In this document: positions 1 through 38,536 of the stretch, piece by piece | Layout of the letters: each line of letters begins with the position of its first letter | Position numbering within the stretch: position 1 is the stretch's first letter | Assembly: GCA_027487685.1 (NCBI GenBank) | Contig: JAIYDC010000148.1 | Span: forward strand, 1-38,536 | Reading direction: 5' to 3' | DNA from: Pseudomonadota bacterium | GTDB taxonomy: Bacteria; Bdellovibrionota; Bacteriovoracia; Bacteriovoracales; Bacteriovoracaceae | DNA: 38,536 bases | The notes under the pieces: model-generated | What the model was told of the DNA's origin: nothing | Seen by the model: only the letters and a program-made list of their open reading frames with translations | The model's database searches: none | Program-made: the position numbers and the translations under genes

Positions 1-129
1 CTGCAAAACCTCATCCCACGAGGGGAAAGCTAAGTCGTCGTTTCTGAAGGAGATCGACAATGCTAGTCAAAATTTTTGATCGAAATAATTCCCTTAATCG
101 ATGTTGTTGCCACCAATTTTAGATGGCAG

Positions 130-954
130 TTAGTAACTCTTGTGTTGCGTCCTGATAATATCGACGAGTTGGGCAATATGCTCGGGCATGTGTTGAAAGT
201 TGAGGCTTGAGAGGTGGATGTGCTGCTTTGGGAGGCCCTTCAGGTCATAAGAGCTGAGGTTTTTATCATTAACCGTGTGATCTGGGACAATGGCGATACC
301 GACGCCTTTTTGAACGAGCTTGAGGATGGTGGTGATCGAATTTACCACGATGATCTTTTGTGAGCGCTTTTTAAAGAGCTGGAAAAGATGATCGTTCTCG
401 GAGTAAACGATCCACGGATGCTCGGGGGCCTCTTTGGGTGTGAGTTCTTTCTTGCTCACAAGGACCATCTTCTCCTCAAAAAGTTTGAGTGAACTTACGA
501 GTTCACTTTGGATATTCTCCGTCGTGAAGATGAGGTCGTATTTACCGTTGTGAAGCTTATCTTTTAAGAGTTCCAGTGAGTTCACTTCAACCGTGAGTTG
601 GTGCGCGCTGGTGCGCGAGAATTCTACCATCACGTCGTTAAACCAGGTTTCAAGGAGGCCGTGAAGGATCCCCACTCGGATCACTTTATTCATGTGCCCG
701 AAGAAGATGTCCTGAAGTTTACCTTCGAATCTTCCAAGTTCCTCGAGCAAGGCCTGTCCTTTTTCCGTCAGAAGAACTTTTTTTGAAGAGCGGATGATAA
801 GTTGGTCACCCACGGACTCTTCTAGAAGCTTGATCTGACGAGAGACAGCAGATTGAGCGATGTTGAGTTCCTGGGCGGCCTTTGAAAAGTTCAGTAAACG
901 TGAGGTGACCATAAACGCTTTGAGGTAGCGGTAGTCGAGAGAGATCTCTTTCAT
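130..954 (-). CDS. LysR-family transcriptional regulator
   Basis: Predicted DNA-binding transcription factor. The N-terminal 60 residues hold a typical LysR winged helix-turn-helix (FSKAAQELNIAQSAVSRQIK, then LLTEKG), followed by a type 2 periplasmic-binding-like effector domain. At 274 residues it is slightly short for the family (about 300). An ATG four codons upstream (at 966) is possible. I chose the internal ATG at 954 because it overlaps the stop of the upstream IscA-like gene as ATGA, a normal translational coupling, and leaves MKEISLDYRY at the N terminus just before the HTH. LysR genes usually regulate a divergent neighbour, but this one is second in a two-gene unit, so its target is not obvious. 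The effector is unknown. Confidence 0.9.
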   Translation of the reverse strand: MKEISLDYRYLKAFMVTSRLLNFSKAAQELNIAQSAVSRQIKLLEESVGDQLIIRSSKKVLLTEKGQALLEELGRFEGKLQDIFFGHMNKVIRVGILHGLLETWFNDVMVEFSRTSAHQLTVEVNSLELLKDKLHNGKYDLIFTTENIQSELVSSLKLFEEKMVLVSKKELTPKEAPEHPWIVYSENDHLFQLFKKRSQKIIVVNSITTILKLVQKGVGIAIVPDHTVNDKNLSSYDLKGLPKQHIHLSSLNFQHMPEHIAQLVDIIRTQHKSY

Positions 955-1361
955 TTCTTCGCCCACGGTGGAAGGAGGCCCTCGTCCTTGAAAAACTTGC
1001 CTCTGTGCTGGCCATCTGCGGCGTTATTCACGATGAAGCCCTCTTCATTGCTCGATGTATCCAACAGATAATCCAGGGAAAGCTCCTGGGTATAGAAGGC
1101 GGTGAATGGATCCATGAGTACCGTGAGTTCGAAGTCAATCACAGGGTAGCTCATTCGAAGCATCAGGTCATCGGGATGGGGCTCGGAGAAGCCTGTGTCA
1201 TAGGTAAAGCCCTCGCAGCCTTTTCCACCGATTTTAATTCGAAATGACATTCCCTCGAGGGTGTAGTCATTGTCCTGCATGACCTGAATCTGGCGGACTG
1301 CGCTGTCAGTCACAAAAAATTTGATATCAGAGGCGGATAGTGTTCTTTCCATGGTGCCCAT
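951..1361 (-). CDS. HesB/IscA-like protein lacking the C-terminal CxC motif
   Basis: Resembles A-type iron-sulfur carrier proteins (IscA/ErpA/SufA). The core beta segment RIKIGGKGCEGF (C49) matches the conserved first-cysteine motif, and GFIVNN near residue 108 matches the block that normally runs into NPN...CGCG. Here that block reads NNAADGQHRGKFF, with no cysteines, so only one of the three conserved metal/cluster ligands is left. A10-20 residue tail (DEGLLPPWAKK) follows. This argues against ordinary cluster carriage; a regulatory, structural or single-Cys role is possible. It is the first gene of a pair with the LysR regulator (ATGA overlap). No good ribosome binding site is seen before either ATG (1361 or 1352), so the start is uncertain by three codons. 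Confidence 0.75.
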   Translation of the reverse strand: MGTMERTLSASDIKFFVTDSAVRQIQVMQDNDYTLEGMSFRIKIGGKGCEGFTYDTGFSEPHPDDLMLRMSYPVIDFELTVLMDPFTAFYTQELSLDYLLDTSSNEEGFIVNNAADGQHRGKFFKDEGLLPPWAKK

Positions 1362-1434
1362 TCTAGCAGGTCTTTTGAATGTTGTCTTTAGACCGCCGAA
1401 ATCTTATGCTTATTCGATTCCCTGGAGATGAAAT

Positions 1435-3186
1435 ATGAAGGTCCATTATCTCGTCGAAATCGTGAACCCAGAGCATCACTACGTTAAGGTCCGCCTTCGG
1501 ATTGAGGACGTTCCCGGAGAATCGCTCAAAATGTTTCTCCCTTCCTGGAGTCCCGGTTCTTACCTCATGCGGGAGTATGCCCGCCACATCCGCTGGATTC
1601 AGGCAACTCAGGCCAACGGAGAGGTGCTGTTCCACACACAGCTGGCCAAAGGGGTCTGGGAAATTGACTGGAGGAAGTCCGCTGCGGCCACCCGGGAAAC
1701 CACCCTCGAGGTGACTTATGAAGTTTACTGCCACGAACTCACGGTTCGAACTTCTCACGTGGATGCCTCCCACGCCTTCCTCCACGGGCCCTCTTATCTC
1801 GTGGGTATTCTGGATCATAAACTGCAAGATCCGACCATCGAGTTTCGATTTCCGCCGTCGTGGTCACGGCTTTCTACAGGTCTACGGGACGTCTCCCTCA
1901 ACCGAGAAAGATTCCTCTACCAGGCCGCGGATTACGATGAGCTGGTTGACGCCCCCGTTGAGATTGGATGCCATGAGACGGATGGTTTCGACTTTCTTGG
2001 AAGGCCTCACCAGTTGGCGTTCTACGGCGTTCAATATCCCCACCGCCATGACCTGAAGGCCGACATTAAGAAGATCGTTGAAACGGTCGCCCGTCATTTT
2101 GATAATGACCTTCCCTATAAGGACTATCTTTTCCTCACTCATTTCGTACCTAAATTGTATGGAGGTCTGGAGCACCTGAACTCAACCGCCCTTCACTTTG
2201 ATGGAAGGAAGCTCGGGAGTAGGAAAGACTACATCTCCTACCTTTCTCTCGTCGCACACGAGTATTTCCACCTGTGGAACGTTAAGCGGATTAGACCGCG
2301 GGAGCTTGGTCCCTTTGATTATTGTAACGAGGCCTACACCACACTCCTGTGGCTGGCCGAAGGCCTGACGAGCTTCGTCGACGACCTCTTTGTTTACCGG
2401 GCGGAACTTGCGACCCTTGAAGAGTATCTTGATATCGTGAAAGGGAATCTAGAAACTTACCTCAGCACTCCCGGACGTCGTTATCACTCTCTCGAGCAGA
2501 GTTCTTTTAATGCCTGGATTAAGCTCTACCGGCCAGATGAGAATTCAAAAAATTCGACGGTCAGTTACTACCTTAAAGGTGGTCTCGTCTTTACCGTCCT
2601 TCAGGCGCTTCTCGTTGAGCAGGGCCGCTCTGTTGACGAGCTTCTCTCTCTTCTCTGGAAGGACTTTAAAGAACACACCCATCGCGGGCTGGTTAAAGAA
2701 GACATCTACCGGATGGTGCGAGAGATTGGTGGTGATGAGATCCTCACTCGGTTTACGGAGATGGTGGAGTCCACAACTGATATTGATTTTGAAAGCGCCT
2801 TTCGGAAACTTGGCTGTGAGCTCAAGTGGAGCGAGCCCTCTTCGCCTTGGATCGGCGCTGACTTTGAGTACACCGGTGAGCGTGTCTTCGTGAAGACGAT
2901 CTCTCTTGATTCGCCGGCCCAACGGGGTGGACTGAACGTGGGCGATGAGGTTCTTTTCTTGAATGAGCTGAGGTTTGAAAAGGGTGATGTCGATAAGCTC
3001 GGAACACTCCTCGTGATGGATCGGCCTTATGGACTCGTGATTTCTCGCCTCGGGAAACTAGAACGGGTGGAGCTTATCCCCGGTCGAGCGCCCCGGCAAT
3101 TGAAGGAGATCTCCATCGTCGACCGCGGGCTGGCGGAAAGGGCGTTTAGTTTTTCGCCCAGGCCCGTGCTACTACATAAGGCCTAA
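1435..3186 (+). CDS. M61-family metallopeptidase with C-terminal PDZ domain
   Basis: A 583-residue zinc aminopeptidase of the M61 (glycyl aminopeptidase) family. It has an N-terminal beta-rich M61 domain, then the zinc site HEYFHLWNVKRIRP (H275, E276, H279) with the third ligand E309 in WLAEGLTSF, then a helical region. A PDZ domain lies near residues 480-560 (GADFEYTGERVFVKTI...SPAQRGGLNVGDEVLFLN). All expected catalytic residues are present and the length is normal. There is no signal peptide, so it is probably cytoplasmic, as for many M61 proteins. The start has GGAG about 8 bases upstream. The last 41 bases overlap the convergent phosphopantetheinyl transferase gene. Substrate preference cannot be read from the sequence. 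Confidence 0.93.
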   Translation: MKVHYLVEIVNPEHHYVKVRLRIEDVPGESLKMFLPSWSPGSYLMREYARHIRWIQATQANGEVLFHTQLAKGVWEIDWRKSAAATRETTLEVTYEVYCHELTVRTSHVDASHAFLHGPSYLVGILDHKLQDPTIEFRFPPSWSRLSTGLRDVSLNRERFLYQAADYDELVDAPVEIGCHETDGFDFLGRPHQLAFYGVQYPHRHDLKADIKKIVETVARHFDNDLPYKDYLFLTHFVPKLYGGLEHLNSTALHFDGRKLGSRKDYISYLSLVAHEYFHLWNVKRIRPRELGPFDYCNEAYTTLLWLAEGLTSFVDDLFVYRAELATLEEYLDIVKGNLETYLSTPGRRYHSLEQSSFNAWIKLYRPDENSKNSTVSYYLKGGLVFTVLQALLVEQGRSVDELLSLLWKDFKEHTHRGLVKEDIYRMVREIGGDEILTRFTEMVESTTDIDFESAFRKLGCELKWSEPSSPWIGADFEYTGERVFVKTISLDSPAQRGGLNVGDEVLFLNELRFEKGDVDKLGTLLVMDRPYGLVISRLGKLERVELIPGRAPRQLKEISIVDRGLAERAFSFSPRPVLLHKA

Positions 3187-3724
3187 CCCGCTCCAATTCC
3201 CAAGACCCTTCGGATCCGGATTGAGGGTGGAGCCAGCGCTGATTGCCAATTTGGATCGACGAAAAATCAACGGGTCGATCCGAGGCCCGGGCGTTCATCA
3301 AGACTTTAAAGACCGCCTCTTTCAGGCACCAGAGTTCAAGATTATCCAGCGCGCTGTCTGACGGGTGCGAGATACGCTCCATGATGGTTTGTTTGACCAC
3401 CCGCTCATCATGCTCGACGTCGATTCCAACCCCCCGGTAGGCCTGCCGGTCGGCAATCAGTGCAGCACCGCAATCAGAGGTATGTGTGAGTGAGATAGTG
3501 AAGTCTGAGAAATGGTGAAGTGCATCGAAACTTTTGAGAGTCAGTAACCGCGGCGGTGCGGATACTCCTCGTTCTTCGAGACAAAGCCGGAGCGCTTCTC
3601 GGGAGAGGAGGAATCCTGATAGCCGACCAGTGTGCACGGGTCCTTTGAAGGAGTGGTCTGCTAACGTGGGCCACTCCGGGTCCGTAGGATTTTTTAAAGA
3701 TTGTGCGAGTCGAAAAGTTAGCAT
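3146..3724 (-). CDS. 4'-phosphopantetheinyl transferase (Sfp/AcpT type)
   Basis: Transfers the phosphopantetheine arm from CoA to a serine of acyl or peptidyl carrier proteins. The diagnostic motifs are present: GVGIDVE (magnesium ligands D102 and E104) and LWCLKEAVFK (E136 and K). Upstream, SLTHT supplies the conserved histidine block. The 192-residue length is somewhat short for the Sfp class (about 220), mostly at the N terminus. No carrier-protein or synthase gene lies nearby, so it may serve the primary fatty-acid carrier protein or a distant locus. It is convergent with, and overlaps, the M61 gene, and is divergent from glutamine synthetase across 158 bases. Confidence 0.88.
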   Translation of the reverse strand: MLTFRLAQSLKNPTDPEWPTLADHSFKGPVHTGRLSGFLLSREALRLCLEERGVSAPPRLLTLKSFDALHHFSDFTISLTHTSDCGAALIADRQAYRGVGIDVEHDERVVKQTIMERISHPSDSALDNLELWCLKEAVFKVLMNARASDRPVDFSSIQIGNQRWLHPQSGSEGSWELERVRPYVVARAWAKN

Positions 3725-3882
3725 ACCTGAGTGAGTTTATCCTGAATGGGCCTTTCTGGTAAGTTATAAAAAGAAGTTAGAAAATCTCTGGTTTTCGCTG
3801 ATAATACTCTCTAGAGTTTCCATTAAAAGATACTAAGTTTTTAATTTCAATATGCGAAAGTCATCTTTCAGGAGAAGAAGTC

Positions 3883-6072
3883 ATGGCCAATCATTTACGT
3901 CAGCAAGCTAAGCTTTCGGTCTACGGTCGTAAATCCCGTAAGTGCAACGTTCCCAAGAGCGAGCATGGGAAATACCTAAAAGTATCCCAATACTATGGTG
4001 AGAACGTTTACAACTACCATCTCTCAAAATCACTCTCCCTCGAAGACAAGGATGCACTCAAGCAAGTGCTCGACGGGAAGAAGAACATCGATCGGCCGCT
4101 TGCAACGAAAGTTGCTAACTCTGTCCTTGAATGGGCGAATTCCAAGGGAGCGACCCATTTCTGTCACTGGTTTCAGCCACTGACGGGTTCCACTGCTGAG
4201 AAGCATGACGCCTTCTTGAACTTTGACAATGACCGTGCGATCGAGACCCTCTCTGCCTCCCAGCTCATGCAGGGTGAGCCGGATGCATCGTCCTTCCCGC
4301 ATGGTGGGTCCCGTGCAACTTTCGAGGCCCGGGGTTATACCACTTGGGATCTTACGTCTCCGATTTTCATTCAGGAATCCACCAACGGAAAGACCCTGGT
4401 TATTCCTACGGCGTTTGTTTCATACCATGGTGATGCACTCGATACGAAAACTCCGCTGTTGCGTTCTGATCTTCAGATGAATGAAGTCATGACAAAGTTC
4501 TGCCGGCTCGTCGGCATGAAGGACGTGAACAAGGTCTACACGACCTGCGGTGCTGAGCAGGAATATTTCCTGATCGACAAGGCCTTCTACTTTGGTCGTC
4601 AAGATCTTGTGATGACGGGTCGGGCCCTCATGGGCTCTCTCACATCTCGGAATCAGCAGTTAGAGGATCACTACTTCGGCATGATCGAAGACCGGGTCCT
4701 TGCGTTCATGCAAGAAGTAGAAATTGAACTCTACAAGATGGGAATTCCGGCGAAAACGCGGCACAACGAAGTGGCCCCAGGTCAGTTTGAATTGGCACCA
4801 ATTTTTAAGGATGCCAACGCTGCTGCCGATAATAACCAGGTCGTCATGACAGTCCTTCGTAACGTGGCCCTGAAACATGATTTTGTGTGTCTTCTTCATG
4901 AGAAGCCCTTTGCTGGCGTGAACGGATCTGGAAAGCACTTGAACTGGTCGATGGCGACGGACACCGGTGTCAACCTCCTCGAGCCGGGCCATGACCCTCA
5001 TGAAAACTACCGCTTCCTCGCCGTTGTTGCGACGGTCACCGAGGCAGTCTACCGCCACGCCGACGCCATCCGAATGGGCATCGCTTCCCACGGGAACGAC
5101 CATCGTCTAGGGGCCAATGAAGCACCTCCGAGCATTATGTCTGTCTTCCTTGGATCGACGCTAACAGAAATCCTTGATTCGATGATCTCCGGAGGAAAGT
5201 ACGTTGCCTCTTCTAAGACCCTGTTGGACCTCGGTGCGCGACAGCTCGCGGACCTCGTCAAAGACAACACCGACCGAAATCGGACTTCACCGTTCGCGTT
5301 CACTGGAAACAAGTTCGAGTTCCGCGCCTGCGGTTCTTCGGCATCTATCGGCTACCCGCTCTCGATCCTAAACGCGGCCGCAGTGGATGTCTTCGCTGAG
5401 ACTAATAAGATCATTGAAGACGAACTCGCTAAAGGCAAATCAAGCGATGAGGCCCTCGCGACGGTCATCCTCAAATGGTATGGAAACGCCCAGCGTGTTG
5501 TTTTCAACGGCGACGGCTACTCTCAGGAGTGGGTGAAAGAAGCTGAAAAGCGCGGCCTCGGCAACATGCGCACCACTCCAGAGGCGATCGCTGTGCTGAA
5601 GGATGCCAAGAAGACCAACTTCCTGGTGAAGACTGGGGTCTTCACCGAGTCGGAGATTGCTACGCGCCACAACGTCATGCTCGAGCGCTATATCAAGTGC
5701 CGCGATATTGAACTCAAGACCCTCTCTGGTATGGTTCTGAAGAACGTCATTCCGGTGGCGGTGGATTACAAGGCCCAGCTTGCCGACTCGATCAAAAAGC
5801 AGAAGGAAGCGGGTTCAGACTCCTCGCTTGAACTCGAAATTCTCAAGGACCTTGCAGCAGTTTCAAAGTCTCTTTACGAGCAGACCCAGAACCTTATAAG
5901 TTCTCTCGATGCGATCCATAAACACGACGAAGAAACCGTCGCGCGTAAGATTGCACAAGAACTTATGCCTCAGTCGTTTAAGATCGCTGAGCTGTGCGGG
6001 AAGGTCGAGGAGATCGTGCCAGACGATCAATGGCCGCTCCCCAAGTTCTACGACATGCTCTTTATTCGTTAG
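3883..6072 (+). CDS. glnN: glutamine synthetase, type III
   Basis: ATP-dependent formation of glutamine from glutamate and ammonia. The 729-residue length is diagnostic of GSIII rather than GSI (about 470). Conserved catalytic blocks include TCGAEQEYF, RHNEVAPGQFELAPIF, HEKPFAGVNGSGKHLNWS, ANEAPPSI and FRACGSSASIGYP. No adenylylation-site context of GSI is expected in this class. A strong AGGAG lies upstream of the ATG. The 158-base region shared with the divergent gene holds a weak promoter candidate (TTAGAA at 3777, 17 bases, GATAAT at 3800); I saw no clear sigma-54 or NtrC-type site. A strong hairpin terminator follows directly, so it is probably transcribed alone. Confidence 0.96.
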   Translation: MANHLRQQAKLSVYGRKSRKCNVPKSEHGKYLKVSQYYGENVYNYHLSKSLSLEDKDALKQVLDGKKNIDRPLATKVANSVLEWANSKGATHFCHWFQPLTGSTAEKHDAFLNFDNDRAIETLSASQLMQGEPDASSFPHGGSRATFEARGYTTWDLTSPIFIQESTNGKTLVIPTAFVSYHGDALDTKTPLLRSDLQMNEVMTKFCRLVGMKDVNKVYTTCGAEQEYFLIDKAFYFGRQDLVMTGRALMGSLTSRNQQLEDHYFGMIEDRVLAFMQEVEIELYKMGIPAKTRHNEVAPGQFELAPIFKDANAAADNNQVVMTVLRNVALKHDFVCLLHEKPFAGVNGSGKHLNWSMATDTGVNLLEPGHDPHENYRFLAVVATVTEAVYRHADAIRMGIASHGNDHRLGANEAPPSIMSVFLGSTLTEILDSMISGGKYVASSKTLLDLGARQLADLVKDNTDRNRTSPFAFTGNKFEFRACGSSASIGYPLSILNAAAVDVFAETNKIIEDELAKGKSSDEALATVILKWYGNAQRVVFNGDGYSQEWVKEAEKRGLGNMRTTPEAIAVLKDAKKTNFLVKTGVFTESEIATRHNVMLERYIKCRDIELKTLSGMVLKNVIPVAVDYKAQLADSIKKQKEAGSDSSLELEILKDLAAVSKSLYEQTQNLISSLDAIHKHDEETVARKIAQELMPQSFKIAELCGKVEEIVPDDQWPLPKFYDMLFIR

Positions 6073-6080
6073 TCTTCCAG

Positions 6081-6117
6081 AGAAGAGGCCACTACAAAGT
6101 TGGCCTCTTCTTTTTTT
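6081..6117 (+). terminator. Rho-independent terminator of the glutamine synthetase gene
   Basis: Perfect 11-bp stem, AGAAGAGGCCA (6081-6091) with TGGCCTCTTCT (6101-6111), a 9-base loop, and a run of seven T at 6111-6117. It begins 8 bases after the stop codon. Confidence 0.93.
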
Positions 6118-6406
6118 GTACGATTCAACCACAAGTAGAAGCCGCCTCGTATCCGTCGAGCCGTAGGATTCCGGAGTCTGACGTTCGTTCAGAGATCTTG
6201 CTAGATTAACCAGACGTACGACGAACCTATTCGGCGTACTTGGATTCATCCGGAAGCCTGTGTCGATGAGACACTTTAAACCACGCGTTATCTCTCCCAC
6301 GATCTTTGTGCCATCATCAACGATGAGCTTTTTTAGCTTTATTCCACTAGGTCCCCAATCAGCAAACAGCCTAGGCCGTTGCTCAAGGTGTCGCAGATTT
6401 TAATCC
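6118..6406. other. intergenic region without a convincing gene
   Basis: About 290 bases between the glutamine synthetase terminator and the topA promoter. The plus strand has no ORF with a convincing ribosome binding site. The minus strand stays open from about 6399 through the whole gap and on into the antisense of glnN, but it has no ATG start within the gap (first candidate is a GTG at 6300) and would run through the terminator hairpin. I see no tRNA or known riboswitch pattern. Confidence 0.5.
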
Positions 6407-6435
6407 TTGACTCTTTTCTGGATGGCCCTTATCTC
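6407..6435 (+). promoter_or_regulatory. candidate sigma-70 promoter for topA
   Basis: TTGACT (6407-6412), 17-base spacer, TATCTC (6430-6435), 32 bases before the topA start. The -10 is imperfect, but it matches in form the stronger rpmE2 promoter further on (TATCTT). Confidence 0.5.
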
Positions 6436-6467
6436 TATTAAAGACAGTCTCTTAATATAGGATAAAA

Positions 6468-9029
6468 ATGGCAGACAAAAAATATCTGGTGATCGTGGAG
6501 TCTCCCACGAAGGCTAAGACCATCCGCAAGTTCCTTCCAAGTAATTATATTGTCGAAGCAAGCATGGGTCATATCCGGGATCTTCCGCAGTCTGCGTCTG
6601 ATATTCCGGCCGCTCTCAAAAAAGAAGAGTGGACTAAGTTAGGCGTCAACGTCGAGGAAAACTTCGAGCCACTCTACATCGTTCCCAAAGATAAGAAAAA
6701 GATAATCACCGACCTCAAGGCCAAAATGAAGGGCGTTGATATCATCTACCTCGCGACCGACGAAGACCGCGAGGGAGAGTCGATCTCCTGGCACCTTCTA
6801 GAGCTTCTGAAGCCGAAGGTCCCTGTGAAACGGATGGTGTTCCACGAAATCACGAAGACCGCTATCCTGAAGGCGCTGAAAGAGACACGGGATGTTGACG
6901 AGAAGCTCGTTCGCGCCCAAGAGACCCGCCGGATCCTCGACCGGCTTTATGGCTACACGCTTTCGCCGCTTATCTGGAAGAAGATTGCCTACGGTCTTTC
7001 CGCCGGCCGAGTTCAGTCCACTGGCCTTAAGATGATCTGCGAGCGCGAACGGGAGCGGATGCGCTTTAAGCGCTCGGTCTATTGGGACATTAAGGCCCAA
7101 GTCCATCCGGAGAAAGATAGAAAGGCCCTCTTCGACGCTAAACTCACTTCCGTAAAAGGCGGCCGTGTTGCCGGCGGTAAGGACTTTGATGGTCTGACGG
7201 GTAAGTTGACGGATGAGAAGAAGGTTGTGCTTCTCGACGAAAAAATGTCGAAGGATCTTGCCAAGAATATTGAAAAGGCGGCTTGGAAAGTCATCTCCGT
7301 GGAGGAGAAGACGTTTAATTCGAAGCCTGCCATTCCGTTTATCACCTCTACGCTCCAGATGGAGTCCAACCGAAAGCTCGGTATGTCTTCTAAGGACACG
7401 ATGAGGACGGCCCAGCGGCTCTATGAAGAAGGTCTCATCACCTATATGAGAACGGACTCCCCAAACCTCTCCCAGGAGGCGATCAATGCCGCCCGGACGA
7501 TGGTGGTTGAGCTGTACGGAAAGAACTACCTGAATCCAGAAGTTCGGCAGTACCAGGCGAAGACTAAGGGCGCACAAGAGGCCCACGAGGCCATTCGCCC
7601 AGCGGGTGCAGAGTTTACGCACCCAGAAAAAACCGGTCTTTCTGGACGGGAACTTCAGCTCTATGAGCTTATCTGGAAGCGCACCATGGCGACCCAGATG
7701 AAGGAAGCCGAGAAGGCTTCTATGACGATCAAGATTGAGGCCGGGGAGGCCGAGTTCTCATCAAGCGGAACTCGGATCTTATTTCCTGGTTTTCTTCGCG
7801 TGTACGTCGAGGGCTCGGACGATCCGGAAGCAGCTCTCGAAGACAAGGAAGTCATCCTTCCGGTCCTGAAAAAGGGTGACCTCCTGAAGGCCGCAGTCAT
7901 TTCGCCGGAACATCACGAGACCAAGCCTCCGGCACGATTTACTGAAGCATCGATCGTTCAGTCTTTGGAAAAAGAGGGCGTGGGCCGACCTTCAACCTAC
8001 GCCTCGATTATTGGCACGATCCTCGACCGGGGCTACGTCCGAAAAGATGGCTCTGCTCTTATTCCAACGTTCACGGGAATGGCCGTGATCCAGCTCCTTG
8101 AGAATCATTTCGAGCACCTGGTCGACTACTCCTTTACTTCAGAGATGGAGGCCTCTCTGGATAAGATTGCTTACGGTGAAGAGGATTGGTTGAAGTACCT
8201 GACGAAGTTCTATAAGGGCAAAACGGGACTCGCCAAGAGAGTTGAGGAGCAGGATAAAAAGATCAAGCCTGAGGAATCTCGGACGATCCATATCACCAAA
8301 GATGGCAAAGATATGGATATCAAGGTCGGGCGCTTTGGGCCCTATGTGGTCGAGATCAATGGCAAGGATGAGGTCCACGCATCGATTCCTGAAGACATTG
8401 CACCGGCAGACCTTGACCCAGAGCAGATCAAAGAGTTAATTAAAACTCATGCCGAGGGCCCAAAGCCCATCGGAAAAGATCCCAAAACGAAGCAAAGTAT
8501 TTATGTTCTGGTCGGGCGCTATGGAGCGTACTTCCAGCTGGGTGAAGTCACAGATGAGAACCCAAAGCCCAAGCGTGCCTCTCTTCCTAAGGGGAAAGAT
8601 CCAAAAACGGTAACTGTGGATGAGGCGGTTCAGGCGCTTTCTCTCCCGAGGGAGCTGGGTCTTCATCCAGAGACGAAGAAGCCGGTTCTTGCCAATAATG
8701 GAAGGTTCGGGCCCTACGTCATGCACGAGGGGAACTTCCGTTCTTTAAAGAAAGAGGACGACCTGCACAGCGTAGATCTTAAGCGTGCTGTGGAGCTTCT
8801 TTCTGAAGAGAAAGGAGCATCTCGCCGGGGTGGTAAGGTTTTACGGGATTTTGGTCTGGTGGCGAAACTCAAAAAGAAGGCCCAGGTGTTGGATGGGAAG
8901 TATGGACCTTACATCAAAGTGGGCACCAAAAACATCACCCTTCCGGAAGACAAGAGAGATCCCAAAGTTATTGAAAAGATGACGGAAGCTGAACTCGCTA
9001 GCATCGTTCTAGCAGCGGCCAAGAAGTAG
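6468..9029 (+). CDS. topA: DNA topoisomerase I (type IA)
   Basis: Relaxes negatively supercoiled DNA through a transient 5'-phosphotyrosine link. The N-terminal Toprim domain starts VIVESPTKAKTIRKFL, and its acidic triad lies in ATDEDREGE near residue 95. The topoisomerase IA core carries SAGRVQSTGLKMIC and the active-site tyrosine Y326 in GLITYMRTDSPNLS. Beyond residue about 600 there are no Cys4 zinc fingers as in E. coli TopA. Instead there are four lysine-rich repeats around G[RK][FY]GPY (GRFGPYVVE, GRYGAYFQL, GRFGPYVMH, GKYGPYIKV), the C-terminal repeat type seen in many non-enteric bacteria. The 853-residue length is normal. It ends 30 bases before a separate promoter for rpmE2. Confidence 0.97.
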   Translation: MADKKYLVIVESPTKAKTIRKFLPSNYIVEASMGHIRDLPQSASDIPAALKKEEWTKLGVNVEENFEPLYIVPKDKKKIITDLKAKMKGVDIIYLATDEDREGESISWHLLELLKPKVPVKRMVFHEITKTAILKALKETRDVDEKLVRAQETRRILDRLYGYTLSPLIWKKIAYGLSAGRVQSTGLKMICERERERMRFKRSVYWDIKAQVHPEKDRKALFDAKLTSVKGGRVAGGKDFDGLTGKLTDEKKVVLLDEKMSKDLAKNIEKAAWKVISVEEKTFNSKPAIPFITSTLQMESNRKLGMSSKDTMRTAQRLYEEGLITYMRTDSPNLSQEAINAARTMVVELYGKNYLNPEVRQYQAKTKGAQEAHEAIRPAGAEFTHPEKTGLSGRELQLYELIWKRTMATQMKEAEKASMTIKIEAGEAEFSSSGTRILFPGFLRVYVEGSDDPEAALEDKEVILPVLKKGDLLKAAVISPEHHETKPPARFTEASIVQSLEKEGVGRPSTYASIIGTILDRGYVRKDGSALIPTFTGMAVIQLLENHFEHLVDYSFTSEMEASLDKIAYGEEDWLKYLTKFYKGKTGLAKRVEEQDKKIKPEESRTIHITKDGKDMDIKVGRFGPYVVEINGKDEVHASIPEDIAPADLDPEQIKELIKTHAEGPKPIGKDPKTKQSIYVLVGRYGAYFQLGEVTDENPKPKRASLPKGKDPKTVTVDEAVQALSLPRELGLHPETKKPVLANNGRFGPYVMHEGNFRSLKKEDDLHSVDLKRAVELLSEEKGASRRGGKVLRDFGLVAKLKKKAQVLDGKYGPYIKVGTKNITLPEDKRDPKVIEKMTEAELASIVLAAAKK

Positions 9030-9059
9030 GTTGGTGACTGTTTTTTCAACGACTTTTCG

Positions 9060-9088
9060 TTGACAGCTAGCGCCCTCCTAGGTATCTT
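9060..9088 (+). promoter_or_regulatory. strong sigma-70 promoter for rpmE2
   Basis: Consensus -35 TTGACA (9060-9065), 17-base spacer, -10 TATCTT (9083-9088). It lies 47 bases before the rpmE2 start codon. The -35 overlaps the right arm of a small hairpin (CAACG / CGTTG, 9048-9062) just downstream of the topA stop. Confidence 0.8.
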
Positions 9089-9135
9089 TCCAGAACTTTA
9101 TTTTATTGATTACTCGTTTAATTAAGGATCAGCAT

Positions 9136-9378
9136 ATGAAAAAAGGTATCCACCCAGAGTACAGAGACGTTGTTTTCAAGGACGTTTCTTCTGATTTTGA
9201 AATCATCACACGTTCTACGATCAAAACTTCTGATAAGACGACTCTGAACGGCAAAGAATATCCACTCTATAAAGTCGATATCTCCTCTGCTTCTCATCCA
9301 TTCTACACAGGCACTCAGCGTGTTATGGACACAGAAGGCCGCGTTGACCGCTTCAAGAAGAAGTACGGCAAGAAGTAG
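9136..9378 (+). CDS. rpmE2: 50S ribosomal protein L31, type B (zinc-free)
   Basis: An 80-residue L31 with the type B signature: [15 protein letters not shown], then [11 protein letters not shown], then [20 protein letters not shown] and a basic tail. It has no CxxC zinc motif, so it is the C-minus form. In bacteria with both forms this one is induced by zinc shortage; here it has a near-consensus promoter and no obvious Zur-like palindrome, which suggests constitutive use. I chose ATG 9136 because AAGGA lies 7 bases upstream and the product then matches the family start. An in-frame start at 9106 would add ten residues with no support. Confidence 0.95.
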
Positions 9379-9397
9379 TCATTCTCAAATTGATTTT

Positions 9398-9430
9398 AAA
9401 AAAAAGGCTCCGAAAGGAGCCTTTTTTTTT
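9398..9430. terminator. bidirectional terminator after rpmE2
   Basis: A8, then GGCTCC (9406-9411), a GAAA tetraloop, GGAGCC (9416-9421) and T9 (9422-9430). The A and T tracts on the two sides let it work for rpmE2 (+) and for the exported-protein gene arriving from the minus strand. Confidence 0.95.
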
Positions 9431-9457
9431 ACCCCTTCATTAGATTGGTCCTGATTG

Positions 9458-9679
9458 TTATTGTTTCTTCTTCATGTCAAAGAGGTTTTGACAACTGGTA
9501 CTCAGTTTCTTCTTCTGTAGCTCAGCGCATTTTGGGCTTTCTGCCTGACCGCTGACACAGCCAAGTCTTTTGAGCTCCTGGTTACATTGTTTTTCGATCA
9601 CCTCATCATACTCAAGACGGATTTCTTCGGCAGAGGTGAGAGAAGCAAAAAGAGAGAGAGCGAGGATAAGCATTTTCAT
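9458..9679 (-). CDS. small exported four-cysteine protein
   Basis: 73 residues with a clear signal peptide (MKMLILALSLFASLTSAEE; cleavage probably after TSA). The mature part of about 55 residues is charged and helical, with four cysteines (QCNQ, GCVS, KCAEL, SCQN), consistent with two disulfides in the periplasm or outside the cell. I do not recognise the family. An excellent AAAAGGAG ribosome binding site precedes the start. It lies 16 bases downstream of the metzincin-like protease gene on the same strand, so the two are probably co-transcribed and may act together (inhibitor, chaperone or partner are guesses). Confidence 0.75.
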   Translation of the reverse strand: MKMLILALSLFASLTSAEEIRLEYDEVIEKQCNQELKRLGCVSGQAESPKCAELQKKKLSTSCQNLFDMKKKQ

Positions 9680-9695
9680 GAGAATCTCCTTTTAT

Positions 9696-10274
9696 TTAAA
9701 GAGCAGTGCGGGCGAGTTCCATAACGATTCGGCCTACGCCGTAAGGGACCGAGTAATCCCGGCCGGTGGAATAGTAGACAGCGTGGTTAAAACCTAGCTT
9801 ATGCAGCCATTCATGCATCATGGTTTTGCTCGTTTCTGGCACCGTATAGGAATTAAGAAACTTGGTATTCATATTGATGTACATGCTCGAGCTTGAGGTA
9901 AAGCCCACTGTTGATGAGGCCTGATAGTAGGTCTTGATTTTGAGGTCCATCTCGTTGTCCTGGGCCGGGAGGAGCCTCTCGGCCCCGTTCAAAATTTTGT
10001 AATAAATCTGGGTGTTGGTCAGTCCACCGTTGTCGACGAAGCGTTTTGCGCCGTTATAGGTAAAGTTGATGACCCGATCTTTGAAGGCTTCGCTTCTGAC
10101 GATTTCGCGTACCTTCTGTTCCGCCCGATCGATCTTGTCTCGCTGGGTGGAGCTTCCGTTGTCCACTAAGACGTCAGTTGTCCAGGTGGTGGCCAGGGAC
10201 GGGACGGAACCGAGGCCTGAGCGAGAAAAGAGCAGCAAGGCCCCAAGACTGAGAGTAGAAATCCGTTTCATCAT
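9696..10274 (-). CDS. secreted metzincin-like zinc protease
   Basis: 192 residues with an N-terminal signal peptide. The motif HEWLHKLGFNH fits HExxHxxGxxH exactly (H154, E155, H158, G161, H164), the zinc site of metzincins, and a methionine in GRIVMEL (M185) is a candidate Met-turn. The rest does not place it in a named metzincin family, and the domain is small. Two adjacent ATGs follow AAAAGGAG; the second (10271) has the better spacing. It heads a two-gene unit with the small four-cysteine protein. If the organism is predatory or exoenzyme-rich, an extracellular role is plausible, but the substrate is unknown. Confidence 0.8.
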   Translation of the reverse strand: MMKRISTLSLGALLLFSRSGLGSVPSLATTWTTDVLVDNGSSTQRDKIDRAEQKVREIVRSEAFKDRVINFTYNGAKRFVDNGGLTNTQIYYKILNGAERLLPAQDNEMDLKIKTYYQASSTVGFTSSSSMYINMNTKFLNSYTVPETSKTMMHEWLHKLGFNHAVYYSTGRDYSVPYGVGRIVMELARTAL

Positions 10275-10535
10275 GAAAACTCCTTTTCTAGTGTCGTTGC
10301 CCTTCCTAAGGCAACGCCGGGATGTTCATCCTGGTGATAGGGATTTTCACTTTCATGGATTTTTGCGCAAGTTTGGTCGGATTTTTTTTTGAGAATAACT
10401 TAAGATCTGGCAGGATTTGGGGGCGTTAGCTTACCAGGGCGAGAAGTTCGGTCATGGAGAATTTTATGACCTTTGTACTAGAAACGTTGATTGTGCAGAT
10501 GACCATAGGCAGTGAGATTGTAGATTGTAGAAAGT

Positions 10536-10916
10536 TTAGCAGCACTGATGCTTATGACGATGAGAATGCTGAAGATTCTTAGCATGCGAAAACACAAGGA
10601 TCATGGAACCAAAAATAGAGACACCGTGACTAAATTGATCCGACGTCTTTCCCTCCAGGATGATTCCTAGGAGGATCAGCGTCAGGCCACTTGCGGCGGC
10701 GCCTAAGATCCAGGTCAGGCCATGCTTTCGGTAACCCGGCACAAAAGCTAGAGGTGAAGTGAAGAGGATCATGAGACCCACCACAATATGAATCCAGCTG
10801 GAGTGGGTATAAGCAGAGATGGCCGGGAAAAGAACCGGAAGAAAGGCCACCGCGATACAGTGGATCACGCAGGCGGAGGAGAAGGCGATGCCAAGCCGGT
10901 CCCAGACTTTTTTCAT
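10536..10916 (-). CDS. MerC-family membrane protein
   Basis: A 126-residue protein with about four transmembrane segments and the MerC pattern: a cysteine pair at the end of the first helix (FSSACVIHCIAVAFLP, C16 and C20), then short loops and a hydrophilic tail rich in His and Cys (HSHRHKHQCC). MerC proteins move mercuric ion or other soft metals across the inner membrane; the specific metal here is not known. The minus-strand frame is open further upstream, but MKKVWDRLG is the family-like start. GGGGAG directly abuts this ATG and AAGAGG lies 12 bases off, so translation signals are unusual. It is divergent from the exported heavy-metal-associated domain gene, probably forming a metal-handling pair. 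Confidence 0.75.
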   Translation of the reverse strand: MKKVWDRLGIAFSSACVIHCIAVAFLPVLFPAISAYTHSSWIHIVVGLMILFTSPLAFVPGYRKHGLTWILGAAASGLTLILLGIILEGKTSDQFSHGVSIFGSMILVFSHAKNLQHSHRHKHQCC

Positions 10917-10992
10917 CTCCCCGGTATACCTCTTACAGGTGATCTCGTCTATAATGGGCATAAATTGTTTAGGCATATGCCGGGAGTAAACT

Positions 10993-11268
10993 ATGAAAAT
11001 ATCATCGTTTTTTATTGGACTCGTTTTTTCTCTGTCTGCCTTCGCTGCGAAAGTAGAAGTCGACGTCAGCGGGATGACTTGTGGAATGTGCGTCGAGGCG
11101 ATCACGCGGGAGCTTAAGGCGACAAATAAGGCGGAAAACATCTCCGTTAGCCTCGAAGACAAAAAAGCACGTTTTAGCGATCTTAAGGATCTTAAACTTA
11201 CCGACGCGGAGATTAAAACAGCGATAAAAAAAGCAGGTTATGAAGCAGTGAAAATCCGCCGGAATTAA
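10993..11268 (+). CDS. exported heavy-metal-associated (HMA) domain protein, MerP-like
   Basis: 91 residues: a signal peptide (MKISSFFIGLVFSLSAFAA) followed by one ferredoxin-like HMA domain with the metal site GMTCGMC (C30, C33). A periplasmic single HMA domain is the architecture of MerP. Copper chaperones such as CopZ have the same fold but no signal peptide. The divergent MerC-like gene supports a metal capture and import or detoxification pair. GGGAG lies upstream of the ATG. Its stop shares a base with the start of the flavodoxin gene (TAATG), so the two are translationally coupled. Confidence 0.85.
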   Translation: MKISSFFIGLVFSLSAFAAKVEVDVSGMTCGMCVEAITRELKATNKAENISVSLEDKKARFSDLKDLKLTDAEIKTAIKKAGYEAVKIRRN

Positions 11269-11720
11269 TGAAACCTGTCTTCATCGTCTGGGGCTCACAA
11301 ACCGGCAACGCCCAGAATCTGGCCCATACCATCGGAGACGCTCTCGGCGACGAGGTCCCGGTGGAAGTGCATGACATGGGAGCTCTCGACCCGGAGCAGA
11401 TTAGTTATATCGAGCGGCTCCTCATCGTCACCAGCACGTATGGTGACGGGGAGCCACCGGACAACGCCTCTGAGTGGATGAGTTTTCTGAAGTTCGGTGA
11501 TGAGTTGGACTTGTCGCACTTGCGTTTTGCCGTGATTGGCCTGGGAGATCCTTACTATCCTCATTTCTGCCAGGCGGGGAAGGATTTTGACGAATTCCTC
11601 CGTCAAAAAGGCGCACACCCGCTACTGCCTCGTTTGGACTGCGACCGCTACTACGAGGAGCAGTACCCGGAATGGGTCCGAGAGCTAAAATCGCTACTGC
11701 AGGAGAGTCTTTCGGATTAG
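11268..11720 (+). CDS. flavodoxin / flavodoxin-like reductase domain
   Basis: A 150-residue FMN-binding electron carrier. The phosphate loop is [11 protein letters not shown], the second FMN loop is [13 protein letters not shown], and [18 protein letters not shown] matches the third. These loops resemble the flavodoxin domain of sulfite reductase and the MioC family more than classical flavodoxins. The protein stands alone with no reductase domain. It overlaps the HMA gene (TAATG) and lies 31 bases before rimK, so the three may form one transcript. Its redox partner is not identifiable here. Confidence 0.9.
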
Positions 11721-11751
11721 ACTTAAGGAAGTGTTCCACGGAGGGCAGATG

Positions 11752-12645
11752 ATGAAGATTGGCATACTTTCGCGCAACCCGAAGATCTATTCAACTCACC
11801 GGCTGGTCAAGGCCGCCCTCTCCCGAGGGCATCGAGTGCGCGTGGTTAATCCTCTCCGGTGCTACATGAATATCACGAGCTCAAGACCCATGGTCCACTA
11901 TCGCGACGAAAAGCTGGAAGACTTTAACGTGGTCATTCCCCGTATCGGTGCCTCGATCACTCACTACGGCTCAGCGGTGCTTCGGCAGTTTGAGATGATG
12001 GGTGTTTTCTCCCTTAACGAATCTACCTCAATCACGCGATCACGGGATAAACTGCGCTGCCTGCAAATTCTGTCCCGATCTGGCATTGGTCTCCCAGTGA
12101 CGAGTTATGCCCACTCGACGAAAATGACCGAAAAGCTCATCCATATGGTCGGCGGTGCCCCCTGTGTCATCAAGCTCCTGGAGGGAACTCAGGGGAAGGG
12201 TGTCATCCTGGCCGACACTCAGAAAGGTGCGGAAAGTATCATCGACGGCTTCCGGCAGATGAAGGCGCACTTTCTCGTCCAGGAGTTTATAAAAGAGAGC
12301 AACGGCTGCGACATCCGCGCCTTCGTTATCGGGGATCGAGTCGTCGCAAGTATGATGAGGCGGGCCAAGGAAGGGGAGTTCCGCTCTAATCTTCACCGAG
12401 GCGGTTCAGCGGTAGCGGTTGAAATCTCTCCCGAAGAGTCACTGGCCGCAGTCGGTGCCGCGAGAGCTCTTGGCCTTAATGTTGCCGGGGTAGACCTGTT
12501 ACGCTCGGCACGAGGTCCCTTAGTCCTTGAGGTCAACTCTTCCCCAGGTCTTCAGGGAATCGAAGCGTCGACCGGGTTAGACATAGCCACAATGATCATT
12601 GAATACATTGAGCAGAACATCGGTGAGACGGAGTATGCGGGCTAG
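11752..12645 (+). CDS. rimK: RimK, ribosomal protein S6 glutamate ligase (ATP-grasp)
   Basis: ATP-grasp ligase that adds glutamates to the C terminus of ribosomal protein S6 in E. coli. The N terminus [10 protein letters not shown] and the run [58 protein letters not shown] and [16 protein letters not shown] closely follow E. coli RimK along the whole length. The metal-binding end is [14 protein letters not shown] chose ATG 11752 because GGAGG lies 7 bases upstream and the product starts exactly like E. coli RimK; ATG 11749 and GTG 11731 are in frame. S6 is not encoded in this window. Confidence 0.93.
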
Positions 12646-12661
12646 CTGACCGAGGTGCTGG

Positions 12662-13699
12662 TCACTTGAGCCGATAGCGCCTTTCAGAAAGCGGAAGCTG
12701 GAAGAACTCCTGAAGACTCAGACCCTGCTCATCGCAAAATCCTCTGAGAGCTTTAGCGAAACTCTTCAGGAGATCAGGACCCTGGTACACGTACGCGGTG
12801 TAGACCTGGGCCGCCTTCCCACCATCCCTCCAGAGGTGAAAGAGATCGTCGGGAGTGGTGATCCCACCTACTGCGATGAGCTCCAGCTCACCCAGTTCCT
12901 GAAGAATGACTTGGCGAATGGCCCGCGCCTTTTCTCTCAAAAGGACGCCCGAGACGCCTCCGACTCCGCGCTCTGGCATGATTGTCGTATTGGTCGCTAT
13001 GAGACCTGTGAGGTGCAAATCCCGGGCGAGTTGAGTCAACTCGAGAACCTTACTGGTCTCCAGGTCTGGTGCGATCTTAAGGTAGAGGTCTCTCACGCTA
13101 TCGCGTTGCTTGAGCTCTCGAAAAAGCTCCCTAAGGTAACCGGGTTCCTGGAGAGACCGTAATCCGGGGGTATTCGGAGAAGAAACATTGATCACGAAGT
13201 AGTCGGCGGCATCGGAGAGGGTTTCATAGAGCATGGCAAGCTCGCTGATGCTCTCTTCTGCCGTAGTATCCTTGTTCTTGCCTAAGTTGACCCCGAGTGG
13301 CGCAGAGTGAGCGTATTGGCAGAGTCGAGGCCGGATGGCAGCGACGCCGTGATTAGGAAAACCCATGGCGTTGCGTAGGCTATGCTCCTCCGGGTAGCGG
13401 AACATGCGAGGAAGCGGGTTTCCCATCTGTGACCTAAGCGTCACGGTGCCGCATTCAATAGCACCGAAGCCCTGGGCCGCAAAAAAGGGCAGGGCCTCTG
13501 CATTTTTATCCAGTCCCGCTGCAAGACCGACAGGGAAAGTCCAGCGAAGAGAGCCTACTGCAAGGCCCAGGCGTTGATCTGGACTGACACCGGAGAGTTT
13601 CCCGAGGAGGGGGCAGAGTCGTGCTACCTCGAGCGTAAAATTATGTGCTGTTTCAGGCGCCATGGAGAAGAGCGCGGGCTTGAGAAGGGAGTAAAACAT
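12662..13699 (-). CDS. pyrD: dihydroorotate dehydrogenase (quinone), class 2
   Basis: Fourth step of pyrimidine synthesis, oxidising dihydroorotate with membrane quinone. Class 2 is shown by the N-terminal membrane helix region (MFYSLLKPALFSMAPETAHNF, matching E. coli PyrD position by position) and the catalytic serine in INVSSPNTPGL. FMN contacts are GLAAGLDKN, GVNLGKNKDT, ATNTT and AVGGI. The product is 345 residues from ATG 13699; an in-frame ATG at 13735 would add 12 residues not found in E. coli. No strong Shine-Dalgarno is visible for either. It is convergent with rimK, 16 bases apart. Confidence 0.94.
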   Translation of the reverse strand: MFYSLLKPALFSMAPETAHNFTLEVARLCPLLGKLSGVSPDQRLGLAVGSLRWTFPVGLAAGLDKNAEALPFFAAQGFGAIECGTVTLRSQMGNPLPRMFRYPEEHSLRNAMGFPNHGVAAIRPRLCQYAHSAPLGVNLGKNKDTTAEESISELAMLYETLSDAADYFVINVSSPNTPGLRSLQEPGYLRELFRELKQRDSVRDLYLKIAPDLETSKVLELTQLARDLHLTGLIATNTTIMPERGVGGVSGVLLREKARAIRQVILQELGELELIAVGGITTPDDLFHLWRDGGKAAQVYTAYVYQGPDLLKSFAKALRGFCDEQGLSLQEFFQLPLSERRYRLK

Positions 13700-13772
13700 G
13701 GCCCAAATAGTAGTCACCTTTTCTTTGAAAGTCATTAAAGGCTATGGTTTAATTTAAAGCTGTGAGGTTCTC

Positions 13773-14198
13773 ATGCGCTTGCTTTTTGTGCTCCTGATCG
13801 CTGCTTCTTCGGCCTGTGCCCAGCACGGTTCACAGCCGGATAAAGAGAGCTCTGCCGACATTCGTGCAGCTGTCGAGGTGTTTCGCATTGAAGAGGTTAA
13901 TCCTGTGTCAACGGTCTGGCTCGAGCGCACGGCTGGCCTCGACTACCTCCTGGTTATGAAGGTAGGTGACGGCGATGAGAAGATTCAAAAGGTCTCCTCT
14001 CTCGTTGCGCGTCAGCTTGAGCAGGAGTTCGCGACGAAGTTTTTTGCCTGCCAGTATGAGCTTCCTACCTTAGACGGGGATTGCAAACCGAAGCTTCGCC
14101 TGGTTCTGAAGGGGGACCCGCAGGAGATCTGCGGCAAAGACGATAGAAAAGCTCAGGAGATCGAGCCGTTTCTCAAAGGGCTTACACAGCGGTTCTAG
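13773..14198 (+). CDS. small exported protein of unknown function
   Basis: 141 residues with a hydrophobic N-terminal signal (MRLLFVLLIAASSACAQ). It could be cleaved by signal peptidase I after ACA, or C15 could be a weak lipobox cysteine (SSAC). The mature part has a mixed alpha/beta look and three further cysteines (FFACQY, DGDCKP, EICGK). I do not recognise a family. It lies divergently from pyrD and 73 bases before the S41 protease gene on the same strand. Confidence 0.7.
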   Translation: MRLLFVLLIAASSACAQHGSQPDKESSADIRAAVEVFRIEEVNPVSTVWLERTAGLDYLLVMKVGDGDEKIQKVSSLVARQLEQEFATKFFACQYELPTLDGDCKPKLRLVLKGDPQEICGKDDRKAQEIEPFLKGLTQRF

Positions 14199-14271
14199 GT
14201 GAAAATACTTTGCAACTCCACTCCCGTAGATAGAAAATAGCATAACAATTCGTACCGCAAATCGAGGTTCC

Positions 14272-16440
14272 ATGAAATCCCAGGTTCTCCTTCTCAGTTT
14301 GGCCCTGCTCGCTCCAGGAGCGGTTGCCCAGCAGACTAGCTCACCCGTATCGACTAGCGACGACCCGTCGATCTTGGGTTCGATCATGAGTCCGAAGCCG
14401 CGCTATACCCGGGAGATGGTTCTGGGCAATATCCTCAAGGGGGCCTTGGAGGCGATGCACTTCACTGGTAAAGAGATTAATAACGAGCTTTCTCGGAACG
14501 CTTTCAAGGTTTACCTCGAGCGCCTCGACTACGGTAAGCAGTTCCTCCTTGTTTCCGACGTCAAGCAACTCGAAAAATATCGCGAGACCTTCGACGATAT
14601 GATGATCTCTGGTGATTTGGCGGTTCTAGATACATCCTCTGAGCTTCTCAACAAGCGCATCGGCCAGATCGAAAAGCACGTTGAGGGAATCTTGTCAAAG
14701 CCACTGGACTACAACCGTAAAGACCTACTCGAAACCGATCCCAAAAAGCGCACTTTTCCAAAGACCGAAGCCGAACTTTACCAACACTGGGAACGGCTCA
14801 TGAAGTATGAAGTTCTGAGCCGGATTGTGGATAAAAAAGAGGAGCAGAACGGTCTTGCGACCGACGACAAAGGCAAGAAGAAGAAGCCAGTCCCTGAGAA
14901 GAAAATGACAGATGTTGAGATCGAGAAGGATGCTCGAGAGAAGGTCCTTAAGTCCTTCAAGAAGATCTTCTCCCGCTTAGTGAACGAGAAGCGTTCGGAT
15001 AAGCTCGATAAGTTTTATAATGCCATCACTAAAGTTTTTGACCCGCATACGAACTACCTTGTTCCCGAAGAGAAGGAAGACTTTGATATCGATATGTCCG
15101 GGAAGCTCGAGGGCATCGGCGCCATCCTCCGGGAGGAGAATTCCTACATAAAGGTCGAGCGCATCGTGCCAGGCTCTGCTTCATGGAAAACCAAAGAGGT
15201 CGAAGCCGAGGACGTCATTCTTAAAGTGGCTCAGGGTAAAGAAGAGCCGGTCGATGTCGTCGATATGTCACTCCGTGATGCGGTTAAACTGATCCGAGGC
15301 AAGAAAGGATCGGAAGTTCGACTCACCATCAAGAAACCTAATGGACTCGTGAAGGTCGTTCCCATCATCCGGGATGTCGTCGAGATCGATGAGTCCTACG
15401 TGAAAGGAACCGTCCTTGAGCTTGCCCCAGAGAAGACAAAGATCGGTTATATCTCTATTCCTAAGTTCTACCGCGATTTTAATGATCGTGCGGGCCGAAA
15501 TGTGACCGACGACACTCGCCGGGAGATCGAGCGCCTTAATAAGGAAGGCGTTGATGGTCTTATCGTCGACCTTCGAAATAACGGGGGAGGAGCTCTCGAA
15601 GATGCGCGGATGATTTCGGGACTTTTCATCGAAAAGGGGCCCATCGTTCAGGTGAAGGCGAACACTGGTAGTACCGACATTCTGGCGGACACGGATTCAA
15701 AAGTTGATTTTCAAAAGCCTACGATCGTCCTGATCAACCGCTTTGCCGCTTCTGCCTCGGAGATTTTAGCAGCTGCACTCCAGGACTATAACCGCGCCGT
15801 CATTGTTGGCGGAGAGTTTTCACACGGTAAGGGCACGGTTCAGGCAGTCGTCGATCTTGACGGCTACGTCTCTCCCATGGCCAAGTCCTATTCGCCTCTT
15901 GGTGCTCTCAAAATCACCATTCAAAAATTTTATCGCATCAACGGGTCCTCTACTCAGTACAAAGGAGTGAGCCCAGATATTATCCTCCCGGACCAGTTCT
16001 CTCACCTTGAGAGTGGAGAGAAATTCCTCGACTACTCTATCCCGTGGGGCGAGGTTAAGGCAGTTAAGTACGATAAATGGAAGCCGGCCTACGACATCAA
16101 AAAACTAAGAGTTGCCTCGAATGAGCGGGTCAAGAAGAGCCAGAAGTTTAAGCATGTCCTCGACTCAATCCGATGGTACAAGGAACAGAAGGAGCGTTCG
16201 AAGCGCTCTCTTGCAGCTACGGACTTTGAGCGCGAGCGTAAGATGATCCGCGAGATGGCCGATGTCTTTAAGAAAGAGGAAGAAAGTAAGAACCTTCAGG
16301 TTCGTGACCTCTCTCCGAATGCAAAAGATAAGGCCCAGCTTGAGAAATTCGAGGAGTTCTCGAAAACGCTCAAGAAGGACGCCGTCATCGAAGAGTCATT
16401 GCAGATTATGAATGACATGCTAAAAGTCTCAAAAATCTAG
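14272..16440 (+). CDS. prc: carboxyl-terminal processing protease, S41 family (Prc/Tsp-like)
   Basis: Periplasmic serine protease that trims or degrades proteins from the C terminus. It has a signal peptide (MKSQVLLLSLALLAPGAVAQ), an N-terminal helical Tsp domain (FTGKEINNELSRNAF..LERLDYGKQFLL), a PDZ domain near residues 275-365 and the S41 catalytic core. The catalytic dyad aligns with E. coli Tsp S430/K455 as S494 (FAASASEILAAALQDY) and K520 (HGKGTVQ). The C-terminal helical region ends at residue 722, near the usual length (E. coli 682). A lysine-rich low-complexity insert (KGKKKKPVPEKK) sits near residue 200. The next gene follows after 46 bases. Confidence 0.94.
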   Translation: MKSQVLLLSLALLAPGAVAQQTSSPVSTSDDPSILGSIMSPKPRYTREMVLGNILKGALEAMHFTGKEINNELSRNAFKVYLERLDYGKQFLLVSDVKQLEKYRETFDDMMISGDLAVLDTSSELLNKRIGQIEKHVEGILSKPLDYNRKDLLETDPKKRTFPKTEAELYQHWERLMKYEVLSRIVDKKEEQNGLATDDKGKKKKPVPEKKMTDVEIEKDAREKVLKSFKKIFSRLVNEKRSDKLDKFYNAITKVFDPHTNYLVPEEKEDFDIDMSGKLEGIGAILREENSYIKVERIVPGSASWKTKEVEAEDVILKVAQGKEEPVDVVDMSLRDAVKLIRGKKGSEVRLTIKKPNGLVKVVPIIRDVVEIDESYVKGTVLELAPEKTKIGYISIPKFYRDFNDRAGRNVTDDTRREIERLNKEGVDGLIVDLRNNGGGALEDARMISGLFIEKGPIVQVKANTGSTDILADTDSKVDFQKPTIVLINRFAASASEILAAALQDYNRAVIVGGEFSHGKGTVQAVVDLDGYVSPMAKSYSPLGALKITIQKFYRINGSSTQYKGVSPDIILPDQFSHLESGEKFLDYSIPWGEVKAVKYDKWKPAYDIKKLRVASNERVKKSQKFKHVLDSIRWYKEQKERSKRSLAATDFERERKMIREMADVFKKEEESKNLQVRDLSPNAKDKAQLEKFEEFSKTLKKDAVIEESLQIMNDMLKVSKI

Positions 16441-16486
16441 GTCTCATGCACCTCAGAGCAAGATTGAAGAACCCAAAGGATTTAGA

Positions 16487-17281
16487 GTGAAGTCAGCTTT
16501 GACCCTGGAACAGAAGTACGATTTTTACGAGCGCTCGGTTCAGAATGCCGACAGCGAAGTCTCGTTCATGCACGATGAATACAAGCGCTTCTATGGCCAC
16601 TCCCCCTATACAATGCGGGAGGACTTCTGTGGAACTGGGGCAATCTCGTGCGCCTGGGTACAGCAATCTAAGGATTGTGAGGCCTACGGCATCGACCTCG
16701 ACCCTGAACCCATCCGGATGGGTCAACAGCGCCACTTCTCGAAACTCACCAAGGCCCAGCAACAGAGGATGCACTACCACCAGGAAAATGTGCTTAAGAC
16801 CTCGACCCCTAAAGTGGAAGTGGTATGTGCCTTTAACTTCTCCTATTGGATTTTCAAGAAGAGGAGCGAACTTCTTCGCTACTTTAAGTCCGTCAGAAAA
16901 TCATTGAACAAACAGGGAGTCTTCTACCTCGACATCTTCGCGGGGCCAGAAAGTCAAAAGCTCATCACTGATACCAAGAAGCTCAAGGGGCTGACTTACT
17001 ACTGGGAATGCCAGCACTTCAATCCTTTGACCCACGATTGTACTTTCGCCATCCACTTTAAGGATTCGAAGGGAAAAAAACACGAGAATGTCTTTACCTA
17101 CCACTGGCGTATGTGGACCCTGCCTGAGCTTCGCGACATCCTTTTAGAAGCAGGTTTCTCAAAAACCGTGGCTTACTGGGAAGGCGACGACGAAGATGGG
17201 AATGGGAATGGGGAATTTGCGCCAGCTGATGACGCCCTAAACTGTGATGCCTGGGTCTCCTATATTGCAGCCCTGACCTAG
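16487..17281 (+). CDS. class I SAM-dependent methyltransferase
   Basis: 264 residues. Motif I of the SAM-binding fold is REDFCGTGAISCAW and motif II is AYGIDLDPEPI; VVCAFNFSYWIFKK fits the motif IV region. A glycine/acid-rich run (EGDDEDGNGNGEF) near residue 235 is characteristic of this uncharacterised methyltransferase group. It starts at GTG 16487 with AAAGGA 6 bases upstream. The substrate is unknown. It is downstream of the S41 protease and only 6 bases from the convergent HD-GYP-like gene. Confidence 0.85.
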   Translation: MKSALTLEQKYDFYERSVQNADSEVSFMHDEYKRFYGHSPYTMREDFCGTGAISCAWVQQSKDCEAYGIDLDPEPIRMGQQRHFSKLTKAQQQRMHYHQENVLKTSTPKVEVVCAFNFSYWIFKKRSELLRYFKSVRKSLNKQGVFYLDIFAGPESQKLITDTKKLKGLTYYWECQHFNPLTHDCTFAIHFKDSKGKKHENVFTYHWRMWTLPELRDILLEAGFSKTVAYWEGDDEDGNGNGEFAPADDALNCDAWVSYIAALT

Positions 17282-17287
17282 TATCTT

Positions 17288-18616
17288 CTAGAACGTGACT
17301 GACTCGAGAAGCTCTATGACTTTCTGAAACCGTGAGGTCGGGAATGTTTCCTTGAGTTCCCTTAACATATCGTTTCGGTTAAGTGGGGCCCCTTCTGTCT
17401 TCAAGACGATCCGTGTGAACTCTTCGGCAACGATGAAGACAACCGACATCGGGGAGACATTGTTCCCCCAGTGCTCAGAGAAGCCAATCCCATTGAGTGT
17501 TCCGTGGTGCTGTCGGATGATCTGGTCTGCGCCCATGGGAGCATGAGGGAATTTTGTTACGAATTCAGCTGAGACTTGCGCATGTTTTTCCACCAACGTC
17601 TTCACTTCGGGAGAAAAATTTGCCTTCCTGAGCTCCAATGTCGAGGCGATCATGGCCTGTGTGTCGTCGCTTAGGGCGATGTCATGAAAGAAGGCGATAA
17701 ACATGATCTTTTCTTCCTGATCCGGGCTTCCCCAATCGATGTTCCGAACGATATGGCTTCCCACGTAGGCGAGGATTTGGGTATGTCGGTAGACGTAGCT
17801 TGTCTTGTTCGAGACAAGACGCTCGACAAGTTTTGCAAGTTTTGGATTAGTTTTCACCGTCCGCTTAAGGGTGGCCATGTTCTTCTTTGCGAGTGTTACG
17901 GTCTCTTCGGTAATCCCGATGGAGAGGAGCTTTTGCGTGAGGTGTTCGACACTTTTATCGCCAGCGGTTAATTGCTCATCGACAGAGAGATCCAGGGCCT
18001 CGAGTTCTGTTATCAGTTCGTTGGTGACATTATTGACAAAATCGAGACGATGAAGCTTTTCGACATAGAGGTGGGTGATTCCCTCCTGAACGAGAGAATT
18101 CACTTCACTCTCAGTAAACTCTTTGAGTTTTGTGAACCGAATAACGAACACTGCCGGATCCTCGATGTCCTGGGAATACACCGGGCAAACAGACCGGCGT
18201 AGAACCTTAAAGTAAAGGATCGGAATGGGAAAGTAGTTAGGAACGACCTTGTCTGCCATCTCTTTCGCTGTGATCTTCAACGCCTTCGCCGTAGTTTGGA
18301 TCAATGGCCTTAAGAGGAGTGAGTTTGGGATATGGGCGAAGGCCCCGGGGATTTCCTTTCCGGGCCCAATTTCGATCACGGGAATCGTAAGTAGGCGCTT
18401 CGCGAGGTATTCAATAATTAATTTGGCAGACTCTTCCTTCTCGATCTTTGAGCGGACGATAATCAGGTCTATGTTGGCCGCTTCTGTTTGGAGGAGTGCG
18501 ATTGCGTACTCCGCCTTCTTTTTTGTCACGATCTCAAGGCCTAACCAGGTCGAAAGGTTGAGCATGTAGAACGATTCAATCTTAGGATTATTTTCTACTA
18601 AAAGCGTTAACGCCAA
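17288..18616 (-). CDS. degenerate HD-GYP-like protein with receiver-like N-terminal domain
   Basis: About 442 residues. The first 125 residues look like a pseudo-receiver (LLVENNPKIESFYMLNLSTWLGLEIV.., DLIIVRS); the C-terminal half is an HD-type domain. It keeps an initial His (YRHTQILAYVGSHI), FFHDIAL in place of HDxGK, and RQHHGTLNGIGF in place of HHExxDGxGYP. Thus the GYP signature and the lysine after HD are lost, so c-di-GMP hydrolysis cannot be assumed; binding or a signalling scaffold role is possible. I chose TTG 18616 because GGAGG lies 5 bases upstream. The in-frame ATG at 18634 has no ribosome binding site and sits inside a TATAAT on the same strand. Confidence 0.75.
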   Translation of the reverse strand: MALTLLVENNPKIESFYMLNLSTWLGLEIVTKKKAEYAIALLQTEAANIDLIIVRSKIEKEESAKLIIEYLAKRLLTIPVIEIGPGKEIPGAFAHIPNSLLLRPLIQTTAKALKITAKEMADKVVPNYFPIPILYFKVLRRSVCPVYSQDIEDPAVFVIRFTKLKEFTESEVNSLVQEGITHLYVEKLHRLDFVNNVTNELITELEALDLSVDEQLTAGDKSVEHLTQKLLSIGITEETVTLAKKNMATLKRTVKTNPKLAKLVERLVSNKTSYVYRHTQILAYVGSHIVRNIDWGSPDQEEKIMFIAFFHDIALSDDTQAMIASTLELRKANFSPEVKTLVEKHAQVSAEFVTKFPHAPMGADQIIRQHHGTLNGIGFSEHWGNNVSPMSVVFIVAEEFTRIVLKTEGAPLNRNDMLRELKETFPTSRFQKVIELLESVTF

Positions 18617-18674
18617 TGAGTCCTCCGGGACCATTATAGTGTAATCTCAATGAGGATTTTTGCTCATTTTTTTG

Positions 18675-18693
18675 CTAGACTGGACTCGTCTAG
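18675..18693. promoter_or_regulatory. candidate operator palindrome between HD-GYP-like gene and mutA
   Basis: CTAGAC (18675-18680), 7-base spacer, GTCTAG (18688-18693), a perfect 6-bp inverted repeat in the short divergent region that must carry both promoters. No regulator is identified. Confidence 0.3.
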
Positions 18694-18719
18694 TAGTCCC
18701 CTTTCGATTGGAGACCCAA

Positions 18720-20252
18720 GTGACCTCGCTTACAACCTTTTTCGATGCACCTTTTAATACCCAACAAGAAGACTGGGAATCCGTCCTGAGGGCAGAACTG
18801 AAGTTGCCGGATATATCGGGCAAAATCCTAAAGAAAACGATCAGTGGACTCACCTGGCCCACGCTCTCCCTTGGCCGTCGGGGTGAAACCTCTCTTTCAC
18901 CTGAGACTACCTGGAAGAAGGCGTCTACGACCTATGTCGCACTCAGCCGGAGTGACGCCACTTACGCTATCCGTGACGATCTTAAAGGCGGAGTGCGAAA
19001 CTTCTTTTTCCACCGCGGAGCTCTTGATACTCAAACGTGGAGCATCGTGGAGTCTGTTCTTCAGGAGCATTCGGCGCTGGATGAGCTTGAGGTCTTTTTT
19101 CTAGGTAGCAAAGGCTTTCGCTCCACTTCTATTCGAGTGATCTCAGACATCCTAAGTGGCACTGAGGCCCACGATGCCGGAGGACACTCCATTCAGGAAC
19201 TAGCGGTTCTGGCCAAGAAGTTGACCGAGGCCCAGGACCGAGACACTTATATCGGCGTATTTGTCGATTCGCATTTCTTCCACAACATCGCTAAACTTCG
19301 TGCCGCTCGTCTTCTGGCCAAGAAGATCTTTCAAGAAAACGGTTATACGTCTTCCATCAAACTGGTCGCACTCACGAGCTACCAAGGGTGGACCATTTTT
19401 GAGCGCTATTCGAACATGCTCCGGAACGAAACGGCCGTGGCCTCGGCCTATATTGGGGGAGCTGATCATGTTCAATCTGCCGGCTATAACTCGCTTTTAG
19501 AACTTGAGGCCCGAAATCTCGTCACAGATGATCATGTGGAACGCTCAAGGCGGATGGGTCGGAATACTGGCCATATCCTTGCGCTCGAGAGCATGCTGGG
19601 TGTGGTTGATGACGCTGCCTACGGGTCTTATCATCTTGAAAATCTCACACAAGCGCTCTGCCAAGAGGCATGGAGTCTCATGCAGCGTCTCCTCGGGGGA
19701 GCGGATCTTACTCCTGAACTGGCCCGTGTGCGCGAGGAGCGGCTTCGTTTGGTCCAGCACCGGCGGTTAGTCTTTTCTGGTATCAATGACTATCCGGATG
19801 TCAAAGAAGAGCTTCGAGTAGAACTCAAGTCGCCAACGGTTTTCCGTGTGGCCCGATGCTTCGAGGAGCTGCGGCTCCGTATGGAAAAACTTCCCAGACC
19901 TCAGGTTTATGTGGCCCTCTTCGGGGACTACGGGGCCCTAAATGCTCGACTCAATTTCGTAAAAAACTATTTTGAACTCCTGGGTCTGCAGGTTCGGGAA
20001 CCTGGACACTCCGTCAATGATCTTACTGCTTTCAGCGCCGACTTGCGTTCAAGAGGAGAGGAAATCGTAGTTCTTTGCGCCGCCGATGACCGGTACCCGC
20101 TTCTTGCTCAATCTGCCCAAGAGTCTCAGACTGCACATAAATTTCTCGCAGGGAAGGCCGAGCTTCCTGGCCATAAAAACCTTTTCGCAGGTCAAAACGT
20201 CTACGAGGTTTTGGAAGAGATTGTCCTGGCCTTTGAGAGGAGACACGCGTGA
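18720..20252 (+). CDS. mutA: methylmalonyl-CoA mutase, small (non-catalytic) subunit
   Basis: Beta subunit of adenosylcobalamin-dependent methylmalonyl-CoA mutase, which interconverts succinyl-CoA and (R)-methylmalonyl-CoA. It has a mutase TIM-barrel region ([64 protein letters not shown]). The C-terminal flavodoxin-like domain lacks the cobalamin DxHxxG motif, as expected for this subunit. At 510 residues it is clearly shorter than the roughly 640-residue Propionibacterium subunit. GTG 18720 is chosen because GGAG lies 6 bases upstream and the product starts [13 protein letters not shown]; an ATG at 18660 is in frame but unsupported. Its stop overlaps the next start (GTGA). Confidence 0.9.
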
Positions 20253-22381
20253 ACGATTTTAGAACTATGGCCTGGAGCACGCCTCGAGTTGAAGGTCCTC
20301 AAAAACGTACTGTCCTCGTATCGCCTGAAGGAATTCCGCTTCTGAACGCCTACGATTCAGGCGACGTAAAGTTCGAGCGCCTGACCAAGTCACTCCCAGG
20401 ACAGACTCCTTTTATCCGAGGTCCTTACGCATCCATGTATTCCCAGAGGCCCTGGACCATCCGTCAGTACGCAGGGTTTTCTACCGCCGAGGAATCTAAC
20501 CGTTTCTACCGGGATAATCTGACGAAAGGTCAGAAAGGTCTGTCCATTGCCTTTGATCTTGCGACCCACAGAGGCTATGACTCGGATCATCCGCGGGTGA
20601 AGGGCGATGTGGGGATGGCAGGAGTCGCAATCGATTCCATCCTCGATATGCGCATCCTGTTCTCGGGCATTCCCCTGGATCAAATGTCTGTGTCCATGAC
20701 CATGAACGGCGCAGTGGTTCCGATCCTCGCTCTCTTTATTGTTGCCGGAGAGGAGCAGGGGGTCTCACCGGATAAGCTCACAGGTACCATTCAGAATGAT
20801 ATCTTAAAAGAGTTCATGGTTCGAAACACCTACATCTACCCGCCGGAACCGTCCATGCGGATTATCGCAGACATCTTTAGTTATACCTCGAAGTTTATGC
20901 CGAAGTTCAACTCGATCTCGATCTCCGGCTATCACATGCAGGAGGCCGGGGCCACGGCCGACCTTGAGCTTGCGTACACCCTGGCCGACGGTCTTGAGTA
21001 CCTTCGGACCGGCGTTCGCACGGGGCTTGACGTAGACCACTTTGCACCTAGGCTTTCATTCTTCTGGGCGATCGGAATGAATTACTTTATGGAGGTTGCC
21101 AAGATGCGAGCGGCACGCCTCCTTTGGAGCAAGATCGTCTCCGATTTTAAACCGAAAAATGCCAAGTCTCTAGCACTGAGAACTCACTCACAAACCTCTG
21201 GGTGGTCTCTCACGGCCCAGGATGTTTTTAATAACGTCACTCGGACGGGCATCGAAGCTTTGGCAGCGGCCCACGGTCACACGCAAAGTCTTCACACCAA
21301 CTCCCTCGATGAGGCGCTGGCACTGCCCAGCGAGTTCTCTGCCAGAATTGCTCGAAACACGCAGATCTTTATTCAGACTGAAACGGATACCTGTGATGTA
21401 ATCGACCCCTGGGGGGGAAGTTACTTTGTTGAGGGCCTGACTCAAGAGCTGGCGTTGAAGGCCTGGGAGCATATTGAGGAAATTGAGGCCTTAGGTGGAA
21501 TGTCTCAGGCGATCGCCAAGGGAATTCCCAAAATGCGCATTGAAGAGGCCGCGGCCCGCACCCAGGGGCGTATTGATTCGGGCGTTCAACCGATCGTCGG
21601 TGTGAATCTTTATAAGCGTGAGAAGGACGACGTCCCCAAGATCCTTCAGGTTGAGAATTCTGAGGTCCGCGAAGCCCAGATCCAACGACTCAAAAAACTT
21701 CGCTCGGAGCGCGACGAACCTCGGGTCCAGGCAACACTTGCGGCCATGACCGAGGCGGCCAGAAGCGGGCAGGGTAACCTTCTCGCCTTGGCCGTTGAGG
21801 CAGCGAGGGCCCATGCCACCGTCGGAGAAATGAGCCTGGCGATGGAGAAAGTTTTTGGCCGTCATCAGGCCGAGATTCGCACCATTAAGGGGGTTTATCT
21901 GAAAGAGGTTCAGTTAGGAAAAGTCGATACCAGCGAGTTGAAGTTGCTCCTTGAGAAGTTTCAAGCGAGCGAAGGTCGAAGACCTCGGATCCTGATTGCG
22001 AAGATGGGCCAGGATGGGCATGACCGCGGACAGAAGGTGATCTCCACCGCCTTCGCTGACCTGGGTTTCGATGTCGATGTGGGTCCGTTGTTCCAAACGC
22101 CGGAAGAGACTGCCCGGCAGGCAGCAGAGAATGACGTTCACGTTATTGGCGTCTCGTCTCTCGCAGCGGGACACCTGACCCTCGTTCCCGAATTGAAAGA
22201 AGAGCTTCGTAAGCTTAATCGTGAGGACATCCAAGTCACTATTGGTGGCGTGATTCCCCCTCAGGATTACGACAAACTCTATAAATTGGGTGTCGCCGGA
22301 ATTTTTGGGCCTGGTACAGTCATAGCAGAGGCCGCCACGGAGCTTCTACGCAAGCTTAGCCTTGAACTCGGAGTCGAATGA
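20249..22381 (+). CDS. mutB: methylmalonyl-CoA mutase, large catalytic subunit
   Basis: Catalytic subunit, 710 residues. The TIM barrel carries [34 protein letters not shown] and [16 protein letters not shown]. The cobalamin domain has [13 protein letters not shown] with D589-x-H591-x2-G594, H591 being the lower axial ligand to cobalt, followed by the [11 protein letters not shown] and GGVIPPQDY loops. The N-terminal part ([19 protein letters not shown]) is a little shorter than in Propionibacterium. The start is GTG 20249, overlapping the small-subunit stop by 4 bases after AGAGGAGA. It overlaps meaB in turn, giving fixed stoichiometry. With MeaB it supports propionate or branched-chain amino-acid catabolism, or the reverse direction. 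Confidence 0.96.
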
Positions 22382-23346
22382 AAAGATCGCTTAAATTAGA
22401 GGACTACGTTGAGGGCATCCGTCAGAAGGATCGAACCATCCTCGCGCGTGGAATAACCCTCGTTGAATCTTCTAATCCTGATCACCAACTTTTAGCACAA
22501 GAATTATTAAAGTCTCTGCTTCCAGAGACGGGTCGTTCTAAGCGCATTGGAATTTCCGGAACCCCCGGGGTTGGGAAGTCTACTTTCATTGAGGCCTTCG
22601 GTAAGCTCCTCACTTCGCAGGGAAAAACTGTCGCGGTGTTGGCGGTGGATCCTACTTCTCAGGTCAGTGGAGGCTCCATCCTAGGCGATAAGACCAGGAT
22701 GAATGAGCTTGCGATCGACGCGTATGCGTTTATTCGGCCAAGTCCTTCTGGAGACACCCTCGGCGGTGTCGCTCGGCGGACACGTGAATCCCTTTACCTG
22801 TGTGAGGCCTTTGGTTTTGACTATGTCTTAGTTGAGACGGTAGGCGTGGGCCAGTCAGAAACGACAGTGGCCCAGATGGTGGATCTCTTTGTGATGCTCC
22901 TTCAGCCAGGGGCTGGGGATGACCTCCAGGGGATCAAGCGCGGGATCCTCGAGGTAGTGGATCTGGTGGTCGTCACAAAAGACGACGGAGACCAGCGGAT
23001 CGCAATCCAGAAAGCGAAGCATGACTATCAGCAGGCCCTTCATATCCTTCGGCACGACGGATGGATGCCTCCTGTACTTTCATGTTCAGCGGTGACAAAG
23101 TTAGGGTTGCCAGAGATTCAAGAGACCATCGACTCTTTCTTCCACCTTCAGGGATCTCTCATTCAAGAGAAACGGGATCGCCAAGGGGTTGACTGGATGT
23201 GGCAGTTGATTCACCACGGACTTCGCGATGCTTTCCTTCAGGGAGTGGGTGAAGAGTCCATTCGCTCAATGGAGCGAGACATCCGAGGCCACAAACTCAC
23301 TGCTCCTGAAGCTGCTACGAGGCTTCTTCAGAAGTTTCATCCGTAG
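22378..23346 (+). CDS. meaB: MeaB/ArgK-type GTPase, chaperone of methylmalonyl-CoA mutase
   Basis: A 322-residue G3E-family GTPase that gates cobalamin loading and protects mutase from inactivation. Walker A is GTPGVGKST (61-69), followed by the metal/nucleotide blocks [30 protein letters not shown] and VVTKDDGD (an unusual form of the NKxD block usually seen as NKADG). The start ATG overlaps the mutB stop as ATGA. It is the last gene of the mutase operon; no methylmalonyl-CoA epimerase or carboxylase gene is in the window. Confidence 0.94.
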
Positions 23347-23635
23347 CTAAGCCCCTCCGTTGGGACTATAGTATCCTCAAGACTCCTGCGCTTCAGGCCC
23401 TCCTTATCATTATTCGTCGGAAGCCCCGGAGCTTTCGGATAGGACGGATGCCTAAATCATCGAGCTCATTCTGGATTTTCATTCGGTTTGAGTGCGGTAT
23501 AACCAGTCATACTGATAGACCGACTCAGATGTAACAGAAGGTCAATTTCTTGAAACGGGCCCTACCAGAGCAGCATGAAGTCTTGGGAAGTCCTTTAAGG
23601 GAGAGGGCATAAAGATGGCGGAGCAAGTTCTAAGG
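23347..23635. other. intergenic region between convergent genes
   Basis: No convincing gene in about 290 bases after meaB. There is no clear terminator directly behind meaB. At 23615 a 22-codon ORF starts with a good GGGAGAGG ribosome binding site and runs through the inverted repeat described separately. Confidence 0.4.
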
Positions 23636-23679
23636 TTTTTAAAGAATAGAAACCTATCAGGGCTTCTATTCTTTAAAAA
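23636..23679. repeat. perfect 16-bp inverted repeat
   Basis: TTTTTAAAGAATAGAA (23636-23651), 12-base loop, TTCTATTCTTTAAAAA (23664-23679), with no mismatch. On the plus strand no T-run follows, so it is not a textbook intrinsic terminator. On the minus strand its first arm supplies the T-run of the upstream terminator. It lies between meaB and the repeat-protein gene. Confidence 0.85.
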
Positions 23680-23713
23680 ATAGCGGGTCTGTTTATCGAT
23701 TATCGCTGACCCG
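23675..23713 (-). terminator. probable terminator of the repeat-protein gene
   Basis: On the minus strand CGGGTC (23713-23708), an 18-base loop, GACCCG (23689-23684), then CTA and T6 (23680-23675). It starts 10 bases after the stop codon. The loop is long, so efficiency is uncertain. Confidence 0.55.
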
Positions 23714-23723
23714 AAGCTAAGGC

Positions 23724-24584
23724 TTAGCGACCTGTAGGACGATCATCGTCTTCAGGGAATCGAACCATCCGTTCGCAAACCTGCTGTGCCCCTGTTCGGT
23801 CGTAACCATTGTTTCGGTAAACGTCGTCCACGCAAGCACCAAAGCTAGGGTACCGGATCGGAGCAGCAGCGCAGGTATTGCGGGCCGCTGTTTGGTTATA
23901 GCCATTGTTCCGGTAGACGTCATCGACGCACACTCCATAACTCGAGTAGCGGATCCGCTGCTTAGAGCAATGCTCACGGGCCGCTGTTTGATTGTAACCA
24001 TTATTCCTGTAAACATCGTCTACGCATACGCCATAACTCGCGTAGCGGATTCGCTGCTTCATGCAATGCTCACGTGCAGCCGTCTGATTATAGCCGTTGT
24101 TCCGGTAAACATCCTCCACGCAGGCACCAAAGTTCGGATAAGAGATCCGGGCCCGATCACAGACCTCTCTGGCATTGGAGGTATTATAACCATTGTTACG
24201 GTAGACATCCTCGATGCAGCTGACGTAGCTCTTGTAAGGGATGCGCATGCGTCCACAGAGTTCACGTGCTGCAGTCGTGTTGTAGCCGTTGTTCCGGTAC
24301 ACGTCCTCGACGCAGGCGCCGTAGGTTTCATAAGAAATCAAAGCTCGGGAACATATCTCCCCTGCGCCCGATGTATTATAGCCATTATTCCGATAGACGT
24401 CGTCGATGCAGGCACCAAAGTTGTCGTACCTCAGGGGACGCTGGGCGCAGACTTCCCTGGCCTGAGAAGTGTTGTAACCATTAGAGCGGGAAACAGATGA
24501 AACGCACTCACCAAAGCTATTGGTCTGGCCTTGAGCAAAGGCGGTGATGAGAAGAAGGGGAAGAGTTGCGAGGATCCGTAACAT
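23724..24584 (-). CDS. exported protein of eight 32-residue two-cysteine repeats
   Basis: 286 residues: a signal peptide (MLRILATLPLLLITAFAQGQ), eight contiguous repeats (residues 24-279) and a seven-residue acidic/basic tail. Each repeat has the form [FY]GxC[VI][DE]DVYRNNGYNxTxAREhC followed by nine residues, with cysteines at positions 4 and 23 and a near-invariant DVYRNNGYN core; only the first unit diverges (SSVSRSNGYN). The even cysteine pattern suggests one disulfide per repeat in an oxidising compartment. I do not know a named family; binding or surface-layer roles are guesses. A strong AGGAGG precedes the ATG, and an extended -10 (TGATATTCT, near 24620) lies upstream. It is 82 bases downstream of the adenosine-deaminase-like gene. 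Confidence 0.85.
   Translation of the reverse strand: MLRILATLPLLLITAFAQGQTNSFGECVSSVSRSNGYNTSQAREVCAQRPLRYDNFGACIDDVYRNNGYNTSGAGEICSRALISYETYGACVEDVYRNNGYNTTAARELCGRMRIPYKSYVSCIEDVYRNNGYNTSNAREVCDRARISYPNFGACVEDVYRNNGYNQTAAREHCMKQRIRYASYGVCVDDVYRNNGYNQTAAREHCSKQRIRYSSYGVCVDDVYRNNGYNQTAARNTCAAAPIRYPSFGACVDDVYRNNGYDRTGAQQVCERMVRFPEDDDRPTGR
23748..24515 (-). repeat. eight tandem 96-bp coding repeats
   Basis: In-frame tandem array of eight 96-bp units inside the exported repeat-protein gene, each encoding 32 residues with the DVYRNNGYN core. Units 5, 6 and 7 are nearly identical at the protein level, which points to recent duplication; unit 1 is the most diverged. Spacing and length rule out a CRISPR array. 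Confidence 0.92.
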
Positions 24585-24666
24585 GATTGACCTCCTGAAA
24601 AGGAAACAGGTTGCAGAATATCACACGGATCCGTCTCGAGCCGATGCTCACCGTGTAAAAATGAAA

Positions 24667-26298
24667 CTACTGATTCTGCCGCATCTTCCAAAGGAGCTGC
24701 GATATGTAGGGGCGGCGGGTTTCACCGGTAGCGACCATCAAGAGCTTCGTGATCTTAAGGTTTTCCGCATCGGTATAAAGAAGGATCAGAAGTTCCTGGA
24801 TATAGTTGGTGTTGAGGGTGATGTAATTGTCTGTGCCCACTCCCAATTTTAGACCTTTCTTTTCCCACCAGGAGAAGGGATGGTCCTTGTAATCGGTGAA
24901 GCTCGTGGTGAGCTTATTGTTCGAACTCGGGAGGGCAATGAGGCCCACACCCTTATTAATCATGCGGTTCAGAACGTCGTGCTGGTAGTGCTCGACCTCC
25001 CGGGCGGTGTGGAACTTGACCTTAACAAAAATGCGCTTTTCATCATCGCTCAGGGCCTCGCCACGGAAGAGCTTGTCACGGACTTCGGTGTGCTCCCGCC
25101 AGTCCATGTCCATCAATTCCTTCCAGTCGCTGGAACCCACGTCGATCTTAGCACTCCGCTCATTTGCGATCACAAGGCGCCGGTAAAGGGAGTGAAAATA
25201 GAAATTGGGATTAATCCCGAGTGAGAGCCCATGTTCGAGGGTATCGATGTGCCAGATATTGAGCGCATTATCCACCGCCTGAACACCCTTTTTGAGAGTG
25301 TGCCAGGTTTCTCCGTGGTGGGAGCGGATCGAAAAGCCCTTAAAGTGGAGCTTCCGGAAACCTTGCTGCATCTCCGCGAAGTGACCCTTCCGGTATAGGT
25401 CTTTCTCCGAGCCGACGGTATCCACCTCACAGAGGTAGGGACAGAGGAACGGGTACTTGTCGATGATGTCGACGATGGCGTCGACCTGGGCCAGGAAATG
25501 GAGTTTCTTCGTTTCAAAGCGACTGGCATCAAAGAAGTTCGCTTCTTTACGGAAGCACGGAGATAGGACAAAGTCGAATTCGGGGACGCGTTTTTTAAAC
25601 GCCATAAAGCCGTCATAAAGACCGAGGACTACATCCTCTTCTGTGAGGTGCTCTAGGCCCGGGATTTTCTCATCGGAGTTAGAAGTTGCGCGCGAGAGAG
25701 TGAACTTAAGCCGGAGCATGCCGACGTTGTAGTTATGGTAGAGCTGGGATGCCATATGGTAGGCCGCAGCTGCATGGATTTCCTTCGTGGTCAGGATCAG
25801 CTTGGGTAAGAGGAGAATTTTTAGGTAGCGATCGAAATACTCATCTTCTTTGAGGCGGATGAGATTGTCCACGTCCTCAATGGTTTCGATTCCAGTCGCC
25901 GTTCCAGCGCCATAAACCTGATCAATAATTTCGACATACACCTGGCGGTTAGGCCCCTGGAGGAGTTTCATTAAGTGAGGATGAATAAAGTCGGCCGAGA
26001 GGGAGCCCGTGAGGTGAATGTGCTCCTCGATATAGGGCTTTGGAAAGCGCTTGAAAAACTGGAAGAGCGCCTGTGAGACCTGATGCCCGAGGAGGGTTTT
26101 GATATCGACTTCATCGTTGTGGAAATCATTGATCAGGCGGCGGAACTCATGGAGGGACTTTCGCACCAGCGTATTGTCATCGCGGGCATCGCCCATGACC
26201 GCCAGCTCGAGCGTATCCGAGAGCGATATACCATTGGTCTCGGAGATAATTTTTATCAGGTGCTCCGTCAGGAGTTCGATCTTATTTCGGTGGGCCAT
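24667..26298 (-). CDS. adenosine deaminase superfamily amidohydrolase
   Basis: A 543-residue cytoplasmic metal-dependent deaminase-like protein. The metal site starts EEHIHLTGSLS (H93, H95), matching the HxHLxGS of adenosine/AMP deaminases. Later blocks are SIRSHHGETWHT (HAGE equivalent), DTLEHGLSLG (His ligand) and LGVGTDNY (Asp ligand). It is far longer than bacterial adenosine deaminase (about 340), with an extra N-terminal helical region of about 85 residues and insertions in the barrel. Substrate could be adenosine, AMP or another purine; this cannot be decided from sequence. No good ribosome binding site is visible apart from TTAGGA abutting the ATG. The repeat-protein gene follows on the same strand. 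Confidence 0.85.
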   Translation of the reverse strand: MAHRNKIELLTEHLIKIISETNGISLSDTLELAVMGDARDDNTLVRKSLHEFRRLINDFHNDEVDIKTLLGHQVSQALFQFFKRFPKPYIEEHIHLTGSLSADFIHPHLMKLLQGPNRQVYVEIIDQVYGAGTATGIETIEDVDNLIRLKEDEYFDRYLKILLLPKLILTTKEIHAAAAYHMASQLYHNYNVGMLRLKFTLSRATSNSDEKIPGLEHLTEEDVVLGLYDGFMAFKKRVPEFDFVLSPCFRKEANFFDASRFETKKLHFLAQVDAIVDIIDKYPFLCPYLCEVDTVGSEKDLYRKGHFAEMQQGFRKLHFKGFSIRSHHGETWHTLKKGVQAVDNALNIWHIDTLEHGLSLGINPNFYFHSLYRRLVIANERSAKIDVGSSDWKELMDMDWREHTEVRDKLFRGEALSDDEKRIFVKVKFHTAREVEHYQHDVLNRMINKGVGLIALPSSNNKLTTSFTDYKDHPFSWWEKKGLKLGVGTDNYITLNTNYIQELLILLYTDAENLKITKLLMVATGETRRPYISQLLWKMRQNQ

Positions 26299-26425
26299 TC
26301 CTAACTTTAAGACCGGGTAGGGTTAGGCGCAACAGGAAAAAATGTCTCTGACTGGATGTCTCGGGCATTTTGCTAAGTCGAAATCAGGCCGCTGAAGCCA
26401 AGATTACATGCTACACTTGTTTGAG

Positions 26426-26454
26426 TTGAAAAAGTTTACACTATGTGGTAATAT
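26426..26454 (+). promoter_or_regulatory. candidate higBA promoter
   Basis: TTGAAA (26426-26431), 17-base spacer, TAATAT (26449-26454). Transcription would start about at the higB ATG (26462), and no Shine-Dalgarno is present, so higB may be leaderless. TTAC and GTAA half-sites (26436 and 26448 region) flank the spacer and could be a HigA operator. Confidence 0.5.
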
Positions 26455-26461
26455 ATAAATA

Positions 26462-26755
26462 ATGATTAAGTCTGTGACCGGCAAAATTACTAAAGATCTG
26501 GTGCAAAAAGGAGCTTCGAAGAGGTTCCCAAACAGACTGAATAAGAGGGCCATCTTTCTTCTCATGGCCCTAAGTGATGTGAATACCTTTGATGACTTGA
26601 AGCAAATTTGCGAGCCCCCTTCGCTGAAGCTTCATAAACTTAAAGGAAATTTGAAAGAGTTTTGGTCGATAACGATTGAGAAACCTTGGTGCATAATTTT
26701 TCGCTATGAGAAAGGCGAATTTCTCGATGTCGAAGTAGGAGATTATCATGATTGA
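26462..26755 (+). CDS. higB: HigB-type toxin (RelE/ParE superfamily)
   Basis: 97-residue basic protein with the HigB layout: LNKRAIFLLMALSDVNTFDDLKQICEPPSLKLHKLKG, then FWSITIEKPWCIIFRYEKGEFLDVEVGDYH. HigB toxins are ribosome-dependent mRNA endonucleases. The toxin precedes the antitoxin, the order typical of higBA and the reverse of most toxin-antitoxin pairs. It overlaps higA by 8 bases. Base composition is visibly more AT-rich than most of the window, suggesting acquisition. No Shine-Dalgarno is seen upstream; translation may be leaderless. Confidence 0.88.
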   Translation: MIKSVTGKITKDLVQKGASKRFPNRLNKRAIFLLMALSDVNTFDDLKQICEPPSLKLHKLKGNLKEFWSITIEKPWCIIFRYEKGEFLDVEVGDYHD

Positions 26756-27008
26756 GTTATCTGTCCGCCAATCTGCAGGAGAATTTTTAAAAGTCATGAT
26801 CCTCGAAGAACGAGGCCTTACTCAAAAGTGGTTGGCGGGAAAAATCGGTTGCGCTGAAAGAAAAATTTCTGAGATTTGCAATGGCAAGCGTGGGATTTCT
26901 GCGTCCTTTGCCATAGAGCTAGAAATGGTTTTTGGCATCAGTGCGGAGTTTTGGGTTACAATGCAGGCCAGGTGGGACCTGTATAATGCTCGTCAAAAGG
27001 CTGCCTGA
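26748..27008 (+). CDS. higA: HigA-type antitoxin, helix-turn-helix
   Basis: 86-residue XRE-fold DNA-binding protein. The HTH is GLTQKWLAGKIGCAERKISEICNGKRGISASFAIELEMVF, followed by the HigA signature GISAEFWVTMQARWDLYNAR. It should neutralise HigB and repress the operon. The start is inside the end of higB (AGGAGATTATC before ATG), an 8-base overlap that ensures coupled synthesis. Confidence 0.92.
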   Translation: MIELSVRQSAGEFLKVMILEERGLTQKWLAGKIGCAERKISEICNGKRGISASFAIELEMVFGISAEFWVTMQARWDLYNARQKAA

Positions 27009-27011
27009 GGT

Positions 27012-27785
27012 TCAGTAGTGAACCTTAATAAACGCCAGCTCAGGTCTGCAGTTGAATCTCATCGGTAAAATTGAATTGCCAATGCCGCGGCTTACGTACA
27101 TCTTTGCACGGCCTTTGTGATACCAGCCAGCATCAAACTCACCCGTTCCTTCCGGAGTCCAGATCGGGCCCATGAAAGGGAGTCGAACTTGTCCGCCATG
27201 GGAGTGACCTGCTAAAGCAAAATCAATCTTGTCAAAAATTGACTCAAAGAGTGCAGGGGAATGAAATAGTGCGATGATTTTTTTGGTCTCTGGAATTTCG
27301 TTTAAGACATTTAGATTTGGAGAGCCCGCGAGATTATCATCGAGACCTGCGATCCAAAGATCGTCATTCAGTTTGATTGTTTTGTTGGTTAGGTTCCTGA
27401 TTCCCTGTCGTTTAAAGATTTGGGCCAGCTCTTGAATCGGTTCCCAGTACTCCCAGTTTCCTTGAACGAAGTAGACACCCAAAGGCGCCTTTATTCGGGA
27501 TAGGACCTCTTCATAGCCGCGAGCTGATCCTCCGGGAGTGGCAATATCTCCAGTGATGACAATGATTTCTGGTTTCGCTTGCTCGAGAGCATCGATAAGT
27601 TTTTTCTCAACTGCTCCAATCCCTTTGGTATGAAGGTCGGATATATGCCCAATCGTCAGGACTTTTTGACCCCGACCAATGGATATGCTGTGACTGGTCT
27701 TCTCAAGTAGAATTGGCTCAATAAAAACTGAGAAGCTCAAAAGAGCTATGGGAATAAGTAGGAGGCTTCGTTTCTGAAATTTCAT
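27012..27785 (-). CDS. membrane-anchored calcineurin-like metallophosphoesterase
   Basis: 257 residues: an N-terminal membrane anchor (SLLLIPIALLSFSVFIEPILL) and a metallophosphoesterase domain with all five motifs: GHISDLH, ITGDIATPGG, VQGNWEYW (GNHE equivalent, His replaced by Trp/Tyr context), ALFHSP and ALAGHSHGGQVRLP. The arrangement resembles the YaeI/YkuE group of membrane phosphodiesterases, some of which act on lipid A precursors; the substrate here is unknown. Motif III reads GNWE rather than GNHE, as in several YkuE-like proteins. Convergent with higA, 3 bases apart, and divergent from the DUF6973-like gene with only 14 bases between start codons. AT-rich. Confidence 0.88.
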   Translation of the reverse strand: MKFQKRSLLLIPIALLSFSVFIEPILLEKTSHSISIGRGQKVLTIGHISDLHTKGIGAVEKKLIDALEQAKPEIIVITGDIATPGGSARGYEEVLSRIKAPLGVYFVQGNWEYWEPIQELAQIFKRQGIRNLTNKTIKLNDDLWIAGLDDNLAGSPNLNVLNEIPETKKIIALFHSPALFESIFDKIDFALAGHSHGGQVRLPFMGPIWTPEGTGEFDAGWYHKGRAKMYVSRGIGNSILPMRFNCRPELAFIKVHY

Positions 27786-27799
27786 GATACCATTTTATT

Positions 27800-28450
27800 A
27801 TGGAAAATATTTTTAGGATTTACCAACTCAAAGATAAAGCACTAATGGATCTCTACAGAAGGCTCGACAAAGATCTGCGACCTATGCCGAAAAAATCAGA
27901 TGGTGTCATAGATATCTATGGACCAGGGCTAGAGGATAATGATGTTGATGCTCTCAGGCATGCTTACATAAGTGGTGTCTACACAATTGAATATAACGGG
28001 GGACTTGCTGAGTTGCTTGGACGATTAAATGAATTATCTAGTTTTGATTCTAGATCAAATTCATTACTCAGCGAGAACATGGATTTATGGAATAATGCCG
28101 TTGGCCGAGCTCACGGCAATAAGGCTATGAATTGGGATGAGCTCTATGGCCATCTGATAAAAGCCCTCAAGGACGGAGATCTCATCATTGATCCAAACGA
28201 CAAAAGAAAATACAAAGGAGACAAAAGAATTAGACGTCTCCCAAAGTCGCTCGTGATCAAGATCAAGGAAACCAAAACCGGAGCTAACACTAATTTCTTT
28301 GATCCCCGAATGAAGATTGTCATGACTAAAGACGAATTTATATCTGCTATCAGGCGAGGGAGATATCCCGGTTACGCTGTTAAAAAGCACTATTCGGGAG
28401 AATACCCTTTCTCAACGAGAGACAGGTTTAAGTTTAATAATCTGAGATAA
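27800..28450 (+). CDS. DUF6973-like protein, AT-rich accessory gene
   Basis: 216 residues without a signal peptide. The middle third has a pattern I associate with the DUF6973 domain: DNDVDALRHAYISGVYT followed after about 35 residues by ENMDLWNNAVGR. The conserved H, E, D, N-N and GR residues could form an active or binding site, but function is unknown. The C-terminal 70 residues are very basic (KRKYKGDKRIRRLPKSLVIKIK). No ribosome binding site precedes the ATG, and only 14 bases separate it from the divergent phosphoesterase start. Composition is AT-rich, like higBA. Recognition of the family is from memory and should be treated as tentative. Confidence 0.65.
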   Translation: MENIFRIYQLKDKALMDLYRRLDKDLRPMPKKSDGVIDIYGPGLEDNDVDALRHAYISGVYTIEYNGGLAELLGRLNELSSFDSRSNSLLSENMDLWNNAVGRAHGNKAMNWDELYGHLIKALKDGDLIIDPNDKRKYKGDKRIRRLPKSLVIKIKETKTGANTNFFDPRMKIVMTKDEFISAIRRGRYPGYAVKKHYSGEYPFSTRDRFKFNNLR

Positions 28451-28541
28451 TTTTTTTAAGTAAATTAAACCTACGTAAGAACAAAATGAGCAAGGATCAT
28501 TTTTAGATCTCTTGCATTAGTTCAGTCGATTCTGGCAGCGT

Positions 28542-28985
28542 TTACTCACAAAGGAACGCCGGTCTGATCGTATGGGCCGGCGTGCACTGAGTAATCCATT
28601 CACCTTTGTAGTAGCGAGCAAACCCGAAGTGCCAAACAACTGACTTCGTTTCAGGCGTAATCGGAATCTCATGGGGGTAGACCTCCGGTGCGACTCCGTC
28701 GACGGAATAGCACCAACCGTAGGCCCGCATCTCAATGTTCGATACTATTTCAAGAGCGCCTTTACCTGTAGGCGTATTAAACGCTGAGGCCAGGCCCTCT
28801 TGGCTTCCCTCATAGGGAACTCCAAGCTTCGCGAGTGTCGCCACTGTCAGCTCTCCGACGTTCCGGTAGGCCTCAGTCACTTCAGTTCGCATGATGAAGT
28901 TCGGAGAGCAGGGCCCTATAAATTTGAGCTCCAGCGCCCATGCCGGAAATGCAAATATCGTAAACAAGAGAATGAGGTTTTTCAT
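28542..28985 (-). CDS. exported protein, DUF4430-like
   Basis: 147 residues with a signal peptide (MKNLILLFTIFAFPAWA). The segment YGWCYSVDGVAPEVYPHEIPI then SVVWHFGFARYY resembles the DUF4430 pattern (YGW.Y.VNG....), a small beta domain found in surface and cobalamin-binding proteins; this match is by eye only. Four cysteines (GPCSPN, WCYS, TQCTP, FLCE) suggest disulfides. Its start overlaps the stop of the upstream isomerase gene as ATGA, although the two products act in different compartments. Confidence 0.7.
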   Translation of the reverse strand: MKNLILLFTIFAFPAWALELKFIGPCSPNFIMRTEVTEAYRNVGELTVATLAKLGVPYEGSQEGLASAFNTPTGKGALEIVSNIEMRAYGWCYSVDGVAPEVYPHEIPITPETKSVVWHFGFARYYKGEWITQCTPAHTIRPAFLCE

Positions 28986-29638
28986 AAAGATTGCGCCGCC
29001 GCGCGAGGGGTAGAGGACAGGAGGAAGGCGAGCTTCTCCCGATCCAGGTTATCATCGCCACGGATGAGGGCTGCAAGTTCGTCCAGAGAGTCGTTCCCCC
29101 AGAAAAGCTCATCGCCGTAAACAAAGCTCGGGACCCCGAAGACTCCCTTACCTATGGCCTCTTGAATGTTTTGCTTGAGTTCAACCCTGGCCTCCCGGCC
29201 AAAACTCGCTTCATAGAGTTCATCCGCTGGAAGGTTACTCGCTCGCAGAGCTTCTAGGAGCTCTTCTGGTTCACCTAAGTCGATTCGTCGTTCCCAACCC
29301 GCACGCCAAAGAGTGTCCACCACCTGGAGTTGAGTGTTAGCTGCGACACAGGCGAGGGACAGTCTGAGCGCGTAGAGGGAATTGAACGGATGAGTTTTTG
29401 GAGTCGTAAACGGAATGCTTTTCCTATCTGCGTAACGAAGCATCTGCCTTAAGAGGAACTCCCGCTTAGGGGTCACTTCTCCTGGGCCTTTAATCTGCCA
29501 GTGATTTAAGAGCGGGCCCAAGGCCACGGGTTTTAGAATGACTTTGAGATTAAGTTCCCGTGCCAAAGGACCCAGCCGTAACCAGGCAAAATAGGAAAAA
29601 GGAGATAGATAATCGAAATAAAAAGTCAGCTCTTTCAT
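28982..29638 (-). CDS. 2-hydroxychromene-2-carboxylate isomerase / kappa-GST family protein
   Basis: 218-residue DsbA-fold protein. It starts KELTFYFDYLSPFSYFAW, with the active-site serine region SPFSY of kappa-class glutathione transferases and 2-hydroxychromene-2-carboxylate isomerases, and ends with the conserved GVFGVPSFVYGDELFWGNDSLDEL. In other bacteria the enzyme acts in naphthalene and related aromatic degradation, but many homologues lie outside such pathways, and no aromatic-degradation genes are here. A glutathione- or thiol-dependent isomerase of unknown substrate is the safe call. It is co-directional with, and overlaps, the exported DUF4430-like gene. Confidence 0.85.
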   Translation of the reverse strand: MKELTFYFDYLSPFSYFAWLRLGPLARELNLKVILKPVALGPLLNHWQIKGPGEVTPKREFLLRQMLRYADRKSIPFTTPKTHPFNSLYALRLSLACVAANTQLQVVDTLWRAGWERRIDLGEPEELLEALRASNLPADELYEASFGREARVELKQNIQEAIGKGVFGVPSFVYGDELFWGNDSLDELAALIRGDDNLDREKLAFLLSSTPRAAAQSL

Positions 29639-29678
29639 AGGGTTAGAATCCTACGGGGTATTCATTTGATCTGTCCAC

Positions 29679-29837
29679 TCAACAATTAGCTTGCAAAAAA
29701 TTCTGATTCGTTTTAACATAACGCATCATATATTGGATAGCCATCTTGCCGTTGCACGTATTCACCAAGTTGCACGTTTGTTGAAGGGCCAGGTTGTTAT
29801 CATCCAAAGAGACTTCGTCTCCATTGGGTAGCCTCAT
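29679..29837 (-). CDS. putative 52-residue protein with strong ribosome binding site
   Basis: ATG 29837 is preceded by AAAAGGAG with a 7-base spacer. The product, MRLPNGDEVSLDDNNLALQQ... ending NFLQANC, has three cysteines (TCNL, TCNG, ANC), no signal peptide and no known family. Its ATG overlaps that of the divergent lipoprotein gene (TCATGA), and its ribosome binding site lies inside that gene. It sits 40 bases upstream of the isomerase gene on the same strand and could be a leader ORF of that unit. Composition is gene-like, but this remains an ORF-level prediction. Confidence 0.45.
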   Translation of the reverse strand: MRLPNGDEVSLDDNNLALQQTCNLVNTCNGKMAIQYMMRYVKTNQNFLQANC

Positions 29838-30621
29838 GAAAAATCTCCTTTTCCGTTTCGTCACTCTTGTGACTCTCTCTTTCTTTGCCATTTCCTGCGG
29901 ACAAAATGCTCCGTCAAACGTCCTAACTGGTGTAAAGGTCGAGGCCAAAACCATCAACGATGATGTTTGGATGTCCTTTGCAGCCGACTTAAACCTTGGT
30001 GCCATGCAGTTCGCCTCGCTTTCAATCCCAGTGCTTCATCCCCGGGGTCAGACTCCAGTTGGCCAGCTAGAACTCGTTAGCGGTCTTGGCGGGGTTAACC
30101 AGCTCAAAATCTCTGTGAATGTTTCCGAGCTCGCGGATATTCAAACCACTTCGGCGACTCTGCCCAACGGAAACATGATTCCCCTCATCGCGAATAACCA
30201 GGTTATTGCTCTTAACATAGGAAACGGCGCCCGGGTTTACCTTGCCCTTAGTGAAACCGTAACCGCCATTGGGGTAGCTGTACCGATCGCCGCCTTTGAT
30301 AACATTGGCCGCACCCTCCCTGGGCTTAACTTCTTTCCGATCATCAACTCGAATGATGTTGTAGGAACAGCGGGGATCTTCACTGGTCTTAACCCTGGCC
30401 AGAACGGTATCGCAGTTGTTGCTGACGTCTCAAAAGTGGTTAACCTTGGCAACCTCCTTCAGTCTTCTGCCCCAGCGATCATGGCGATGCAAGCACAAGA
30501 AGCTGAGAGCACTCTGAAGCTTGACTACCGCTCTCACAGTGGCTCAAAGGCCCAGAAAGCTCAACTCGATCAGATGATCTATGACCTTAACAAGAACCGC
30601 ACTATCCTTCGGATGCGTTAA
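29836..30621 (+). CDS. lipoprotein of unknown function
   Basis: 261 residues. The signal MKNLLFRFVTLVTLSFFAISC ends in a lipobox-like AISC, so it is probably a lipoprotein. The mature part is rich in small and aliphatic residues with Asn/Gly turns (NIGNGARVYLALSETVTAIGVAVPIAAFDN), suggesting a beta-rich domain. I do not recognise a family. The chosen ATG gives the shortest product with an intact signal. No good Shine-Dalgarno precedes it (GGGTAG only), and a small hairpin (GAGAC-TTC-GTCTC, 29809-29821) lies just upstream. Confidence 0.8.
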   Translation: MKNLLFRFVTLVTLSFFAISCGQNAPSNVLTGVKVEAKTINDDVWMSFAADLNLGAMQFASLSIPVLHPRGQTPVGQLELVSGLGGVNQLKISVNVSELADIQTTSATLPNGNMIPLIANNQVIALNIGNGARVYLALSETVTAIGVAVPIAAFDNIGRTLPGLNFFPIINSNDVVGTAGIFTGLNPGQNGIAVVADVSKVVNLGNLLQSSAPAIMAMQAQEAESTLKLDYRSHSGSKAQKAQLDQMIYDLNKNRTILRMR

Positions 30622-30693
30622 TACGCTAAGAGAGGTTCGCTGGAATGGATTCCGGCGCACCTTATGCCAAGGATGGAGAGATCGGGATGATCT

Positions 30694-30816
30694 CAAGCAG
30701 GGAAGAGAACTTAGGGAAGAGTGGGTTTCAGGATGAAAGGGTCATGAGGACTCTAGGCCAAGCAGGGAAGAGCTCAAGAGATTAGAACTTTCAAACAGGG
30801 TTTCATTCAGGGAAGA
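30694..30816 (+). repeat. purine-rich intergenic repeats
   Basis: Four copies of [CT]AGGGAAGA at 30698, 30712, 30763 and 30808. Two of them sit in an exact 14-base repeat, CAAGCAGGGAAGAG (30694-30707 and 30759-30772). The whole 30640-30830 gap is purine-rich on the plus strand. No ORF is convincing. It lies between the lipoprotein stop and the rpsU terminator. Confidence 0.7.
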
Positions 30817-30829
30817 TTAAAGATTGAAT

Positions 30830-30862
30830 AAAAAAAGAAGGCCCCATGCAGGGGCCTTCTTT
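30830..30862 (-). terminator. terminator of rpsU, probably bidirectional
   Basis: AAAGAAGGCCCC (30834-30845), 5-base loop, GGGGCCTTCTTT (30851-30862). On the minus strand the hairpin is followed by T7 (30836-30830). It begins 10 bases after the rpsU stop. A weaker T-rich stretch on the plus side may also stop transcripts from the lipoprotein gene. Confidence 0.93.
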
Positions 30863-30872
30863 CGTTTTCAGC

Positions 30873-31115
30873 TTAGATTTTTTTGGAACCGCGACCCATT
30901 TTCGAGTTGGTTTTTTTACGCCGCTTTTCGGCTTCCTCGATCTTTAGGACTCGCTTCACGGATGGCTTCTGGTAGTACTCACGGGCCCGGTACTCTTTTA
31001 CGATTCCAAAAGCATCACAGAGACGCTTGAACTTCTTGAGGGCACGCTCGACCGCGAAGCCGTCAGTAATATCAATGCGAACATTTTCTCCAGAATCTTT
31101 TTTGTCGTAGGCCAT
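30873..31115 (-). CDS. rpsU: 30S ribosomal protein S21
   Basis: 80 residues. The S21 core is GFAVERALKKFKRLCDAFGIVKEYRAREYYQKPSVKR followed by a very basic tail (KRRKKTNSKMGRGSKKI). There is an N-terminal extension of about 12 residues (AYDKKDSGENVRI) relative to E. coli S21 (71). S21 helps mRNA selection near the anti-Shine-Dalgarno region of 16S rRNA. I chose ATG 31115 (GAGGGG 4 bases upstream) over an in-frame ATG at 31166 that would add a hydrophobic leader not found in S21. It is monocistronic, with its own terminator. Confidence 0.95.
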   Translation of the reverse strand: MAYDKKDSGENVRIDITDGFAVERALKKFKRLCDAFGIVKEYRAREYYQKPSVKRVLKIEEAEKRRKKTNSKMGRGSKKI

Positions 31116-31156
31116 GGATCCCCTCTTGAAGTTTAAAACCAAAATACTATTCGGTA

Positions 31157-31165
31157 AAAATAGCA
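31157..31165 (-). promoter_or_regulatory. candidate extended -10 promoter for rpsU
   Basis: TGCTATTTT on the minus strand (31165-31157), 41 bases before the rpsU start, fits an extended -10. No -35 is recognisable at the expected distance. The adjacent 31166-31387 gap holds no convincing gene, only an 8-bp palindrome at 31347-31363. Confidence 0.3.
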
Positions 31166-31387
31166 TAAGACCTTAAAAAGGCCAGTGGTTCCGTATTGAA
31201 CCATCTTTTTTAAACTGCCCTCGCACAATGGTGTTCAGGAGAGGCTACTGCTCTATCCTGAAGTGAATCATCAGACGAGAATCAACTTTTGTGACCATAG
31301 GCGCACCGACCCATTCCAGGAGCTCCCCAGGCAATATCGATCAAACGCTTAATATTATTAAGCTTTCTTCTCGTTCGACACCATTAT

Positions 31388-32344
31388 TCAGGGGCAGTTT
31401 ACTGGGAGTGTTAAGGTTGCGAGGAAGGGGTAGTGGTCAGACGGCAGACTATTTTTCTGCTCCATGCGCTGAGGAATGGGCAGTGGCACCCCATTAATAT
31501 TCCTATACCGGGGGAAGTAGCAGTCTTCCCGAACGATCAGGTCCCGCCAGCGCTCCTCCAAAAAGAGGTAATCGATCTGCTGGACGAAGCGGTTACCGCC
31601 GCGGGTAAAGTAAACATAACTGAAGCGGTCTTCATCTGGAATAGCGGCGAGGTGGGCGATATCTCGGAGTTCAGTGGTTTCATAGATGGCCTTGAATTCC
31701 TCCTCCGTATCTCTTTCACCGGCGTGGCCATTCATGTCACCTCCAACGAGGATAGGTACATCAGGGTGGGCGTCCCTAGCCGCTTTGAAGATCTCAAGCA
31801 GGCCTTTCACTTCGAGAATCCTGCGGGTGCGTCCTTCAAAGTCTTTGCGCCTCAGATCAAGTTTCGATTTTATATGTACCAGAAGTGTAATCAGTACGGG
31901 TTTCTCGGCCGATAGGAGTTCGAGCTTAAGGACGTCCCGGGAGAAGCACCGCGCTGGTTCCGGCAGCCGGTAGTCAGTGTGCCCGGTGACCCTGACTTCG
32001 TAGGGGAGTGTACGGCGGACAAGGTACCCGAGGTCGATGCCTCGGTCGGAGTTCGACGGAAGGCAGAAGGGGAGGTAATCGTCATTGAGCACGAACCGCG
32101 CGAAGTTCTCAAGTGACTCGGGGCCTCCGACTTCAGTGACCATAACGATATCCGCTTCGGCGTCACGGATCGTATTCCCGAGGAGAACGCATTTTTCTTT
32201 AGACTTGTTAGAAAAAAGCGATGAACTCATGAGCTGCCACTTGATCTCGGTGAGCTCCGTCACAGGAATCTCTGCATGGGTGTGCTTATCCATAAAGAGG
32301 AAGAGATCCTGGGCATTTAAAACCATGACTTTAATAATTTTCAT
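31388..32344 (-). CDS. endonuclease/exonuclease/phosphatase (EEP) family protein
   Basis: 318 residues with the EEP fold motifs in order: VMVLNAQDLF (metal Asn), VMVTEVGG (metal Glu), LLVHIKSK (His), LVGGDMNGH (Asp/Asn), QIDYLF and SDHYPFLATL (Asp-His pair). All catalytic residues for a magnesium-dependent phosphodiesterase are present. The family spans DNases, sphingomyelinases and inositol phosphatases; subtype is not clear. There is no signal peptide. ATG 32344 removes an unsupported nine-residue extension. It is divergent from the barrel gene, with 20 bases between start codons and no Shine-Dalgarno on either side. Confidence 0.85.
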   Translation of the reverse strand: MKIIKVMVLNAQDLFLFMDKHTHAEIPVTELTEIKWQLMSSSLFSNKSKEKCVLLGNTIRDAEADIVMVTEVGGPESLENFARFVLNDDYLPFCLPSNSDRGIDLGYLVRRTLPYEVRVTGHTDYRLPEPARCFSRDVLKLELLSAEKPVLITLLVHIKSKLDLRRKDFEGRTRRILEVKGLLEIFKAARDAHPDVPILVGGDMNGHAGERDTEEEFKAIYETTELRDIAHLAAIPDEDRFSYVYFTRGGNRFVQQIDYLFLEERWRDLIVREDCYFPRYRNINGVPLPIPQRMEQKNSLPSDHYPFLATLTLPVNCP

Positions 32345-32364
32345 ACCACAACTAGAATATCTGT

Positions 32365-32940
32365 ATGACACCGAACAAACAATTCCTCATTCTAGGGCGT
32401 GGCCTAGTCTTTTCTTTCCTCATGACCCTTTCTTCTGCTTGGGCAGAGACGAAGCTTACTCTCGAGCCGCTGTTTGGTGTCGAGACTCGGCTAGTCCGGT
32501 ACCCAGAGCCGTCCCGCTATGTAACGGGTGCGACCTATGGGGCCCGGCTATTGTATGGGACGACTCTTCTTTCAGGGGAGGCAGAGTACACGACCACTCT
32601 GTCCCGAAGCGATTACCCCGGCCAGGACGTGAAGGTGGAGGACCGGGCAGAACGGGCAGGAGTGGGCCTTCGGACGACTTTTCCGGTGTCGTCATTTCTT
32701 GGGGCCTATGTGCGTGCCGGAGGTCGGGCAAGTCAAGGGGAATCGGTGGTTACTACGAACGGTGTGGCCGAGACGAAGGAAAACCCGCTTCGGGTTGATC
32801 CCTATGCCGGTGCCGGTCTTCAGCTAGCGTTCCACCAGTTCTTTGCTCTGAACGCCGGGGTCACAATGATCCGTAACGGAGAAGGTAAGTATGATTCGCA
32901 GTACTCGCTGGGTCTCTCCGGGCGCTTCGGCAACCTCTAA
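32365..32940 (+). CDS. small outer-membrane beta-barrel protein
   Basis: 191 residues: a signal peptide (LVFSFLMTLSSAWAE) and alternating amphipathic strands (TLEPLFGVETRLVRY, TYGARLLYGTTLLSGEAEYTTTL, GVGLRTTF, LGAYVRAGGR, PYAGAGLQLAFHQFFALNAGVTMI), ending in SLGLSGRFGNL. The size and strand pattern fit an eight-stranded barrel. The last residue is not phenylalanine, but the GRFGNL end is similar to many barrels. No specific family is recognised. Confidence 0.75.
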   Translation: MTPNKQFLILGRGLVFSFLMTLSSAWAETKLTLEPLFGVETRLVRYPEPSRYVTGATYGARLLYGTTLLSGEAEYTTTLSRSDYPGQDVKVEDRAERAGVGLRTTFPVSSFLGAYVRAGGRASQGESVVTTNGVAETKENPLRVDPYAGAGLQLAFHQFFALNAGVTMIRNGEGKYDSQYSLGLSGRFGNL

Positions 32941-33022
32941 GACAGAAAACTTTCGGGGATAATATGCTTGGCAGGATCTCCGACTTCTTTTTTAATTAAA
33001 TGATATGACCAGGAGGTTTCAA

Positions 33023-33886
33023 ATGAAGTTCGCCAGCTACTTGTTACTCACACTTGTCTTAAGCTCCTGCGCTTCTCGAAAAGAGGGTTGGCAAAATGAG
33101 ACTAAGTCCGTTTCTCTTAGCACTTCTGAGGAAGCACGGATCCTGGCGGAGGCGAAGGCCCTTTGGTCGGAACGAGTTGAAACCGTCAAGCTGCAACAGT
33201 CCCTTGCAAAGTTCGAAGAGCTCCACCGCGCTCGGCCTGATGCTTTGGAACCACTCGTTTACCTGACACGTGGAACCTACTTCCTTGCCGACTCCCAACT
33301 CGACGAGGTGACTCAGAAAAAAGAGGCTTATGAGCGCGCCGCTGCTTTTGGAGAAAAAGCGATGGCGACGAATTCAGAATTTCGGAAGCTTGTTGCGGGG
33401 GGAAAGTCTCTTGAGGAATCCCTTGGAGTATTGACTGCAGCTGAAGTCCCTGCCATCTACTGGACGGCAGCGAGCCTCGGGAAGTGGGCGAAGGCGAGTG
33501 GGATCACCGCTGCCCTTAAGTATAAAACTCGTATCAAAGCGATGATTGAGCGAGTTGAGAAGCTTCAATCCGACTACTTCTACGGCGCTGCCACTCGCTA
33601 CTGGGGTGGCTACTACTCTGTCGCGCCTTCTTTTGCTGGCGGTGATATAAAGAAAAGTCGGGCCTCTTTCGACCGCTCGATCGCTGCGGCGCCTGAGTAT
33701 TTAGGCACAAAAGTGCTCATGGCCGAAGTCTATGCCACTAAGACTCAGGACCGGAAGCTCTTCGACGCTCTTTTGCGAGAGGTTCTTTCTTCTCAAGAGG
33801 ATCGACACCCGGAACTTGGGCCAGAGAACACTTGGGAGAAGAAGAAGGCCCAGCGACTCCTCAATAACGCAGACGAACTTTTCTAA
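33023..33886 (+). CDS. tatT: TatT-like TRAP-associated lipoprotein
   Basis: 287-residue predicted lipoprotein with lipobox LVLSSC (MKFASYLLLTLVLSSCASRK) and an all-helical TPR-like body, including KFEELHRARPDALEPLVYLTRG, TYFLADSQ and YYSVAPSFAGGDIKKSRASFDRSIAAAPEYLG. This matches the TAtT (TRAP transporter T-component) proteins described for Treponema pallidum, which form trimers with a pore and contact the binding protein. It is the first gene of the operon, and its stop is inside the ribosome binding site of dctP. AGGAGG lies 6 bases before ATG 33023; an in-frame ATG at 33005 is less likely. In the periplasm it may store or channel ligand to DctP. Confidence 0.85.
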   Translation: MKFASYLLLTLVLSSCASRKEGWQNETKSVSLSTSEEARILAEAKALWSERVETVKLQQSLAKFEELHRARPDALEPLVYLTRGTYFLADSQLDEVTQKKEAYERAAAFGEKAMATNSEFRKLVAGGKSLEESLGVLTAAEVPAIYWTAASLGKWAKASGITAALKYKTRIKAMIERVEKLQSDYFYGAATRYWGGYYSVAPSFAGGDIKKSRASFDRSIAAAPEYLGTKVLMAEVYATKTQDRKLFDALLREVLSSQEDRHPELGPENTWEKKKAQRLLNNADELF

Positions 33887-33896
33887 GGAGTTCTCC

Positions 33897-34889
33897 ATGA
33901 AACTCACGTTGCTCTTCCTCCTCCTTTCGACCCAGGCCTATGCCAAAGAACTTTCGGTCAAGTTCGGAACTATTGCTCCTGCGGGAACACCCTGGGCCGA
34001 CTCGCTAGAAGAAATCAAAGTTCGTGTCGGCAAGGAATCGGGAAATCAGATCAAGATCAAAACTTTCCTCGGAGGCCAACTCGGAGGGGAGCTTGAGATC
34101 ATGCAAAAGATCCGTCGCGGGAATATCGAGGGCGGTGGCCTGACCTGTGGGGCCATGGCGAGCATTATCCCTGAGCTCGATCTTTTAGAAGTGCCCTATC
34201 TTTTTGAGAGTTCTGAGGAAGCCGACTTTATCCTCGATAACTACCTCCTCGTACCCTTCCGGAAACTGTTTGAGGCCAAAGGCTTCGTGATGCTCACCTG
34301 GGCTGAGAATGGTTGGAGGAGCATTGGGCACAAGTCTAAGCTCATCAAGTCGCCGTCTGACTTGAAGGCGGTGAAGATCCGCTCCCAGGAGTCCAAGGTT
34401 CACCTCGCATTTTGGAAGAAAGTAGGGGCGTCGCCCGTTGCAATTGCGACACCGGAGGTTCTGCCGGCACTCCAGACGGGAGTCGTAGAGGCTTTTGATA
34501 ATACGCCACTCTTTACTCTTGCGGCCGAGTGGCAGACGGCGATCAAGTTCTACTCCGTCACGAATCACATCTATCAGCCAGCGGCGGTGTTCTACTCTAA
34601 AAAATTCTGGGACCGTCTCGATGCGAATCAGAAAAAGATTCTGACAGGCCCAGGCAATGGTCTTGCCAGAGAGATCCGCTCGAACGTCCGCAAACTGGGC
34701 GAAGGTCTTCTGGCCGTGTTGAAGGAGTCTGGTGTTAACACCTATAATTTAACTGCAGCTGAGCGAGAATCATTTAAGAAGGCTTCCGAGGGACTTGCGG
34801 AACAGGCAGTGAAAGATATCGGAGGAGAGTCTGCGAAAATCTTCGCCCTTATTCAAGAGGGTAAAAAAGCATTCAAGGCCAAGAAATGA
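33897..34889 (+). CDS. dctP: TRAP transporter substrate-binding protein (DctP family)
   Basis: 330 residues with a signal peptide (MKLTLLFLLLSTQAYAKE). The DctP fold is shown by FGTIAPAGTPWADSLEEIK, NIEGGGLTCGAMASIIPELDLLEVPYLF, LKAVKIRSQES (the R is the usual carboxylate-binding arginine), LPALQTGVVEAFDNTPLFT and QPAAVFYSKKFWDRL. DctP proteins usually bind a carboxylate; in TatP-type systems the ligand may be hydrophobic. AAGGAG lies 6 bases upstream and overlaps the tatT stop. The ORF overlaps dctQ as ATGA. Confidence 0.95.
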   Translation: MKLTLLFLLLSTQAYAKELSVKFGTIAPAGTPWADSLEEIKVRVGKESGNQIKIKTFLGGQLGGELEIMQKIRRGNIEGGGLTCGAMASIIPELDLLEVPYLFESSEEADFILDNYLLVPFRKLFEAKGFVMLTWAENGWRSIGHKSKLIKSPSDLKAVKIRSQESKVHLAFWKKVGASPVAIATPEVLPALQTGVVEAFDNTPLFTLAAEWQTAIKFYSVTNHIYQPAAVFYSKKFWDRLDANQKKILTGPGNGLAREIRSNVRKLGEGLLAVLKESGVNTYNLTAAERESFKKASEGLAEQAVKDIGGESAKIFALIQEGKKAFKAKK

Positions 34890-35374
34890 TCAATCGATTT
34901 TTTCAAGTACTCACAAAGATTGAAGCTCTCATTGCCTCTGTCCTCGTGCTGATTCTTACAGTCTTTGTCATCCTCGATGTAGGCGCCCGGGAGCTTTTCC
35001 GCACTGGCATTCCCTGGGCCCAGAAGGGAGCGGTTTATATGATGATCTGGGCCGGCTTCCTCGGGGCGATTCTCGTTGCCCAGAAGGTCGAGCACCTGCG
35101 GCCTGAAGTTGCCGACAAACTCTGGACAGGAAAACTGCGCCCTATCTATCTGCGTCTTCACAACCTCCTGGTGTTTGGTTTCACAGCGGCCATGACATAC
35201 TACTCTTGGACCTATGTTCTGGAGTCGAGAGAGTTTGCGGATCGAAATGTCATCATCGATATGCCTATGTGGGTGCTCCAGGCAATCATTCCCTATACCT
35301 TCTTCTCCATGAGCCTCCGTTACCTCTATTTTATCTTCTCTCCCCGTGAGAAAGATCCTCAGGCGGTGCACTAA
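34886..35374 (+). CDS. dctQ: TRAP transporter small membrane subunit (DctQ)
   Basis: 162 residues with four predicted transmembrane helices (LIASVLVLILTVFVILDVGARELF, GAVYMMIWAGFLGAILVA, LLVFGFTAAMTYYSW, IIPYTFFSMSLRYLYFIF). Motifs RELFRTGIPWAQKGAVYMMIWAGFLGA and the conserved W are typical of DctQ. The start overlaps dctP (ATGA) and the stop overlaps dctM (TAATG). It scaffolds the large subunit in the inner membrane. Confidence 0.94.
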   Translation: MINRFFQVLTKIEALIASVLVLILTVFVILDVGARELFRTGIPWAQKGAVYMMIWAGFLGAILVAQKVEHLRPEVADKLWTGKLRPIYLRLHNLLVFGFTAAMTYYSWTYVLESREFADRNVIIDMPMWVLQAIIPYTFFSMSLRYLYFIFSPREKDPQAVH

Positions 35375-36633
35375 TGGCAACGAGTCTTCTTATTGGCCTA
35401 GCACTGGTCGTATCACTCCTTTTGGGTCTTCCTTTGTTTGTTATTATGGGTGCCCTGGCCGGCATCTGCTACATCAATGTCTCCGGGGAAACGCTCTCCG
35501 TCGTTGTTGGTGACATCTTTTATGCCGCAGACAAAGAGATCCTTCTGGCGATTCCGCTCTTTGTTCTGGCCGGGCAAATTATGACCAAAGGGAGCATCTC
35601 AAAGCGCCTGATCAATGTCGCTCGCTCGCTCACCGCCGGAATCCCAGGGGGCATGGGAGTCGCGGCGATCCTCTCCTGTGCGGTCTTTGCGGCCATCTCG
35701 GGCTCTTCGCCAGTGACTCTGATTGCGATAGGGTCGCTTATGTACCCGGCACTCCTCGAGGCAGGGTATTCAAAAAAACTCTCTGCCGGCGTCCTGGCGA
35801 CTGGTGGAACCCTTGGCATCATTATCCCGCCGAGCATTCCCATGATCATCTTCGCGATTATGGCCGGAGTGAGTGTGGTTGACCTCTTTAAGGCAGGTAT
35901 TGGCCCCGGGATTCTCCTGGTTGTATTGCTTTCGGGCTACATGCTCTATGCCCGTCCCAAAATTCATACGACGACCTTTCAACTAAAATCCTTTCTCGCA
36001 GACCTTCGGCGCGGCGTCTTCTCACTTCTTATGCCGGTTATCATCCTCGGGGGAATCTACAGCGGCTTTTTTACCGCTACCGAATCTGCGGCCGTTGCCG
36101 TTCTCTATGCCGTGATTGTTGAGTTCCTTATCCACCGTGAACTACAATTCTCTGAATTCCTTGCGGTCTTCAGGGAGACTGCTGAAATGCTCGGGATGCT
36201 CTTTCTCATCCTGATTCTCGCCGTGAGCTTGAATAAATTTATGACTTTCGAGCAGATTCCTCAGCTCATGGTCGACTGGATGTCATCGCTTATTAGCTCT
36301 AAGATCACCTTCCTCCTGGCGGTGAATTTGCTCCTTCTGATTGTTGGTTGCTTCATGGATATCATGAGTGCAATCCTCGTGCTGGCACCAATCCTCACCC
36401 CGATGGCCATCCACTATGGCGTAGACCCTGTCCATTTTGGAATCATCATGATCGTCAACTTAGAGATCGGCTACCTAACACCACCGATAGGTATCAACCT
36501 CTTCGTCGCTTCAGGGATCTTTAAGCAACCTCTAGTGGAGGTGATCCGTGCTGTTCTGCCTTTCCTTGTCGTGATGCTCGTGGGTCTGGCGATTATCTCC
36601 TTCTTCCCTTGGATTAGTTTGGTCTTCGTATGA
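35374..36633 (+). CDS. dctM: TRAP transporter large membrane subunit (DctM)
   Basis: 419 residues, about 12 transmembrane segments, with the DctM signatures SGSSPVTLIAIGSLMYPALLEAGYSK, ATGGTLGIIIPPSIPMIIFAIMAGVSV, TATESAAVAVLYAVI, VGCFMDIMSAILVLAPILTPMA and EIGYLTPPIGINLFVASGI. These build the elevator-type sodium-driven transport domain. It shares a base with the dctQ stop (TAATG) and overlaps the next gene as ATGA, so five genes are translationally linked. Length is normal. Confidence 0.96.
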   Translation: MATSLLIGLALVVSLLLGLPLFVIMGALAGICYINVSGETLSVVVGDIFYAADKEILLAIPLFVLAGQIMTKGSISKRLINVARSLTAGIPGGMGVAAILSCAVFAAISGSSPVTLIAIGSLMYPALLEAGYSKKLSAGVLATGGTLGIIIPPSIPMIIFAIMAGVSVVDLFKAGIGPGILLVVLLSGYMLYARPKIHTTTFQLKSFLADLRRGVFSLLMPVIILGGIYSGFFTATESAAVAVLYAVIVEFLIHRELQFSEFLAVFRETAEMLGMLFLILILAVSLNKFMTFEQIPQLMVDWMSSLISSKITFLLAVNLLLLIVGCFMDIMSAILVLAPILTPMAIHYGVDPVHFGIIMIVNLEIGYLTPPIGINLFVASGIFKQPLVEVIRAVLPFLVVMLVGLAIISFFPWISLVFV

Positions 36634-37322
36634 TAGATTACTGGTCGATTTTCGCGCGCACAGATTGCTTCCCGAACTGTGGCTGCGAGCGGATGATGGA
36701 CGGTTGCTGGATCTGCCAGCCCGTCTCTATCGCGAGTTCATTGCCCTACCTGATCGTCGCGGCCCTCCTTCTGCTTCGGAATAAGAAGCCAAGTAAAAAG
36801 CTTGTCCTCTGGTCGAGCTTTCTCGGAATTGTGGGCATCTCGAGTATGTTTGCTCACTCAACCTACATCCGTGCCGCGATGGCGATGGACTATACTTCCA
36901 TCATCTTTCTCCAGACCTTCTTTTTCTTCACACGACTGATTGAGCGCTCTCCCCTCCAGCGCATCTCTCCGTATATTCTCTTCCCTGGTTACTACCTTTT
37001 CCTTTACGTCCTTCTAGTCCCCCTGGATGTGTGGTCTCAATTCTATGTGGCCCTCATCTTCTTCTCGGTGGCCTTGGTAGACTTCCTTTATCACAAAGGG
37101 CTGTCCATCCTTTGGGAACGGAATCTCATTATTTCGTTTTTCCTTCTGGGGATCTCGGTGATTTTCATGCTGATTGACAGATACCAGACGTTCTGTGCCA
37201 TGAAATACGTTCCCTACGGTCATGCCATTTGGCATCTCGGAAGTGCGTTATCCGCTTGGTACTTTGGATGGTGGTACTTTTATGAGCACGAAGTGAAACT
37301 TGAAGAAGCTGCTAAGAAGTAG
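36630..37322 (+). CDS. ceramidase-like (CREST superfamily) seven-helix membrane protein
   Basis: 230 residues with about seven transmembrane helices. Candidate active-site residues are S72 and H76 (ISSMFAHSTYIRAAMAMDYT), D87 and H198/H202 (YGHAIWHLGS). In human alkaline ceramidase ACER3 the zinc ligands are H81, H217 and H221, with S77 and D92 nearby; the spacings S+4=H, H+11=D and H-x3-H are identical here. The cysteine-rich N terminus with CE and QPVSIASSLPY parallels the N-terminal CE...NTxSN segment of ceramidases. So this is a predicted zinc-dependent intramembrane amidase or a relative. It is the last gene of the TRAP operon (4-base overlap with dctM). The substrate is unknown; a lipid amide or ester whose product feeds the transporter is my inference. 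Confidence 0.8.
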   Translation: MIDYWSIFARTDCFPNCGCERMMDGCWICQPVSIASSLPYLIVAALLLLRNKKPSKKLVLWSSFLGIVGISSMFAHSTYIRAAMAMDYTSIIFLQTFFFFTRLIERSPLQRISPYILFPGYYLFLYVLLVPLDVWSQFYVALIFFSVALVDFLYHKGLSILWERNLIISFFLLGISVIFMLIDRYQTFCAMKYVPYGHAIWHLGSALSAWYFGWWYFYEHEVKLEEAAKK

Positions 37323-37334
37323 AGGGTCCCAGGG

Positions 37335-37439
37335 CTACATAAAGAAATTGAAAGGCAGCCCAAAGAGAAATCCCGCTCCGAGGATGATGGCCGTACCGAC
37401 GAGAAGAGTGCCTACGGCTTTATTGACGATGTTTCCCAT
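37335..37439 (-). CDS. 34-residue single-helix membrane protein
   Basis: Small ORF with an excellent ribosome binding site (AGGAG, 6-base spacer). The product begins MGNIVNKAVGTLL and continues as one hydrophobic helix rich in Gly/Ala, ending LPFNFFM. The short amphipathic N terminus with one lysine and a helix of about 20 residues fits a small inner-membrane protein. It lies 21 bases downstream of the rhodanese gene on the same strand and would be the third gene of the cysE unit. It is convergent with the ceramidase-like gene, 12 bases apart. Function unknown. Confidence 0.6.
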   Translation of the reverse strand: MGNIVNKAVGTLLVGTAIILGAGFLFGLPFNFFM

Positions 37440-37460
37440 GATTTTCTCCTAGGCTTGATT

Positions 37461-37772
37461 CTAATACCTGGGGACGGTCGGGTCAATCTCAAGAGACCAG
37501 GCATCAATTCCTCCCCGAAGTGAAAGAGCATCGTGCCCTTGGTACTTGAGAAACTGTGTTGCGTAAAGGCTCCGGACCCCATGGTGGCAATAGACTATGA
37601 CCGGTAGCTTGTCCCGGGGTATTTCTTGAAAGCGTGCCTCAAGCTCATGGAGAGGAATATGTAAGCCACCCAGGTGACAGAGTTCTCTCTCGTCGTCCCG
37701 GCGCACATCAAGGAAGTGGAAGGCTTTATGATCAGTCAGCCAGTTTTGAATCTTCTTGTTGTCGATCTCCAT
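37461..37772 (-). CDS. rhodanese-domain sulfurtransferase
   Basis: 103-residue single rhodanese domain. The N-terminal part has HFLDVRRDDERELCHLGGLHIPL, and the active-site loop is VIVYCHHGVRS, with catalytic cysteine in CHHGVRS, followed by LRGGIDAWSLEIDP. Such domains carry persulfide sulfur. ATG 37772 begins 4 bases after the cysE stop, and AGGA is upstream; an in-frame upstream start would add residues encoded inside cysE. Pairing with cysE suggests a role in cysteine-linked sulfur transfer. Confidence 0.9.
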   Translation of the reverse strand: MEIDNKKIQNWLTDHKAFHFLDVRRDDERELCHLGGLHIPLHELEARFQEIPRDKLPVIVYCHHGVRSLYATQFLKYQGHDALSLRGGIDAWSLEIDPTVPRY

Positions 37773-37776
37773 CTGA

Positions 37777-38536
37777 TTATCCTGTGACAGTGACGACGGA
37801 GCCAGGTTTAACGCTCTCGATGATCCAGGTGTTACCACCGATCACAGAGCCCTTACCGATCACTGTCTCGCCGCCGAGGATGGTTGAGTTGGCATAAATC
37901 ACGACGTCGTCCTCGATCGTTGGGTGACGCTTGATGGATTGGAGCTTCTTTTTTACAGAAAGTGCTCCGAGAGTGACACCCTGGTAGATTTTGACGTTGC
38001 GGCCGATGGTTGCCGTCTCACCAATGACGACACCGGTGCCGTGGTCAATGAAGAAGCTCTCTCCGATCCTTGCTCCTGGATGGATGTCTATGCCGGTCTT
38101 CTCGTGGGCATACTCCGTCAGGAGCCTCGGAATCAGGGGGATCTTCAGCTCATAGACGGCGTGGGCGATGCGGTAGATACAGACTGCGTAAAAACCGGGG
38201 TAGGTGAGGATGATTTCTTCTCGGCTGTAGGCCGCGGGGTCACCCTGAAGGGCTGCCGATGCATCCAAATCAAGCATTTCTGCAAGCTTAGGGAGCCGAT
38301 CGAGGAAGACCTCGACATTGGCGGCCGACTTCTCATTGGCCTCGGGGCCAAGGGGACGGACAGCCTCGAAATAGATCGTGAAGCGTTTTTTCAGGGAATT
38401 AAGTGTGTCCTGGATGTCTGAGAGACTCCTGGTTCCCTGAATTCCCCGCTGGGGAAAGAGGAGGAGCAGGAGCTCATCCACTGCCTGGCGGACGTCGGCG
38501 ACGCTGAGCTGAAGGGTCGCAGTTTGCAAGCGGTCA
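37777..38536 (-). CDS. cysE: serine O-acetyltransferase (CysE), 5' end beyond the window
   Basis: Makes O-acetylserine from serine and acetyl-CoA, the committed step of cysteine synthesis. The N-terminal helical domain carries ILTYPGFYAVCIYRIAHAVY, and the left-handed beta helix runs from HEKTGIDIHPGARIGESFFIDHGTGVVIGETATIG to GNTWIIESV; the His-Asp region IDHGTGVVIGE is intact. At least 250 residues are visible. The frame stays open to the window edge; a TTG at 38529 is the only visible start candidate, so the gene probably continues upstream. It ends just before the rhodanese gene. Confidence 0.93.
   Translation of the reverse strand, partial: DRLQTATLQLSVADVRQAVDELLLLLFPQRGIQGTRSLSDIQDTLNSLKKRFTIYFEAVRPLGPEANEKSAANVEVFLDRLPKLAEMLDLDASAALQGDPAAYSREEIILTYPGFYAVCIYRIAHAVYELKIPLIPRLLTEYAHEKTGIDIHPGARIGESFFIDHGTGVVIGETATIGRNVKIYQGVTLGALSVKKKLQSIKRHPTIEDDVVIYANSTILGGETVIGKGSVIGGNTWIIESVKPGSVVTVTG

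Follow-up and report, generated by a model that had tools for sequence, protein, structure and literature searches.

Introduction

The closest described relatives of the locus reported here are T-component transport systems and the alkaline ceramidases. In Treponema pallidum, TatT binds TatP in a complex that has a hydrophobic channel (PMC5812351), while BstC, a TatT relative that acts as the sterol-binding T-component of Methylococcus, binds sterols (PMC10942540). The ligands of TatT-type TRAP transporters have so far only been guessed, with hydrophobic molecules proposed in Treponema. Enzymes of the CREST superfamily hydrolyse lipid amides or esters, and receptors, hemolysin III and SID-1 are among the other groups of the superfamily (PMC3146951). 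In the alkaline ceramidase ACER3 the catalytic residues are essential, the serine nearly so (PMC9436119), and a calcium site is conserved in the ACERs (PMC6303388).

Here we describe a window of 38,536 nucleotides, one entire contig of its Bacteriovoracaceae genome, at whose right end five co-directional genes (33023-37322) encode TatT, DctP, DctQ, DctM and a CREST protein. To our knowledge, no substrate or gene neighbourhood is known for any bacterial ceramidase-like CREST enzyme. A literature search found no published system of such a layout, and 'TRAP transporter' and 'ceramidase' occurred together in no paper; the first-pass annotation, which knew of no described system arranged in this way, agrees with the literature searched. 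The coupling of a CREST gene to a TatT-TRAP operon provides a joint testable hypothesis for the enzyme and the transporter.

Results

A CREST gene follows a TatT-type TRAP operon

The five genes succeed one another with overlaps of one to four bases or a shared ribosome binding site, an order that can be read directly from the DNA and that the first-pass annotation had described correctly (Table 1). tatT is preceded by the ribosome binding site AGGAGG, and that of dctP (TAAGGAG) overlaps the tatT stop codon. The dctP/dctQ and dctM/CREST junctions are both four-base overlaps of the form ATGA, and dctQ and dctM overlap by a single base. The transporter had also been called 'fused genetically' to the enzyme; the genes are indeed linked, but they form five separate reading frames and no fusion. 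Promoter and terminator patterns at the operon were no more frequent than in shuffled sequence.

The matches to PF03480, PF04290 and PF06808 all lie above their cut-offs, showing that DctP, DctQ and DctM components are present. The gene for the TAtT-family T-component adjoins that for the solute-binding protein, and its product is a lipoprotein by its LSSC lipobox, the cysteine of which occurs in 19/19 operon-linked TatT proteins compared. Positions 33023-36633 are thus a TatT-type TRAP (TPAT) operon. Among solved structures TatT matched 8g52 (9.6e-40) and T. pallidum TatT (3u64; 0.0036), and the KIR...VEAFDN region of DctP aligned to solved DctP proteins.

The outer-membrane beta-barrel gene located 82 bp upstream of tatT had been overlooked in the earlier annotation. 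Many relatives carry it at the same position, among them genomes that have lost dctPQM, and it is absent in G088 and G097. On the other side of the operon, the rhodanese gene is the first of a conserved downstream flank (rhodanese-cysE), which in relatives comes after dctM without a CREST gene.

Table 1. Features at the right end of the window, with the evidence for each assignment.
Feature	Coordinates	Strand	Evidence
Outer-membrane beta-barrel protein gene	32365..32940	+	PF13505 8e-6, just under cut-off
tatT: TRAP T-component lipoprotein, 287 aa	33023..33886	+	PF16811 (TAtT) 1e-36; lipobox LSSC
dctP: TRAP solute-binding protein, 330 aa	33897..34889	+	PF03480 4e-58; signal peptide, without lipobox
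dctQ: TRAP small permease, 162 aa	34886..35374	+	PF04290 1.6e-22
dctM: TRAP large permease, 419 aa	35374..36633	+	PF06808 1e-104; TIGR00786 above cut-off
CREST-superfamily (alkaline-ceramidase-like) seven-helix membrane protein gene, 230 aa	36630..37322	+	PF05875 1.8e-5, below cut-off
S72-x3-H76 motif (ACER3 S77, H81)	36843..36857	+	family profile alignment
D87 (ACER3 D92)	36888..36890	+	family profile alignment
H198-x3-H202 motif (ACER3 H217, H221)	37221..37235	+	family profile alignment
Convergent rhodanese gene	37461..37772	-	PF00581 1.1e-12; synteny

The CREST protein retains a predicted zinc site but not the calcium site of ACERs

The spacings of the CREST protein had been described as identical to those of ACER3. 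This holds within the motifs, where S-x3-H-x10-D and H-x3-H are spaced equally in the two proteins, but not between them, as the distance from the aspartate to the histidine motif is 111 residues here versus 125 in ACER3. S72, H76, D87, H198 and H202 are invariant in an alignment of 19 close relatives and, together with C189 and W201, in an alignment of 23 more diverse ones. The wider family profile (A4, 23 relatives) matched human ACER3 at E 1.5e-11 with S77, H81, D92, H217 and H221 aligned, followed by SID1 proteins, which are also CREST members; a narrow profile (A1) gave no match in the PDB up to E 1. Because the residues are invariant in 23 relatives, the profile finds ACER3 and an independent second assembly has the same arrangement, the motif is beyond chance.

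Comparison of an AlphaFold model with the ACER3 structure, a check proposed in the first-pass annotation, placed ACER3 (6g7o) first of all solved structures. The AlphaFold2 model (pLDDT 83.7, pTM 0.80) was poor at the N-terminus and in the loop 190-193. ACER3 was the best solved match by Foldseek (E 1.4e-3, probability 1.00) and the best PDB match by structural alignment (Z 18.3 over 223 residues, rmsd 4.5), and the next structural matches were SID1, adiponectin receptors and myomaker, all of them CREST proteins that ranked ahead of every other fold family. The model has the seven-helix fold of the superfamily, with S72 and H76 at the end of TM2, D87 at the start of TM3 and H198 and H202 at the start of TM7. 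Residues and fold therefore agree with ACER3, suggesting that the predicted zinc site is intact.

A search with PF05875 had been proposed as a further check; the protein matches this model, yet at 24.8 bits it misses the curated cut-off of 32.5. The calcium site of the ACERs (D19-W20-C21-E22-x-N24 plus E33) is not kept either: the corresponding positions are C17, G18, C19, E20, M22 and Q30, such that only the equivalents of C21 and E22 are retained. Since the calcium side-chain ligands are all replaced and the score falls under the Pfam cut-off, the protein belongs to the CREST superfamily and is not an ACER proper, and of the earlier designation as an alkaline ceramidase only the superfamily assignment stands.

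To place the active site relative to the membrane, the positive-inside rule was applied. Lysine and arginine number 5 on the active-site side and 13 on the other side, and the active-site side is the poorer in these residues in 19/19 aligned relatives. The conserved cysteines C13, C17, C19 and C189 are also found on this side. Based on the charge count and the cysteines, the active site is likely to be periplasmic.

The CREST gene was probably added to the operon in one lineage

The class set comprised 129 genomes, all of one family, with the named records being Bacteriovoracaceae. The TRAP clade of the window operon was detected in 17 of them (DctM 62-96% identical), and a CREST gene follows dctM in only two of these operons, that of the window genome (G000) and that of its sister species G088. 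The latter is a pond metagenome genome, an independent assembly with the same ATGA junction between dctM and the CREST gene. A narrower profile scan of the genome contigs returned 14 loci, of which only one (L134, in the G088 genome) has an adjoining TRAP system. By the terms of the first-pass annotation, a neighbourhood missing from relatives would refute the proposal, and all relatives but one lack it.

In G097, G092 and G114 the same operon and flank are present and the CREST gene is absent, with 127-163 bp before the next conserved gene, and in G103, G102, G085 and G095 the slot behind dctM holds other genes; the CREST gene was therefore probably added to the operon in one lineage rather than being ancestral. 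Slot contents include AbiE toxin-antitoxin genes (G103), a DnaJ-domain gene (G102) and a trypsin-like gene (G095). Most of these other genes point the opposite way and none overlaps dctM, leaving the CREST gene as the only one that is translationally coupled to dctM by overlap. CREST homologues located away from TRAP occur in 44 other class genomes, and in the genus most of them share a single conserved locus next to a QueD-like gene. Among the matches listed for 369 phylum genomes, compared by coordinates, there was no further CREST gene near tatT beyond G000 and G088. A neighbour shared by the TRAP clade in other genera, which might have provided a clue to the ligand, was sought and none was found.

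Between G000 and G088 the dN/dS of the CREST gene is 0.026, comparable with 0.019-0.040 for the TRAP genes, at a dS of about 1.8. Because dN/dS is as low as in the TRAP genes and synonymous sites are near saturation, the CREST gene is a real, working gene that has long been kept in place under strong purifying selection. In a phylogenetic tree the G000 and G088 proteins are paired on a long stem that falls within the CREST clade of the genus, and the G+C content of the gene (0.49, window 0.51) bears no mark of foreign origin.

The window genome has a second CREST gene (L090, 8668-9357 on contig C85) at the genus-conserved locus beside the QueD-like gene, which is of the 6-pyruvoyl-tetrahydropterin synthase type. 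An origin of the operon gene as a recent copy of this second gene was rejected (AU p 0.011). The third PF05875 match of the genome (C2) has a very long branch and did not group; it was omitted from the second tree.

tatT persists in genomes without DctP or DctM

In five members of the genus (L184 in G104, L185 in G080, L186 in G082, L187 in G086 and L205 in G090) the locus that matches the window operon by synteny keeps tatT and has lost dctP, dctQ and dctM, and no DctP or DctM match was found anywhere in these genomes. The T-component can thus do without the transporter, which suggests a separable role of TatT. The orphan TatT proteins of one clade (L184, L185, L186, L187 and L202-L208) have no lipobox cysteine and carry an ordinary signal peptide. 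The association of orphan tatT with lipobox loss did not reach significance in independent pairs; it concerns mostly one clade, one evolutionary event.

Three further loci were observed. L197 (G093, 215-1901) is a tandem pair of tatT genes without dctPQM, the first with a lipobox and the second without. The window genome has a second TatT-TRAP operon (L092, contig C142), in which dctP is split into two reading frames at about 9300-9400 by an in-frame stop at an A run, either a mutation or an assembly error. Finally, L188 (G311, 6895-9062) is a tatT-dctP-dctQ set in another family of the same phylum, on a contig that ends inside dctQ; its TatT is 60% identical to that of the window, and the set was perhaps acquired by gene transfer.

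Discussion

The locus is probably best explained as a TPAT operon of Bacteriovoracaceae to which the gene of a CREST membrane hydrolase was added behind dctM in a two-species lineage. According to this model, TatT and DctP would hand an amphipathic carboxylate to DctQM, and the CREST protein, presumably co-translated and co-expressed with the transporter, would sit in the inner membrane and hydrolyse lipid amides or esters in a zinc-dependent manner, its predicted active site facing the periplasm.

It has been proposed that the enzyme feeds the transporter, with the CREST protein cleaving a lipid amide or ester in the periplasm and the acid being caught by TatT/DctP and imported by DctQM. Such coupling would be consistent with the predicted periplasmic active site and with the four-base co-directional overlap, which was kept in two species over a dS of about 1.8 and under strong constraint. 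Moreover, in DctP the arginine of KIR and the asparagine region EAFDN are retained, as in TRAP proteins that bind carboxylates (the role of the arginine in these solute-binding proteins is reviewed in PMC5812351), and both T. pallidum TatT and the sterol-binding BstC have hydrophobic cavities (PMC5812351; PMC10942540). However, 15/17 operons of the TRAP clade are without the CREST gene, and the transporter therefore does not need it; CREST homologues are kept apart from TRAP in the 44 other class genomes, the listed matches from the phylum place none near tatT elsewhere, and the closest solved DctP proteins carry the annotation of dicarboxylate-type rather than lipid binders. Given that the enzyme is missing from most operons of the clade and that the slot accepts unrelated genes, we regard a feeding role as unlikely, and its more specific form, in which a lipid-derived acid would be handed from the outer leaflet of the inner membrane directly to DctP/TatT for import, as more doubtful still. 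An independent, co-expressed role in lipid hydrolysis is somewhat more likely than one in feeding the TRAP system.

A stricter form of the favoured explanation is that a permissive slot took up the CREST gene, which uses the operon transcript for a function unrelated to TRAP. The unrelated genes taken up by the slot in G103, G102 and G095 fit this proposal, as does the unrelated conserved locus of the other genus homologues; against it, most other insertions are oppositely oriented, none overlaps dctM, and only the CREST gene is translationally coupled, at a junction that has been kept. We consider this a serious possibility, if one short of an even chance. Alternatively, the CREST protein might be a relative that signals or lacks enzyme activity, as has been suggested for the PAQR receptors and for pore-forming proteins of the hemolysin III group. 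The superfamily does include receptors, hemolysin III and SID-1 (PMC3146951), and the ACER calcium-site residues have been lost; yet the family shows no variation at any of the five catalytic residues, which in ACER3 are essential or almost essential (PMC9436119), making a non-enzymatic protein improbable.

Returning to the CREST protein as a putative hydrolase, a ceramide-derived acid as its product has become less plausible. Serine palmitoyltransferase was searched for in the window's genome and not found, and the sole match to an alpha-oxoamine synthase model was bioF, beside bioB. Endogenous ceramide is thus an unlikely substrate, and ceramide would need an outside source. Within the same family, B. 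stolpii is a sphingolipid producer (PMC6148460).

The sister operons without a CREST gene are natural controls for studies of the enzyme and the transporter. Restriction of the arrangement to two species means that it is not general evidence on TatT function; the survival of tatT without DctP/DctM may prove of wider use.

Compared with TatT-TatP-TatQM of T. pallidum, the window operon has the same order of tatT before solute-binding and permease genes, with a T-component of the same Pfam family (TAtT) and a DctP that matches Tp33 (3u65) at 5.8e-15. It differs in having DctQ and DctM as separate proteins and a DctP that lacks a lipobox, and in being preceded by an outer-membrane barrel gene and followed by a CREST gene. 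TatT and BstC share the TAtT superfamily (NF045602 at 0.002, PDB 7t1s at 0.92), but TatT scores far below the BstC cut-off and the Bst system is without a DctPQM set. With ACER3 the CREST protein shares the seven-helix fold, the S-x3-H-x10-D and H-x3-H motifs, the C-E of the WCE motif (C19-E20) and a cysteine pair (C19 and C189, equivalent to ACER3 C21-C196), whereas the ACER3 calcium ligands D19, N24 and E33 are replaced by C17, M22 and Q30, W20 is replaced by G18, and the predicted orientation is opposite to that reported for ACER3. It resembles the bacterial CREST 'hypothetical groups 1 and 2' (Pei et al, 2011; PMC3146951) in being ceramidase-like, with function unassigned there; no gene-neighbourhood link was reported for those groups, whereas the window CREST gene lies in a TRAP operon. 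The TPAT operon and the CREST protein are both of known kinds; their combination, so far in two species, is absent from the literature searched.
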